Shown piece by piece: positions 1 through 55,631 of a DNA stretch of 55,631 nucleotides. This DNA is from a filamentous cyanobacterium CCP3 (GTDB taxonomy: Bacteria; Cyanobacteriota; Cyanobacteriia; Phormidesmidales; Phormidesmidaceae), in assembly GCA_003022385.1 (NCBI GenBank), contig PYGV01000008.1, forward strand, positions 1 through 55,631, given 5' to 3'. Each line of letters begins with the position of its first letter. Within the stretch, counting starts at the first letter, position 1. Below the pieces are notes generated by a model. The model was given only the letters and a program-made list of their open reading frames with translations. It ran no database searches and was not told where the DNA came from. A program made the translations under genes and the position numbers.

Positions 1-2
1 GC

Positions 3-743
3 ATTGGCGCTCTGCGCGGCGGCAGTGCCCCGGCCATTCCCTACGTGATTGCACCCCGGCTCGATACAGTGCTTTCGCCCACGCCCGCCCTGCGCTGGAA
101 CCCGGTAGAAGGGGCCGAAACCTACCGAGTCTCGCTGCAAACCCGACGCGGCCCGCTGTGGGAACTTGAAACCGACCAGACCGCCATCCCCTACCCAGAG
201 GATCAGCCGCCGCTGACGCCGGGCACGCTCTACACCCTGGTGGTAGAGACCGATTCTAGGTCTAGCTCCACCGACGACCCGCCCGAGCTGCGGTTTAATT
301 TGCTGACGGGCGATCGCGCCGCGGCCGCCCAAACTGATATTGCCGCCGTCGAAGCTATGGACCTGCCCGACATGGTAAAAACGCTGATTTTGGTTGAAGA
401 CGTCTACCCTCGCTATGAACTGACCGCGGCCGCCATGGATGCCCTGGAGGGGCTGGTGGCGGCTGGTTGCGAAACCGCCAAAGTGCGTCGACTGCTGGGC
501 GATCTCTACCTCAAAAGCGGCCTGCGCCTGCTGGCGGAGCAGAACTACGATACTGCCCTAGCCCTGGCTTTGGCGACTGAAAATCTGGAAGAACAGGTGC
601 TGGCTCAGTACGGTCTGGGCACGCTCTACGCTCGGGTAGAGGAACCCGAAAAAGCGATCGAATACCTGGAAGCAGCCCAGGCGGGTGCCCTGGCGCTGGG
701 GGATACAACCCTGGCCGATGATATCGCCGCTGAACTGCCGTAG
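3..743 (+). CDS. TPR protein with N-terminal beta-sandwich-like region, 5' end outside window
   Basis: The reading frame is open from the first bases of the window, so the true start lies upstream; the GTG at 45 is only the first possible internal start. The N-terminal part visible here (about residues 15-90) has the look of an extracellular Ig/fibronectin-like module: the pattern 'LRWNPVEGAETYRVSL' is typical of beta-sandwich domains that precede TPRs in cyanobacterial envelope proteins. The C-terminal ~100 residues are helical with TPR character ('AQYGLGTLYARVEEPEKAIEYLEAA'). It ends with TAG at 741-743. Function unknown; a periplasmic scaffold or protein-interaction role is inference. The next gene downstream on the same strand is also a TPR protein. 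Confidence 0.75.
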   Translation: MGALRGGSAPAIPYVIAPRLDTVLSPTPALRWNPVEGAETYRVSLQTRRGPLWELETDQTAIPYPEDQPPLTPGTLYTLVVETDSRSSSTDDPPELRFNLLTGDRAAAAQTDIAAVEAMDLPDMVKTLILVEDVYPRYELTAAAMDALEGLVAAGCETAKVRRLLGDLYLKSGLRLLAEQNYDTALALALATENLEEQVLAQYGLGTLYARVEEPEKAIEYLEAAQAGALALGDTTLADDIAAELP

Positions 744-836
744 TAGCCTGCTTAAAGCGACCTGTTGTGCCCAATTTCCCGGCATGGGTGCGAGCAATTG
801 TGTCTATGCTTGTAGCTAATCCTCAGAAAGTACCTC

Positions 837-1346
837 ATGCCCCATCGGTTATCCTGGTTGAGCCTATTACCCTTACCGCTGCTGCTGTGGGGAATGCCTG
901 GACTGGCCACCGAGCTAGAGCAAACACTCGTTGAACGCAGACACAGTGAAGTCTTTTTAGAGGTGGCTCAGCCGTTGCCGATAATTGATGGTAACAAAAC
1001 TCTGTCTGGACAGACTCAGCAAAACAACGACAGTGCTTCTAGTCGCCAAGCTGAAGCAAATCGACTTTTACAGGAAGGTATTGATAAGTACAACCGCAAC
1101 GATTGGCAAGCAGCCCTCACCCCATGGAAGCAAGCCTCAGAGATTTATCAAGCAATTGGCGATCGCGCAGGCGTATCCCAAATCCTTAACAACATTGGCA
1201 GCGTTTATCAATTGCTGGGGAACTTTCCCGAGGCGCTCGCGCAGTACGAAGCCAGCCTGGCAATTAAACACGAGATTGGCGACTGGGCGGGCGAAGCCAA
1301 AACCCTCGTAAATCTTGGCACTGTCAATGTCAACTTAAATATGTAG
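837..1346 (+). CDS. Secreted TPR protein, probably truncated
   Basis: 169 codons. An N-terminal signal peptide (residues 1-25, LSLLPLPLLLWGMPGLA) leads into TPR repeats from about residue 75, including the pattern 'ILNNIGSVYQLLGNFPEALAQYEASLAI'. Cyanobacterial proteins with this start normally carry many more TPRs and often a C-terminal CHAT peptidase-like domain. Here the frame stops in the third repeat after 'LVNLGTVNVNLNM', and no continuation appears in other frames of the following ~400 bases. It is therefore probably the 5' remnant of a longer gene. The short form could still be translated and exported. Identification as a TPR protein is secure; the truncation is inference from family length. 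Confidence 0.65.
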   Translation: MPHRLSWLSLLPLPLLLWGMPGLATELEQTLVERRHSEVFLEVAQPLPIIDGNKTLSGQTQQNNDSASSRQAEANRLLQEGIDKYNRNDWQAALTPWKQASEIYQAIGDRAGVSQILNNIGSVYQLLGNFPEALAQYEASLAIKHEIGDWAGEAKTLVNLGTVNVNLNM

Positions 1347-1785
1347 GTATAGCGCTTCCAAGGCGGGAATCGTTTCGCCAGGGTTACTAGGGTATGAGTT
1401 GATGTGGCCAGCGTATCTGTGATAAGTCCGAGTACAGGTACAGAACTCCTCTAGCATTAGATATCGCCCTAGAAGCTGCGTAGTCATTGAACAGCTGCCT
1501 CCCCGACCTGGTTCTTCAACTCCAAGGCTAGAGTAACAATGCTGCAACCACCCATGCATGGTCAAGAGTTGAGCCTCAAGGTCGTTGATATATAAAGCTT
1601 TGGAGAATTGTCCAACCGTTTTTCCAAAAAAACTGACTGGATTTTTTCAATTATAATGAAAGTTGTTCTATCCAATTGTTTTTCTTCGGCTAAGGTACGA
1701 CGACGCAACAAGCGTTTCACGCCTTGAAATTGTCCAACCGTATTTTTAGTTGACAGAGCGTTGTGTTTGCCTCTACCGATCAGCT
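1347..1785. other. Intergenic stretch with a 14-bp direct repeat
   Basis: This AT-richer stretch separates the truncated TPR gene from the next gene. No convincing ORF is seen. The 14-mer AATTGTCCAACCGT occurs at 1606-1619 and again at 1728-1741, both followed by a T-rich run, with a related degenerate copy (TATCCAATTGTTTTT) between them. The region could be the scar of an insertion or deletion that removed the 3' part of the TPR gene. Confidence 0.5.
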
Positions 1786-2334
1786 ATGCCAGCTCAACCT
1801 GAAACCAGACCCCTCGGAGAAATATTGCGCCGGGCAGGATTGCTCTCCCAGGCGCAGCTTGATGTGGTGCTTCAGGACCAAAAATGGCAGCCCGATCTGA
1901 GAATCGGCGACATTCTGGAGCTGCGCGGGTGGGTTAATCGAGACGCGATTGAGTTTTTTGCCGAACAGTGGCCAAAGCTCGCTGCCCAGGGCCGAGAGCA
2001 TCCCATCGGGTATTACTTTCAGCAGGCAGGGCTGCTGGACGCTCAACAGGTAAACGCCCTGCTGAGCGAGCAACAGCAGGCGGGGCTGAGAATTGGGGCG
2101 CTGGCGGTTTTGCACGGGTGGCTTTCTCAAGAGACGCTCGACTGGTTTCTGCGATCGCTGGCACCGGAGGAGTCTGCGGCCTCAGCCTTCATCAAGCGCA
2201 AGCAGGCGAATCGTGGTAATCATCACGTGAGTCACGCGACTCAGGAACAGCCCACCCAGCCAAAGACGGTTGCAGACCCACCAGCCGAAGCGCCCACAGA
2301 GACCAATCCAGACGATGTCTCCTGGGTTGGTTAA
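1786..2334 (+). CDS. Tandem-repeat protein with two PilB/GspE N-terminal-like modules
   Basis: I choose ATG 1786 (MPAQPETRP...) over the upstream TTG at 1750; this gives 182 aa. Two internal ~60-residue repeats are visible: 'PLGEILRRAGLLSQAQLDVVL' followed by 'LRIGDILELRGWVNRDAIEFF', then 'IGYYFQQAGLLDAQQVNALL' followed by 'LRIGALAVLHGWLSQETLDWF'. The pattern 'lG.iL...Gll...ql...L..Q' resembles the helical N-terminal domain of type II secretion/type IV pilus ATPases (T2SSE_N family). No ATPase domain follows; the last ~50 residues are Pro/Thr/Gln-rich and probably disordered. It could act as a stand-alone protein-interaction or signalling adaptor. Function not known. Confidence 0.6.
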   Translation: MPAQPETRPLGEILRRAGLLSQAQLDVVLQDQKWQPDLRIGDILELRGWVNRDAIEFFAEQWPKLAAQGREHPIGYYFQQAGLLDAQQVNALLSEQQQAGLRIGALAVLHGWLSQETLDWFLRSLAPEESAASAFIKRKQANRGNHHVSHATQEQPTQPKTVADPPAEAPTETNPDDVSWVG

Positions 2335-2394
2335 ATAGTGGCTACAAGGTGGGCATGGCAACCCTTCCCAAACGGTGTTCGCCCAGCCTCAGGT

Positions 2395-2760
2395 CTATTT
2401 ACCCTCTGCGCCCGTCACCCGTTTGACGGCATCGGTAGCCTTTTCGACCAGGCTTTCGTTGTCCTCTTCGGGGTCAAACTTGCCCTCGGCCTGGCGCATC
2501 TCTTCTCGCAGGCCAGTCGCTTCACTCAGGTCATAGGCTCGGTTTAGCCGGTCTTCGGCGCTCAGGGGTTGGCCCTGGGTGCGGCCCGTCAGCTCGTCCT
2601 TAGTTTGGCCGTGGGCCTCTTTTGAATCGAAGGGAATTTGGGCCAGACTCGGCTGCACAGCAACGGTCAAAAAGCTGAACAGGCTGAGTAAACAGGCCAA
2701 CCCGAGCATCAGCAGGCGTCGTCCCAGGCGATCGCAGTGAATTGAGGAGAGTAGCGTCAT
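2395..2760 (-). CDS. Small secreted hypothetical protein
   Basis: 121 aa. A long N-terminal hydrophobic stretch (about residues 14-38, LLMLGLACLLSLFSFLTVAVQ) ends at a probable signal peptidase site after 'PSLA'. The mature part is short, charged and helical (DRLNRAYDLSEATGLREEMRQ...) and ends in a 'EKATDAVKRVTGAEGK' tail. Its composition recalls small stress-inducible secreted cyanobacterial proteins, but I do not recognise a named family. The gene stands alone between two plus-strand genes. Confidence 0.55.
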   Translation of the reverse strand: MTLLSSIHCDRLGRRLLMLGLACLLSLFSFLTVAVQPSLAQIPFDSKEAHGQTKDELTGRTQGQPLSAEDRLNRAYDLSEATGLREEMRQAEGKFDPEEDNESLVEKATDAVKRVTGAEGK

Positions 2761-2903
2761 CGGTAAGTCTCGTAGTCTGGTCTCGTATTTGAGCTGAGGT
2801 CACTGGCGCTGGCGATAGCCTCACCTGAGCTATCCCTGCGGTAGCTTCAACCTATCGGTGCAGCGGTACGGCCTGTTCTGTCTAGCGACATATTTTGTCG
2901 TCG

Positions 2904-3053
2904 TTACGATTCGTTGGTGTTATCTTCTGGATGAGGCTCAGTCAGAGTTGGCTCGGCGACTGCAATGGCGACCCAAGCCCATTTAAGTTTGCGCTCAGCT
3001 AGTCTTAGCTCAGCAGGGTGGCTCAAGCTGTAGGGAATTTCATCGTTAGCCAT
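2904..3053 (-). CDS. Possible 49-residue hypothetical protein
   Basis: Reading from ATG 3053 gives MANDEIPYSLSHPAELRLAE... (49 aa, TAG/TAA-bounded). The frame extends upstream to another possible start at 3098, but that extension is poorly justified. The protein has a short amphipathic, Trp-containing segment (LKWAWVAIAVAEP) and an acidic tail. No Shine-Dalgarno sequence is evident, and no family is recognised. It may be only a chance ORF. Confidence 0.3.
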   Translation of the reverse strand: MANDEIPYSLSHPAELRLAERKLKWAWVAIAVAEPTLTEPHPEDNTNES

Positions 3054-3140
3054 AGTGCTAAGTAAGCAGACCGCGCCACTGATTACCCCCGCCAGCATAC
3101 CCTAGGGTCTATGATCGAGGGGTTCAAGACCAAGCCCCCC

Positions 3141-5072
3141 ATGACTTTATTTACGCTGCGCTCTGCCACCAAAGACTTTGGCATCAAAGAAATTCTTCGC
3201 GATGCCAGCTTTAGCCTGGATGAGGGCGACAAGGTGGGCCTGATTGGCACCAACGGCTCGGGCAAATCGACCTTGCTAAAGATGATCGCGGGGCTAGAGC
3301 CCTTTGACGGCGGCGACTTTTGGGTCAACCCTGGGGCAAAAATTGTCTACCTGCCCCAGCAGCCCGACTTCGAGGCCGATCGCACGGTGCTAGAGCAGGT
3401 GTTTGCCGACGCGGGTGAGCAGATGGCCCTGATTCGTGAGTACGAAGATATCTCGCACCACATGGCCCAGGGTACGGGCGATGCCAATGCGCTGATGGCA
3501 AAGCTCTCGACGGTTTCCGAAAAAATTGCCGCTGCCGACGCCTGGGATCTGGAAACCAACGCCAAGGCGATTCTCAGCAAGCTGGGCATTGACGACTTTG
3601 ATGCCAAAGTGGGTGACCTGTCGGGGGGGTACAGAAAGCGGGTGGCGATCGCCGCCGCCCTGCTCTCTGACCCCGACGCCCTGCTGATGGACGAGCCCAC
3701 CAACCACCTCGATGCCGAGTCGGTGGAGTGGCTGCAAAGCTACCTGAGCGGCTTTCGCGGCGCGCTGCTGCTGATCACCCACGATCGCTACTTTCTCGAC
3801 CAGGTGACCAACCGCATTCTCGAGATCGATCGCGGCGACCTCTACGGCTACGCGGGCAACTATTCCTACTACCTGGAGAAAAAGGCGCTGGCCGAGGCGG
3901 CTGAGATTAGTTCGCAGAAAAAGCATGCGGGCGTGCTGCGCCGCGAGCTGGAATGGCTCAAGCGCGGCCCCAAGGCCCGCAGCACCAAGCAAAAGGCCCG
4001 CATCGATCGCATTGGCGACATGCAAAACCGCGAGTTCAAAGAATCCCTGGGCAAAGTAGATATTGCCACCGTCGGTCGCCGCATCGGCAAGAAGGTGATC
4101 GAGCTGGAGCATGTCTCTAAAAGCTACGAAGATCGCCTGCTGTTCAAAGACTTCACCTATGCCTTTGCCCCCGACGATCGCATCGGCATCATCGGCCCCA
4201 ACGGCGTCGGCAAATCGACCCTGATGAATGTGATTACCGGGCGGCTGGAGCCCGACAGCGGCAGCGTCGATATCGGCACCACCATTCACGTCGGCTACTT
4301 CGACCAGCATTCCGAAGACCTATTTGCCAACCCCAGCCAGCGGGTGATCGAGTACCTCAAAGAAACCGCCGAACTGGTCACCACCAGCGACGGCAGCGTG
4401 ATCACCGCCTCCCAAATGCTGGAGCGGTTTTTGTTCACCTCGAACCAGCAGTACGCTCCGCTGGAAAAGCTCTCCGGCGGCGAGCGGCGGCGGCTGTTTT
4501 TGCTGCGGGTGCTGCTGTCGTCGCCGAATCTGCTGATTCTCGACGAGCCCACCAACGACCTAGACGTGCAAACCCTGGGCGTGCTCGAAGAGTACCTGGA
4601 GGAGTTCAACGGCTGCGTGATAGTGGTCTCCCACGATCGCTACTTTCTCGATCGCACCGTCAACACCATTTTTGCTTTTGAGGGCAACGGCGTACTGCGG
4701 CAGTACCCCGGCAACTACTCGGTCTATTTAGACTACAAAAAAGCCAACTCAGAGGTCGAAAAAGAGACTGAGAAGCAGACAACCTCTAGCCCGCCCGTCG
4801 CTGCTTCGGCCCAGACGGTAGCCCCGTCCCATTCGACCACCGAGGCCAAACCCAAAAAACTGTCTTACAAAGAAAAGCGGGAATACGAGCAGCTTGAGGC
4901 CCAAATTCCCGCTATGGAAGCTGAGAAAGAAGCGCTGGAGAAACAACTCTACGACAACCCACCCAGTGACTACGCCGAGGTCGCCAAGCTCTCCGAGCGC
5001 CTGGGCGAACTCACCGCCACCATAGACACCTCTACCGAACGCTGGCTGGAACTGGCCGAGCGCTCAGAGTAG
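3141..5072 (+). CDS. ABC-F family ATPase (Uup-like)
   Basis: ATG 3141 starts 'MTLFTLRSATKDFG'; the frame is open 30 bases further upstream, but homologues start here. 643 aa. Two ABC domains are complete. Domain 1 has Walker A GTNGSGKS (36-43), signature LSGGYRKR (~159) and Walker B LLMDEPTNHLD (~181). Domain 2 has Walker A GPNGVGKS (~352), signature LSGGERRR (~444) and Walker B LLILDEPTNDLD (~464). There is no transmembrane segment. An ~80-residue linker rich in Arg/Lys separates the domains, and a C-terminal coiled coil (~575-640) after a Ser/Thr-rich spacer matches the Uup subgroup. ABC-F proteins act on the ribosome or nucleic acids, not in transport. Monocistronic; a G+C-rich hairpin follows at 5128-5146. 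Confidence 0.93.
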   Translation: MTLFTLRSATKDFGIKEILRDASFSLDEGDKVGLIGTNGSGKSTLLKMIAGLEPFDGGDFWVNPGAKIVYLPQQPDFEADRTVLEQVFADAGEQMALIREYEDISHHMAQGTGDANALMAKLSTVSEKIAAADAWDLETNAKAILSKLGIDDFDAKVGDLSGGYRKRVAIAAALLSDPDALLMDEPTNHLDAESVEWLQSYLSGFRGALLLITHDRYFLDQVTNRILEIDRGDLYGYAGNYSYYLEKKALAEAAEISSQKKHAGVLRRELEWLKRGPKARSTKQKARIDRIGDMQNREFKESLGKVDIATVGRRIGKKVIELEHVSKSYEDRLLFKDFTYAFAPDDRIGIIGPNGVGKSTLMNVITGRLEPDSGSVDIGTTIHVGYFDQHSEDLFANPSQRVIEYLKETAELVTTSDGSVITASQMLERFLFTSNQQYAPLEKLSGGERRRLFLLRVLLSSPNLLILDEPTNDLDVQTLGVLEEYLEEFNGCVIVVSHDRYFLDRTVNTIFAFEGNGVLRQYPGNYSVYLDYKKANSEVEKETEKQTTSSPPVAASAQTVAPSHSTTEAKPKKLSYKEKREYEQLEAQIPAMEAEKEALEKQLYDNPPSDYAEVAKLSERLGELTATIDTSTERWLELAERSE

Positions 5073-5127
5073 ACCCATTGGAAGCCGACTTTTCTGCCTA
5101 ACTTTTCCCTTAGCTAAACAAAAGAAT

Positions 5128-5146
5128 CGGCGGCGTTTTGCCGCCG
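5128..5146. terminator. Hairpin between convergent genes
   Basis: Perfect 7-bp stem CGGCGGC / GCCGCCG with loop GTTTT, placed between the convergent ABC-F gene and the repeat-protein gene. No strong T-run follows on either strand, so it is a weak terminator candidate or an mRNA 3' stabiliser. Confidence 0.45.
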
Positions 5147-5230
5147 AGAGAAGCCGCAAAGGGACAGCTCATCCTAGGTAATCGAGACTAGATCAGGCCT
5201 CGACTGGCACCTTGGTTAGTAAGGATGCAA

Positions 5231-5690
5231 TTATTGACCAGGAGTAGCGCGATTGTTGGGGCCCTGAGAGTTGGGCGCGACCACACCGGGCTGGTTAGTA
5301 TCCTGGTTCTGCGTGTCCATATTCATCATGGGCTGCTGTTGCTGGCTGGGGCTGGTGCCTTGGCCAGGAGTGACGCGGTTGTTGGGGCTCTGGGAGTTGG
5401 GCGCTACAACGCCGGGCAGGTTGGTATCCTGGTTTTGCGTATCCATGTCCATCATGGGCTGTTGGTTAGGAGTCGTACCTTGGCCGGGAGTGGCGCGGTT
5501 GTTTGGGCTCTGGGAGTTGGGCGCCACGACACCGGGCAGGTTGGTGTCCTGATTTTCGTTCTGCATCATGGGCTGCTGCCGCTGGCTGGGGGTGGTGCCT
5601 TGGCCAGGGTTAGCGCGGTTGTTAGGGCTTTGGGAATTGGGCGCTACTACACCGGGCAGGTTGGTATCTTGACGCTGGTTAGTGCGATCG
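5231..5690. repeat. Four in-frame tandem repeats, period 120-126 bp
   Basis: The plus-strand landmark GGGCGC at the VVAPN block recurs at about 5273, 5399, 5519 and 5639, giving spacings of 126, 120 and 120. The outer copies have diverged by substitutions, mostly at third positions, which implies selection on the protein. Confidence 0.8.
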
Positions 5691-5986
5691 CCTGAAGTGT
5701 AAGTATTGGCCTGATTGTCATTGACCCAAAGCTCTCTATCGGTGGGCCAGGCGCGGTTGTTAGGCCCCATATCGTCGGGAGAAAGAACGCCACTGGTTAG
5801 GCTATTTTGGCGGTATTCAAATCGGCTCAACACGCCTTCGTCTAGCGATCGGGCGGCGGCTGTGTTGACATTTGCCCTGGCGGCAGCCGTATCGATCCGC
5901 GAATCAAGATCAGTTTGAGCCTGGGCAGTCACCCCTACAGCCAAGGCCATAGTGGCAGACAAAGAACCTAAAATAAAGCGTTTCAT
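5231..5986 (-). CDS. Secreted protein with four ~40-residue tandem repeats
   Basis: The start is ATG 5986, preceded by AAGGAG at good spacing; an upstream in-frame start is less likely. 251 aa. The signal peptide (MKRFILGSLSATMALAVG..., cleavage near AQA-QTD) is followed by a ~75-residue unique region and then four repeats built on 'QDTNLPGVVAPNSQSPNN' plus a Gln/Met/Pro-rich spacer ('TPSQRQQPMMQNE' type). At the DNA level the repeats have periods of 120-126 bp. The last copy differs (TNQPGVV) and the protein ends in it. The composition is low-complexity, Asn/Gln/Pro-rich and free of Cys. It is probably a cell-wall or extracellular protein, but no family is recognised. Confidence 0.7.
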   Translation of the reverse strand: MKRFILGSLSATMALAVGVTAQAQTDLDSRIDTAAARANVNTAAARSLDEGVLSRFEYRQNSLTSGVLSPDDMGPNNRAWPTDRELWVNDNQANTYTSGDRTNQRQDTNLPGVVAPNSQSPNNRANPGQGTTPSQRQQPMMQNENQDTNLPGVVAPNSQSPNNRATPGQGTTPNQQPMMDMDTQNQDTNLPGVVAPNSQSPNNRVTPGQGTSPSQQQQPMMNMDTQNQDTNQPGVVAPNSQGPNNRATPGQ

Positions 5987-6508
5987 TGCGTCTCCTTGAG
6001 TAGTCATTTCAGTTGAGTGCTGAGCAGCAACTCTGCAATCGTTTTTAGACTCAAACGTGAGCAACGTCGAAGCAGTGTGTACTTCTCGTAGTCACGTTGA
6101 GCGTGGTCGAAAACAGGTTTGCTGCATTGCGTTAGCCTAACGACAATGTAGAGCGGCTCAATCGACTAACGGTTGTAGATCGACCGCACTAAAAACGCTT
6201 CGAGAGAGAGAGAAAGGAAGAGAAAAAGACCTTCCCCCTTACGGGAACACCGCCTCTGACAAACCACATGGGGCGCTAGCTTTACAGGCCAATGCTTGAT
6301 AGATCTGAGGCGATGGGCGCTGGGCCATCGGCAACTAGGGCTGCGATCGAGCTGACAGTTTTGTTTAGCGGCCAGCTATGCAGGGTCGTCAAGGCCTATG
6401 CCAAGACCGATTGCGGAGGCAACGGTTTGATCGGCGACTTGCAGCGTCTATGCTCGGTGTCACGGGCGGACAGCCACCGCTGGGTTATCCAGGGCTGAGG
6501 CCGTCGGG
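5987..6508. other. Intergenic, no gene supported
   Basis: Holds the upstream region of the repeat protein and the 3' side of the kinase gene. A GA-rich run lies near 6200-6230. An open frame at 6292-6498 has no Shine-Dalgarno sequence and no family resemblance, so I do not call it. Confidence 0.5.
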
Positions 6509-8395
6509 CTAGCTCCGCGATCGCCAGGGTAAGCCAGTCTTGGGGGGTGAGGCAGGGGAAGCCGCATCTGGGTCTGGGGGTTGATACTGGTAGCGCACCC
6601 CTAGATGCTTAGCCAGGGCCTTCAAAAGCTGTGTCGTGTCCACGGGCTTGCGGATAAAGTCATCGCACCCCGCCTGCAAAATACTGGCCCGCTCTGACTC
6701 AAAGGTGCTAGCGGTAAGCGCCACGATAATGGTGTCGCGGCCCTCGGGCTGCTGCTTAATCACCCGGGTCGCCTCACGGCCATCCATTTCCGGCATTCGC
6801 ATATCCATCCAGATCAGGTGGGGGCGGTGCCGTTGCCACTGATCGATCGCCTCCCGCCCGCTGGCGGCTTCGTAGAGTTCAAAGCCCAGGGGGCTCAGCA
6901 GCTGAACTAAAAACTGACGGTTTTCCCAGTGGTCATCGACCACCAGCAGGCGGTAGGTGGGTTGGCCTGGGGCCATACCGCTGACCACGCGCTGATCGGC
7001 GGTGGACAGGCCCAGCCCTGGGCCTTCTCGCAGGGGCACGATGCCAGTAAAGCAGGTGCCCACCCCAACGGTGCTCTCTACCGTCAGGCTACCCCCCATC
7101 AAAACCACCATCTGGTAGCTGATAGCCAATCCTAGACCAGTGCCCTCCTGGGACTGACGCCCAGTGGCGGTTTGCACAAAGGGATCAAAAAGCACCGCCA
7201 ATTCGTCATCGGTAATGCCGTCGCCAGTATCAAGCACCTTGAAGGTAATTTGGTAATTCTCTTTGCTCTGGGAAGCCGCTGCCCTCACCTGCAAGCTAAC
7301 GGAACCCTGCTGGGTGAATTTAATCGCGTTCCCCAGTAGGTTGATCAGCACCTGGCGCAGCTTACCCTCGTCACCGATTACCCAACTCGGCACCTCAGAG
7401 CTGCAGTCAAAGGTCAAGGTTAGGCCTTTGTGCTCGGCTCGCAGCCGCAGCATATCGATCAGCGCTCCCAGGGCGGCATGCAGATTGAAGGGGGCCTGGC
7501 TGAGGGTAAGACGGCCAGCTTCAATTTTGGCCATATCCAATACGTCGTTGATTAATCCCAGCAAGTGCTCACCGCTGCGATGAATAATATCCAGAGCGGA
7601 CTGCTGCTTATCAACTGAAGGGGAACCCTGGGACCCCTGGCTACGCTGCAGGTCGCGCCGCATCAGCTGGGTAAACCCCAGAATGGCATTCAGCGGGGTA
7701 CGCAGCTCATGGCTCATGTTGGCCAGGAAGGTACTTTTGGCCAGATTGGCGGCTTCGGCAGCCTCCTTGGCCTTTTGCAGCTCTAGCGTGCGAGCCTGTA
7801 CCCGCTGCTCCAGAGTTTCGTTGAGCAGCTGTAAATCGGTCTCAAACTGATGCCGGGCGATCGCGCCCCCGATACTGCCTGCGATCGCCAGCAGGGCAAA
7901 CCGGGCGGTATCGTCCCAGTGGCGCTCCTGGTGGCAATCATCAAAGCCAACAAAGCCCCAGAAGCAATCTCCGATAAAGATAGGAACCACCAGAATTGAC
8001 TGAATCGCCTGGGGCTCCAGCAGCGCTCGTTCGGAGGCAGGAAAGTCCTTAATCAAGCCGACGATGGGCTGCTGGCGGCTGAGTACCTCAAGCCAGCGGG
8101 GCAAAATATCCTGCAAAAGTAAGTTTTGGAGCTCAGGGTTATCAATTTCTGGGGTTACGCCCGTCGCCACCCACTCCCAGCGCTGGCTCACTGCAATCTG
8201 CCCAGTTTCGGGGTGCAAGTGTTTTTGAAAGATGTAGATCCGATCAACATCGGTGGCCGAGCCAAGCGCTTCTAGGGCCGACTGCATTGAGTCGCGAGGG
8301 TCACTAACCGTCAGCAACCGATTGGTGGCAACGGCAATTCCCTGAAGCAGGCGGTCACTGATAGATTCAGGCCGAGGTTGGGGATCAGCGGTCAT
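6509..8395 (-). CDS. GAF-domain hybrid sensor histidine kinase
   Basis: I choose ATG 8395 ([11 protein letters not shown]...) rather than TTG 8407; 628 aa. Domain order: N-terminal GAF sensor (~15-180, '[11 protein letters not shown]... [16 protein letters not shown]'), short coiled coil, HisKA with the phospho-acceptor in '[16 protein letters not shown]' (His ~229), HATPase with N box, 'DTGDGI' and 'GTGLGLAIS', then a C-terminal receiver with 'LLVVDDH' and the phospho-acceptor Asp in '[12 protein letters not shown]' (~530), ending 'DDFIRKPVD'. No membrane segment is visible, so it is a cytoplasmic phosphorelay kinase. The bound ligand is unknown. No separate response regulator lies next to it, so output must go through another partner. 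A typical cyanobacterial hybrid kinase. Confidence 0.92.
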
Positions 8396-8810
8396 AACAT
8401 GCAGCAAAGTCTGAAGGGGTGACCTCTAGCATCGTTTCTGTTACGGGAAAATAGCATCAGAAGCGCTATACCAATCAAATAAAACCCGTTTTACCCCTGT
8501 ACATAGCGATCAATTTTCGATCAGTTTTCCAATCTTAAAGCCTTTTCCTTACAAAAATGCAGATTTTAGCAGCGTTCCGATCCGCGATATTAGCAAAGTT
8601 ACCGCAGGATCGTAAACGCTGAGTCGCGGCGGCGAACGTGAGCTATCTACATGCGTAGCCTAAACCATTCAGGGATTGTTCAGGTCAGCCGCATCTCTGT
8701 ATACCGCCGCTCTCGGCGGCTAAACGGCCCTTGGAGTACCAAACCCCGAAGACAGATCTGTCTCCGGGGTGCATTGGGCCCTGCTCTAGGGTGCCGATCG
8801 CCTCAGGGAG
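8396..8810. other. Intergenic region with hairpins, no gene
   Basis: Between two minus-strand genes. It contains the palindrome described at 8743-8770 and a small hairpin CCGCC-N6-GGCGG near 8704-8720. No supported ORF. Confidence 0.5.
8743..8770 (-). terminator. Palindromic terminator-like element
   Basis: ACCCCG ... CGGGGT arms enclose the perfect palindrome GACAGATCTGTC (8751-8762). It lies just beyond the stop of the minus-strand hydrolase gene, where it would end that transcript. It has almost no loop and no strong T-run, so the function is tentative. Confidence 0.4.
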
Positions 8811-9596
8811 CTAGTCCAGGGTTTCGTCTAAAAAGGTCATTAGGGCTCGCCACGATCGGCGATCGGCCATGGCGTCGTAGCGTGCGGCATCGCTCCATAC
8901 GGTAAAGGCGTGGTCGGCTCCGCCGTAGATTTCCATGTCGAAGTCAACTCCGGCGGCGTCTAGCTCGCTGGCTAGCTGGACAACATCGGCCATTGGGGCG
9001 GCGGCGTCATCAGAGCCGTGGAGCACCAGAATTCGACCCGGCGTTTGGCTGTAGTCTTGGCCCTCAGGGGTCTCGAAGCTGCCGTGAAATGACACAAACC
9101 CGTCTACATCCATGCCAGCGCGGGCCATTTCGAGCACGGCGGCTCCGCCAAAGCAGTAGCCCATCGCCACTACCTGACTGCCGTCTACACCGGGCTGAGC
9201 CTGGGCTTGGGCCAGACCCGCCATCAGCCGCGATCGCATCGTTTCGCGATCGGCGTAGAGCGCACCGCTCTGGGCCCGTGACTCCTCAGGGTTAGTAGGC
9301 CGCACGCCCTGGCCGTAGAGATCGACTGCAAAGGTCGCATAGCCAAGCTCCGCCAGCATTTGGGCGCGGCGCTTTTCGTAGTCACCTAGACCATTCCAGT
9401 CGTGCACCAGCAGCACTACGGGCTGGCTGTCACCAAAGCCTTCATTGACCGCAAAATAGCCCTCGTAGGGTTGCTCGTCAATGGTGTAAACCACCGGCTC
9501 AGCCACAATATCGGCCTTCACCGCTGGGGCTAGACCCACTGCAATCACGGTGGTTGCGACGGCGGCCAGCACGACCAGTAAGAGTTTCCGTATCAC
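8811..9596 (-). CDS. Secreted dienelactone hydrolase family protein
   Basis: Starts at GTG 9596 with GAGGAG about 8 bases upstream; 261 aa. The signal peptide (residues 1-28, LLLVVLAAVATTVIAVGLAPAVKA) is followed by an alpha/beta hydrolase fold of the DLH family. The nucleophile is Cys148 in 'GYCFGG'; the acid is Asp196/197 in 'HGSDD'; the base is His229 in 'GGADHAF'. An early 'LLVHDWNGLGDYEKRRAQML' is also family-typical. Such proteins hydrolyse lactones or esters; the natural substrate cannot be told. The signal peptide places it in the periplasm. Stand-alone gene with a hairpin downstream. Confidence 0.88.
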   Translation of the reverse strand: MIRKLLLVVLAAVATTVIAVGLAPAVKADIVAEPVVYTIDEQPYEGYFAVNEGFGDSQPVVLLVHDWNGLGDYEKRRAQMLAELGYATFAVDLYGQGVRPTNPEESRAQSGALYADRETMRSRLMAGLAQAQAQPGVDGSQVVAMGYCFGGAAVLEMARAGMDVDGFVSFHGSFETPEGQDYSQTPGRILVLHGSDDAAAPMADVVQLASELDAAGVDFDMEIYGGADHAFTVWSDAARYDAMADRRSWRALMTFLDETLD

Positions 9597-9758
9597 TGCA
9601 ATCTCCTCTTTAAAGAACGACTGAGGGAACGCAACCTGGTTTGCGATCGGCGTTTCTCAATACCCAAGGCAAGCCGAGCTAGCGCTGCCCCCAGTCCCTG
9701 ATATCGTAAAGAAGTATGAAGCTGAACGCAAAATTGCGCCTCTACCCGTGGAATAGCT

Positions 9759-9914
9759 ATGGAATGGACTGCTGACGCTGAAGCCCGACTCAAGGAAATC
9801 CCCTTCTTTGTGCGCCCCGCCGCCCGCAAAAAGATTGAGAAGTTTGCCCAAGACCAGGGCCTGGGAGAGATTACCGTTGAGGTTTACGAAGCCGCCAAAA
9901 AGCAGTTTGGCTGA
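9759..9914 (+). CDS. PCP_red-domain miniprotein (51 aa)
   Basis: ATG 9759 to TGA 9912-9914. The protein 'MEWTADAEARLKEIPFFVRP' continues with AARKKIEKFA and a GLGEITVEVYEAAKKQFG end. This is the compact helical domain found at the C-terminus of the BchB/ChlB subunit of light-independent protochlorophyllide reductase (PCP_red family: W..eA...L..IPFFVR...R...E..A...G...IT.e....A). Here it forms the entire protein. Stand-alone copies are known in cyanobacteria and are thought to be linked to chlorophyll/photosystem functions, but their role is not established. No clear Shine-Dalgarno sequence. Confidence 0.85.
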   Translation: MEWTADAEARLKEIPFFVRPAARKKIEKFAQDQGLGEITVEVYEAAKKQFG

Positions 9915-10218
9915 GGCCGCAGTGAACTTGCCATCGCCGTATGAAAAGCTCAGCTTATCGATCGGTTCAGAGAATTATGACGATGGGTTTTAGCGGAGCA
10001 TGGCAGCTGGAGCAAATCTAAGTATAGACTTAAGGATATCGTTTGAGGCAAAAGCATAGATTTTGGCCTCGTGCGCGATCGCTGTATTCAGGTTTGAGCG
10101 ACTCAGTCTCTCCCCCTGAGGTCCTTTCCATCACAGGTAAATTTCTACCGGTGTTTCCGTCACGGGCTGGCTTTGGCCTGCCGTCGCCCCACATATTCAA
10201 TCGGCATGGAGCATAACC
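9915..10218. other. Intergenic, nothing recognised
   Basis: About 300 bases between the PCP_red miniprotein and the next gene. No ORF, repeat or clear hairpin with a T-run was seen. Confidence 0.5.
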
Positions 10219-10464
10219 ATGAATAAGTTTGACTCAGCAAAACGGCGGACCAGAATTGACCAGTCCAGCGAAGGCTGGCTGGTGCAGGTCTATAACAGCG
10301 ATCGCCGCCTGCTCTGCGTGCTCGAACCATCGCACGCCTGGACGTTTTTGTGGGGCTGTGGGTTTGGCCTGCTGCTGGCGGTGGGGTGGTTCAACCTCGC
10401 CAGCTACAGCCCGTCCACGACCTATGAGCCAGCAAAAACTCCCCCCAGCCTGTGGATTGATTAG
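10219..10464 (+). CDS. Small single-pass membrane protein
   Basis: 81 aa from ATG 10219 (weak GGAG at 10208-10211). A charged N-terminus (MNKFDSAKRRTRIDQSSEG) is followed by 'WLVQVYNSDRRLLCVLEPS' and one hydrophobic helix (about 42-62, WTFLWGCGFGLLLAVGWFNLA), then a short polar tail. The arrangement predicts a cytoplasmic N-terminal domain anchored by one helix. No named family is recognised. The last 4 bases overlap the 3' end of the convergent DUF4336 gene. Confidence 0.6.
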   Translation: MNKFDSAKRRTRIDQSSEGWLVQVYNSDRRLLCVLEPSHAWTFLWGCGFGLLLAVGWFNLASYSPSTTYEPAKTPPSLWID

Positions 10465-11729
10465 CTGGTGGACTGTTTTTCGGCAGCGGGCGCAGGCTGG
10501 CGTGGCCGAGAAATACCTCGGCTCAGCAAGAGGCCCTCAATTTGGCGCAGCAGGCCAAAATCGGCATCGGGCAGGCTCTGCACGGCCTCTGCGGTTGGCT
10601 CGGTGTACAAAAACTCAAAGGCCGCTAAAAACTGCTCTGGAGTCGCGGTGATAGGCGCTGCCAGGTGAGCCGGAATGATGCGCTCAAACGGCCAGCCAGC
10701 TACAGCTTTGGCCCAGTCTAAAACCTCCTGGGGGCCACGGTTAAAGATCAGCGTTTGCAGAATGGGGGCCACCTGAAGCTGACCGTGGTTGTGCAACGCC
10801 CGAAACGACTCGCGCCATTTGGGCTGCCAGCGAAAAGGGTAGAGGCCAAAGTAGTGGCGGCGCGATCGCACCGGGGCCTGCTTCGCATCTTCGAGCATCT
10901 CTCCGGTAGTCGCCACCTCCAGGGTGCTGGGGCGAAAGTAAAACGCAAATAGGGCAATCCGCTGCCACCCCTTGCGTCGGTGGGCCGGGGTGTCGACCAT
11001 CGCCTCGCTGGCGCTGTCGCGGGCGTGAAACAGCAGCGGAAAGGGATCGATCTGCACGATCGCGGGCGGCTCCTCGGGCACCGCCACGATCGCATCGGTG
11101 AGCAGCAGGGTGCGGCTGGCCCGGTGAAAACAGGCGGTTTCGCCAAACGGCCCCAGGCCCAGGTCAATCGGGGGCAGCAGGGCGTAGTCAACCTGGTCGG
11201 CAAAGGGCGCCTGGGCGCTGTCGGCGGGCAGCATGTGGGTGCGATCGCGCGGTAGACCCAGCCAGGGCAGCGGCAAATTGAGCGGAAAGCTCCACTGGTT
11301 GGGGGTGACATACACCTGGGCCTGGGCAAAGCGCCGGGCAAAGGGGCCGACAAACACCTTGTGCTCAATGCCCGTCACCGTCGACATAATGATGTACTTG
11401 ACCGGGCCGTAGCGCTCCTCAAGCTCGCGCATCAAGGCGATGCATTCAGGCGTGGGGGCAACGGGCGAGTACACCAGCAGCCCGGTGGGTTCTAGCCGCA
11501 CCACCGTCATCCGAATGGGCACCACCACGTAAAAAATGCCCTGAAACTGCTCAAAGGTCCAGACCTGGTCTTTGACTACCTCGACCCGCAGCGTTGGCCG
11601 CTGGCCGTAGGGGTAGAGGGGCACCACGGGCCAAAAGGGCCAGGCCTGATCGCGGCGGTTAGAGGGGGCAGAAGCGATAGCTGACATAGGGGCGAAGCGG
11701 CCATCCCTGGATGTATCAATAGTAGTCAT
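10461..11729 (-). CDS. DUF4336 domain protein
   Basis: 422 aa. The sequence shows the DUF4336 pattern: 'WPFWPVVPLYPYGQRPTLRVEVV', 'VWTFEQFQGIFYVVVPIRMTVVRL', 'GLLVYSPVAPTPECIALMRELE', 'VKYIIMSTVTGIEHKVFVGPFA'. DUF4336 proteins are distant relatives of metallo-beta-lactamase folds, but the canonical HxHxDH zinc motif is not obvious here; 'GIEHKVF' and 'RIIPAHLAAP' carry the candidate His residues. No signal peptide. A second in-frame start exists at MSAIAS (residue 15). The family is common in cyanobacteria and plants, and its function is unknown. Convergent with the small membrane protein. Confidence 0.8.
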   Translation of the reverse strand: MTTIDTSRDGRFAPMSAIASAPSNRRDQAWPFWPVVPLYPYGQRPTLRVEVVKDQVWTFEQFQGIFYVVVPIRMTVVRLEPTGLLVYSPVAPTPECIALMRELEERYGPVKYIIMSTVTGIEHKVFVGPFARRFAQAQVYVTPNQWSFPLNLPLPWLGLPRDRTHMLPADSAQAPFADQVDYALLPPIDLGLGPFGETACFHRASRTLLLTDAIVAVPEEPPAIVQIDPFPLLFHARDSASEAMVDTPAHRRKGWQRIALFAFYFRPSTLEVATTGEMLEDAKQAPVRSRRHYFGLYPFRWQPKWRESFRALHNHGQLQVAPILQTLIFNRGPQEVLDWAKAVAGWPFERIIPAHLAAPITATPEQFLAAFEFLYTEPTAEAVQSLPDADFGLLRQIEGLLLSRGISRPRQPAPAAEKQSTS

Positions 11730-11882
11730 AGCCTACTATTGAACCGGGGGCTCAGGGGAGTGGGGGCAAATTCTCACCGGGCTATCAGCGTTGGCTGGGG
11801 CAGATACGTTAAGTTAAATAAAACGAGCTGTTGGGCGATGGCCCGCCTCACGTTACCTACCCACCGATGGTTTAACCTCGCC

Positions 11883-12413
11883 ATGAAGCGACGTAAGCTC
11901 CTCGAAGCGGGTACCGCCGTGGTTGGTGGCACCTGGCTGTTGAATAACTTCACCGCTGAACTTCTTTCTAAGCAAGTCGATTCCCAATCAGTAGATACTA
12001 TGGCAACCTCCAACGAGCAATTTACCGTTACCAAAACCGAAGAGCAGTGGCGCGAGCAGCTCACCCCCGAGCAGTTTCGGGTGCTGCGTCAGCACGGCAC
12101 CGAGCGAGCGGGCTCTAGCCCCCTCGACAAAATTTATGAACCGGGCGTCTTTAAGTGCTCGGCCTGCGGCACCCCGCTATTTACCTCCGACACTAAGTTC
12201 AACAGCGGCACCGGCTGGCCCAGCTTCTATGCGCCCATTGAGGGTGCGATCGCAACCACCACCGATCGATCCTTCTTCATGACCCGCGTAGAAGTGCACT
12301 GCGCCACCTGTGGTGGCCACCTGGGCCACGTGTTCCCCGATGGGCCTGCCCCCACCGGCCAGCGCTACTGCATGAACGGCGTTTCCCTAGAGTTTGTGCC
12401 TGAGCAGGCTTAG
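11883..12413 (+). CDS. msrB: Peptide-methionine (R)-S-oxide reductase, exported form
   Basis: I place the start at ATG 11883 (MKRRKLLEAGTAVVGG): it yields a Tat-like N-terminus (RR followed by a hydrophobic stretch, residues 3-24), whereas the 48 codons upstream look non-coding. 176 aa. The MsrB domain spans ~50-174: zinc ligands Cys92/Cys95 (CSAC) and Cys140/Cys143 (CATC), 'GTGWPSF' (109-115), 'HLGHVF' (146-151) and catalytic Cys163 in 'RYCMNG'. The enzyme reduces methionine-R-sulfoxide in proteins. The leader suggests a periplasmic or lumenal location; the electron donor there is unknown. An internal ATG at residue 40 could give a cytosolic form. Confidence 0.93.
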   Translation: MKRRKLLEAGTAVVGGTWLLNNFTAELLSKQVDSQSVDTMATSNEQFTVTKTEEQWREQLTPEQFRVLRQHGTERAGSSPLDKIYEPGVFKCSACGTPLFTSDTKFNSGTGWPSFYAPIEGAIATTTDRSFFMTRVEVHCATCGGHLGHVFPDGPAPTGQRYCMNGVSLEFVPEQA

Positions 12414-12575
12414 TTACTTATCCTGGTTTCGCCCTCAGAAGTTCTAGCCCCTCGACTTCAATCACCAGCTTGAGGTCGGGGGGCTTGCTGTTGCAAATCT
12501 CGTAACCCCCAGCTGTAGGCACAGGCTCGCTCCCTAAAATGGCAACAGTTAGTTAGCGATAGTAAGGAGACGATG

Positions 12576-13022
12576 ATGAATAGGCAATCTCTGTGGCAGC
12601 GATGGGCTGGCCTGGCCGCTGGTGTTGGCCTACTGGTTGTAGGCGCGGCCTGGATGCCTGCCGTCGATGCGGACACAGCAGACAGTGGACTTGCCCAGGC
12701 GGAGTCAAATTCTGCCCTACCCGAGGTTTGGCAACCCGCCAGCGCCGAGGATGAGGCGCAGATTTGGCGGTTTGTGCTGCAAAGCCCGCTGGGGGTAGCC
12801 GCCCTCAACCAGCTGGCGATCGAAGGGTTTATCAGCCCGGTGTGCGAAAAAACGCTGTACAGCCATGCGGAGTACGAGTCGTTTCAAACCCTGCTGCAGG
12901 TGGAATGCCCCACGCCGGGCGGCGTTTCGACCGCCCGCGCCTACGACGAAATGCGCGTTACCTTCAACCGTTTCGAAGATACGATCAACGACTTCTCCAT
13001 TGAACGCATTTATGTGGACTGA
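12576..13022 (+). CDS. Secreted hypothetical protein
   Basis: Two adjacent ATGs (12573, 12576) follow AAGGAG at 12564-12569. The spacing of 6 favours the second ATG, giving 148 aa. The signal peptide (MNRQSLWQRWAGLAAGVGLLVVGAAW...) is followed by an acidic mature domain with two Cys (in 'SPVCEKTLY' and 'LQVECPTP') that could form a disulfide. No family is recognised. Monocistronic between msrB and the amidohydrolase. Confidence 0.65.
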   Translation: MNRQSLWQRWAGLAAGVGLLVVGAAWMPAVDADTADSGLAQAESNSALPEVWQPASAEDEAQIWRFVLQSPLGVAALNQLAIEGFISPVCEKTLYSHAEYESFQTLLQVECPTPGGVSTARAYDEMRVTFNRFEDTINDFSIERIYVD

Positions 13023-13086
13023 TGGGAGGTGATTGGCCACGGAGAAAATCTGAGCCAGCGGCAGGGCATTAGCAGTGGTAGGTGTC

Positions 13087-13120
13087 AGACCAAATCTGAG
13101 TCACACAACCCCGATTCCCA
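13087..13120 (+). repeat. Interspersed repeat, copy 1
   Basis: Contains the 18-mer AGTCACACAACCCCGATT with flanks ACCAAATCTG and CCCA. The same core occurs at 21045-21080 and, in reverse, at 15901-15940, always between genes. Confidence 0.75.
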
Positions 13121-13203
13121 ACCGGCGAAACCGTAGGGGTAAAGCAGAGGGCTGGTATACAAGGAGTTAGAGAATTCTGACTCCTTAGTGATACCTTGGT
13201 GCC

Positions 13204-14553
13204 ATGACTCTACCCCTTACCGAACTGCGGGCGGCCCAACCCGACAATTACTGGTTGTGCAATGCCCGTGTGCCCCTGGCCTGCCTGGAGGCGGCTGCTC
13301 CCCTGCGGACCCCCATTGCTGAATTGGCGGCTCACCCTCGCTTAGAAAACTGGGTGGCGGCTCACCTGCACATCCAGGCCGGGGCGATCGCGGCGTTAAC
13401 CCCAGCCACCGTCACCCCTAATGACGGCCTGCCCCGCTACGACCTGGGCCAGGGCCAGGTGTGGCCCTGCTTCGCCGACTGTCACACCCACCTCGATAAA
13501 GGCCACGCCTGGCTGCGCAGCCCCAATCCCGATGGCACCTTTAGCTCGGCCCTCGAGGCCGCCGCCGCCGACCAGCGCCACTGGAGCGCCGACGACCTCT
13601 ACCCTCGCATGGCCTTTGGGCTGCGGTGCAGCTATGCCCACGGCACCCAGGCGGTGAGAACCCACCTCGACTGCCTAGACGGCCAGGAAAAGGTTAGCTT
13701 TGCGGTGTTTGATCGGCTGCGGCGGGAGTGGGCCGACCGCCTGACCCTACAGGCCGTCTGCCTGGTGTCGATGGACTACTATGACCGCCCCGAGGCTGAG
13801 GAGCTAGCCAATACCGTCGCCCAGTACGGCGGTATTCTGGGCGGCGTGATCTACCCTCAGCCGGGTTTGGAAGCGCAAATCGATCGCGCCTTTGCCCTGG
13901 CCGAAGCGCGGGGGCTAGACCTCGATTTTCACGCCGATGAGAGCCTCAACCCCGATGCCGAGGGGCTACGAACTGTAGCTGAAACCAAGCTGCGGCGCGG
14001 CTTTTCGGGGCAGGTCAACTGCGGCCACTGCTGTAGTCTGTCGGTACAGGCCACCGATCGCACCCAAGATACCCTGGCCCTGCTCAAAACCGCTGGGGTA
14101 AGCGTCGTCAGCCTGCCCATGTGCAACCTCTATCTGCAAGATCGCGAGCCGGGCCGCATGCCCCGCTATCGGGGCGTTACCCTGCTGCCCGAGCTGCGCC
14201 AGTTTGAGGTGGCGGTGGCCCTGGCCAGCGACAACTGCCGCGATGCCTTCTTTGCCTACGGCGACCACGACATGGTGGAGGTGTTTACCCAATCGGTACG
14301 GATCGGCCAGCTCGATCGCCCCCTGGGCGACTGGCCTCAGGCTGTCACGCGCACCCCGGCCCAAATTATGGGCCTCGATGTAGGACTCATTGGCGAAGGC
14401 CGTCCCGCCGATTTGGTCATCTTCAAGGCCCGCAACCTGAGCGAGCTGCTGTCGCGGCCCCAGAGCGATCGCGTCGTCATTCGCCAGGGCACCGCCATCG
14501 ATACCACCCTGCCCGACTACGCCGAACTCGATGCCGTCGTCGGAATTTGCTAA
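13204..14553 (+). CDS. Cytosine deaminase-like amidohydrolase
   Basis: 449 aa. A metal-dependent hydrolase of the CodA/ATZ group. The metal ligands are visible: His94/His96 in 'DCHTHLDKGH', the 'HADES' segment (~243, His plus the catalytic Glu/Asp position), 'CGHCCSL' (~268, His) and Asp in 'ALASDNCRD' (~343). The C-terminus carries the usual composite beta domain ('GEGRPADLVIFKARNLSELLSR'). The substrate is most likely cytosine, creatinine or a related N-heterocycle; it cannot be fixed from sequence. No signal peptide. It lies alone, with no codB-like permease adjacent. Confidence 0.85.
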   Translation: MTLPLTELRAAQPDNYWLCNARVPLACLEAAAPLRTPIAELAAHPRLENWVAAHLHIQAGAIAALTPATVTPNDGLPRYDLGQGQVWPCFADCHTHLDKGHAWLRSPNPDGTFSSALEAAAADQRHWSADDLYPRMAFGLRCSYAHGTQAVRTHLDCLDGQEKVSFAVFDRLRREWADRLTLQAVCLVSMDYYDRPEAEELANTVAQYGGILGGVIYPQPGLEAQIDRAFALAEARGLDLDFHADESLNPDAEGLRTVAETKLRRGFSGQVNCGHCCSLSVQATDRTQDTLALLKTAGVSVVSLPMCNLYLQDREPGRMPRYRGVTLLPELRQFEVAVALASDNCRDAFFAYGDHDMVEVFTQSVRIGQLDRPLGDWPQAVTRTPAQIMGLDVGLIGEGRPADLVIFKARNLSELLSRPQSDRVVIRQGTAIDTTLPDYAELDAVVGIC

Positions 14554-14757
14554 AAAATTGACCAGCTATACCAACCTCGACCTGGAAAACCGAACTTCTC
14601 TCAGGCATTGGGTTTGCTAGGCTAAATTCAAGGGTGGTCAAGCCAACGGTTGGTAGGGGCGAGGAAATAGCGGCACTGCCGCTCCCCAGGCCTGGAGTTG
14701 ACTACAATAAAATCGCCTTTGGGGCGATCGCAGGCGCGGGTTTTTAGGAGGACTGGA

Positions 14758-15762
14758 ATGGCTGCTACGGGCTTTAAAGACTATTACGCGGTGCTTGGCG
14801 TCAGCCGTACGGCGAGTGCTGATGACATCAAACAGTCATTTCGCAAGCTGGCCCGCAAGTACCACCCCGACGTTAACCCCAACGACAAAGCTGCCGAGGC
14901 CAAGTTCAAAGAGGTCAGCGAAGCCTACGAAGTGCTCTCTGACGCCGACAAGCGCAAAAAGTATGACCAGTACGGCCAGTACTGGCAGCAGGCCAGCCGA
15001 GCCGGGGCGGGCGGTGCCTACGGTAGCCCCTTCGGTGGAGCCTACGGCAGCCCCAGCGATGGCGGCTTTGACTTCAGCAACTACGGCAGCTTTGACGAAT
15101 TCATCAACGAGCTGCTGGGCCGCTTTTCGACCACGGGCGGCGGCGGGCGATCCTATTCCTACGGCACCCCAGGCGGGTCGGCAGCTGGCCCCGGCTTCGG
15201 CTACGACACGGCAGGGGCTAGCCAATCCTTCGACCAGGAGGCCAGCATTCGCCTCACCTTTAGCGAGGCCTTCCACGGGGCGCAAAAACGCCTGCGCATT
15301 GGCAACGACAGCGTAGAGGTGCGCATTCCGCCGGGGGCCAAGCAGGGCAGCAAAATTCGCCTCAAGGGCAAGGGGCCAATGAACCCCTACAGCAAGCAGC
15401 CCGCCGACATCTACCTGGTGGTGCAGCTCGACACCCACAGCTTCTTTAAGCTGGAGGGCGACAGCCTCACCGCCGAAGTGCCTATCACCCCCGACGAAGC
15501 GGTGCTGGGCGGCAAAATTGACGTGCCCACCCCCGACGGCAGCGTGACGATGAACCTGCCAGCGGGCATTCGCTCGGGTCAGAGCCTGCGGCTGCGGGGC
15601 AAAGGCTGGCCCAGCCCCAAGGGCGATCGCGGCGATCTGCTGATCAAGGTTGTCATTACCCCGCCCGCCCGCCTGAGCGATACCGAGCGTCAGCTCTACG
15701 AGCAAATTCGCACTAGCCGTACGAGTAACCCCCGCGAAACCCTTATCAATACGCAGCTGTAG
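14758..15762 (+). CDS. DnaJ/CbpA-type co-chaperone without zinc finger
   Basis: ATG 14758 is preceded by AGGAGG; 334 aa. J-domain at residues 6-70 with 'HPD' at 36-38, then a Gly/Ser/Tyr-rich region (~80-165), and two C-terminal beta-barrel substrate-binding domains (~175-320; '[21 protein letters not shown]', '[19 protein letters not shown]'). There are no CxxCxGxG motifs, so it is a type II J-protein working with DnaK. The family is normal in cyanobacteria. A strong terminator follows. Confidence 0.93.
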
Positions 15763-15800
15763 GTTTTCTGAGGCCCGTTGGCCGAGCACACAGGATGTGA

Positions 15801-15836
15801 ATAAAGCCTCCAGTTACGATGACTTGGAGGCTTTAT
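15801..15836 (+). terminator. Terminator after the DnaJ-type gene
   Basis: Perfect 12-bp stem ATAAAGCCTCCA / TGGAGGCTTTAT with a 12-base loop, starting 38 bases past the stop codon. The 3' arm supplies the U-rich end. Confidence 0.75.
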
Positions 15837-15900
15837 CTATTGCGGGCAAACAACCCTAAAGCCTCTGGCTTGGCTTCGCCTATGCCCCTGCGGTTTCGCC

Positions 15901-15940
15901 AGTTGGAAATCGGGGTTGTGTGACTTGGATTTTGTATCAG
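15901..15940 (-). repeat. Interspersed repeat, copy 2 (reverse)
   Basis: Its reverse complement holds the core AGTCACACAACCCCGATT followed by TCCAACT. It lies directly beyond the 3' end of the acidic secreted protein gene. Confidence 0.75.
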
Positions 15941-15948
15941 AGGGGGCG

Positions 15949-16362
15949 TTAGGGAGTCAGCTCATTCTCGGATTTGCCGGTATTAAACGGGTCATCGCTG
16001 GTATCGATATCGTCGGCACCGTTGAGATAGCTACCGTCGGCGGGGCCAGGCTGCTCATCGTAGAAATCTGTTTCGTAGTCGGTGTTGATTCTAAAGTCGT
16101 CCGACTCAAAAAAATCGTATTCGTCCTCAGACCAGGTATTGAACGTGCTCCGAGACTCGTCTAGAGCAGGGGGAATGCTTTCTTCAATTTCGGCTTCGAT
16201 GGGTTCAAGCTCCGCTTCGGTAAACGGAGCTTCGGGGGCAGGGTCCTGGGCCAGGGCAGCGGTGGGCGTACCAAAACCCATCAGCGCCGCTACGGGCAGA
16301 CCCAGCAGCAGGCCAAAAAAAGTGGAGCCAGCGGGTGGAAAAGGGACGTTTTGAGGTTTCAA
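15949..16362 (-). CDS. Acidic secreted hypothetical protein
   Basis: 137 aa starting at TTG 16362; AGGAGG lies 10 bases upstream, and no ATG or GTG fits. A signal peptide (~residues 10-38, FFGLLLGLPVAALMGFG...ALA) is followed by a very acidic, Asp/Glu/Tyr/Phe-rich mature part with blocks such as 'EDEYDFFESDDF'. It is probably disordered and could bind cations. No family is recognised. Confidence 0.6.
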   Translation of the reverse strand: MKPQNVPFPPAGSTFFGLLLGLPVAALMGFGTPTAALAQDPAPEAPFTEAELEPIEAEIEESIPPALDESRSTFNTWSEDEYDFFESDDFRINTDYETDFYDEQPGPADGSYLNGADDIDTSDDPFNTGKSENELTP

Positions 16363-16549
16363 AACTAATTCACCTCCTGTTGAACGTTAGCGGTGTCATG
16401 TTTAACGTCATCCTAAAAGTTTGGGGCTAAACCCTCATCATTCCAAGGATCCATTTTGGTGAACCGATTTGAAACCGCCTGGAGGAGTCCTGCGATCGCG
16501 GCCATGGCAGGTAGTATTTGAGCAATGTTTTGGGCTGGGATGAGCACCG

Positions 16550-17185
16550 ATGACGAAGAACGACACGCCTGAATTTGCGGCCCTTTCGCCGACAGACTAC
16601 GCCGATGTTCTGGGGCGATCGCAGGTGATGGAGTTTGGCATTCGAGAACTTTGGCCCCGCATCCCTCGGCTGGCGGGCCCGGCCTACCCCGTCAGCTGCC
16701 CAGCGGGCGATAACCTGATGCTGCACGCGGCGATTTACCGGGCCCCGGCGGGGGCTGTCATTGTGGTGCAGGCGGGCGATGTGGACTACGCCATGGCTGG
16801 CGGCAACGTCTGCGCGATCGCCCAAAACCGGGGCATTGCTGGCTTTGTGGTGGATGGCGTCATTCGCGACCTGGCCGAGGTGCGCGAGGCCCGGTTTCCG
16901 GTGTTTGCTCGGGGGGTAATGCCGGTGCCGGGGCAAAAAAAGCAGCTGGGCACGCTGAATCAGCCCATCGTCTGCGGCGGCGTGCGGGTCGGCCCTGGGG
17001 ATATAGTCGTCGCCGATGAAGAAGGCATTGTGGTGATTCCTGCGGCCCAGCAGGAGGCGGTTTGGCAGGCGGCCCAGCAGCGCAGCGAGGCCGATGCCGC
17101 CCAGTCGCTCACCGATTGGGAAGTCAACCACCGCGCCAAGGTAGCGCAGGCGTTGCAGTCTTTGGGCTTTGCGGAAGCGGGCTAG
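16550..17185 (+). CDS. RraA-like aldolase family protein
   Basis: 211 aa. Matches the RraA/HMG-aldolase fold: 'GPAYPVSCPAGDNLMLHAAI' near the N-terminus and the key loop 'GGNVCAIAQNRGIAGFVVDG' with 'VIRDLAEV' (~85-112), which holds the Arg and Asp residues used for metal and substrate binding in 4-hydroxy-4-methyl-2-oxoglutarate/oxaloacetate aldolases. Related proteins include RraA, the RNase E inhibitor, which lacks enzyme activity, and mis-named 'demethylmenaquinone methyltransferases'. The substrate is not predictable. Stand-alone gene. Confidence 0.85.
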   Translation: MTKNDTPEFAALSPTDYADVLGRSQVMEFGIRELWPRIPRLAGPAYPVSCPAGDNLMLHAAIYRAPAGAVIVVQAGDVDYAMAGGNVCAIAQNRGIAGFVVDGVIRDLAEVREARFPVFARGVMPVPGQKKQLGTLNQPIVCGGVRVGPGDIVVADEEGIVVIPAAQQEAVWQAAQQRSEADAAQSLTDWEVNHRAKVAQALQSLGFAEAG

Positions 17186-17292
17186 CGCCGCGCCTCCATC
17201 ACTTACCTCCTTTCGGCTGATGACAACGTAGTGCATTTGAACTATAGTAGGCTCGACTGTGGCAGTAGGCTGTGAGGTCACAAGCATTAGCC

Positions 17293-18531
17293 ATGAATGA
17301 CCCCAATCAGGTGCAGAGGCAGGTGGATGCCGTTTACCGCGCCGAGTCGCGGCGGGTGTTTGCCACGCTGATTCGGCTGCTGGGCGACTTTGACCTGGCC
17401 GAAGAAGCCCTACACGACGCCTTTGCCGTCGCCATGGAGCAGTGGCCCCGCGATGGTACTCCGGCCAACCCGCGCGCGTGGCTGGTTTCGGTGGGCCGAT
17501 TTAGAGCTATTGACACCATTCGGCGGCGCACTCGCTTTGACGCCTCCCTGGCCGAACTGGCCCAGCGCATCGATACTGCTGAACCCCAGGTCACAGACGA
17601 TGAAGAGGTCGCCGACGATCGCCTGCGGCTGATCTTTACCTGCTGCCACCCCTCGCTGCCCCAGGAAGCCCAGGTAGCGCTCACCCTGCGAGAAGTCTGC
17701 GGCCTCAAAACCGAAGCCATTGCCAGCGCTTTTTTGGTTGCGCCCCCCACCCTGGCCCAGCGAATTGTGCGGGCTAAGGCCAAAATTCGCGCGGCGGGCA
17801 TTCCCTATCAGGTGCCGTCGATCGATGACCTGCCCGATCGCTTGGACACGGTTCTGCAGGTCATCTACCTGGTGTTTAACGAGGGCTATGCGGCCTCCTC
17901 TGGCCCCTCGCTGACGCGGGCCGACCTTTCGGGCGAGGCGATTCGGCTGGGGCGACTGGTCATGGAGCTGCTGCCCGACCCGGAGGTAATGGGGCTGCTG
18001 GCGCTGATGCTGCTGCAAGAGTCGCGGCGGGCGGCCCGCACCTCCCCCACGGGCGATCTCATTTTGCTGACCGACCAGGACCGCCGCCAGTGGAACCAGG
18101 CCCAGATTGCCGAGGGCCGAGCCCTGGTTCAGCAGGCCCTATCGTCGCAGCAGATTGGCCCCTACGCGCTCCAGGCCGCGATCGCCGCCGTGCACAGTTC
18201 GGCCCCCAGTCCCGCCGCCACCGACTGGGCGCAGATCGTGGGCCTGTACAGTCTGCTGGCGCAGATCGAGCCCTCCCCCGTGGTGCAGCTCAATCGGGCG
18301 GTGGCCGTGGCCATGCGCGATGGCCCCCAGGCGGGGTTGCAGCTGCTGGATGAGATTTTGGTCGAGGGCGATCTGGCCCACTATCACCTGGCCCATGCGG
18401 CGCGGGCCGATCTGTACCGACGGCTGGGAGCAAACGCTGAAGCTAAGGCGGCTTACCAGCGGGCGCTAGAGCTGGTCAAGCAGGAACCCGAGCGTCGTTT
18501 TTTAGAGAGCCGCCTGCGAGAACTGGTTTGA
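17293..18531 (+). CDS. ECF sigma factor with C-terminal helical extension (ECF42-like)
   Basis: I choose ATG 17293 (MNDPNQVQRQ); 412 aa. Sigma-2 region ~10-80 ('AVYRAESRRVFATLIRLLGDFDLAEEALHDAFAVAMEQW'), then sigma-4 ~125-180 ('LTLREVCGLKTEAIASAFLV'), joined by an acidic linker with 'RLRLIFTCCHPSLP'. About 210 further residues form helical, TPR-like repeats ('LRADLYRRLGANAEAKAAYQ' type), much longer than a simple ECF factor. This layout, together with YCII/DGPF genes downstream, is the hallmark of ECF42 sigma factors, whose extension is needed for activity and which lack a classical anti-sigma factor. It probably directs transcription of the genes at 18845-21035. Regulatory signal unknown. 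Confidence 0.87.
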   Translation: MNDPNQVQRQVDAVYRAESRRVFATLIRLLGDFDLAEEALHDAFAVAMEQWPRDGTPANPRAWLVSVGRFRAIDTIRRRTRFDASLAELAQRIDTAEPQVTDDEEVADDRLRLIFTCCHPSLPQEAQVALTLREVCGLKTEAIASAFLVAPPTLAQRIVRAKAKIRAAGIPYQVPSIDDLPDRLDTVLQVIYLVFNEGYAASSGPSLTRADLSGEAIRLGRLVMELLPDPEVMGLLALMLLQESRRAARTSPTGDLILLTDQDRRQWNQAQIAEGRALVQQALSSQQIGPYALQAAIAAVHSSAPSPAATDWAQIVGLYSLLAQIEPSPVVQLNRAVAVAMRDGPQAGLQLLDEILVEGDLAHYHLAHAARADLYRRLGANAEAKAAYQRALELVKQEPERRFLESRLRELV

Positions 18532-18844
18532 GGGGCGCAGGAGCGCCATCAGAGTACTCATTCCGCGCGGAGCGCAGGAACGATAGATGAAGCAGGGCTT
18601 CTAGTGTTTTGTCAGATATCCTGCCCGATTGTGGACAGCCGAGACGGCTATCCCACGCGATGGAATCTCTGATTCTGCGGTCAGTGTGGACAGCCGAGAC
18701 GGCTATCCCACGCGATGGAATCTCTGATTCTGCGGTTAGTGTTCTCTCAACCCAAAAAAACTTTTGCCCTGCTGTCGATCTGCAGTCTTGCCAAACGACT
18801 ACTCCACAAAGGTGACCAATTCAGACCCACTTTTGGAGGCAACC
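18532..18844. other. Intergenic with tandem hairpin repeats
   Basis: Separates the sigma factor from the first DGPF gene. It contains the 2 x 55-bp duplication (18631-18740) and probably the promoter of the DGPF cluster. No gene is seen. Confidence 0.5.
18631..18740 (+). repeat. Two tandem 55-bp copies, each with a hairpin
   Basis: Copies 18631-18685 and 18686-18740 differ at a single visible base (TCAGT versus TTAGT at the end). Each begins GTGGACAGCCGAGACGGCT, where AGCCG-AGA-CGGCT forms a small stable hairpin that can be extended with a bulge into GTGG/CCAC. Confidence 0.85.
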
Positions 18845-19234
18845 ATGAAATTTATCTGTCTGGGCTACTTTGACGAAGCGCAGTGGGACAGGCTTTCTGA
18901 GGCCGAACAGGCGGCGCTGATGGCCGAATGCTTTGCCTACGACGACGAGCTCAAGCGCGGCGGCCACTTTTTGGGTGGAGAGGCGCTGCAAAGCATTAAG
19001 AATTCGGCCACGCTGCGCTACCAAAATGGCAAAGTAACCGTTACCGACGGCCCCTTTACCGAGACCAAAGAGCAGCTCGGCGGCATTTTAATGCTGGAGG
19101 CCCGCGACCTCAACCACGCCATTCAGCTGATGTCGCACCATCCAGGCGTGCGCAACGGCCCCTTCGAGATTCGCCCCGCCGATGAAGAGATTAACGCCCA
19201 GGTTAACCAGGGCAGGATTGCTGAATTAGCGTAA
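18845..19234 (+). CDS. YCII/DGPF-domain protein
   Basis: ATG 18845 with GGAGG upstream; 129 aa. The YCII-related fold (ferredoxin-like dimer) is recognised from '[14 protein letters not shown]', the motif DGPF at 68-71 ('[17 protein letters not shown]') and the C-terminal '[13 protein letters not shown]'. DGPF proteins sit next to ECF sigma factors of the ECF42 kind; their chemistry is undetermined, though a catalytic His/Asp pair occurs in some YCII members. Likely co-regulated with the upstream sigma gene and the second DGPF gene at 20676. Confidence 0.88.
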
Positions 19235-19250
19235 GAACCGCCAAAACTCC

Positions 19251-19286
19251 CCCTCACCCTAACCCTCTCCCAAGGGGAGAGGGGAC
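19251..19286. repeat. Short palindromic element
   Basis: CCCTCTCCC-AA-GGGGAGAGGG preceded by CCCTCACCCTAA. This pattern is common between bacterial genes. It lies between the DGPF and DUF899 genes and could modulate expression of the downstream part of the cluster. Confidence 0.6.
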
Positions 19287-19340
19287 AAAAGTTTGGCTCC
19301 CTTCTGCCCAGGGCTACTTGATTCGCAAGGAAAACTCACC

Positions 19341-20063
19341 ATGACAACCCAGACCCTCGCCCATCCCCCCGTAGTATCGCCAGATATCTGGCTGGCCGAG
19401 CGCAAGGCGCTGCTGGCCGACGAAAAAGCGCTGACTAAACAGCGTGACCGCGTCAATGCCAAGCGCCGCCGCCTGCCGATGGTCAAGCTAGAGAAAACCT
19501 ACCGCTTTGACGGCCCCACCGGGCCAACTAGCCTGCTCGATCTGTTTGAGGGTCGCCTGCAGCTGCTGGTCTACCACTTTATGTTTGCCCCCGAGTGGGA
19601 CAACGGCTGCTCGGGCTGTACCGGCCTGGTCAACGCCCTGGGCGATCTGAGTCTGCTGGGCGATCGCGACACCACCCTGGTGCTTGTCTCCCGCGCCCCC
19701 CTGGCCAAGCTGGAGGCCTACAAAGCTCGCCACCAGTGGACTCTGCCCTGGGTGTCGTCCTTCGGCAGCGACTTCAACTACGACTTTCACGCCTCGCTCG
19801 ATGCCTCGGTGGCTCCGGTGCAGTACAACTACCGCGACCTGTCCAGTCGGGACGCCGAGGAATGGCCCACCACTGGCGAACGCCACGGCATGAGCGTGTT
19901 CTTTCGCATCGACGACGATGTGTTTCACACCTACTCGACCTATGCCCGAGGGTGCGAGGGCTTAACCGACGCCTACAGCCTGCTCGACCTGACCCCCTAC
20001 GGTCGTCAGGAAGACTTTGAAGAGTCTCCCCCCGGCTGGCCCCAGCAACCTACCTACGGCTAA
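19341..20063 (+). CDS. DUF899 thioredoxin-like protein
   Basis: Start ATG 19341 with AAGGAA upstream; 240 aa. DUF899 family signature: '[20 protein letters not shown]', '[17 protein letters not shown]', then '[20 protein letters not shown]', where CSGC is in the place of a thioredoxin-like active site, and '[15 protein letters not shown]' near the C-terminus. Members are predicted AhpC/thioredoxin-fold proteins of unknown activity, often encoded with DGPF proteins and ECF sigma factors, as here. A redox role is inference. Confidence 0.88.
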
Positions 20064-20166
20064 ACGCATCTGTAAATGGGGTGGGGCAGGGCGACAGCAC
20101 CGCTTTGCTCACCCCGCTCAATCATCCCGTTCAACAACCCCGTTCAACACCTCTAGGAGAAACCCT

Positions 20167-20643
20167 ATGCAATTTGAACCGCAAGCAGAACACCAGTGGC
20201 TAGACAAGCTGGTAGGCAAGTGGGTCAGCGAATGCGAATGCAGCATGGGACCCGACCAGCCCCCCTCAAAAACGCGCGGTACCGAGGTGGTGCGCAGCCT
20301 GGGCGGGCTCTGGGTGGTGGCCGAGGGCGAGGGCGAAATGCCCGACGGCGACACCGGCACAACCCTCATGACCCTGGGCTACAACCCGCAGACCCAGCGC
20401 TACACCGGCACCTTTGTCGGCTCGATGATGACCCATATGTGGGTCTATAGTGGTTTCTTAAATGACGCTAAAACAACCCTAACCCTAGAGACTGAAGGGC
20501 CAAATTTTAGCCAGGGCGCCATGGCTCCCTACAAAGACATCATCGAGTTCATCGATGACAACCACCGCGTCTTGACCTCACAAATTTTGACTGACGATGG
20601 CCAGTGGCACCAGTTTATGACCGCCCACTACCATCGACAGTAG
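20167..20643 (+). CDS. DUF1579 family protein
   Basis: Start ATG 20167 after TAGGAGA; 158 aa. DUF1579 features: 'HQWLDKLVGKWVSECECSMG' at the N-terminus, 'GLWVVAEGEGEMPDG', 'TLGYNPQTQRYTGTFVGSMM', then 'GEWHQFM'-like strands near the end. It forms a predicted lipocalin-like beta-barrel. Frequent partner of DGPF/ECF clusters. No signal peptide. Biochemical function unknown. Confidence 0.85.
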   Translation: MQFEPQAEHQWLDKLVGKWVSECECSMGPDQPPSKTRGTEVVRSLGGLWVVAEGEGEMPDGDTGTTLMTLGYNPQTQRYTGTFVGSMMTHMWVYSGFLNDAKTTLTLETEGPNFSQGAMAPYKDIIEFIDDNHRVLTSQILTDDGQWHQFMTAHYHRQ

Positions 20644-20675
20644 CCGCTTTACCCGTTAACGCTGGGAGCTAAACC

Positions 20676-21035
20676 ATGAAATACATGCTGCTGATTTACA
20701 GCGACGAAAACGCCTGGACCGACGACGAGCAGGAGCGCTGCTATAAAAAGTCGGTGCAGCTGACCCAAGACCTGCACGCCAGCGGCAAATACCTGGGGGC
20801 ATCTCCTTTGCACTCGGTAGCGACCGCAACCAGCGTGCGGGTGCGCGACGGCAAACGCCTGGTGACCGATGGCCCCTTTGCCGAAACCCGAGAGCAGCTG
20901 GGCGGCTACTTTTTGATCGAGGCGGAGGATTTGGATGAGGCGATCGCGATCGCCGGACGCATTCCCTCGGTGTACAAAGGCACCGTTGAAATTCGCCCCA
21001 TTCTAGAGCTGACGGGGTTGCCTACCGACCAGTAG
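20676..21035 (+). CDS. YCII/DGPF-domain protein, second copy
   Basis: 119 aa from ATG 20676 with GGGAG upstream. Motif 'VTDGPFAETREQLGG' (DGPF at 65-68) and the N-terminal 'MKYMLLIYSDENAWTD' mark the family. It shares the DGPF core with the copy at 18845 but differs elsewhere, so the two are paralogues and not a recent duplication. Last gene of the cluster; followed by an interspersed repeat. Confidence 0.88.
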   Translation: MKYMLLIYSDENAWTDDEQERCYKKSVQLTQDLHASGKYLGASPLHSVATATSVRVRDGKRLVTDGPFAETREQLGGYFLIEAEDLDEAIAIAGRIPSVYKGTVEIRPILELTGLPTDQ

Positions 21036-21044
21036 GCGATCTCC

Positions 21045-21080
21045 GATACCAAATTTGAGTCACACAACCCCGATTTGAAA
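21045..21080 (+). repeat. Interspersed repeat, copy 3
   Basis: GATACCAAATTTG followed by the core AGTCACACAACCCCGATT; same orientation as copy 1. Confidence 0.75.
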
Positions 21081-21201
21081 TCGACACCTCGTCGGGGCAT
21101 GGGCTTGCGCAGCAGGGTTGGGTTGCAAAAGATGGTCAGCCCCACCTGAGAACGATGGGCCTTGGGAGTAGGACTTTGGGCCTGTGGACTTTGGGGTTAC
21201 G

Positions 21202-23700
21202 CTACCGATTTAAGCAGTAGTTCAGGGTTTTTAAGCTGTCGGCGGCAAATTTGCCCAACCAGGCTTGCCAGGTATCAGACCCGGCATTGGCCTTTAAAAA
21301 GCTGTTGACGGTAGCCACCCACTGCGGATCATCGCTGGGCAGGACCAGGCTGTAGTACTCACAGGTGAGGGGCAGCTCGGGCACCAGCGCCAGGCTTTCG
21401 GTCGAGAGGCCCTCCTGGGCCACTTCCGCTAAGGTGAGAATATCATCTCCGAGGAAGGCGTTGATCTGGCCGCTGGTGACAGCCGCGATCGCGTCGGCAC
21501 GACCCGTCGGCCCCTCAAACCGGGTAATGGTGGCGGCGGGGTAGCGCTCCTGCAAAAAGCTCTCGTTGGTCGAGTTGGCCAGTACCCCGACATTGACCCC
21601 CGCCAGAGAAAGGGCCGGATTGACCGCCTCCACCTGGTCTGGGGTGGTCAGCAAGTGACTGCCGGTGGCAAAGATCAGGTCAGAAAATTCGATTCCCTCC
21701 ACATCGGTGCGCACGGTGTTGGGGCCGCACTCCAGATAGACCTGGCCGTCGCGCACCAGGTCGTAGCGATCGCTCAGGGTCGAGGGCAGCGCCACCACGC
21801 TGACCTCAACGGCGCGATCGATCTCGTCCTGGAGATAACCCCGGAGAGCCTCGGCCAGGCTGGGGCAGTAGCCCGTCCAGCCAGCGGTGTCATCCACATA
21901 GCCAAAAGGTGGAGCGTCGCGGCGCATGGCGATGCGAAGTTCTCCCGTGCGGGCGATCGCCGCCAGCACCGACTCGTCGCGGGGCGGTACCGGGGTCGCG
22001 GGGGGCGGCACCAGCGCCACGGGGGTTGTACCGGGGTAGGCCGCGTTCACCTGAGCCTCAGTCAGGTCGGTGATCATATCGACGATCATCGGCTGTCCTT
22101 CGCTGATCGCCTTGGCGTAGGCGGCGGTGAGGTAGGGCAGGTACTGCGCTTGCCCCCGCAGATGAGCCCCCAGAAACGCCGTCACCATTCCCCTGTAGTA
22201 CCGAGCCCCCACGTCGCGATGTTCACCCATCAAAAACGACGGCACATCCCCGGCCCCTTCGCCGGGGGGTTTTGAGGAAAAGTGGGTGCCTTTCTGCAAG
22301 AGCGCCAGGTAGCGGGGTTCGGCGTTGAGCCAGATAAACGGTGCAAATTGTTCGGTCACCACCGGAGAGGTGATATCGGCACTGCCGGTCACCATCAGGA
22401 GGGGAACGTCGATCTGGCCAATGCCCTCAGGTCCGTAGAGAGCCGAACCCATGTTGTGGGCCGCGATCGCCGCTTTTATGCGGGGGTCACTGAGGTCATA
22501 GGTTTTGGGGGGCAAATACCGGGCTCGGCATTCTAGGTAGCGGGCAAAGTTGAGGGTAAATACGTCGCTATTGCAAACCTCCGACAGCCGCGCCTGGCTG
22601 AGCCTGGCCCCGGCCAGAGCCATCACGGTTGAACTGCCCAGTGAGTCGCCGATCGCGGCAATCTGGCTCAGGTCGAGTCGGGCGGCCCAGTCGGGCGAAC
22701 GGGCCACCAGCCGCTCCAGCTCGTCGATTAAAAACGAAATTTCCTGAGGCCGATTGATAAACTCGATCGGGCTGAGCAGCGTATGCAGTCGCCCCCCCAA
22801 AAACGCCTGCCGGTACCTCAGGTCGCTGCCCACGTGGTCGGGGGCGAGCACCACGTAGCCGTGGGAGGCCAGATGCTGGTTGAGAAAGACGAAGTCTTCT
22901 TTCACCGCCCCAAACCCGTGGGAGACAATCACAATCGGTGCCGGGGCCTCGGTGCCCTGGGGCAGGTAGACATCGACATCGAAGTCGTAGTTGACCGTCA
23001 GCCCCTGGTCGGTCTGGCGCAGGGCCGGGTTGGTTACCGTAATCGTGGTTTCTTCAAAGGCGTAGGGGCCGGGCTCAGATAGATCGGGCAGGGCCAGGTT
23101 GAGGTTGCTCTGCGCTGCCGCCTCTGCCGCCGCCTGGTCGCGAATGGCCTGCACCGCCGCCTGGTTATAGTCGAGGTAAATTGCCAGTTCCCGCTGCAGC
23201 GCCAGCAGCCCGCTGACGCTGATATCGATGGCGTCGGCGGGGAACTCGCGCATGACGTCAATTAGCGTCCACCCCTCAGGGCCAGCCTTGGCCGCTGCGT
23301 TGATCACAGCCGCCCGCACCGCGTAGAAGCCATTTTCCCCTGGGGTAGACTGAACGATTTTGCCGACGTTGGTAATCGCATCGCGGCCCAGGGGCGAATA
23401 GCTCAGGTTGCTGACGGTCACCACATCGAGGGGAAACCGCCGTTGCAGCATGGGCCGCAGCCCCGCCAGGGCCTGCTCGTTCAAAAAGCGGGCCAGCAGC
23501 TTGAAATTGCCGGTGGCTTCCCCCGTTTCTGCAAAGGTCTCCAGGGAGTCTACCGACAGGGTAAACACCAGCGGCCCTGTCACCCGAAAGGTAAATTTAT
23601 CGGCGCTGTGGGCGGCCTCTGGGACGAAGCCTGCCAGTCCTCCAGTTAATCCTAGAGTCGTGGCTAGGATGCTGACCAGCAGATGTTTAAGGGAAGCCAT
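21202..23700 (-). CDS. DUF1400-alpha/beta hydrolase fused to a solute-binding domain
   Basis: 832 aa. A signal peptide (1-33) leads into a DUF1400 region (~34-165), then an alpha/beta hydrolase (~205-530) with 'IVIVSHGFGAVKEDFVFLNQH' (oxyanion loop), nucleophile Ser ~353 in 'GDSLGSS', acid near 'VTGSADITSP', and His in 'KGTHFSS'. After a Pro-rich hinge ('VPPPATPVPPRDES'), residues ~575-832 form a family 3 solute-binding domain ('ELRIAMRRDAPPFGYVDD', 'RYDLVRDGQVYLECGPN'). The lone DUF1400 hydrolase is common in cyanobacteria; attachment of an amino-acid-type binding domain is unusual to me. Probably periplasmic. The binding domain could present or sense a small polar ligand; that is inference. 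Confidence 0.87.
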   Translation of the reverse strand: MASLKHLLVSILATTLGLTGGLAGFVPEAAHSADKFTFRVTGPLVFTLSVDSLETFAETGEATGNFKLLARFLNEQALAGLRPMLQRRFPLDVVTVSNLSYSPLGRDAITNVGKIVQSTPGENGFYAVRAAVINAAAKAGPEGWTLIDVMREFPADAIDISVSGLLALQRELAIYLDYNQAAVQAIRDQAAAEAAAQSNLNLALPDLSEPGPYAFEETTITVTNPALRQTDQGLTVNYDFDVDVYLPQGTEAPAPIVIVSHGFGAVKEDFVFLNQHLASHGYVVLAPDHVGSDLRYRQAFLGGRLHTLLSPIEFINRPQEISFLIDELERLVARSPDWAARLDLSQIAAIGDSLGSSTVMALAGARLSQARLSEVCNSDVFTLNFARYLECRARYLPPKTYDLSDPRIKAAIAAHNMGSALYGPEGIGQIDVPLLMVTGSADITSPVVTEQFAPFIWLNAEPRYLALLQKGTHFSSKPPGEGAGDVPSFLMGEHRDVGARYYRGMVTAFLGAHLRGQAQYLPYLTAAYAKAISEGQPMIVDMITDLTEAQVNAAYPGTTPVALVPPPATPVPPRDESVLAAIARTGELRIAMRRDAPPFGYVDDTAGWTGYCPSLAEALRGYLQDEIDRAVEVSVVALPSTLSDRYDLVRDGQVYLECGPNTVRTDVEGIEFSDLIFATGSHLLTTPDQVEAVNPALSLAGVNVGVLANSTNESFLQERYPAATITRFEGPTGRADAIAAVTSGQINAFLGDDILTLAEVAQEGLSTESLALVPELPLTCEYYSLVLPSDDPQWVATVNSFLKANAGSDTWQAWLGKFAADSLKTLNYCLNR

Positions 23701-24297
23701 AGGTAGACCGCCTGCTGCAAAACTAGCCCTAGAATATCGCCTTGCCCGACGTATTTTTCAAGCATTCGTCGATTGAAACGGCTGGTCTCATATGAAATCC
23801 GATTGATTAGCCAATCGGAAGCGATTTGCCTATCATTCCCGCGCAGGCGGAAATCCACTCTGGAGTGCCTTATCCACAATGGATTCCCACTTCCGTGGGA
23901 ATGACAGAATAAGACCATTCAAGCGGACCTGATCTCAACCACGACTTGGCCCACTCACAGACAATCCGCTCCGCGCCTACACCTCAAAGCCCCCTCCCAG
24001 GCTTGGGAGAAGGCTTTGACTCTTTGGCTCCTCCGCTTCCATCATTGGGAGAAAATAATCACTTCAATGAATTCGATGATCACTCTGATGAATTCAATTA
24101 ACGGGCGAGTGTTTTCGAGTAACACCCTGCTTCTGGGCTGAATCGGGCGGGCGATCGCAATCTAGCCAGGCGCGAATTCAGCCTGCTTGAAGTCCCTGCC
24201 GAAATGCCTTAGCAGCGGACAGGGGGTAGGGGTAGTGAAATCGAAATCGCGCTCACGCCCTAAAATGCTGACAACGCCATCCCACAACTATTCCCCA
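23701..24297. other. Intergenic with palindromic repeat, no gene
   Basis: Includes the palindrome at 23833-23905 and, near 24070-24105, two copies of ATGAATTC. Upstream in-frame codons before the next gene look non-coding. Confidence 0.5.
23833..23905. repeat. Mobile palindromic repeat (TCATTCCC type)
   Basis: Arms TCATTCCCGCGCAGGCGGAA and ...CCGTGGGAATGA with internal ATCCA / TGGAT. This is a well-known MITE-like pattern of bacterial intergenic regions. Confidence 0.7.
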
Positions 24298-24867
24298 ATG
24301 GCCGATAACCGCCCAACAGCCACACTTCACTTGCAAGACCTTTGCCAAAACCTACCCGACCGTCCCGGTTGGTCGTTGACTTTTGGGGCCACCTGCGCCG
24401 AAGCGGCTGCGGTGTGTCTGGACGGGCAGGGCCATACTGAACGGGTGGCATTGCAGATCGACGGCATTCGATCCTGTGCCATTGAACTTCAGTGGGATGC
24501 GATCGACGATACGGTTCGACGTTTCAATGCTGACGAGGAAGTTGCCACTGAATACGGGGCTTATGGCATCGCTGCACTCATCATGCCTCGCCTCACCAAT
24601 CTCACCATCATCGAGCGATCGGTCAAAGGCAAAGGCTTGGGGTTTGATTTCTGGCTGGGCTCCATCGAAGATACGGCCCCTTTATTTCAACGTAAGGCTC
24701 GCTTGGAAGTTTCAGGCATTCGAACCGGGTCTGAGCCTCTCATCCAGTCCAGAGTTAACATGAAGCTAAAGCAGATTAGCCCCTCTGATACGATAGCCCC
24801 TGGCTACATTGCTGTTATTGAGTTTGGGACTCCCAGAGCGCAGGTCGTAGAAAAATGCCGAACGTAG
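24298..24867 (+). CDS. Hypothetical protein, first of an overlapping pair
   Basis: ATG 24298 (MADNRPTATLHLQDL); 189 aa. No signal peptide or membrane segment. The sequence suggests an alpha/beta fold with strands such as 'GLGFDFWLGS' and 'RLTNLTIIERSVKGKG', and 'GYIAVIEFGTPRAQVVEKC' at the end. I do not recognise the family. The last 13 bases overlap the start of the next gene, so the two are translationally coupled and probably act together. Confidence 0.65.
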   Translation: MADNRPTATLHLQDLCQNLPDRPGWSLTFGATCAEAAAVCLDGQGHTERVALQIDGIRSCAIELQWDAIDDTVRRFNADEEVATEYGAYGIAALIMPRLTNLTIIERSVKGKGLGFDFWLGSIEDTAPLFQRKARLEVSGIRTGSEPLIQSRVNMKLKQISPSDTIAPGYIAVIEFGTPRAQVVEKCRT

Positions 24868-25202
24868 ACACCCTTCACCGAGAAGCCATGGAACTGGTTG
24901 ACAAGGCAGTTCTGGCGCGTCAACAGGGGGATGCTGAAGCCGTCCTAGCGCTTTCTAAAGCCGCCTTCACCAAAGAGCGGGCCGCCGCTGATTTAGTGGC
25001 TAGTCAGTTTGATTTAGAACCTACTCGCTCCGTCTTACATCGCAGTGCCGCTGCCCTAGCGATTGAGTGCCGCGAACTGCGCGAGGCAGAACGTCTCATC
25101 GGAAGAGCCCTCTCAGGTAATCCGCCGGACGACATTGCCAATGAACTCCGCGATTTGCTGCTCGAAGAAATCTACTCTCAGCGACAGGCGATCGGGCGCT
25201 AG
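24855..25202 (+). CDS. Small helical protein, second of an overlapping pair
   Basis: 115 aa from ATG 24855, inside the end of the preceding gene. All-helical and Ala/Glu/Arg-rich ('LHREAMELVDKAVLARQQGD', 'REAERLIGRALSGNPP'), with TPR-like spacing across two or three helical pairs. Such a protein could be a chaperone or partner subunit of the 189-aa protein. No family name assigned. Confidence 0.65.
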   Translation: MPNVDTLHREAMELVDKAVLARQQGDAEAVLALSKAAFTKERAAADLVASQFDLEPTRSVLHRSAAALAIECRELREAERLIGRALSGNPPDDIANELRDLLLEEIYSQRQAIGR

Positions 25203-25458
25203 CGCTTGAGGAAAAATTTAGCTCATCTAAAGCCTTTGGCGGAACGCTTTGCAGTCGTCAGAGGGCTGGGATTTAAGATGAAGCTGCAAAACGCCTGCGC
25301 AGCAGGTTGTGGGCAAAGCGATAACGCCCCCCCAACCTGTGAATAAAGCGATGATTTTCAGCACGCTCTAGGAATTTGGCATAGTTCCAGGGGGAAGCAC
25401 CAGCACGGTAGAGTACACAACGTTAAGGTTCGCAACGACAAGCTACTCTGTAGCAATT

Positions 25459-25487
25459 TTGACTTGCTTAGGGGCTCTGGATAGGGT
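25459..25487 (+). promoter_or_regulatory. Predicted sigma70-type promoter
   Basis: -35 TTGACT (25459-25464), a 17-base spacer, and -10 TAGGGT (25482-25487). The -35 is near consensus, the -10 weak. It would start transcription near 25494, just ahead of the folded region. Confidence 0.5.
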
Positions 25488-25493
25488 AAATTG

Positions 25494-25676
25494 CCGGGTT
25501 ATAGCTGTGAGCGTGCAGCTTGTCTTCCCAAAAATTTGGTCAATCGGTACCGGAAGGTGTTAGCGCACCAACCGGCACCTAACCCCTTCGACAGACTACA
25601 GCTGTCTCGGAGGCTAGGGCTATTATTGCCCAGGCCGCCCCGTACTGCACATGTCTGGGGCGGCCAAATTTTTGGG
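25494..25676 (+). ncRNA. Structured RNA candidate with terminator
   Basis: About 183 nt with consecutive stems: AGCTG/CAGCT (25503-25520); an outer 13-bp pairing CCCAAAAATTTGG (25527-25539) with CCAAATTTTTGGG (25664-25676); a hairpin CCGG-aa-GGTG / CACC-aa-CCGG (25550-25575); a longer stem CCTTCGACAG / CTGTC-GGAGG closed by CCTA/TAGG (25578-25618); and a terminator stem GGCCGCCCC / GGGGCGGCC (25633-25665) followed by AAATTTTT. The outer and terminator stems share bases and could switch. Either a free small RNA (the length and closing stem recall 6S RNA, but I cannot confirm that) or a leader controlling the 94-aa gene at 25716. Confidence 0.55.
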
Positions 25677-25715
25677 CTTTTTCCCCTAACCATGCGTTTC
25701 TTTGGAGGAAGCCCA

Positions 25716-26000
25716 ATGTTGTGTTTGCCATATCTGTTGTCGTCGGCCCGTCAGCGGCAGGCGACGAGTCCGCTGCTGCTGACCAATTCTGAATCTCAGC
25801 CTGGGCGCGAGCGGTTGCGCCATCTGATAATCGGTTCACCGGAGGGGGTGCGAGGGGCAATCAACTACCTGCATCTGCTCCGATACGCCGAACAGCGAAA
25901 GTGGAGCCAGCTAGTGACGATTCCCGATTCGGGGATTGTGATTACCCCAGCGCAGGGGGAGGTGTTTAGCCTGCTGAGCCGCGATCGAGCGATCGATTGA
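25716..26000 (+). CDS. Small conserved-looking hypothetical protein
   Basis: The start is ATG 25716, 7 bases after TTTGGAGGAAG (strong Shine-Dalgarno); the frame upstream overlaps the folded RNA and is not coding. 94 aa. C-terminal pattern 'HLIIGSPEGVRGAINYLHLL' then 'WSQLVTIPDSGIVITPAQGE' resembles short cyanobacterial proteins of unknown function. It sits directly downstream of a terminator-like stem, so expression could be controlled by attenuation. Confidence 0.65.
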   Translation: MLCLPYLLSSARQRQATSPLLLTNSESQPGRERLRHLIIGSPEGVRGAINYLHLLRYAEQRKWSQLVTIPDSGIVITPAQGEVFSLLSRDRAID

Positions 26001-26015
26001 TCCAGACAGTTCTAC

Positions 26016-26095
26016 CGTAGGTTGGGTGCAGCGCCAGCGTAACCCAACAAAACCATTGATGGTGTTGGGTTCCACTTCGTTCCACCCAACCTACG
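26016..26095. repeat. Palindromic repeat, GTAGGTTGGGTG type
   Basis: 80 bases bounded by CGTAGGTTGGGTG and CACCCAACCTACG, with inner arms AACCCAACA / TGTTGGGTT. A widespread hairpin element between bacterial genes; related copies lie at 27980-28058 and 39479-39547. Confidence 0.75.
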
Positions 26096-26194
26096 CAAGG
26101 AACTGAAAGCCAAGTCAAAAACCTAACAACCGAGATCGACAAAATCTTAGCTATGACAGTTGCTTCAATCAAAATCCTCCGTCACCGAAAAAAC

Positions 26195-26226
26195 AATTCA
26201 AAATCCAAATCTAAAATTCAAAATCG
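26195..26226. repeat. Short AT-rich tandem repeat
   Basis: Tandem variants of CAAAATTC/CCAAATCT (about four 7-8 base units), typical of the short tandemly repeated sequences of cyanobacteria. Confidence 0.6.
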
Positions 26227-26258
26227 GCAGAGAGAGCTGAAGGATTACCTGCTACACT

Positions 26259-27206
26259 TCACAAGTCTGGATGTGAGAGAAGAGATACCAATTCATTTCC
26301 TACAAAGACCAAACTAACAGACAAGATGGGAAATTCTCCCGCAGGAGAATGAAGAGGATTAGCTTTTAATTCTTCGTATCTAAAGTAGCGGCCAGCCTTA
26401 GCATCTTGCCAGCCTACCTCAACACAGAATTTGTCCCAGGCTGTGCCGTTTGAGGCAGGGCTGCCACACTCTTGCCAGATTTGTTTTTGTACACTAAAGC
26501 CAAATTGTCCGTTGCTGTACTTAACCCATAGGTGATCGATCGTTAGCAGATCAATATAAGGGAAATTGCGCAACTCATCAGAGGTAAAGTAGTTACCAGG
26601 CTTTTTACCTACAGCCTTAATCATGGTGTTATGGGTTTCCTCATCCGCCTCTCGCCACTTTCCATCTCTTAGCAGGTCACGCAGGTTGCGGTAATCAATC
26701 CCTTTCTCGGAGCTGAGGTCATCCTCCGGGGCAGCTTGTGGGACCACAGATTGGCTGGTGGGCGGTGCCCATCCTACGGAGGTGTCGGTGGCGACATCTT
26801 GGAGTTGCAGGGTTTGGGCAATATCGACAGATGCAGGAAAATGGGTTCGCAGGGTGTTGAAAAAGCGGGCTGGCGGGAGCTTGCCGTTTGTAGCATCGGC
26901 GGTTTGCAGGGCGGCAACTGCGAGCCAGCGGCGACCTTCAAGCAAGATAGGGTAAATAGGTTTCTTTAGCTCTAGAGCCAAACTCAATTCGCACTGCACC
27001 CAATGAGACTCTTCAGAGCGGGGCGTCATCACCACCACAAACACCTGGCACTGCTCCAACTGATCTTGAATAACGCGGGGCCAGGTCGTGCCGTAGTCAA
27101 TGCGATCATCCAGCCAGACGGGCAAGCTGTGAGTTTCTAACGCCTGAGCTAGCAAGCTAACGTAGGCCTGGTCTTGGCGACTGTAGCTGATGAAAATGAA
27201 GCTCAT
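26259..27206 (-). CDS. TIR-GUN4 fusion protein
   Basis: 315 aa. Residues 1-~135 are a TIR domain: 'MSFIFISYSRQDQAYVSLLA', 'LPVWLDDRIDYGTTWPRVI', and 'SEESHWVQCELSLALE', where Glu73 matches the catalytic Glu of NAD-cleaving TIRs. A ~35-residue linker follows, then a GUN4 domain (~168-310) from 'IDYRNLRDLLRDGKWREAD' through 'IDLLTIDHLWVKYSNGQFGFSVQKQIW' to 'FCVEVGWQD'. GUN4 binds porphyrins and regulates Mg-chelatase in the stand-alone protein; TIRs signal or degrade NAD in defence. A TIR effector gated by a tetrapyrrole-binding domain is an attractive but unproven reading. Stand-alone gene near repeats. Confidence 0.9.
   Translation of the reverse strand: MSFIFISYSRQDQAYVSLLAQALETHSLPVWLDDRIDYGTTWPRVIQDQLEQCQVFVVVMTPRSEESHWVQCELSLALELKKPIYPILLEGRRWLAVAALQTADATNGKLPPARFFNTLRTHFPASVDIAQTLQLQDVATDTSVGWAPPTSQSVVPQAAPEDDLSSEKGIDYRNLRDLLRDGKWREADEETHNTMIKAVGKKPGNYFTSDELRNFPYIDLLTIDHLWVKYSNGQFGFSVQKQIWQECGSPASNGTAWDKFCVEVGWQDAKAGRYFRYEELKANPLHSPAGEFPILSVSLVFVGNELVSLLSHPDL
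26755..26780. repeat. Repeat fragment inside the TIR-GUN4 linker
   Basis: CCGTAGGATGGGCACCGCCC read on the minus strand inside the linker resembles interspersed 'GTAGG(A/T)TGGGCA' hairpin elements of cyanobacteria. It encodes the 'VGWAPPT' stretch between the two domains. Confidence 0.4.
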
Positions 27207-27405
27207 TGGGGCAGGGGAGGTGTCTCACCCAGTTTAGCCCTGGTTCGAATGATTAAGCCTCGTCATTTTTGTAACCGCAATGGTCTTACCTACTGGCACT
27301 GCACCGACTCCGCCCAGACGGTATAAGCCATAATGATAGCTACTACACTCAAGGCAAACGCGGTATGGAAATCGTCTTAAATCCTGACTAGGAAAAGTTT
27401 GTCGC

Positions 27406-27738
27406 ATGAAATTGCCGAATCCAGAACAAGCGGTCATTCCTACCGAAAAGCTAGAAGGCTATGCTCTCAACCCCAACCATTCAGAAGGTCGCCACAAAGC
27501 AGTTGTCTTCCGCTCGGCACTGGATCTGGGTCAAGAGAACGCTAAAGAGCTTCGGAAGGCATTGCGACAAGCTCTCAAAAACAAAGACGCCACTCCCATC
27601 AAACGTAATTCCTATGGCCAGAAATACCAAATTGATTTTGAACTAATCCGCAATAATAAAAGCGCCACCGTTAGAAGCATCTGGATTGTCAAATATACCG
27701 AGGACTTCCCCCGATTGATTACCTGCTATATTCCCTAG
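27406..27738 (+). CDS. DUF6883-like protein
   Basis: 110 aa; start ATG 27406 with AGGA upstream. Matches the DUF6883 pattern: 'KLEGYALNPNHSEGRHKAVVF', 'LRKALRQALKNKDATPI', 'YGQKYQIDFEL', and a C-terminal 'VRSIWIVKYTEDFPRLITCYI'. Members are small, basic and commonly encoded next to a DUF4926 gene, as here. The pairing and size recall toxin-antitoxin modules, but activity is not established. Confidence 0.8.
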   Translation: MKLPNPEQAVIPTEKLEGYALNPNHSEGRHKAVVFRSALDLGQENAKELRKALRQALKNKDATPIKRNSYGQKYQIDFELIRNNKSATVRSIWIVKYTEDFPRLITCYIP

Positions 27739-27755
27739 TCTCAGGAGAACCGCCC

Positions 27756-27965
27756 ATGAAACAATTAGATGTCGTTGCACTTACCCAAGACCATCCTGAA
27801 CTCAACTTGCACAAAGGCCAAGTTGGCACCATCGTCGAAGTGTATGAACCAACCGTCTTTGAAGTTGAATTTATCGATTTAGATGGTCAGACTTACGCTG
27901 TCGAGACTTTAAATGCTAGCCAACTAATGCAGCTTTACTATGCTCCACTGCCTCAAACGGCCTAA
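27756..27965 (+). CDS. DUF4926 protein
   Basis: 69 aa from ATG 27756 with CAGGAGA upstream; 17 bases after the DUF6883 stop, so one transcript. DUF4926 pattern: 'MKQLDVVALTQDHPELNLHK' then 'GQVGTIVEVYEPTVFEVEFI' and 'YAVETLNASQLMQL', a small beta-barrel. Acts presumably with the DUF6883 protein. No DNA-binding motif visible. Confidence 0.85.
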   Translation: MKQLDVVALTQDHPELNLHKGQVGTIVEVYEPTVFEVEFIDLDGQTYAVETLNASQLMQLYYAPLPQTA

Positions 27966-27979
27966 GCAGCTAGCAAATT

Positions 27980-28058
27980 GGTGGAACGCAGTGAACCCCA
28001 ACATTAGCCGATGATCTGGGGCCTGTTGGGTTCTGCTAGCGCGCCACCCAACCTACGG
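27980..28058. repeat. Palindromic repeat, partial copy
   Basis: Carries the right half GCGCCACCCAACCTACGG and inner arms CCCAACA / TGTTGGG of the element at 26016-26095. The left outer arm is truncated (GGTGGAACG remains). Confidence 0.6.
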
Positions 28059-28107
28059 AATGCCAACGTTCTCCCAAGTTGTTTCAGTCAACCAGGTCTG
28101 ACTCAGC

Positions 28108-28551
28108 CTACAGATACGACTGCAACGTCTGGTTAACCAGGGCAGCGTGATCGCTCAAAAAGTCATCGCGGCTGATCAACACATAGTCCCCCGTTTCAAA
28201 AATGGCCTTCAGCACAGTGGGTTCCAGCTGGTCGTAGGGGGCTTCATTGTGCTGCCAGGCCGTGAACTGCGATCGCGGCACCAGCGCCACATCGAGCTGC
28301 TTGGTACTGAGCAAGCTCGCCACCCTGAGGCGATCGCGGGCGCGAGTCACCATCGCCCGCGACTCGGGCAGTTCTGTAGCCAGGGTGTGCGCGATCGCCT
28401 GTCCTAAATCGCAGGCCAGCGCATCTTCCCGATCGACCACGATAAACAGGTGCAGCTGCCGGTACACCTTCCACTGCGGAAACGGGGTGTGGCCCAGCAC
28501 CGGCCAGAGGGCGATCGCCCCGCTCCCCTGCAAAAAATCGCGGCGCTTCAT
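28108..28551 (-). CDS. Tat-signal periplasmic protein, PBP-like
   Basis: 147 aa. The N-terminus 'MKRRDFLQGSGAIALWPVL' is a twin-arginine (Tat) leader. The mature part contains 'LLSTKQLDVALVPRSQFTAW' and 'VLKAIFETGDYVLISRDDFL', reminiscent of a truncated periplasmic-binding-protein fold (TAXI/ABC type), but it is only half the usual size. The start ATGA overlaps the stop of the acetamidase gene, which shows coupling. It might deliver or sense the amide substrate; not proven. Confidence 0.65.
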   Translation of the reverse strand: MKRRDFLQGSGAIALWPVLGHTPFPQWKVYRQLHLFIVVDREDALACDLGQAIAHTLATELPESRAMVTRARDRLRVASLLSTKQLDVALVPRSQFTAWQHNEAPYDQLEPTVLKAIFETGDYVLISRDDFLSDHAALVNQTLQSYL

Positions 28552-29843
28552 GGCGCTACCACCTTTGCCATCTCCGCCCGACCCCCGGTAGTGGCTGACT
28601 CCTCAAAGATGGTCAGCGGCAGCACCGCCGACACCAGATAGTTGGGCACATCCACCATCTGCCCGATGCGCAGATCGGCGGCGACGCTGGCCACCACGTA
28701 GGCCTGCTCGCGGGTCAGCCCGTGGTTTTCCACCAGATAATCAACCATGTCGATCAGCGCATTGCGGGCCGCCAGAGTCAAGTCTTCAGACAGATTGCTC
28801 AGGGGCTCGATCACCTCGCTGTTTAAGTAGGTGTAGTAGGGCGGAATCTCCCCCGCCTTTTTGATCGGAATGCCTGTGGTGGCGTAGAACGACTCTGGGG
28901 CCAGAGCCTTGAGCTGGTCGCCCCCTTCAAACTGGGGCGCTTTGACCTGTGCCCCCAGCCCCTCTCGAATGGCGGTGGTCACGGTGACGGTAGCCCCCAT
29001 CTCGATCGCGGTGCCCGACACTTCCCCATCCCCCTGGGCGTAGTGAACATCGCCGATAAACAGGCCGCAGCCGTCGATAAAGCAGGGAAACAAAATCGTC
29101 GTGCCCACCTGCATCTGCTTGACATCCATATTGCCGCCGTTCTCTCGGGGCGGAATGGTGCGGATGCAGCGGTCTTTATCGCTGCCCTCCGGGCCGCAGA
29201 TAGCCGCTGGCAGGGCTCCGGTGGGCTCTGGGGCCAGGGCAATGCCCCCCACGTCGCCCAGCTGAGTCTCTCGGGCCAGGAAGGTTTCCAGTTCGGGTTC
29301 GCCAGGCAGCACGCCAATTGACCCGGTAAAGGGCGCAAAGGGAATTTTCACCTGGGGAATTTCTGCCGATACGGCGGCGGTGCGATCGAGGCTCCAGTTG
29401 GCAATGTAGGGGTCGGGGAACAGATCGCGCAGAAAGCCAAAGCCAGGGGCAATCACCGTGTAGCCGTAGGGGTCGGGCTCGACATCTTTCACCGTTACCG
29501 CCAAAACGTCGCCGCGCTTAGCCCCTTCGATATAGACCGGGCCGGTCAACGGGTGCACCAGAGACAGGTCGGCGGCCACTACGTCTTCGGGGGTAGAGCC
29601 GGGGCCAAAGGCGCTGTCAAAGGCATCGCGAGTGCCAAAGACGATCTCCTGGCCGGGCTCCGCCGTCGCCACCGGGGGGATGGCGGGGTGATAGCGATTA
29701 AAACAGGCCGGATCGTCGGCACAGTACTCTCCACTGCGCTCCAGCACAATCGGCGCAGGCATCTGACTGCGTACGGCGGTAGCGCCGACTAGCACCATGA
29801 TCACGGTCAGGGCTAGCCCAAGCCCAAGCTTCCAGTTCCTCAC
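28548..29843 (-). CDS. Exported acetamidase/formamidase family protein
   Basis: I take GTG 29843 as start because GGAGAAGG lies just upstream and it places the hydrophobic leader ('WKLGLGLALTVIMVLVGATA') at the N-terminus; ATG 29933 is the alternative. About 431 aa. FmdA/AmdA features: 'VVAADLSLVHPLTGPVYIEG', 'AKRGDVLAVTVKDVEPDPYG', 'PFTGSIGVLPGEPE', 'ENGGNMDVKQMQVGTTILFP', 'LFIGDVHYAQGDGEVSGTAI'. These enzymes hydrolyse short amides (formamide, acetamide) to ammonium and the acid. The leader implies a periplasmic location, unlike cytosolic relatives. Overlaps the next gene by 4 bases. Confidence 0.87.
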   Translation of the reverse strand: MRNWKLGLGLALTVIMVLVGATAVRSQMPAPIVLERSGEYCADDPACFNRYHPAIPPVATAEPGQEIVFGTRDAFDSAFGPGSTPEDVVAADLSLVHPLTGPVYIEGAKRGDVLAVTVKDVEPDPYGYTVIAPGFGFLRDLFPDPYIANWSLDRTAAVSAEIPQVKIPFAPFTGSIGVLPGEPELETFLARETQLGDVGGIALAPEPTGALPAAICGPEGSDKDRCIRTIPPRENGGNMDVKQMQVGTTILFPCFIDGCGLFIGDVHYAQGDGEVSGTAIEMGATVTVTTAIREGLGAQVKAPQFEGGDQLKALAPESFYATTGIPIKKAGEIPPYYTYLNSEVIEPLSNLSEDLTLAARNALIDMVDYLVENHGLTREQAYVVASVAADLRIGQMVDVPNYLVSAVLPLTIFEESATTGGRAEMAKVVAP

Positions 29844-30108
29844 GACCTTCTCCAATCCCCCCACTGGGGATAGCGTTAACTGTTGTTTAAGTACCAGGGA
29901 ATGGATCGTCTGTGTCGCTATCTTTGCTACCATTTAGCCCTCATACCCGGTTCAACCACCACATTGCCCCCCGGTTAAAGCTATAGACGAAAGCAAAGAC
30001 TTGGAACGGCTGCTCGACTGACACAGTCTCCGCTACATCTACCTTTGCAGGTAGATTCACTCTCAGCCCAATCAATACGAGGATGTGGGCGATGTATCGC
30101 TAAACCCC

Positions 30109-31188
30109 ATGCAACGCCTCTTTCCCCTTGCGCTGTCTGCCGCCCTGCTGACCACGGGCGCGATCGCCCGCACGGCCATAGCCCAACCCTCCTTAGAGGT
30201 CATCGCTGAGCTACAGCAGGCCCCCGGCAACCTCACCGTCACCCCCGACGGCCAGCTGATCATGTCGCTGCACCAGTTCTACACCCCCCCTTACCCCGTC
30301 GCTGAGTACGACAACGGCGCGATCGCACCCCTGCTGCCCCAGTCCAACAGCCCCGTTTCCGCCAGCGTATTGGGCCTGCTCAGCGACAGCACCGGCATCG
30401 TTTGGCTTTTGGATAACGCCATGGGCAGCGATCGCCCCCCGCAGCTAGTCGGCTGGAATACGCAGCAAAACACCCTCCACAAAACCATTCCTCTGGCCGA
30501 CGTCACCCCCGCCGGTTCATTCATCAACGACCTGCGCATCGACGAAACCACCCAGACCGCCTTCATCACCGACCCGGCCAGTGGCAACGACGCCGCCCTG
30601 ATCGTCGTAGACCTGGAGGCAGGAACCGCCAACCGGGTGCTAGAGGGCCACTACAGCGTTACCCCAGAACCGATTGATCTATTTGTCGAAGGCAATCCGC
30701 TGCTGCGGCGAACCCCAGAGCGCACCTACCAGCGCCCCCAGGTCGGCGTCGATGCCATTGCCATAGACGCCAACAACGAATGGCTTTACTACGGCGCTCT
30801 GCACGGCACCAGCCTTTACCGCATTCGCACCGCCGACCTGAGGGATGGGTCGCTGAGCGCAGCAGAACTGGCCAGCCGCGTCGAGAAGTATGCTGACAAA
30901 CCCATCTGCGACGGCATTTTGATGGATGGCGCTGGCAATATTTACCTGGGCGAACTGGCCGCCAACGCGATCGGCGTGATCACCCCCGAGCGCGAGTACC
31001 GCCGTTTAATTGAAGACCCTCGCCTCAGCTGGGTCGATGACTTTGAGTTCTCTGCCGATGGTCAAACCATCTACGCCGTCACCAACCGGCTGCACCTATC
31101 GGCCCCGCTGAATGCGGGAGTAGAGGCTGGCACACCACCGTTCTACATCTTTGCGTTTGAGCCCCTGGCCCCCAGAACCCAGCCCTAG
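30109..31188 (+). CDS. Secreted MRJP/yellow-like protein
   Basis: I choose ATG 30109 (MQRLFPLALSAALL), which gives a clean signal peptide (cleavage near AIA-QPS); GTG 30085 is an alternative. 359 aa. The sequence fits the major royal jelly/yellow family six-bladed propeller: 'GNLTVTPDGQLIMSLHQFY', 'SSTGIVWLLDNA'-type strands, 'FINDLRIDETTQTAFITDPA', 'GVDAIAIDANNEWLYYGALH', 'CDGILMDGAGNIYLGELAAN'. Bacterial members are of unknown activity; some related propellers are lactonases. Stand-alone gene. Confidence 0.83.
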   Translation: MQRLFPLALSAALLTTGAIARTAIAQPSLEVIAELQQAPGNLTVTPDGQLIMSLHQFYTPPYPVAEYDNGAIAPLLPQSNSPVSASVLGLLSDSTGIVWLLDNAMGSDRPPQLVGWNTQQNTLHKTIPLADVTPAGSFINDLRIDETTQTAFITDPASGNDAALIVVDLEAGTANRVLEGHYSVTPEPIDLFVEGNPLLRRTPERTYQRPQVGVDAIAIDANNEWLYYGALHGTSLYRIRTADLRDGSLSAAELASRVEKYADKPICDGILMDGAGNIYLGELAANAIGVITPEREYRRLIEDPRLSWVDDFEFSADGQTIYAVTNRLHLSAPLNAGVEAGTPPFYIFAFEPLAPRTQP

Positions 31189-31253
31189 TGCCGCTCTATA
31201 CACGTCCGATTTGTAGGGGCACTGCACTACAATGCCCCCCACGGGGTATCGGC

Positions 31254-31290
31254 TTTGAATCGGGGTTTTGTGGAGTCGGATTCGGCATGT
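31254..31290 (-). repeat. Degenerate copy of the interspersed repeat
   Basis: On the minus strand reads CCACAAAACCCCGATTCAAA, close to the core of the repeat at 13087, 15901 and 21045 but diverged. Confidence 0.4.
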
Positions 31291-31383
31291 ATAGCCGTAG
31301 CCGTCACGGTTAGGACGTGCTATCCGGGATGATTCTGGACCGTCATAGCTCAGTCCAATGTACCGATGGCCTCTTACAAAATA

Positions 31384-31411
31384 TCCAGCCCCGCCTCTAG
31401 GAAGGGCTGGA
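31384..31411 (-). terminator. Terminator of cysA
   Basis: Minus strand: 8-bp stem TCCAGCCC / GGGCTGGA, followed by TATTTTGT; 47 bases past the cysA stop codon. Confidence 0.7.
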
Positions 31412-31458
31412 ATGTTAGGCCGTCAGACTGTGACGTATAGCGCTGAAATGCTCTCCCT

Positions 31459-32493
31459 TCAGGCTACCGATTGGGAGTAAATGCGAGTTTCCTCAAAGCT
31501 GCGGATCAGCTTGGCGCGCAGATAAATAGTTTGGCCCTGCTGAATATTCAAAGCCTTGTACTGCTCGCGGTTGATGTGGGCTGTAATCTCCTGACCGTTC
31601 TCCAGGGTCAACTCCAGGCGAATTGTCCAGCCCAGGTGAATGATGTAGTTAATTTTGGCGGGCAGGGTGCCATCGGCGGGGGCAGCAAAGATGTCGATGT
31701 CGTGGGGCCGCAAGAACACCTGGCTGGCATACTGAGGCACATCGCGGTGGTGGGCCTTCCAGGTATCGTCGGGGGAGAGCACGTTGACCGCCCCGATAAA
31801 GCTCATCACGAAGGGAGTGGCGGGGGTTTTATAAATTTCCTCAGGGCTACCCACCTGCTCGATCTTGCCGTTGCTCATCACCACAATTTCATCGGCGATT
31901 TCCATCGCCTCTTCCTGGTCGTGGGTAACAAAAACTGTCGTCACATGTACCTCGTCGTGGAGGCGGCGCAGCCAGTCTCGCAGATCTTTGCGCACCTTGG
32001 CATCGAGGGCACCGAAGGGTTCGTCCAGCAGCAGCACCTGGGGCTCGATCGCCAGGGCCCGAGCCAGGGCCACTCGCTGGCGCTGCCCGCCGGAGAGCTG
32101 GGAGGGGTAGCGATCGCCCAACCCGCCTAGCTGCACCAGATCTAGTAAGGTATCGACCCGGTTTTTAATCCGGTCTTTTGGCCATTTTTGCAGCTCTAGG
32201 GCAAAGGAAATATTGCGACGCACCGTCAGGTGCTTAAACAGCGCGTAGTGCTGAAACACAAAGCCCACCTGGCGATCCTGCACCGACTTACTGGTGGCAT
32301 CTTGGGCTGAAATATAGATTCTGCCCGTATCGGGTTGCTCTAGGCCCGCAATCACCCGCAGCAGGGTGGACTTGCCCGAGCCGGATGGCCCCAGCAGCGC
32401 CACCAGTGAACCGCTCTTAATGTCGAGGTCAATCGGTTCTAGGGCCTGAAATTCCCCAAACCGCTTAGACACGTTGTCTACTCTAATTCCCAC
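31459..32493 (-). CDS. cysA: Sulfate/thiosulfate ABC transporter ATPase
   Basis: 344 aa. ATP-binding subunit of the sulfate importer. Walker A '[11 protein letters not shown]' (34-44), Q-loop '[16 protein letters not shown]', signature '[15 protein letters not shown]', Walker B '[12 protein letters not shown]', switch His in 'FVTHDQ'. A C-terminal TOBE-like regulatory domain (~240-344) includes '[10 protein letters not shown]'. Divergent from sbpA-cysT-cysW, an arrangement that allows co-regulation by sulfur status from the shared 321-base intergenic region. Confidence 0.95.
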
Positions 32494-32814
32494 GGGTTAT
32501 CTCCAAAACTCTACGGTGCGACTCAGGGAATGCTCAATCAATTTAGTTAGACACACATCAGCGCCAGTCGACGGGCCGTGTGGCACCCCCAAAGCTAGAC
32601 TTGCCGCCAAGAATCTATCGCGATGTGAAACAAACCTACCTTACTTACGCCTCGAATGCAAGCCACTCCAAATCAAGACGAAGAGGAGGCCTAAAAAATA
32701 TTCACCTGAATCTTGAATGAATTCGAATTTTATTTGAGATTTTTGTGGTACATTCCGTAAACGTAATTCTCGACACCCTCATCGAGACCCCAGAGCTTCT
32801 TTGGAGAGCTACCC
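32494..32814. promoter_or_regulatory. Divergent control region of the sulfate uptake genes
   Basis: Shared upstream region of cysA (minus) and sbpA (plus). It is AT-rich near 32700-32765. No recognised operator could be assigned; it should hold both promoters. Confidence 0.5.
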
Positions 32815-33891
32815 ATGACCTCACCTCAACGTTATGTTTCGCGGCGATCGGCAGTTTTGTTTGTGGCCGGGCTGAGCTTGGCAGGCACCCTGGCTGCCTG
32901 CGGGAGCACCGCATCCTCCCCCGAGGCCAGCACAGGCGACTCGACCACCGCCGCCGCTGGCCCAGTGGAGCTCACCCTGGTTTCCTACGCCGTGACCCAG
33001 GCCGCCTACGAGCAAATCATTCCTAAATTCGCTGAGAAGTGGAAGGCCGAAACCGGTCAAGACGTTACCTTCAACCAGAGCTACGGGGGCTCAGGTTCTC
33101 AAACTCGGGCTGTATTAGACGGTCTGGAGGCCGATATCGTCGCCCTGGCTCTGGCCGGAGACACCAAGAAAATTGAAGCGGGTGGCCTAATTGAACCCGG
33201 TTGGGAAGGCGAAGCGCCTAACAATGCGATCGTGCATTCCTCGGTGGCGGTGCTTGTGACCCGCGAAGGCAACCCCAAAAATATTCAGGATTGGGAAGAC
33301 CTGGCCCGCGACGATGTGCAGGTGGTGACCGCTAACCCCAAAACCTCTGGCGGTGCCAAGTGGAACTTCCTTGGCGCCTGGGGCTCTCTGACCCAAACCG
33401 GTAGCGATGACGCTGCTGCCCTAGACTTTGTCACTAAGGTCTATCAAAATGTGCCAGTCCTGCCTAAGGACGCACGGGAATCTACCGATGTGTTTTTCAA
33501 TCGGGGCCAGGGCGATGTGCTAATTAACTACGAAAACGAGGTGCTGCTGGCGGCCCAAAATGGCGAAGAGCTGCCTTTTATTGTTCCCGATGTGAATATT
33601 TCCATTGATAACCCCGTGGCCGTCGTCGATGCCAACGTAGATAAACACGGCACCCGCGAGGTCGCTGAAGCTTTTGTGGAGTTTCTGTTTACCCCAGAGG
33701 CCCAGGAAGAGTTTGCCAAGGTGGGCTTCCGCCCCTCTGACCCATCGGTGGGTGAAAAGTTTGCCGATCAGTTCCCCAAAATCAATACCCTGTTCACCAT
33801 CGCTGACCTGGGCGGTTGGGAAGAAATTGACAAAAAGTTCTTTGCCGACGGGGCGATCTTTGACCAGGTTCAGGCCAAGGTTGGCAAATAG
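32815..33891 (+). CDS. sbpA: Sulfate-binding lipoprotein
   Basis: 358 aa. 'RRSAVLFVAGLSLAGTLAAC' is a signal with lipobox LAAC, so the mature protein is a lipid-anchored binding protein. Family motifs: 'LTLVSYAVTQAAYEQIIPKF', 'FNQSYGGSGSQTRAVLDGLE', 'ADIVALALAGD', 'TANPKTSGGAKWNFLGAWG', 'VLINYENEVLLA'. It binds sulfate or thiosulfate outside the inner membrane and passes it to CysT/CysW. Followed by a perfect 17-bp hairpin before cysT. Confidence 0.95.
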   Translation: MTSPQRYVSRRSAVLFVAGLSLAGTLAACGSTASSPEASTGDSTTAAAGPVELTLVSYAVTQAAYEQIIPKFAEKWKAETGQDVTFNQSYGGSGSQTRAVLDGLEADIVALALAGDTKKIEAGGLIEPGWEGEAPNNAIVHSSVAVLVTREGNPKNIQDWEDLARDDVQVVTANPKTSGGAKWNFLGAWGSLTQTGSDDAAALDFVTKVYQNVPVLPKDARESTDVFFNRGQGDVLINYENEVLLAAQNGEELPFIVPDVNISIDNPVAVVDANVDKHGTREVAEAFVEFLFTPEAQEEFAKVGFRPSDPSVGEKFADQFPKINTLFTIADLGGWEEIDKKFFADGAIFDQVQAKVGK

Positions 33892-33901
33892 GTAGTTGGC
33901 C

Positions 33902-33942
33902 CTCACCCCCGTCTTCTCCTGTTACGAGAAGACGGGGGTGAG
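33902..33942 (+). terminator. Perfect 17-bp intercistronic hairpin
   Basis: CTCACCCCCGTCTTCTC (33902-33918) and its exact complement GAGAAGACGGGGGTGAG (33926-33942), 7-base loop, no T-run. Located between sbpA and cysT; probably protects the upstream message or reduces read-through. Confidence 0.75.
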
Positions 33943-33984
33943 AACCGTTAGAGACTGACTAATCGCTCTGTTTTCTCTGCACCC

Positions 33985-34830
33985 ATGACTTCATCTCCAC
34001 CGTCTTCACCTCAAGGGTTCTGGCACCACGTTCTCCAGGCTTCTTGGCCCTGGCGGGTCACCTGGCTCTATCTCACCCTGTTTTTGTTTTTGCCCATCGC
34101 AGCACTCCTGCTCAAGGCGCTAACCCTTAACCCAGCAGAAATCTGGCGCATTGCCACTGACCCCGTGGCAATTTCGACCTACAACGTTACTTTTTTTACC
34201 GCGCTGGTAGCGGGCATTATCAATGGCTTTGCCGGGCTGATTATTGCCTGGGTGCTGGTGCGCTACGAGTTTCCGGGCAAGCGGTTCTTAGATGCCATCA
34301 TCGATTTGCCCTTCGCGCTACCGACGGCGGTGGCCGGTTTGACCCTCTCGACCATCTACAGCACCAACGGCTGGATTGGCGGCTTTTTAGAACCCTTTGG
34401 CATCAAAGTGTCGTTTACCCGCCTGGGGGTACTGGTGGCGATGATCTTCATCTCGCTGCCCTTTGCGGTGCGGACAGTGCAGCCAGTGCTGCAAGACTTA
34501 GAAGCGGAAGCAGAAGAAGCGGCCTGGTCCATGGGGGCGTCCCAGTGGCAGACCTTTTGGCGCGTGATTTTGCCGCCGCTGATGCCCGCTATTCTCACCG
34601 GGGTGGCGATGGGCTTTTCGCGGGCGGTGGGCGAGTACGGCTCGGTGGTGATTATTGCAGGCAATATTCCGTTTCAAGATTTGATTGCGCCCGTGCTGAT
34701 TATTCAGCGATTGGAGCAGTTTGACTATGCGGGGGCTACGGTGGTGGGCACGGTGCTGCTGCTAATTTCCCTGGCGGTGTTGTTGGCGATCAATCTGATT
34801 CAAGCCCGTGGGAGGCGCTTCTATGGCTGA
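33985..34830 (+). CDS. cysT: Sulfate ABC transporter permease CysT
   Basis: 281 aa, six predicted membrane helices. The cytoplasmic EAA loop reads 'EAEAEEAAWSMGASQWQTFW' with 'RVILPPLMPAILTG'. Early 'FLFLPIAALLLKAL' and 'LIIAWVLVRYEFPGKRFLDA' match CysT/CysU. It forms the channel with CysW, energised by CysA. Overlaps the cysW start by 8 bases. Confidence 0.95.
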   Translation: MTSSPPSSPQGFWHHVLQASWPWRVTWLYLTLFLFLPIAALLLKALTLNPAEIWRIATDPVAISTYNVTFFTALVAGIINGFAGLIIAWVLVRYEFPGKRFLDAIIDLPFALPTAVAGLTLSTIYSTNGWIGGFLEPFGIKVSFTRLGVLVAMIFISLPFAVRTVQPVLQDLEAEAEEAAWSMGASQWQTFWRVILPPLMPAILTGVAMGFSRAVGEYGSVVIIAGNIPFQDLIAPVLIIQRLEQFDYAGATVVGTVLLLISLAVLLAINLIQARGRRFYG

Positions 34831-35698
34831 TTCATCTTTAAATCAACCCGTTGCTACTGCTGGGGCTAAGTCCCAGCGGGCCAGCCGGTTTCAGTGGGGC
34901 AAGTGGCTGCTGGTGACCTTTGTCTTTGGCTATTTGGCGCTGATTTTGCTGGTGCCAGCCCTCAATGTGTTTATTCAGGCATTTAAGGCGGGGCTGCCGA
35001 GTTTGCTCGACACGTTGACCAGCAAGTTCTTTTTGAATGCGGTGAAGCTGACGGTGATTGCCACCGCAATTACCGTGCCGCTGAACACGGTGTTTGGGCT
35101 CTGCGCGGCGCTGTCGCTAGCTAACAAAAATTTCCCGGGGCGATCGCTCCTGATCAGCATCATCGATCTGCCCTTCTCGATCTCGCCTGTGGTGGCGGGT
35201 CTGATGCTGGTGCTGCTGTTTGGCAACCGGGGCTGGTTTGGACCACTGCTCGACGCCAGCGGCATCAAGATCATCTTTGCCTTGCCCGGCATCGTTATGG
35301 CCACCATTTTTGTCACGATGCCCTTTATTGCCCGCGAGGTGCTGCCCGCCCTCGAAGATGCCGGCACCGAGCAAGAAGAGGCGGCCGCCACGCTGGGTGC
35401 TACCCCCTGGCAGACCTTTTGGCGGGTAACGCTGCCCTCAATTAAGTGGAGCCTGCTCTATGGCCTGATTTTGTGTAACGCTCGGGCCATGGGCGAGTTT
35501 GGGGCCGTTGCGGTGGTGTCGGGCAATATCGTGGGCAAAACCCAAACCCTGCCTCTATTTATCGAAGAAGCTCACATTCAGTACAACACCCAGGCGGCCT
35601 ATACCGCCGCCCTGCTGCTGTCCTGCTTGGCCGTAGTCACTCTGGTGCTGAAGTATTTCTTAGAGCGTACAGCTGGCATTCAGCACAGAGGTCACTAA
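34823..35698 (+). CDS. cysW: Sulfate ABC transporter permease CysW
   Basis: Start ATG 34823 after GGGAGG, inside the end of cysT; 291 aa. Six helices; EAA loop 'TEQEEAAATLGATPWQTFW' with 'RVTLPSIKWSLLYG'. 'LCNARAMGEFGAVAVVSGNI' is CysW-like. Partner of CysT. An AAGGAGG Shine-Dalgarno near the stop serves the next gene. Confidence 0.95.
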   Translation: MADSSLNQPVATAGAKSQRASRFQWGKWLLVTFVFGYLALILLVPALNVFIQAFKAGLPSLLDTLTSKFFLNAVKLTVIATAITVPLNTVFGLCAALSLANKNFPGRSLLISIIDLPFSISPVVAGLMLVLLFGNRGWFGPLLDASGIKIIFALPGIVMATIFVTMPFIAREVLPALEDAGTEQEEAAATLGATPWQTFWRVTLPSIKWSLLYGLILCNARAMGEFGAVAVVSGNIVGKTQTLPLFIEEAHIQYNTQAAYTAALLLSCLAVVTLVLKYFLERTAGIQHRGH

Positions 35699-35709
35699 GG
35701 AGGTTTGTT

Positions 35710-36021
35710 ATGGCATCTGTTTCTCCCGACTATAGCCTTGAGGCGTTGCACCTGAAAGAACCTGAAAGCCTGGTGCAAACCCAGGTCAAAATCCGCATTC
35801 CCAAGGAGCGGCACCCCGACCCGGTGATCTCTAACCTGATCAATCGCTACGGCCTCAAGGTCAACATCCTCGGAGCGCTGCTGGGGACCAACGGTCAAGA
35901 AGACGGGTGGTTTGACCTGGCGATCGAGGGCCGTGCCGCCACCGTTCACGAGGCGCTGCTGGATCTGGTGGAATTAGATGCCGACCTTTGGTTCAATACC
36001 GAGGCCGACGACGGCTACTGA
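35710..36021 (+). CDS. NIL-domain protein of the sulfate locus
   Basis: 103 aa, ATG 35710 with AAGGAGG upstream. A single NIL domain (~15-95): 'QTQVKIRIPKERHPDPVISN', 'GLKVNILGALLGT', 'GWFDLAIEGRAATVHEALLD'. NIL domains sit at the C-terminus of methionine ABC ATPases as substrate-sensing modules; small free versions lie next to cyanobacterial sulfate transport genes. Probable regulator of the transporter; inference. Confidence 0.88.
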   Translation: MASVSPDYSLEALHLKEPESLVQTQVKIRIPKERHPDPVISNLINRYGLKVNILGALLGTNGQEDGWFDLAIEGRAATVHEALLDLVELDADLWFNTEADDGY

Positions 36022-36042
36022 AGCTAGCCCCAGGGAAAACGG

Positions 36043-36186
36043 GTGGACATTGATTATGTGGGCCGACTACCAGAGCCTCCAAATTAGTCGACAGAAATCT
36101 CTGAGGAAGATGTATTGACCGGTTTTATCCTTACGCTGGCAGAAATTCGGCGCTACCTAGAAGATCCAAAGCACAGACAGGTGTAG
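36043..36186 (+). pseudogene. Possible gene remnant with in-frame stop
   Basis: GTG 36043 reads VDIDYVGRLPEPPN, then a TAG stop, then STEISEEDVLTGFILTLAEIR and YLEDPKHRQV to a second TAG. Both halves look coding in the same frame, so it may be a decayed small gene. No family assigned; weak evidence. Confidence 0.3.
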
Positions 36187-36247
36187 CCAATCGGGTCTAG
36201 GACGTCTGTCGGAGCAAAATAGCTCTCGAAAATCTCAGTATTTGCCG

Positions 36248-36391
36248 TCAAATTTTGCTCATTTGGTCGCCCTCTTCCGGCACCGTCGCCGTTGAATTCG
36301 GCTCACTGGAAGGGATAAAGTCTCCGCAGTACTCGTTGGCGGGCACAGCCTGGCGCATCGTTTTGGGGTAGCTCAAGCTCAGGTGAGCCAT
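36248..36391 (-). CDS. Doubtful small protein
   Basis: 47 aa from ATG 36391 (MAHLSLSYPKTMRQAVPANE then YCGDF...). The 'CGDF.P' piece recalls short cyanobacterial proteins, but there is no Shine-Dalgarno and the frame is in a decayed region. Could be noise or the tail of a broken gene. Confidence 0.25.
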   Translation of the reverse strand: MAHLSLSYPKTMRQAVPANEYCGDFIPSSEPNSTATVPEEGDQMSKI

Positions 36392-36656
36392 CACGGTAAT
36401 AAAGTAGTCGCGGCCGGGGGTGGCGATTGCCTTATCACTGCCGCCCACCCTACTCTACTGGCAATTGTACAAATTTCGTTTGGCAGAGCCGTATCAGAAT
36501 ATGGCTTCTTTCAAGGGTTTCGATGGAGGTAACACAAACGCTATCCCCTGCTAGACACCGTTGACACAGCCCGACAACCAGGCTAGGCCTACCCGTTTCT
36601 GCGGTATAACAATGGTTGCAAGGGAAAATGGCAGAGTACGGAATCTACAGCACCCC

Positions 36657-37454
36657 ATGACAAAAGCAAAAAGCCACAGCTTGGCTTCACAAACGCTTGA
36701 AACGTTGACGACCCAGAGCTTTTTGTTCCGTGGCTTAGAGCAAGACCCTTTGCTCAATGACCTCGACCCCGAGGTGCTGGTGAGCGAGAAGCTTTACTCC
36801 AACCGACCGGTTTATACGGCCTTTCGCCCCCACACTTGGCAAGAACACCTATATGTTGTCGTCGACGGCGGCCCGGTTATTCTGCGCAGCACTCCCCTTG
36901 ATCGGGTGATGGCCCTCACCTATCCGGGCGGCTGTTTTGGCATGCGCAGTTTGCCTGTGGGCGTGGGCGCGGCGACGCGGGCCTTCCCCAGTCTGGTAGA
37001 AGCCTACAAGACTACTAACGTCATCAAGGTGCCGGTGCAGGTGGTGCAAGATCTCTACGATCAAAATGAAGCCTTTCGCGATCGCTACACCCTGCTGTTT
37101 GAGCTGCGCGAAAAGTTTCAGTACCACCTGCTCAATTGCAGCACCTACCCGCCCCAGGCTGTAGCGGCGGTGCTGCGGGGGCTGATCTTTCAAGAGCGCA
37201 GCCTAAATGCTCAGCCCCAGGGTAGCAAAATCGAATACGTCTTTGACCTGCCCATTGACCTGATCGCCCGCGCCTGCCAACTCAACCACCGCACTGTAGA
37301 GCAGGTGCTCAAGGGGCTGACCAAGGCGGGCTATATTAAGACCGACAAACTGGCTGAGTCAGCCAATGACCTGGTGAAGGTGGTCGATCCCGAGGGGCTC
37401 AAAGAAGTCTATGGAGCTACCCGCGATAAGGTCTCCTGGTGGCCGCTGAAGTAG
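36657..37454 (+). CDS. Crp/Fnr-type transcriptional regulator
   Basis: I take ATG 36657; the frame is open upstream to 36561, so the start is uncertain. About 265 aa. N-terminal cyclic-nucleotide-binding-like jelly roll (~40-150, 'PVYTAFRPHTWQEHLYVVVDGG', 'YPGGCFGMRSLPVG'), then a helical linker and a winged HTH (~215-250, 'PIDLIARACQLNHRTVEQVL' plus 'KGLTKAGYIKTD'). The canonical cAMP-contacting Arg-Ser pair is not clear, so its ligand is unknown. It may control nearby sulfate genes, but that is only suggested by position. Confidence 0.75.
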   Translation: MTKAKSHSLASQTLETLTTQSFLFRGLEQDPLLNDLDPEVLVSEKLYSNRPVYTAFRPHTWQEHLYVVVDGGPVILRSTPLDRVMALTYPGGCFGMRSLPVGVGAATRAFPSLVEAYKTTNVIKVPVQVVQDLYDQNEAFRDRYTLLFELREKFQYHLLNCSTYPPQAVAAVLRGLIFQERSLNAQPQGSKIEYVFDLPIDLIARACQLNHRTVEQVLKGLTKAGYIKTDKLAESANDLVKVVDPEGLKEVYGATRDKVSWWPLK

Positions 37455-37505
37455 AGGCTCAACCATAGTGGGCTTATTAGCTATCAGCACCGCTGAGTCT
37501 AGATT

Positions 37506-37688
37506 ATGCAAATCACGCTTGACCTGCCCGATGGGCTAATACAACACTTCAGTCGAAACCGTCTTTCTCGTGAAATTTTAGAAGTGCTAGCGGTGCAAGC
37601 CTACCAAGCAGAAAAATTACCAGCTTTCTATGTGTCAACTCCTGGGGATGAACTGCAATGTGCCGACGGATATTTGCTTCTCCTTTGA
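37506..37688 (+). pseudogene. 5' remnant of a UPF0175-type antitoxin-like gene
   Basis: The first ~40 residues, 'MQITLDLPDGLIQHFSRNRL' then 'SREILEVLAVQAYQAEKL', match the start of UPF0175 proteins (predicted antitoxins, normally ~80-90 aa). After 'AEKL' the family sequence is lost, and the frame runs 59 bases into the next gene. This looks like a gene cut at the point where the amidotransferase coding sequence begins. It may still be translated as a short protein. Confidence 0.55.
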
Positions 37689-38406
37689 GGGCTTCTGCGC
37701 TCGGGGCGGCAAAACCGACGACCACAAAGACGGCTGGGGCATTGCGTTTTTTGAGGGGCTGGGCTGCCGGGTCTTTCTCGATGATAGCCACTCCAGCACC
37801 TCCCCCGTAGCCGCCCTGGTGCGTCAGTATCCGATCAAATCGATGAACGTGATCGCCCATATTCGCAAGGCTACGGTGGGGCCAGTGGGGCTAGAAAACT
37901 GCCACCCCTTCAAGCGCGAGCTGTGGGGACGCTACTGGGTGTTTGCCCACAATGGCGACGTGCCCACCCTGGCGGCAGACCCCACAGGTATTTACCGCCC
38001 CGTGGGCCAAACCGACAGCGAGCGGGCCTTTTGCCTCATGCTCAACGCCATTCGCCAGCGATTTCCCGATCGCAAGCCGCCCATTGCAGACCTCTATGCG
38101 GTACTGCGAGAGGTCAACGCAGAAATTGCCCAGCACGGCATTTTCAACTACCTGCTCTCCGACGGCGAGCACTTTTTTGCCCACTGCTCCACTAAGCTCT
38201 GCTATATCGTGCGGCAGGCCCCCTTCGCCGCCGCCCACCTGATCGACGAAGACCTGACGGTCGATTTTCAAGAGCTGACTACCCCCAGCGATCGCGTCGC
38301 CGTCATCGCCACCACCTCCCTCACCGACAACGAAGTCTGGACACCCATACACCCCGGCGAACTGTTGGTGTTTCAAGATGGCACGCCACTGCTGGCGCTG
38401 AGCTGA
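37630..38406 (+). CDS. Class II glutamine amidotransferase
   Basis: 258 aa from ATG 37630. Cys2 in 'MCQLLGMNCNVPTDICFSFE' is the N-terminal nucleophile after Met removal. Other Ntn-hydrolase motifs: 'HKDGWGIAFFE', 'VIAHIRKATVG', 'ENCHPF', 'VFAHNGDV', 'GQTDSERAFCLML'. It belongs to the YafJ/GAT-2 family, hydrolysing glutamine to supply ammonia or acting on gamma-glutamyl amides; the partner is unknown. The upstream region is occupied by the UPF0175 remnant, with no good Shine-Dalgarno. Confidence 0.9.
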   Translation: MCQLLGMNCNVPTDICFSFEGFCARGGKTDDHKDGWGIAFFEGLGCRVFLDDSHSSTSPVAALVRQYPIKSMNVIAHIRKATVGPVGLENCHPFKRELWGRYWVFAHNGDVPTLAADPTGIYRPVGQTDSERAFCLMLNAIRQRFPDRKPPIADLYAVLREVNAEIAQHGIFNYLLSDGEHFFAHCSTKLCYIVRQAPFAAAHLIDEDLTVDFQELTTPSDRVAVIATTSLTDNEVWTPIHPGELLVFQDGTPLLALS

Positions 38407-38623
38407 GGCCACTTGGCAATGAACCCAGATGGGTGGGTAGCGTATCCCCCTTTTGGTTACAGGCGGTCGTGCGCGGCAGAACAAACTGACCAGCGCGGTG
38501 CTCCCGCTTTGCCATTGGCCAAACCCGCTTACTTTGGTGCGATCGCAAACACCTCAGGCGCAAAGTAGAAGGTGCTGTCCAAGGCTACTCATCTAGCCGC
38601 CTGCCTCCTAATTGGATGATTCA

Positions 38624-39223
38624 CTAGCGGGAGCCGTCTGTGGTGTCAACTGTAGGGGTGTCAGTCGTCGGGTCCTGTGCCTCAGGTGTCGTAACTCGAG
38701 GGGGTTGGGTCTGGGGTGTGGGGATCCGAGGCGTCTCAATTTCTCTGACCGGAATATCGAGGCGGTTCTCTTCAGTCCTGGGCTCGGTTCCGGCCTCGGG
38801 CGCAGTGTCGTTGGCATCCGCAGGATCTGTAGCGGCTTCTGGAGTAGTCTCGACAGATCTGTCCGTGGCGCCCGGCGTGATCTGTGGTGGGGCTCCGGTA
38901 GTGCCCGGTTGGTCTGCGGCTGAGCTGGCCGGGGTGGTGCCAGATCCGGGTACAACAGCAGGTCCTGTAATGGTGTAGCTTCTGCTGCCGGGGGAGGTAC
39001 CTGCTTGGGTTTCAGTGGCGGCTTCGCCAACCCCAGAGGTAGCCGATTGAGACTGCCCCGCCTGAGGGGCATCGTTGCTCTGACAGAGGTCGTCCAAGTT
39101 GACCACCTGCCCCTCATCGTTAACTAAGTAGCAATATCCCTGGGCCTGGCTGGGGTTCGACCACAGAAGGGCACCAGCCACTAAGCCAAGACTACCCGCA
39201 TAGGCAAAAATGTTAGGTTTCAT
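38624..39223 (-). CDS. Secreted Pro/Thr-rich protein
   Basis: 199 aa. A signal peptide (1-~27) is followed by 'GYCYLVNDEGQVVNLDDLCQ', a short Cys-pair motif seen at the start of secreted cyanobacterial proteins, then a long Pro/Thr/Ala/Ser-rich low-complexity region to the end. Presumed wall-associated or extracellular; no enzyme domain. Confidence 0.65.
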   Translation of the reverse strand: MKPNIFAYAGSLGLVAGALLWSNPSQAQGYCYLVNDEGQVVNLDDLCQSNDAPQAGQSQSATSGVGEAATETQAGTSPGSRSYTITGPAVVPGSGTTPASSAADQPGTTGAPPQITPGATDRSVETTPEAATDPADANDTAPEAGTEPRTEENRLDIPVREIETPRIPTPQTQPPRVTTPEAQDPTTDTPTVDTTDGSR

Positions 39224-39751
39224 GAGATTCCACAGCCTCTGGCGCCAGAGGTCAGCGCCATAAAAGAACGTTAAAAGAGCATCAGCGCAACAGAATTTAA
39301 CGTATACAGTATCAGCCCTACCGCAGAAGCCTTATCGTCCCTGGGGTAGAAACTGGCCCTTTGAAACTAGCCCCAGCCAACTGGCCGCTGTCCAGGCCGG
39401 ACCAGATTTCGTGATAAGCAGCCGTTTCATGGACTTCGCTAACCAGCTAAGTAGGCAATCGCAATTTAATGTAAGTCGATGTAGGTCGGGTTGAGGCACG
39501 AAACCCAATGCCCGCATGGGTTACGCTACCGTTAACCTGTCCTACATTTGAATTGGACAACCCACTTATGGCGGTTTTTATCCTCAGAGGTGCCGGTCGG
39601 CGGCAGGAACAATTGGGCACAGTCAGAGGTGAGCAACCTGGTTTTGTCCCAATCTGGCCGGTCAGCAGTGTAAGTTGTGAAAGTTACTCAATCATAGATA
39701 CTGACCGATAGAGACTTACGGTTACTGATAGCTACTTACCCATCAATCCCT
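39224..39751. other. Intergenic region, no gene supported
   Basis: Holds a palindromic repeat (39479-39547) and the upstream region of the GST gene. Small open frames at 39332-39517 and 39508-39711 lack coding character. Confidence 0.5.
39479..39547. repeat. Palindromic repeat, GTAGG...CCTAC type
   Basis: 69 bases bounded by ATGTAGG / CCTACAT with inner arms AACCCA / TGGGTT. Related in design to the elements at 26016 and 27980. Confidence 0.65.
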
Positions 39752-40378
39752 ATGACACAAGTTACGCTCTACGGCCCTACCATCAGCACCTACGTTCGCA
39801 CCGTGCGCATGCTCCTGGCTGAAACCAACACCCCCTACGATTTGAAGCAGGTCGATATCTTCAGCGATCGCGACCCCGAGTACCTGGCCAAAAATCCCTT
39901 CGGCAAGGTGCCCACCCTGGAAATAGACGGGGAAACACTCTACGAAACCAACGCCGTGGTTGAATATCTCGATGCGGTGGTGGGCGATCGCGGCTTTACC
40001 CCCGCCAATGCCCTCAGTCAGGCCCGCATGCGTCAGATCATGGCGATTGTAGACAGCTACCTCTACAGCCCGGCCATTGGCACCATCACGATTCAGCGGC
40101 TGATTGTGCCCAGTCAAGGGGGCCAAACCGACGAAGGCGCCGTCGCCGCTGCTGTGCCCAAGGCCAAAACGGCTCTAGAGGCGATCGAGGCGATCGCCAC
40201 CTGCACCCCTTACCTGCTGGGCGAAGCCATTACCCTGGCCGACTTCTACCTCATGCCGGTCATGCTCTACCTGTCCAAAACCCCAGAGCTAGACGCGGCT
40301 ACCAGCCAGACCCCCAAGCTCAAAGACTGGTGGGCACTAGTGAGCGATCGACCCAGCTTTCTGGCGGTCACGGCCTAG
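39752..40378 (+). CDS. Glutathione S-transferase family protein
   Basis: 208 aa. N-terminal thioredoxin-like domain (1-~80): 'TLYGPTISTYVRTVRMLLAE', 'NPFGKVPTLEIDGETLYETNAVVEYLD' (the cis-Pro VPTL and glutathione-binding ETNA/ES-type site). C-terminal all-helical domain (~90-200) with 'AEAITLADFYLMP'. The Ser/Thr/Tyr near residues 10-14 (STY) could be the catalytic hydroxyl. Role likely in detoxification or peroxide defence. Monocistronic. Confidence 0.92.
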   Translation: MTQVTLYGPTISTYVRTVRMLLAETNTPYDLKQVDIFSDRDPEYLAKNPFGKVPTLEIDGETLYETNAVVEYLDAVVGDRGFTPANALSQARMRQIMAIVDSYLYSPAIGTITIQRLIVPSQGGQTDEGAVAAAVPKAKTALEAIEAIATCTPYLLGEAITLADFYLMPVMLYLSKTPELDAATSQTPKLKDWWALVSDRPSFLAVTA

Positions 40379-40470
40379 GCGATCGCCCCGTTTAGGTGAA
40401 TTTGCGGGACTGAGCACAGGTGTGAATCAAAACCTCAGCGTCCCGCCTGGGGGCAAGCGGTTGTTTGCCC

Positions 40471-41529
40471 CTACCCACATGACGAGGGGTATGCCGCCAG
40501 CACGTCGGGCTGCCGCAGGCCCGCCAGCCGGCTCTGCCCCGTGCAAACCAGCGTCGTTTTGATCTCGGCGACAAGTACCTCCGCCAGCGCCACCACCGCT
40601 TCCTCTGACTCGCTGGCCGCCTGCAAAAACGGCATGGCTAGCCCCGCCAGGTCTGCCCCCAGGGCGATCGCCTTGGCCACATCCAGCCCGTGGCGTAGCC
40701 CCCCCGACGCAATTAAGGGCAGGTTGGGGGCCACCTGCCGCGCCTGCACAATGCAGTCTGCCGTGGGCAGGCCCCACTCGCCAAAGGTTTGGCCCAGCCG
40801 CCGCTGGTGAGCATCTAGCGCCCGCTCGCTCTCGACCCGCGCCCAGGAGGTGCCCCCGGCCCCGGCCACATCCACCGCCGCTACTCCGGCAGCGACCAGC
40901 CGCTGCACCATGGGGGCGCTGATGCCGTTGCCCACTTCTTTGGCAATCACCGGTACCGGCAGCGCGGTGCAGAGCTGCTCAATTTTGGCTAACAGCCCCT
41001 TAAAGTTGGTATCGCCTCCGGTCTGCACCGCCTCCTGTAGCGGGTTGAGGTGCAAAATCAGCGCGTCGGCCTCCAGCTTTTCGACCACACGGCGGCACTG
41101 GTCGAGCCCGTAGCCGTAGTTGAGCTGCACCGCCCCCAGGTTGGCCAGCAGTAAAATGTCGGGGGCCAGCGCCCTGACCGCAAATGTCTCCATCAACGCC
41201 GGGTTCTCTACCCCTACCCGCTGGGAGCCAACCCCCATCGCCAGGCCAAAGTGCTGGGCCACCACCGCCAGCCGTCGATTGATTTGGTGAGCCGCCTCCG
41301 TACCTCCGGTCATCGACGAAATTAGCAGCGGTGCCCCCAGCGAGTGGCCCAAAAACGTCGTGGCGAGGTCAATATCCTGGAAATCGAGTTCTGGCAGGCA
41401 GCAGTGGGTAAACCGATAGCGCTCTAGCCCCGTGGTAACTTGGGCACACTGCACCGGCCCTTCTAAACAAATACGTAGATGGTCGGCCTTGCGGGCCTGG
41501 GTTTCGTGGGCAACCGGCAGTAGAGTCAC
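40471..41529 (-). CDS. fni: Type 2 isopentenyl-diphosphate isomerase
   Basis: GTG 41529 ([20 protein letters not shown]) is preferred; the frame's upstream extension is not family-like. 352 aa. Flavin (FMN)- and Mg-dependent interconversion of IPP and DMAPP in isoprenoid synthesis. Motifs: '[11 protein letters not shown]', 'LLISSMTGG', '[10 protein letters not shown]', '[11 protein letters not shown]', 'KEVGNGIS', '[14 protein letters not shown]', '[20 protein letters not shown]', 'LAMPFL'. Expected in cyanobacteria, which use the MEP pathway and lack type 1 isomerase. Followed upstream (minus direction) by pyrR. Confidence 0.94.
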
Positions 41530-41611
41530 AGCGCATAGGGCTAACGCAACGCCCCCTATCCTAGGCAAAGATGGCGAAGTTGGCTGCGATCGCACACCCA
41601 ATTTAATAACT

Positions 41612-42154
41612 TTACCCCTTCAGCAGCTCTACGCCATCGCGCCCGTCCACCGTCTGCAAAAACACCTTCACCGACTCATCTTTGGCCGTCGGCAGCGCCT
41701 TGCCCACAAAGTCGGGGTGAATGGGCAGCTCGCGGTGACCGCGATCGATCAGCACCGCCAGGCGAATGGCACTGGGCCGCCCGTAGTCGATCACCGCATT
41801 CAGCGCCGCACGAATGGTGCGACCGCTAAAGATCACGTCATCGACCAGCACCACCACCCGGTCGGTGATGTCAAAGAGAATTTCGGTGCGGGCCGGGGTG
41901 CGAGTGCTGATTTTATCCAGGTCATCGCGGTACAGGGTAATGTCGAGCGCCCCCACCGGCAAGTCGATCCCCTCCAGCCGCTGAATTTGCTGAGCCAGCA
42001 AGTGGGCCAGGGGCACCCCCCGCGTGTGAATGCCCAGCAGCACCAGGCGGCTCAGGTCGCCGCCGCGCTCGACCACCTCCGACGCCAGCCGGTTCAGGGT
42101 ACGGCGCATTTCCTCGACCGACAAAATCTCAACGACCGTGCTGCTGGCACTCAT
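41612..42154 (-). CDS. pyrR: PyrR pyrimidine regulator/uracil phosphoribosyltransferase
   Basis: 180 aa, ATG 42154 with GGGAG upstream. PRTase fold with PRPP loop '[20 protein letters not shown]' (~95-115), substrate-binding 'YRDDL', '[19 protein letters not shown]'. In Gram-positive bacteria PyrR binds pyr mRNA; in cyanobacteria the regulatory role is less certain, and the PRTase activity may dominate. No nearby pyr gene. Confidence 0.92.
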
Positions 42155-42213
42155 CGACAGGTCTCCCGACAGCGCTAAAGACTCACTATAGCGGACCCTG
42201 GAATGGGTATAGC

Positions 42214-42240
42214 AAAAGACCCCTGATACCAGAGGTCTTT
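42214..42240 (-). terminator. Terminator of infC
   Basis: Minus strand: AAAGACCTCTGG... and complement CCAGGGGTCTTT with a short loop; 45 bases beyond the infC stop codon. Read-through to pyrR is possible. Confidence 0.6.
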
Positions 42241-42284
42241 CAACTACAGCGGCGGTCGTGCTGCGGGCTTACTGATAAAGCCTT

Positions 42285-42794
42285 TTACGAAGGCGAGAGG
42301 AAGAGGGTGAGGGCACGACTGTCTAAGGATTGAACCTTGCCAGCCTCGTTCAGGTCTTCCACGACCCGGTTGAGCAGGTCGGTGGCGCGATCGCGGTGCT
42401 GATGCTCTCGCCCCCGCAGCCGCACCAGAAACTTGACAGAATCTCCCTTGTCTAACCACTGGGCCGCCCGCTTGATGCGCAGAGCGTAGTCAGATTCACC
42501 GATGTTGGGGCGAAACTTGACCTCTTTCACGGACGGACGCGAGGTCTGCTTCTGGCGCTTATTCTGCTGATACTGAAGCTTGCCGTGGTCCATGATTTTG
42601 GCCACGGGGGGGCCATCTTCACTGGGGGAGACGACCACCAGATCGAGCTTGCTCTCTTTGGCCATCCTGAGGGCGTCTCTGGTATCGATAACGCCCAAAT
42701 TTTCACCAGTCTGAGTAATCAGCAGAACCTCGGGGTCCCTGATGTCGCGGTTAACAATGGCTTTCTGCTTCTTAGCGATAAGACAAATCTCCAA
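42285..42794 (-). CDS. infC: Translation initiation factor IF-3
   Basis: The only canonical in-frame start is TTG 42794 (169 aa), but the TTGGAG there is also the only Shine-Dalgarno-like sequence. An ATC at 42779 lies 9 bases after GGAG and begins 'IAKKQKAIVNRDIRDPEVLL', giving 164 aa. IF3 is known in enterobacteria to use rare AUU for feedback control. Domains: IF3-N ('RDIRDPEVLLITQTGENLGV' through 'HGKLQYQQNKRQK') and IF3-C ('VKEVKFRPNIGESDYALRIK', 'AQWLDKGDSVKFLVRLRGRE'). Binds the 30S subunit and proofreads initiation. Feature bounds are drawn to the TTG. Confidence 0.92.
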   Translation of the reverse strand: MEICLIAKKQKAIVNRDIRDPEVLLITQTGENLGVIDTRDALRMAKESKLDLVVVSPSEDGPPVAKIMDHGKLQYQQNKRQKQTSRPSVKEVKFRPNIGESDYALRIKRAAQWLDKGDSVKFLVRLRGREHQHRDRATDLLNRVVEDLNEAGKVQSLDSRALTLFLSPS

Positions 42795-42920
42795 ATTCTA
42801 CAATTGCAAAATTGATCCAAGGATAACCTCTCCCCAGGGCAGCGGCATCTTTCTGCTGATAGGTCGTCTGAGACTCGCAGGCCAGGCCTGCGGCAAAGAC
42901 AAAAGCCGAGGAGATAGTTC

Positions 42921-43127
42921 CTATTCTAGCGGTAGCTGCACCGTTGCCGCAGTGCCCTGGCCTGCGGTGCTGCTGAGCTGCCCGGTGCCCCGGTGCAGGG
43001 TGACGACGGTGTGCACGATCGCCAGGCCCAGACCGCTGCTGGGCCTAGCGCCCACGTTGCTGCCCCGCGCGATCGGGTACCAGAGCGAGGGTTTGGTCGT
43101 AATCTGCCTTAAGAGAGCCGCGCGCAT
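42921..43127 (-). pseudogene. C-terminal remnant of a sensor histidine kinase
   Basis: The frame contains 'RGSNVGARPSSGLGLAIVHT' and 'TGQLSSTAGQGTAATVQLPL', the G2 box and final strands of a HATPase domain. N box, G1 box and HisKA are absent, and the upstream sequence has stops. A kinase fragment next to infC; a decayed gene. Confidence 0.7.
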
Positions 43128-43221
43128 CTACGCTATATGCCCTCCGGCTAAACCCAGCCCCACCATACCCCGGTCCTCAAACTCGATACCTGGGGCCGAA
43201 TGTGGCCTTGGGCAATCAGCC

Positions 43222-43647
43222 CTAGCCACGATTCTTAATGGTCATCACCTGCACTATCTGCTGGGCCGTCGGGTTGGGAATTTCTAGAATGACGCAGAGA
43301 TCTTCTAAAAAAGACTGCTCCTGGGGTGTAACCGTGCGGTCAGAGAGCACCAGATCGGTGGCGATCGCAAAGGCGGTCTCCCGCAGGTCCGGAGGCAGCA
43401 CCCCCTTGGCCTGGTTGATCAGTATACCTGGCCCCTCTTCTTTTAAACGCGCGAGCAGCGTGTCGAACAGGCGGTGTAGGGCTTCGCTAGAATAACTGCT
43501 GAACAGCGCCATACGCGACAGCAGCATCGTCATATCCTGCCCCTCGCGCTCGGCCAGATAGCCATCGGCGGCGATCGCCACCAGCGCAATGCTGGCCAGC
43601 GCCTCGGCTGGACCCATGGCCGCCGAGCCTGTGGATAAATTGGTCAC
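43222..43647 (-). CDS. TerB-family protein
   Basis: GTG 43647, preceded by GGGAG at spacing 9; 141 aa, helical. TerB-like pattern 'ASIALVAIAADGYLAEREGQ', 'LSRMALFSSYSS', 'FAIATDLVLSDRTVTPQEQS', 'FLEDLCVILEI', with repeated acidic 'ADG/SDR' metal-binding-like positions. In other bacteria the fold is associated with tellurite resistance and phage-related stress, but cyanobacterial single-domain copies are uncharacterised. Confidence 0.82.
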   Translation of the reverse strand: MTNLSTGSAAMGPAEALASIALVAIAADGYLAEREGQDMTMLLSRMALFSSYSSEALHRLFDTLLARLKEEGPGILINQAKGVLPPDLRETAFAIATDLVLSDRTVTPQEQSFLEDLCVILEIPNPTAQQIVQVMTIKNRG

Positions 43648-43787
43648 GACGGTTTCTCCCTAACGTTGGCCTCGCCCTGTGCCACTTAATTCTTGCCCTA
43701 AAGCCGCCCCGGTGCAATCCACTCGTCAGGAGTCTTCACAGCTAGCAAACCCGGTGTGGCCGTGGCCTCCGTCAAATTGCTTAATTG

Positions 43788-43803
43788 TGTGATCAATCTC
43801 ACA
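43788..43803 (+). promoter_or_regulatory. CRP-type operator, perfect consensus
   Basis: TGTGATCAATCTCACA fits TGTGA-N6-TCACA exactly, as bound by CRP and by the cyanobacterial SYCRP1. Its centre (43795.5) is ~61.5 bases from a predicted start near 43857 (-10 GATACT at 43847-43852) or ~40.5 from one near 43836 (TAGGTT at 43824-43829); both are classical activator positions. Confidence 0.75.
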
Positions 43804-43856
43804 GTCGGGTGTGACAAATTGGCTAGGTTTTCAGGAACCTTCCAGTGATACTAAGG

Positions 43857-43936
43857 TTGACTCAACTTTAGCCGAGTCATCTACAGGGAACACACAACCA
43901 ACCGACATGCCCTTACCGGGTCTGTCGGTTTTTTTT
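43857..43936 (+). ncRNA. Small RNA candidate, about 80 nt
   Basis: From the predicted start near 43857 comes a hairpin TGACTC/GAGTCA (43858-43879, 10-base loop), then ~20 single-stranded A/C-rich bases (containing GGGAACACACAACC), then a strong terminator. No ORF is present. The architecture (5' hairpin, unpaired stretch, intrinsic terminator) is that of a trans-acting small RNA; it could instead be an attenuated leader of the membrane-protein gene at 44013. Confidence 0.6.
43900..43936 (+). terminator. Intrinsic terminator
   Basis: 8-bp stem AACCGACA / TGTCGGTT with inner CCC/GGG pairing, followed by an uninterrupted T-run (43929-43936). Confidence 0.88.
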
Positions 43937-44012
43937 GGGATAACGGCGATCGACTGGGGTAGCCTTAGCCTAGCCCTAGGGTTTGCACATCTATTCGGAG
44001 CCCTCTTTGGCC

Positions 44013-44801
44013 ATGGCCGGAGCCTCTTCCCCCCTCCCCGACGACCGCTCGCCCGACCGCCCGACCCTTCAGGCTGTCCGGTCCCCCTGGCTCACTCGCC
44101 TGATTTCGCCTCAGTCTAACCAGCTCACCCTGGTCGGGCACCTGGCCCTGGCGGGGTCACTGCTGCTGGGTAGCCTCAGCCTCAACGTCTGGATGTTTGC
44201 CTTTGCCAGCAGCCAGGAGGGTGACTGGCTTAACCTCAGTACCGTTGCCAAAACTCGGGCCGACAGCCAGGCACTGGTTACCAACGTACAGGCTACGGCG
44301 GCTGAGCGATCGCGTATGGTCGATCAGTTCATGTTGATTCAGGCGCGGGTTGAAACCCACGTCCAGGTCATGGGGCTATTTTACAAACTCAATTTCATTG
44401 CCCTGGGCACCATCGGCTGGGCGACAGGACTGGCTTCAATCAGCCTGTTCTTTATCAGCAAAGTGGGTTGGGAACAGGTCAACAACGCCTTGATCAACCT
44501 GTTCATTGTGTCCTCCGGGCTGGTCATTTTTCACAGTAACCTGATCCTGATCTTCAAGTTCCAGGACAATATTCAGCTCAACGGCCAGCTCTACACCGAA
44601 TACACCCAGCTTTACAATGCGGTGCTGAGCTACTGGGCTATTCAGCCCAGCACCCCCAACAGCCCTACCCCAGCCGATTTCATTGTGGCCACCGACCAGC
44701 GCTTAACCGAACTGGGTCAGATCGCCCTCGATTTCGATGTCAGCCGGGTTTCGCAGTGGAGTCAACCCCTGGAGGGAGCAGGCGCCGAACCGTCACCTTA
44801 G
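44013..44801 (+). CDS. Membrane protein with methyl-accepting-like periplasmic region
   Basis: I choose ATG 44013 (MAGASSPLPDD); 262 aa. A helix at ~45-68 ('LVGHLALAGSLLLGSLSLNVWMF'), an ~85-residue helical loop, then two helices (~125-145, 'LNFIALGTIGWATGLASISLF'; ~160-185) and a C-terminal helical tail. No recognisable enzyme. Downstream of the CRP-site/terminator locus, so it may be expressed by read-through. Ends with a 4-base overlap with the S10 peptidase gene (convergent). Confidence 0.6.
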   Translation: MAGASSPLPDDRSPDRPTLQAVRSPWLTRLISPQSNQLTLVGHLALAGSLLLGSLSLNVWMFAFASSQEGDWLNLSTVAKTRADSQALVTNVQATAAERSRMVDQFMLIQARVETHVQVMGLFYKLNFIALGTIGWATGLASISLFFISKVGWEQVNNALINLFIVSSGLVIFHSNLILIFKFQDNIQLNGQLYTEYTQLYNAVLSYWAIQPSTPNSPTPADFIVATDQRLTELGQIALDFDVSRVSQWSQPLEGAGAEPSP

Positions 44802-46297
44802 CCACGGGTGGCCCGCTGATAAAAGGCCTGCATGTCGTCAAACCACTGTCGCCGCGACTCATCCCAGGTGTAAAACATGTGGCCCCCCTGAAAGTGGCGC
44901 AGGGTGAGATTGGGGCGCAGTTCATCGTTGAGCGCCATCTGATCGACTAGGTGATTGGAGGAGAAATAGGGCGTCACCAGGTCGTAGATACCGTGGGTGA
45001 TGTAAACCTGCAGGTAGGGGTTGAGGGCCATGCCCACCCGCAGGTCATCCACCGAGCCCACAAAGCCCTGGCGGTAGTCGCTTTCGGGCAAAAATTCCCA
45101 GGCTTTGAACACCTCAAAGCTGAGCAGGTTGTAGGTCAGCGTGGTGTTGACCCCCAGGGTAGCGCGCAGGTGGCTGTTAATGGCGCCGGTAAACAGGCGA
45201 TCGATGCCCTCCAGGGTGGGGTCGGTGCCCTCGTGCAGCACGCGATCGGGGAAGGGATCGATCGCCGTTACCGAGCCGTCGTAAAGGCCCAAAATGCGCT
45301 GCTGGTGGCGCAGTAGCTCGCGGGCAAACACCGTAATGTCGATGCGGCCCCGGTGGCGCTGCACCACCTCCGGGGGCAGACCAATCAGCTCGGCTAGCTG
45401 GCCAAAGACGCGCTGCTGGTCTTCGGCGGCGGCGGTGCGGCCCAGGGCCAGCAGCGGAATCAGGGTTTTGCGGGCAAACTCGGCGGCTTTGGCGCCGTGG
45501 GCAGCGGGGCTGTCGGTGGTATCGACCCGACCGTGGTAAACTGCCGTCGCCGCCATCGAGGGGATCACCGTGGCCCAGCCGCTGAGATTGTAGTCGTTGC
45601 CCTCCAGCAGCATAAACTCCATCACCGGAGAGATTAAAACCGCCCCGCACAGGCCCACGCCGTAGTCTTGCTGCAGCCTGCGGCAGAGCTTTGCCACCCG
45701 AAAGCCGCCGTAGCTTTCTCCGGCAATAAACACGGGTGACAGCCAGCGATGGTGAGTCGATAGGTAAGCCTGAATAAACTCGCCCAGGGCGTTGAGGTCG
45801 CGATCGACCGTCCAGAATTTCTTGGCGCTATGGTCGGCGCTGTCGTCGGGTTTATCCCCTGGCTTTTCGGCCGATTTGTCCTCTGATTTTTCAGATTTTT
45901 CCCCATCCTTGGGCAGGGTGCGGCTAAAGCCAGTGCCCAGCGGATCGATAAACACCAGGTCGGTAAAGCTCAGCCAGCTTTCGCTGTTGTCCGTCACCTG
46001 CACGGGCGGGCGGGGCAGGCTGCCGTCGGGGTTAAACACAACCCGGCGCGGCCCCAGAGCGCCCATGTGCAGGTAGGCCGAAGCTGCCCCAGGACCACCG
46101 TTAAACACAAAGGTAATGGGCCGCTGGGCCGGGTCTTGGTCGGCAATGGTGTACGCCACGTGGAACAGCTCCGCCACGGGTTTGTCATTTTCGTAGAGCG
46201 TCTGCCACTGGGCCGAAGCAGTGTAGGGTTGGCTACCGTGGGAGGTAGTCAGCAGGTGCTCGGTGGTGTTGCCCTGGCGCTGAGGAGTGTCTGGCAT
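44798..46297 (-). CDS. S10 family serine carboxypeptidase-like protein
   Basis: I take ATG 46297 (MPDTPQRQGN); GTG 46357 with AGGA upstream is an alternative. 499 aa. S10 features: 'FVFNGGPGAASAYLHMGALG' (oxyanion), nucleophile in 'VFIAGESYGGFRVAKL' (GESYGG), acid in 'YITHGIYDLVTPY', base His in 'FQGGHMFYTWDE'. A charged insertion of ~30 Lys/Glu/Asp residues follows 'LGTGFSRTLPKD'. No signal peptide is evident, unlike secreted eukaryotic relatives, so the enzyme may be cytosolic. Substrate: C-terminal residues of peptides (family knowledge). Confidence 0.9.
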   Translation of the reverse strand: MPDTPQRQGNTTEHLLTTSHGSQPYTASAQWQTLYENDKPVAELFHVAYTIADQDPAQRPITFVFNGGPGAASAYLHMGALGPRRVVFNPDGSLPRPPVQVTDNSESWLSFTDLVFIDPLGTGFSRTLPKDGEKSEKSEDKSAEKPGDKPDDSADHSAKKFWTVDRDLNALGEFIQAYLSTHHRWLSPVFIAGESYGGFRVAKLCRRLQQDYGVGLCGAVLISPVMEFMLLEGNDYNLSGWATVIPSMAATAVYHGRVDTTDSPAAHGAKAAEFARKTLIPLLALGRTAAAEDQQRVFGQLAELIGLPPEVVQRHRGRIDITVFARELLRHQQRILGLYDGSVTAIDPFPDRVLHEGTDPTLEGIDRLFTGAINSHLRATLGVNTTLTYNLLSFEVFKAWEFLPESDYRQGFVGSVDDLRVGMALNPYLQVYITHGIYDLVTPYFSSNHLVDQMALNDELRPNLTLRHFQGGHMFYTWDESRRQWFDDMQAFYQRATRG

Positions 46298-46496
46298 GGC
46301 GATGCGGTTAAGAAGACTCTCCCTGTTATAGCGCGGGTGCTGCTGGGCAATGGGCACAATTCCTAAAGCGATACTTGTTCCGAGTCAGTTCCCGATCGCG
46401 TCGCAAATTGTTCTCTACTTAATCAGGAAAGGACACTGTGCCCCCTGAAGATTTAGATTGGGTTAAATTGAATTTTGTCTTAGGAGTTGAGACCCG

Positions 46497-47357
46497 ATGA
46501 GATGGCTCCTGCCCAACATTATCAGCGCCTTTGATAACGTCTACAGCGGCTGGATTCTATGGAACTTGTTTTTGGCGGCGATTCCGCTGCTGCTGAGTTT
46601 TAGCCTGTTTCGTCGCCAGAGCTTAGCCAACCGATGGTTTTTGGCGGCCTGCGTGCTGGTGGGAATAATTGGGGTGCTGGGGCTGGGGCCTCGCATTCCC
46701 CGAGTGATGCAGGGGCTATTTAACCTGGTTAGAAACAGCGGCGATAGCGGCCTGTCCTCCTGGTTTGGGCTGCTGTGGTTGCTGACGGTGATGGCCTTTG
46801 CCGGTCTCCTCAGCTTAAAGATATTCAAGACCAAGCAAAACCCCCAGGGGTGGCTGTGGTGGGTTGGCCTGGTAGTGTTCTTGGTCTTTTTGCCCAACGC
46901 GCCCTACGTGCTCACCGACATTATTCACTTGATTCGAGGCACCAGCTCGGGACAGATTCGCATTTTGGTGGTGGCTCTGGTGTTTATTCCCCTTCACGCG
47001 GCCGCCATTTTGCTGGGGTTCGAAGCCTACGTCATCTCGATTCTCAACCTGGCTGCCTACCTCAAGCAGCACGGTGCCAAGGCGATGATTTTGCCCCTTG
47101 AGCTGACGATTCACGCCCTCAGCGCGGTGGGCATCTACCTGGGTCGGTTTTTGCGCTTTAACAGCTGGGATCTGGTCATTGACCCCACGGGCGTCATCGC
47201 CTACACCCTCGACGCCCTGACCTCAAAGCAACCGGCGGTGGTTATCTTTATTACGTTTTTGATTTTGTCCAGCCTTTACTGGGTGATGAAGCAAATCACC
47301 CTGGGGCTCAAGCTGCGCATTCGCTACGCTCGCCAGGGCATAGATGTGCTCGACTAG
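46497..47357 (+). CDS. DUF1361 membrane protein
   Basis: 286 aa, about seven to eight predicted helices. The family signature 'VFLVFLPNAPYVLTDIIHLI' lies at ~135-155, together with 'WNLFLAAIPLLLSF' and 'RFNSWDLVIDPTGV'. DUF1361 proteins are integral membrane proteins of unknown function. Independent gene. Confidence 0.85.
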   Translation: MRWLLPNIISAFDNVYSGWILWNLFLAAIPLLLSFSLFRRQSLANRWFLAACVLVGIIGVLGLGPRIPRVMQGLFNLVRNSGDSGLSSWFGLLWLLTVMAFAGLLSLKIFKTKQNPQGWLWWVGLVVFLVFLPNAPYVLTDIIHLIRGTSSGQIRILVVALVFIPLHAAAILLGFEAYVISILNLAAYLKQHGAKAMILPLELTIHALSAVGIYLGRFLRFNSWDLVIDPTGVIAYTLDALTSKQPAVVIFITFLILSSLYWVMKQITLGLKLRIRYARQGIDVLD

Positions 47358-47443
47358 GGCGCTCGACTAGGCTCCCGGAATCCGCCATGCAGCAAGTGTA
47401 AGCAGAAGCGGGCACCTTAGCCCTAGCGTTACTTTAGGCAGCT

Positions 47444-48976
<1,533 letters not shown>

Positions 48977-49025
48977 GCTGCACAAGACCTGGACCCCTTA
49001 GTGGTGCAGAAAACTCATTGCAGTC

Positions 49026-49505
49026 TCAATGTGAGAACGTAACAACCCTAGAGAACTCAATGCGGCAGTCTAAGGCATCTCGTTTGCACTGAGAAGCACA
49101 GGCGGGTGGTGGATTGCACTTGGGCAAGGCTTGGAGGATGGGCAGAGGCAATCGCTCATAGCAGAGGCGAGCCAGTTCCCGCAGACCGAGTTGCAGAAAA
49201 CTCAAGCCCCGCTCGCCATGCCAATCGAGGCGAGAGCGTTGGCCCGCCTTAACCAGCATCATGCCCAACACCAGCGCAATTAGATAGGCGCAATCGAGCA
49301 GCATAAACAAGCGAGTTAGGCTGTCGGCATCGCGTAAGCCAGAGTCAAGGACACCCAAGGCCGCTGACTTGTAGTCCTTAAAGTGGGGTTCAATCCCCCC
49401 CAAAGCGTTGGCCGTAGAGCGCAAAGGTTTGTAACGAAGCGGCTTGGCTGGATAATACCGCCCAGGTATCTTGTGCACCGGCAGCCCTTTCAAGTTTTTT
49501 CCCAA
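49026..49505 (-). mobile_element. Transposase remnant (IS4-like, C-terminal part)
   Basis: The frame shows 'LGGIEPHFKDYKSAALGVLD' and 'LFMLLDCAYLIALVLGMM', the end of an IS4-family DDE transposase; the Glu of the E box may be the one in 'GIEPHFKDYKS'. The N-terminal half with the two Asp residues is missing. No terminal inverted repeats could be identified. Sits between Ycf46 and the HLIP gene. Confidence 0.75.
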
Positions 49506-49768
49506 TCAATCGTTTTGATCGCTGGTTACTGTTAGTGTAGCGATCGATTAAACGGTATAAATACCAACAGTTTGATCGAGCTAACTTTTGGTTTCCTATG
49601 GCGCGATCGCGCTTCGCTACCCCGTCACTGATTTGACCTTAGAACGTATCTCTCCAACAGCAGATTAGGCCGCTGTTCTAAACCCATCGCTATCTATTTC
49701 TATGGAAGGATGGTTCTTTTGTTTAGCATTGTTAAGTTGTCGTCAGCGATGTAAGCCAAGGTAACAGT

Positions 49769-49969
49769 ATGCAAGACATTAAAGACCGCTCGACCGTGAA
49801 CCAAGATGTGCAACAGCCTTATTACTATCCCGGTACCCACTGGCGCTTTGGCTTTGTTCCAAGCGCGGAAATTTGGAACGGTCGCCTGGCTATGGTCGGC
49901 TTTCTTTCGGCAATTTTAATCGAGATCTTTTCTGGGCAGGGCGTCCTCCATTTTTGGGGAATTATGTAA
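49769..49969 (+). CDS. High-light-inducible protein (HLIP/CAB family)
   Basis: 66 aa, ATG 49769 after AAGG. The chlorophyll-binding helix reads 'AEIWNGRLAMVGFLSAILIE' (~31-50) with the ExxNGRxAM motif: Glu and Asn ligate chlorophyll, and Arg makes the salt bridge in the dimer. An N-terminal ~25 residues are polar. HLIPs protect photosystem assembly and quench energy under excess light in the thylakoid membrane. Followed by a strong terminator. Confidence 0.93.
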   Translation: MQDIKDRSTVNQDVQQPYYYPGTHWRFGFVPSAEIWNGRLAMVGFLSAILIEIFSGQGVLHFWGIM

Positions 49970-50000
49970 GTAGGTCGGCCAACGCTAAAGTTATGTGAGC

Positions 50001-50040
50001 AAGCGGCATTACTTACGTTTGATGCCGCTTTTCTGTTTTT
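50001..50040 (+). terminator. Terminator of the HLIP gene
   Basis: AAGCGGCAT (50001-50009) and ATGCCGCTT (50022-50030), 9-bp perfect stem, then TTCTGTTTTT. Confidence 0.85.
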
Positions 50041-50328
50041 GCCATTTTTCGTCTTTAAGAAAGCTTTAGGAAATAGAGCAGTTTTCTGATTTGCATTTAC
50101 TGGAGCTTTTGTGGGTGCAGAGCCTGAATAACTGGTGAGCAACTTTAGTTAGATAGCCAAACGGAGTATGAATAAAGACTTGATAGCTTAACCAAATAAG
50201 TCTATCCGCCTATAGAGAATGGTTACAGCCAAGATTGTCACTATAAAAGGAGAATCTTGGGCTGGGTTATAGGGCTGAGCCGTATCCCTTGCTCAAGGGC
50301 TAAACCAGCATTTAAGGATATTCGTTCT

Positions 50329-50823
50329 ATGACAGCCCAAACCATGCAAGCAAGGCAAAACCGCGAGATCATCGCAGTCTATGGCAGCCGTCGTGAAGCT
50401 GACCAGGCTAAACAGGCTATTCAAAACTCCGGCATCATGGGGCAGCGCGTCTACATTGATGATCATGTTTCCACCAGTGTTCAGGTGTTCGCTCAGGGCA
50501 CGACCGTAGGTGGTCAGGCGGGCTTCTTTATGGGCGGCTTCATGGGCGGCGCACTGGGTGTCATTATCACCATTATTGCAGTCTTCCAAATGACCGGAGA
50601 CTACCCCCATTCAAACCTCAGCCGCCTCATGGTGTTTGGTTTTACCATTGCGGGTGCAGTATTTGGTGCGCTGGTGGGCAAAGGGCTGCGAGATAAACAA
50701 CCAGCTAGCGAAAAGATTAAAGGAGATCCCGACCTGGCTCGCCAGTTTCGCCTGGTCGTTGAGGGCAACAGCGACGAGCTTCGTCAGGCTCGACAAGCGC
50801 TCAACCAACCGCCAACCAGCTAG
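50329..50823 (+). CDS. General-stress-protein-17M-like membrane protein
   Basis: ATG 50329 with AAGGA upstream; the longer frame from 50257 lacks a plausible start. 164 aa. An N-terminal ~60-residue alpha/beta module ('IIAVYGSRREADQAKQAIQN'), then two hydrophobic segments with glycine zippers ('GGQAGFFMGGFMGGALGVII'; 'IAGAVFGALVGKGL') and a C-terminal ~35-residue segment. Similar to the N-terminal fold of stress protein 17M. Probably membrane-inserted. A hairpin follows at 50845-50882. Confidence 0.75.
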   Translation: MTAQTMQARQNREIIAVYGSRREADQAKQAIQNSGIMGQRVYIDDHVSTSVQVFAQGTTVGGQAGFFMGGFMGGALGVIITIIAVFQMTGDYPHSNLSRLMVFGFTIAGAVFGALVGKGLRDKQPASEKIKGDPDLARQFRLVVEGNSDELRQARQALNQPPTS

Positions 50824-50844
50824 ATTTAACTCACAGTTCTAAAT

Positions 50845-50882
50845 AATCAGCAGGGGATACCGAGTGGTGTCCCCTGCTGATT
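50845..50882 (+). terminator. 13-bp hairpin after the stress-type membrane protein
   Basis: AATCAGCAGGGGA / TCCCCTGCTGATT, perfect stem, 12-base loop; a weak T-rich tail follows (GTTTGATT). Confidence 0.75.
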
Positions 50883-50999
50883 GTTTGATTGAACGTTGCT
50901 GTTAAAGCTACCGCCTAAAATACCAGCTAGCAGCGATTTTAGTAGCGATGGGTGTAATCAGACGGCGTTTTACCATGTCGTGGTTGACTTACCTTAGGT

Positions 51000-51500
51000 A
51001 TGCAGGCGTTTATGGACAACCCCACATCTACACAGATGATTGAGCATCTGCGGCGGGCTAACCAGGTCGCCCAGGTCGCTATAGCTCAGGGGCATCATCC
51101 CTTTGGGGCAATTTTGGTAGCCCCCGACCACAGCACCGTGCTGCTAGAGCAGGGCAACGTAGATACGCTCAACCACGCCGAGTCAACCCTGATGCGGCAC
51201 GCCCATGCTGAATTTGAACCCAGTTTTTTGTGGGGCTGCACCCTCTACACCACGGTTGAGCCCTGCGTCATGTGTGCCGGGGCGCAGTACTGGGCCAACG
51301 TGGGGCGACTGGTCTACGGCATTTCAGAGCGGCAGTTGCTGAAGATTACAGGTGATCACGCGGCAAACCCGACCCTGGATGTGCCCTGTCGCTACGTATT
51401 TGACCACGGCCAAAAAGCCATTCAGGTCTGGGGGCCGATCGCGGCGGTGGAGGCCGAAATTTTGGCCCTGCACCAGGGATTTTGGCAAAAGCCTACCTGA
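51000..51500 (+). CDS. Nucleoside deaminase family protein
   Basis: 166 aa (a second ATG at 51012 is possible). Cytidine/guanine-deaminase-like zinc motif: 'HAE' in 'DTLNHAESTLMR' and 'PCVMC' in 'TTVEPCVMCAGAQYWANVGR'. 'GHHPFGAILV' near the N-terminus is typical of guanine deaminase (GuaD)/tRNA-adenosine deaminase relatives. Converts a nucleobase or nucleoside amino group to keto; guanine is the most likely substrate but cytosine-like is possible. Confidence 0.88.
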   Translation: MQAFMDNPTSTQMIEHLRRANQVAQVAIAQGHHPFGAILVAPDHSTVLLEQGNVDTLNHAESTLMRHAHAEFEPSFLWGCTLYTTVEPCVMCAGAQYWANVGRLVYGISERQLLKITGDHAANPTLDVPCRYVFDHGQKAIQVWGPIAAVEAEILALHQGFWQKPT

Positions 51501-51690
51501 ACCAGACACCGTTCTACACTCGGCGTTCTCTCATCGGCATGGCCAAAAGTCATGGTTTGTGAACTTATCTAGCGCGATCGCGGCATATCGCGCTCATTTT
51601 GTAAAAATGAATACAGAAATACTCGGACAGCCTCTTTTCTTTGCCAAAGAGAATGCTGTCGCCAGCCGTAATCCTTCAAGAAGGCGACCC

Positions 51691-51918
51691 ATGACTCCGC
51701 AACTTCAGTCTCAATCTGACGCTAAACTGGCGCCGAACTGGCCCCCGGTCTGCCACATTGCCTATACCCGCGACACCTGGGTAACGCTGGCCAACCGGCC
51801 CAGCGAATATGCCGCTGCTGAGGCCAAGCTGCTTTGTCAGGCATCGCCCGATACCTGGGTCGCCTGGGTGCCCGACCACGGCGAAACCGTGCTGCACAAA
51901 AGCCACTTTTACGTCTAA
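51691..51918 (+). CDS. Hypothetical protein, coupled to the next
   Basis: 75 aa from ATG 51691 after AAGAAGG; an upstream ATG at 51607 lacks support. Acts as first member of a pair: its stop TAA overlaps the next ATG (TAATG). Sequence includes 'CHIAYTRDTWVTLANRPSEY' and ends 'HKSHFYV'. No family recognised. Confidence 0.6.
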   Translation: MTPQLQSQSDAKLAPNWPPVCHIAYTRDTWVTLANRPSEYAAAEAKLLCQASPDTWVAWVPDHGETVLHKSHFYV

Positions 51919-52205
51919 TGCATCCCAATTCACTAGAAGACTTAGCGGTAGACTCACCCCCAGACTCGCCCATCGACTGGGATGAGCTGTTTGAATACCT
52001 GCCCGGCACCCTCGTCGAACAGGTCGATCAGCCGGGTATCTGCTACGAAATTGAGGGCTATGAGGCCACCATGGTGCCGCCCATCTGGCTGGTCGGTGAC
52101 CCGCGCCCCCGCTATCCCCACGAGCTGCGGATTGTGTCGCAGCAGCCAGCCCAGGTTTGTGCCCTGGAGCCCGCCGCCACGGGAGCTAGGACGCCCCTCG
52201 CCTGA
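51918..52205 (+). CDS. Hypothetical protein, second of a coupled pair
   Basis: 95 aa from ATG 51918 (MHPNSLEDLAV). Acidic: 'PPDSPIDWDELFEYLPGTLV' and 'EGYEATMVPPIWLVGDPRPR'. No family recognised. Ends 20 bases inside the 3' end of the convergent MOSC gene. Confidence 0.6.
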   Translation: MHPNSLEDLAVDSPPDSPIDWDELFEYLPGTLVEQVDQPGICYEIEGYEATMVPPIWLVGDPRPRYPHELRIVSQQPAQVCALEPAATGARTPLA

Positions 52206-52845
52206 GCAGCTTTTCCTGCCAGTTGGGCGAAAGCAGCGGACACTGGGCCAGCGCTACCGCTGCAGCCCGATCGCCCTGGTCGTGGTGCATGATCTGGTTA
52301 GCGCGGGCTACGCTCCACTGGGGGTAGGGGCGATCGCACAAGGTCACCGCTACCCCCGGCTGAACGCTGCCCTCCTGTAGCACCCGAAAATACCAGCCGC
52401 TGCGTCCGTTGGCCTTGACCTGCAGGGCCAGATCGTCGATGCGCCAGCGGCGAGACAGCTTCCAGCAGGGCTGCCGGGGCTGTGAAACCTGTACCCTGGC
52501 GCTACCAATGGCATAGATATCGCCAATGCAGACGTCGGCTTCGGTTTGCCCCGCCACCGTAAAGTTTTCGCCAAAGCCGCCGTAGGGCAGCTCAGGGCGG
52601 CTGAGGTGCGATCGCCAGTAGGGATAGTGGTCGGCACTGTAGGCCAGTACGGCTTTATCGACGCCGCCGTGGTTTTTTAAGTCGGCCTGACCGTCGCCCG
52701 CCAGGTTAGTCGCGCCCAGCCACACCTCCCCCTCCACCGGCTGCTTAAAAAATCCGGTGGTCCAGCGCCGATCCATCGGGTCGGAGGCCGCATTGGTGCC
52801 CAGGGTTTGGGGCAGACCCACCTGGAGGGTGACAAGCTCGGGCAT
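52186..52845 (-). CDS. MOSC domain protein
   Basis: I choose ATG 52845 (MPELVTLQVGLPQTLG); the upstream 43 codons look non-coding. 219 aa. MOSC features similar to YiiM: 'GDGQADLKNHGGVDKAVLAY', 'YPYWRSHLS', 'GGFGENFTV', 'DVCIGDIYAIGSARVQVSQP', 'RQPCWKLSRRW', where Cys and the preceding residues form the putative catalytic/Moco-sulfide site. Likely molybdenum-cofactor-dependent reduction of N-hydroxylated compounds (family knowledge); the redox partner is unknown. Confidence 0.88.
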   Translation of the reverse strand: MPELVTLQVGLPQTLGTNAASDPMDRRWTTGFFKQPVEGEVWLGATNLAGDGQADLKNHGGVDKAVLAYSADHYPYWRSHLSRPELPYGGFGENFTVAGQTEADVCIGDIYAIGSARVQVSQPRQPCWKLSRRWRIDDLALQVKANGRSGWYFRVLQEGSVQPGVAVTLCDRPYPQWSVARANQIMHHDQGDRAAAVALAQCPLLSPNWQEKLLRRGAS

Positions 52846-52985
52846 GGTAAAAACGGTTAGAACAAAGAATTTCCCCAAGCATATCGGGCTATCGGGCCAA
52901 GCGATCGCGCTGCCCCTTCCATCGAAGCTGAAAAGCTGCGACCAGGGTGATTCCCGATCGCAGCTCCCTGACAACTCCTTGAATC

Positions 52986-53723
52986 CTAGTAGCGAATCTG
53001 CAGGGTAACGCGGGCCTCCACCGTCTGCTCGCCGCCAATCACCGGGGTCGAGGCATCGAACTGGGCGGCATTTTCGGCCAGGCGCGGCATGGGCACCGGC
53101 ATGGGCGGTGCAGCGCCGTTGATCTGAATGCTGACAATTTCCTGCGATCGCAGATTCAAGCTGCTCAGCACCGTACCCGCCTGGGCCTGGGCATCCTCCA
53201 CTGCCTCCCGCAGCGCCTGTTGGCGTGCCGCCTCCAGGGCATCGTCATCGGCAATAAAGCTGACGCCGCGAATTTGGTTGGCCCCGGCATTCACCGCGTC
53301 GTCAATCAGCGACCCCACGCTTTCGGTGGGCATGCGGAAGCTAACGGTGTTGCTGCCGGTGTAGCCAATCACATCCTGGCGACCGTTCTCGTAGTTGTAG
53401 CGGGGGCTGAGCTGAATGCCGGTGGTTTCGAGCTTTTCGACCTGACGCGACCTGAGCAGCTCAACCACCGCCGCCGTGCGCCGGGCCACCTCCTGTTGAA
53501 CCGCGGCAGCATCAGTACCCTGCACATCGACCCCCAGCTCAACCTGGGTTTTGGTCGTTTGCACCGACTCCTCACCCTGTCCGGTAACAGTTAGCGTTCT
53601 CATCGCAGATTCTTGGGCCATAGCGACAGGGGTGACGACAGGGGCAAAACTGAACCCCGAGGCCAGGACAGCCGACATTGCTGCCGCTGCCGCAAACCGT
53701 CTGGGGGCATAGCGTTTAAGCAT
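52986..53723 (-). CDS. SIMPL (DUF541) secreted protein
   Basis: ATG 53723 with GAGG 7 bases upstream; 245 aa. A signal peptide (1-~37, ending AMA-QES) then a SIMPL domain: 'TLTVTGQGEESVQTTKTQVE', 'VVELLRSRQVEKLETTGIQL', 'YNYENGRQDVIGYTGSNTVS', 'ALREAVEDAQAQAGTVL'. Oligomer-forming periplasmic proteins; in eukaryotes SIMPL is linked to IRAK signalling, in bacteria function is unknown. Confidence 0.88.
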   Translation of the reverse strand: MLKRYAPRRFAAAAAMSAVLASGFSFAPVVTPVAMAQESAMRTLTVTGQGEESVQTTKTQVELGVDVQGTDAAAVQQEVARRTAAVVELLRSRQVEKLETTGIQLSPRYNYENGRQDVIGYTGSNTVSFRMPTESVGSLIDDAVNAGANQIRGVSFIADDDALEAARQQALREAVEDAQAQAGTVLSSLNLRSQEIVSIQINGAAPPMPVPMPRLAENAAQFDASTPVIGGEQTVEARVTLQIRY

Positions 53724-53867
53724 TATGGACCTCACACTCATCAATAAAGGTCAATGCATTCACTGTGCCACGGCGGTCCCCCACCGGCGGCGCGGTTACT
53801 GATTTCGATACGGGTTTCGATCTGGGGAGGTGACTGGGAAATGGTGGGGAGGCAAGGGCCACCGGCA

Positions 53868-54218
53868 TCAGTTAAAGGAGCCCCCATTGAACCAGCTCAT
53901 CCAGGCCAGGGCCAGGCCACCCGTGGCGATGTTGAGCAGAGGCAGGTTGATCAAAACGCAGGCCCACAGGTCGCGGTGCGGCCGATGAGCCAAGGCGGGC
54001 AGGGCAAACGTCAGCCAACCCAGCAGCACCGCGACGATGCAGACCACCGGAAAGGTGCCGACGCTCAGGGCCAGCGTCACCGCAGCAGGATGTTCCAACG
54101 CACCGGGCGCGGCAAGTATCATCGGCGACATCAGCGCCGGCACCACCCCAACAACGGCGGCGGCAATCCAAATGACCGTGGCAACCCAGAGAACCATCAA
54201 CACCGTTTTTCGTTGCAT
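53868..54218 (-). CDS. Small membrane protein
   Basis: ATG 54218 (MQRKTVLMVLWVATV) chosen over an implausible upstream extension. 116 aa with three predicted helices (~5-27, ~45-75, ~88-108), including 'VVCIVAVLLGWLTFALPAL'. No family recognised. Confidence 0.6.
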   Translation of the reverse strand: MQRKTVLMVLWVATVIWIAAAVVGVVPALMSPMILAAPGALEHPAAVTLALSVGTFPVVCIVAVLLGWLTFALPALAHRPHRDLWACVLINLPLLNIATGGLALAWMSWFNGGSFN

Positions 54219-54371
54219 ACTGTGAACATCCGTGGTACAGCTACTGAGCAATTGGTTTGGACACCTGCGGGCCAGGTTCCCAGGCGTGGGCCTGCTGCCC
54301 CCTAGCGAGGGCTGCACCAGCCACCCCAAGATTGCCCAAATTCCCGCCGCTCTCCCACCGCTAGCGATACG

Positions 54372-55631
54372 CTACAGATAGGCCACCGTGACCCCGGTGC
54401 CGCCGTCGGCCTGGGCGGCGGGCTCAAACCGCTGCACCTGGGGATGCCGCTTGAGGTACTCGTGCACCCCGGCTTTGAGTTTGCCGGTGCCGTGGCCGTG
54501 GATGATCCACAGGGCACCGCTACCTTTGGCGATCGCATCCTCCAGCACCGACTCAGACTCTGCTACCCGCATCCCGCGCAGGTCGATGGTGTTGCGGCTG
54601 GTGCGAATGGCCGGGGCCGGGGGCGCAGCCTGGGCGGCGGGCACAGTGTCAACAGGTTTGGCCTTAGCGGGCACCTCGGCTTTTTCGCCCCGCAGCGACT
54701 CAATATCGGCCAGGCTGACGGTGGTTTTCATCAGCCCAAAGCGCACGGTAATGCGGTGGTCGTCGTCGGGGGCGGTGAGCACCTCGGCGGTCTGGCCCAG
54801 GCTGGGAATGCGCACGCGATCGCCCACCGCCGGTCGATAGCCCGGTTTCGCTGGCGCTGGCGCTGCTTTGGGCAGGTGAGCACTGGCGATTGCATCGACG
54901 GCCTCGGTCGCCCGCTGGGCATCTTGAGCCGTAGTATCGCCCTTCTGTAGGCGACGAATTACCTTGGCAATGTCGCGCTTGGCGTCGGCGATCGCCGCCT
55001 GTACCGCCGCCTGTTGCTGGAGCTTCAGCTCCTGCTCGCGATCGCGCAGCAGGTCGGCCTTGCGCTGCACTTCGTCATGGAGCTTTTCGGTAGCCGCTAG
55101 CAATTCCGCCGCCGCCTGCGATCGATCCTCCTGGTCACGGCGCTGGGCCTCCAGCCCCGCAATCACCTGGTTGACATCGTTTTGAGACCCTACTCCCATC
55201 AGGGCGGTGGCCTCATCGACGACTGTAGTGTTGAGGCCCAACCGCCGCGCGATCGCCAGCGCATTCGAGCGCCCTGGAATGCCCCACAGCAGCCGGTACG
55301 TGGGCGACAGCGTGGTTTCGTCAAACTCCACCGACGCATTCTCAAAGCGAGAATCTTGATACTTCAGCGCCTTCAGCTCGCCGTAGTGGGTCGTCGCCAT
55401 GGTCAACTGGGCCCGATTGGCCAGGTGCTTGAGCAGCGCGATCGCCAGCGCCGTGCCCTCGCTGGGATCGGTACCAGCGCCGACTTCGTCGAGCAGGACG
55501 AGGGCGTTGGTGGGGCTGGGTGGACGTGAGGATGAGGGGATGAGGGGATAGGGGGATGAGGAGGCCGAGCCCTGGTCGCGTGCCGCAACCACCGCAGCCG
55601 CTACTCCCTCACCTACCTCATCTTCCTCACC
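54372..55631 (-). CDS. mutS2: MutS2 protein, N-terminal part beyond the window
   Basis: 420 codons are visible and the frame is open to the right edge. Walker B 'TNALVLLDEVGAGTDPSEG', 'TMATTHYGELKALKYQDSRF', 'PTYRLLWGIPGRSNALAIAR', then a coiled coil, KOW-like linker ('KPGYRPAVGDRVRIPSLGQ') and C-terminal Smr domain ('NTIDLRGMRVAESESVLEDA', 'LWIIHGHGTGKLKAGVHEYL'). MutS2 binds branched DNA or stalled/collided ribosomes depending on species. Just before Walker B there is an in-frame ~45-residue insertion of low-complexity sequence (see findings). Confidence 0.92.
   Translation of the reverse strand, partial: GEEDEVGEGVAAAVVAARDQGSASSSPYPLIPSSSRPPSPTNALVLLDEVGAGTDPSEGTALAIALLKHLANRAQLTMATTHYGELKALKYQDSRFENASVEFDETTLSPTYRLLWGIPGRSNALAIARRLGLNTTVVDEATALMGVGSQNDVNQVIAGLEAQRRDQEDRSQAAAELLAATEKLHDEVQRKADLLRDREQELKLQQQAAVQAAIADAKRDIAKVIRRLQKGDTTAQDAQRATEAVDAIASAHLPKAAPAPAKPGYRPAVGDRVRIPSLGQTAEVLTAPDDDHRITVRFGLMKTTVSLADIESLRGEKAEVPAKAKPVDTVPAAQAAPPAPAIRTSRNTIDLRGMRVAESESVLEDAIAKGSGALWIIHGHGTGKLKAGVHEYLKRHPQVQRFEPAAQADGGTGVTVAYL
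55505..55631 (-). repeat. In-frame low-complexity insertion in mutS2
   Basis: The plus strand shows stacked GGGATGAGGGGAT-like units (about 55528-55562), a short tandem repeat common between cyanobacterial genes. Translated on the minus strand it gives 'SSSPYPLIPSSSRPPSP', with Glu/Gly-rich 'GEEDEVGEG' beyond it. Confidence 0.65.

Follow-up and report, generated by a model that had tools for sequence, protein, structure and literature searches.

What might be transcribed next to a perfect CRP operator that stands in the intergenic region between positions 43,788 and 43,936 of a 55,631-nt stretch of cyanobacterial DNA (hereafter the window)? A first-pass annotation had offered two answers, i.e., a CRP-dependent RNA of ~80 nt, or an attenuated leader of the membrane-protein gene that begins at position 44013. 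The analysis described here makes it probable that the locus is a free-standing, trans-acting small RNA (sRNA) gene of ~77 nt, whose transcription would be switched on by cAMP-bound CRP. The first of the two answers is thus strongly supported by comparative genomics, in that the predicted RNA, terminator, operator and −10 element are conserved together and co-occur with a CRP orthologue, whereas the second fails on gene order. The features of the locus are collected in Table 1.

Table 1. Predicted features of the sRNA locus, in window coordinates
Feature	Position	Strand	Remarks
CRP operator 1, TGTGATCAATCTCACA	43788..43803	+	Perfect palindromic consensus, centre −63.5 (site predicted from sequence)
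CRP-like operator 2, TGTGACAAATTGGCTA	43810..43825	+	Degenerate (6/10 bases of the consensus); centred at −41.5, with exactly 22 bp between it and operator 1
−10 element GATACT	43847..43852	+	ATACT at −11 to −7 conserved
sRNA gene, ~77 nt (predicted)	43859..43935	+	Begins at G43859, the inferred +1, and ends within the U tract
5′ hairpin GACUC-AACUUUAGCC-GAGUC	43859..43878	+	Stem 43859–43863 with 43874–43878
Unpaired A/C-rich stretch	43879..43899	+	~21 nt, contains the core GGGAACACAC at 43886–43895
Intrinsic terminator	43900..43936	+	Stem 43900–43907 with 43923–43930, U tract 43929–43936

Predicted promoter and transcript

The operator claimed by the first-pass annotation is present exactly as described and is the sole perfect TGTGAN6TCACA site of the window, where 0.05 are expected and one was present in 5 of 100 shuffles. 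Across the 5.78-Mb genome there are three such sites, this one included, and one site for the reversed control word. A chance origin of the operator is very unlikely because it is conserved together with the RNA across families. The conserved −10 element is GATACT. This element spans −12 to −7, and in each position of its ATACT the majority letter is found in 68–89% of 174 loci. Its position suggests a +1 at G43859, which is placed there because of both the −10 element and the edge of conservation, and thereby an operator 1 centred at −63.5. Judged by sequence, the locus has the operator consensus at an activating distance from a −10 element, as a promoter activated by cAMP-CRP would.

Operator 1 was found with at most two mismatches in 153 of 174 distinct loci aligned at +1, and its commonest centre is −63.5 (the mode, in 103 of 178 loci). 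The 178 loci are regex matches, reduced to 174 by removing two chance non-cyanobacterial loci (L063 and L117) and merging near-identical rows; the query that yielded loci L001–L030 contained the operator, that set being chosen with the core pattern, and loci L127–L162 entered only the counts of operator position, synteny, promoter alignment and unpaired probability. Because some of the 174 loci came from the operator-containing query, a recount was made with copies chosen on the RNA alone, i.e., all 106 covariance-model copies of the loci in two listings, none dropped, with operator centres counted from −67.5 to −45.5, the range also used for the 174 loci. The operator is present in 92 of these 106 copies, with every centre at −63.5 to −65.5, vs. 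12 of 104 in an equal-width control window downstream of the terminator, into which the next tandem copy can intrude. A smaller recount gave 72 of 84 copies, and 92/106 is the preferred figure.

A second palindrome, TGAT-N4-ATC, lies exactly 22 bp downstream of operator 1 in the 153 loci. At this offset the mean number of consensus matches is 5.14 out of 10, vs. 1.3–3.0 at 18 other offsets, and at least six matches are reached in 91 of the 153 loci. A simple sigma-70 scan found no −35/−10 pair here, and two sites two helical turns apart, the proximal one at −41.5, are the geometry of an activator-dependent promoter. Cyanobacterial CRP promoters are described with the same consensus and mostly with a −10 element about 22 bp downstream (PMC2633013). 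This published spacing fits operator 2, from which the gap to the −10 element is 21 bp.

The operator near −64 is absent in 14 of the 106 copies. Four of these, from the Thermosynechococcus family (L092, L110, L193 and L194), have a single good site centred at −43.5 that replaces the −63.5/−41.5 pair; the others have degenerate or missing sites, and L107 is entirely without one. Two loci, L036 (G039:C11) and L107, have an intact core and no upstream CRP operator, and are possibly rewired or silent duplicates.

Downstream of the promoter, the small hairpin, unpaired A/C-rich stretch and strong terminator of the first-pass annotation were all located. The RNA folds with a minimum free energy of −25.1 kcal/mol (z = −3.7; none of 200 shuffles equally stable), its single-stranded stretch reads AUCUACAGGGAACACACAACC, and two of the eight U of the terminator tract are paired in the predicted fold. 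The terminator is one of four terminator-like scan matches in the region, where 2.3 are expected.

That annotation had also seen no ORF here. The RNA has no start codon ahead of the terminator stem; a mechanical 102-aa GTG ORF (43811–44119) overlaps it. This ORF is what speaks for a short protein as the product of the stretch, an explanation that is scarcely credible: the first ATG of the RNA (43907–43909) falls inside the terminator stem, the lengths of relatives differ by single bases, and the ORF would cross both the conserved pairs and the terminator, whose length varies among relatives.

Conservation, distribution and genomic setting

Covariance models were built from 37 (R1) and 50 (R3) relatives, the structure of R3 being written by hand; R3 took the place of an intermediate model, R2, which was dropped when its automatic structure lost the 5′ hairpin. 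The window RNA scores 98.5 bits with R1 and 90.8 bits with R3 (over 43859–43935), by construction, as its sequence is in both models. For 49 distinct sequences, pairing is possible in 89.7% of the cells of the hand-written structure vs. 85.5% in shuffles, and 41 cells are changed on both sides vs. 16.6 (0 of 500 shuffles as high), a comparison in which shuffle controls overstate covariation among related sequences. The covariation score is 0.234, vs. 0.05–0.10 for slid controls. Nearly all of this covariation sits in the terminator, where 7 of the 10 pairs scored have both partners changed in some sequences. In the 5′ hairpin, 92.2% of the cells are paired and one of five pairs shows changes on both sides; the stem is otherwise nearly invariant, its end failing in 8–9 of the 49 sequences, mainly of the f32 type. 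In f32-type copies (L196–L202 and L208–L210) the first stem loses its outer pairs, and by eye the conserved GAGU can pair instead with ACUC in the old loop, giving a shorter alternative hairpin.

The first loop drifts between families, whereas the core is constant: the covariance model did not demand GGGAACACAC, and yet 18 of 21 copies that it picked have this core letter for letter. Averaged over 149 distinct RNAs, the probability that a core base is unpaired is 0.46 for the first G, 0.61 for the second and 0.82–0.99 elsewhere; these RNAs were selected by a pattern holding most of the core, which L138, with its altered core, does not match, and they are those with a found U tract.

A DNA search with positions 43770–43940 matched the RNA part well beyond the genus. 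Among 80 loci listed in another search, carriers include Nodosilinea, Leptolyngbya, Thermosynechococcus, Stenomitos, Oculatella, Adonisia and Myxacorys, and seven loci from other phyla hold an 18-mer only. In covariance searches the sRNA was found in 121 of 242 sampled genomes of the class with R1 (E ≤ 0.001) and in 186 of 388 with R3 (E ≤ 0.01), one of these 186 (f2, E = 0.004) being regarded as chance. Eighteen families carry it (f1, f4, f7, f8, f10, f11, f14, f15, f17, f18, f20, f24, f25, f26, f28, f32, f38 and f43). In a sample of the phylum (146 genomes), 23 members of the class match at 61.9 bits or more and two non-members at 28 bits (E about 0.0015), which are taken as noise. Applied to the loci, R1 gave 84 intact cyanobacterial copies at 51.9–97.4 bits and one copy cut by a contig end at 32.6 bits; the remaining 16 matches (E ≤ 0.1), at 17.7–24.4 bits, comprise six of the seven loci from other phyla, plus ten secondary hits at places where a true copy is also present. 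The source genome has one copy, and others have tandem copies, e.g., five in G105 and four in G190. An origin as mobile-element or phage cargo was considered and rejected, since the viral contigs held no exact core match and no similar DNA was found in plasmids or phages.

Gene order bears on whether the hairpins and terminator act in cis, as a leader or attenuator that would govern read-through into the membrane-protein gene at 44013. In the window that gene lies on the same strand, about 75 bp past the terminator. However, of the 28 loci (among 178) that share the upstream gene of the window, the 44013 gene adjoins the sRNA in three, the window included, so that the linkage an attenuator calls for is not conserved. 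In five loci of other families (two Thermosynechococcus-type, f15, f32 and f38) the neighbours are different, and in three of them the downstream gene is convergent; in addition, tandem copies of the sRNA unit exist. A role as leader is thus very improbable. The neighbours change and the RNA stays, i.e., it is, on sequence evidence, a free-standing sRNA gene: a conserved RNA with its own promoter and intrinsic terminator, independent of its neighbours, as expected of an intergenic trans-acting sRNA.

Some neighbours are of note in themselves. The upstream, divergent gene at 43222–43647 (−) encodes a 141-aa protein, TerB-like by eye, and adjoins the sRNA in 28 of 178 loci. The membrane-protein gene (44013–44801, +), beside the sRNA in three loci only (L001, L003 and L007) of the 178, may have been gained recently or be patchily distributed at this locus. 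The f32 and f38 loci have a common neighbour whose translation we read as phycobiliprotein-like. On another cyanobacterial contig (L126), positions 7024–7309 (−), ~2.5 kb from the sRNA, give a strong Rfam match to 5_ureB_sRNA (RF02514, 129.7 bits).

Candidate activator and proposed mode of action

The source genome encodes a 234-aa CRP-family protein (L213) with the recognition helix RETVTR and a PRS motif at what we take to be the position of the cAMP-pocket residues of E. coli CRP. Against the model of E. coli-type CRP it scores 72.7, below the cut-off of 266, and its candidacy as CRP rests on these motifs and its likeness to the CRP group instead of on a curated family. An orthologue is found in 199 of 242 genomes (E ≤ 1e-40) and, with six weak matches set aside, in 116 of the 121 sRNA carriers. 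Forty-nine genomes are without one, of which five carry the sRNA, and four of these five assemblies are 62–87% complete; in 77 genomes CRP is present and the sRNA undetected. The co-occurrence has an odds ratio of 13 (Fisher p 1.6e-10, not corrected for phylogeny), and nucleotide cyclase domains were found in all six sRNA-bearing genomes tested. Comparison among genomes supports the predicted RNA, promoter and terminator as well as their association with CRP.

NtcA recognises sites of the form GTA-N8-TAC. The operator might serve this or another CRP/FNR-family factor instead of the cAMP receptor, given that 13 cNMP-binding-fold matches occur in the source genome, which also encodes an NtcA, separate from L213, that passes its NCBIfam cut-off, and that members of the CRP/FNR superfamily are described as recognising similar sites (PMC2633013). 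However, the half-sites here are TGTGA and TCACA, the recognition helix is RETVTR in the CRP orthologue vs. RVTVTR in NtcA, and it is the CRP orthologue with which the sRNA co-occurs, making NtcA or a relative a quite improbable activator.

With CRP as the probable activator, we infer transcription, control by cAMP and action in trans as follows. CRP dimers would occupy both operators, the strong one (−63.5) and the weaker one (−41.5), an arrangement read from the promoter architecture, as is the next step, in which bound CRP would bring RNA polymerase to a promoter that has a good −10 but lacks a recognisable −35. The polymerase would then make a short RNA ending at the intrinsic terminator, whose structure is supported by comparison, and UCAUCWACAGGGAACACAC would be presented unpaired between two hairpins. 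This stretch would most likely form short duplexes with several mRNAs near their start sites, altering translation or stability. In this way cAMP signalling would have a post-transcriptional arm in that part of the cyanobacterial tree which holds Nodosilinea, Leptolyngbya and Thermosynechococcus.

Complements of the core were sought as possible targets. An 11-mer complement of the core was matched 41 times across 18 genomes; the sRNA itself accounts for 23 of these hits, and the 18 non-self matches equal the 18 of a control word, showing no enrichment. A search for GTGTTCCCT-N3-30-ATG in nine genomes returned 68 rows, 10 of which are the sRNA itself; the 58 non-self rows, all examined, contain no gene that recurs from one of the nine genomes to another, and the sole protein match among them is between two paralogues within one genome. 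Without G032, the other eight genomes give 48 non-self matches vs. 27 for the reversed control, an excess that is not counted as target evidence because reversal turns ATG into GTA and shifts the expected frequency. In G032 there are 10 non-self matches vs. 63 for the control, which has 1–7 in each of the other eight, and this points to an unrelated repeat family there. At L277 (G216:C1:623179–623219), a hairpin GTGTTCCCT...AGGGAACAC, one arm of which has nine core bases, stands just upstream of a small ORF and is probably a dispersed repeat.

CsrA binds UACARGGA-like motifs, which the core resembles. A role as CsrA sponge was rejected, as CsrA (PF02599) was found in none of 18 sRNA-bearing genomes and in 3 of 14 control genomes. 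The wider alternative is that the RNA binds a protein, for titration or as a scaffold, through its constant single-stranded core and does not pair with mRNA. The constancy of the core beside a drifting first loop favours such binding, and so do the 11-nt complement, not enriched in 18 genomes, and the 9-nt complement before ATG, with no gene recurring among nine. However, besides the lack of CsrA in the 18 carriers, Yfr1 is also described with an ultraconserved unpaired 11-mer (PMC2190773), so that constancy is compatible with pairing. Protein binding is hence unlikely, though the main rival; short imperfect pairing with mRNA is the default for such RNAs.

A more far-reaching idea, rather unlikely in our estimate, is that the ultraconserved core docks to one constant partner, either an RNA-binding protein or a core RNA, instead of engaging in ordinary seed pairing, that tandem copies tune the dose, and that the RNA branch of cAMP signalling so formed is old in photosynthetic bacteria. 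If so, cyanobacteria would have their own equivalent of protein-titrating RNAs, in genomes that lack CsrA. For a pairing RNA as for a docking one, the constant core makes discovery of the target or partner directly testable.

Comparison with known systems

In the Rfam search that the first-pass annotation had suggested, Rfam 15 gave no match at gathering score in the window, where scores at E up to 10 lie far below gathering, and none over the RNA in nine divergent loci. The sRNA therefore escapes Rfam-based annotation. CyaR of enterobacteria is an sRNA with a cAMP-CRP-activated promoter and depends on Hfq. The sRNA promoter predicted here is analogous to that of CyaR; however, CyaR comes from a different phylum, and the present RNA has no Rfam match of any kind.

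A search of the open-access literature returned no description of this RNA; supplements, subscription papers and preprints lie outside such a search, so that a prior description is possible. The promoter shares its operator consensus and −10 geometry with the predicted cyanobacterial CRP regulons (PMC2633013). That survey scanned upstream of predicted gene transcription units, and its main text contains neither "small RNA" nor "non-coding". A 2009 RNA screen that included Thermosynechococcus elongatus describes elements specific to a single genome as beyond its reach (PMC2662882). This limit, together with the gene-upstream focus of the CRP survey, may explain why the sRNA was missed earlier. 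For cyanobacterial CRP regulons, high diversification and lineage specificity have been predicted (PMC2633013), and cAMP is described as a carbon-linked signal (PMC13104629). If the proposed control is true, a CRP-operated sRNA kept in 18 families would give the cAMP signal an output common to them, linking carbon-linked cAMP to post-transcriptional control.

The RNA is best described as a probably new family within a familiar type of sRNA; no record of Synechocystis, the source of NsiR4, PmgR1, IsaR1 and PsrR1, is among the 80 loci listed. NsiR4 of Synechocystis is an NtcA-activated sRNA that pairs around the ribosome-binding sites of its targets (PMC9196836); compared by description only, it is likewise a cyanobacterial sRNA under a CRP-family factor and differs in having NtcA as the activator. 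Ncr0700/PmgR1 of Synechocystis, also compared by description only, is an abundant, dark-induced sRNA conserved in two strains, with a reported overlap of 195 nt, and "CRP" has no occurrence in the text of PMC5386190 that describes it. In architecture the likeness is to Yfr1, which is reported in nearly all cyanobacteria as an RNA of 54–69 nt with an unpaired stretch of 16–20 nt, an ultraconserved core and a GC-rich 3′ terminator (PMC2190773): both are short cyanobacterial RNAs with a 5′ stem-loop, an unpaired conserved stretch and a 3′ terminator. Membership in Yfr1 was rejected, as its defining undecanucleotide, ACUCCUCACAC, is absent from the RNA and from the 50-sequence alignment. In contrast to Yfr1, the present RNA has the core GGGAACACAC, is ~77 nt long, turns up in roughly one of every two class genomes sampled and is preceded by predicted CRP operators.
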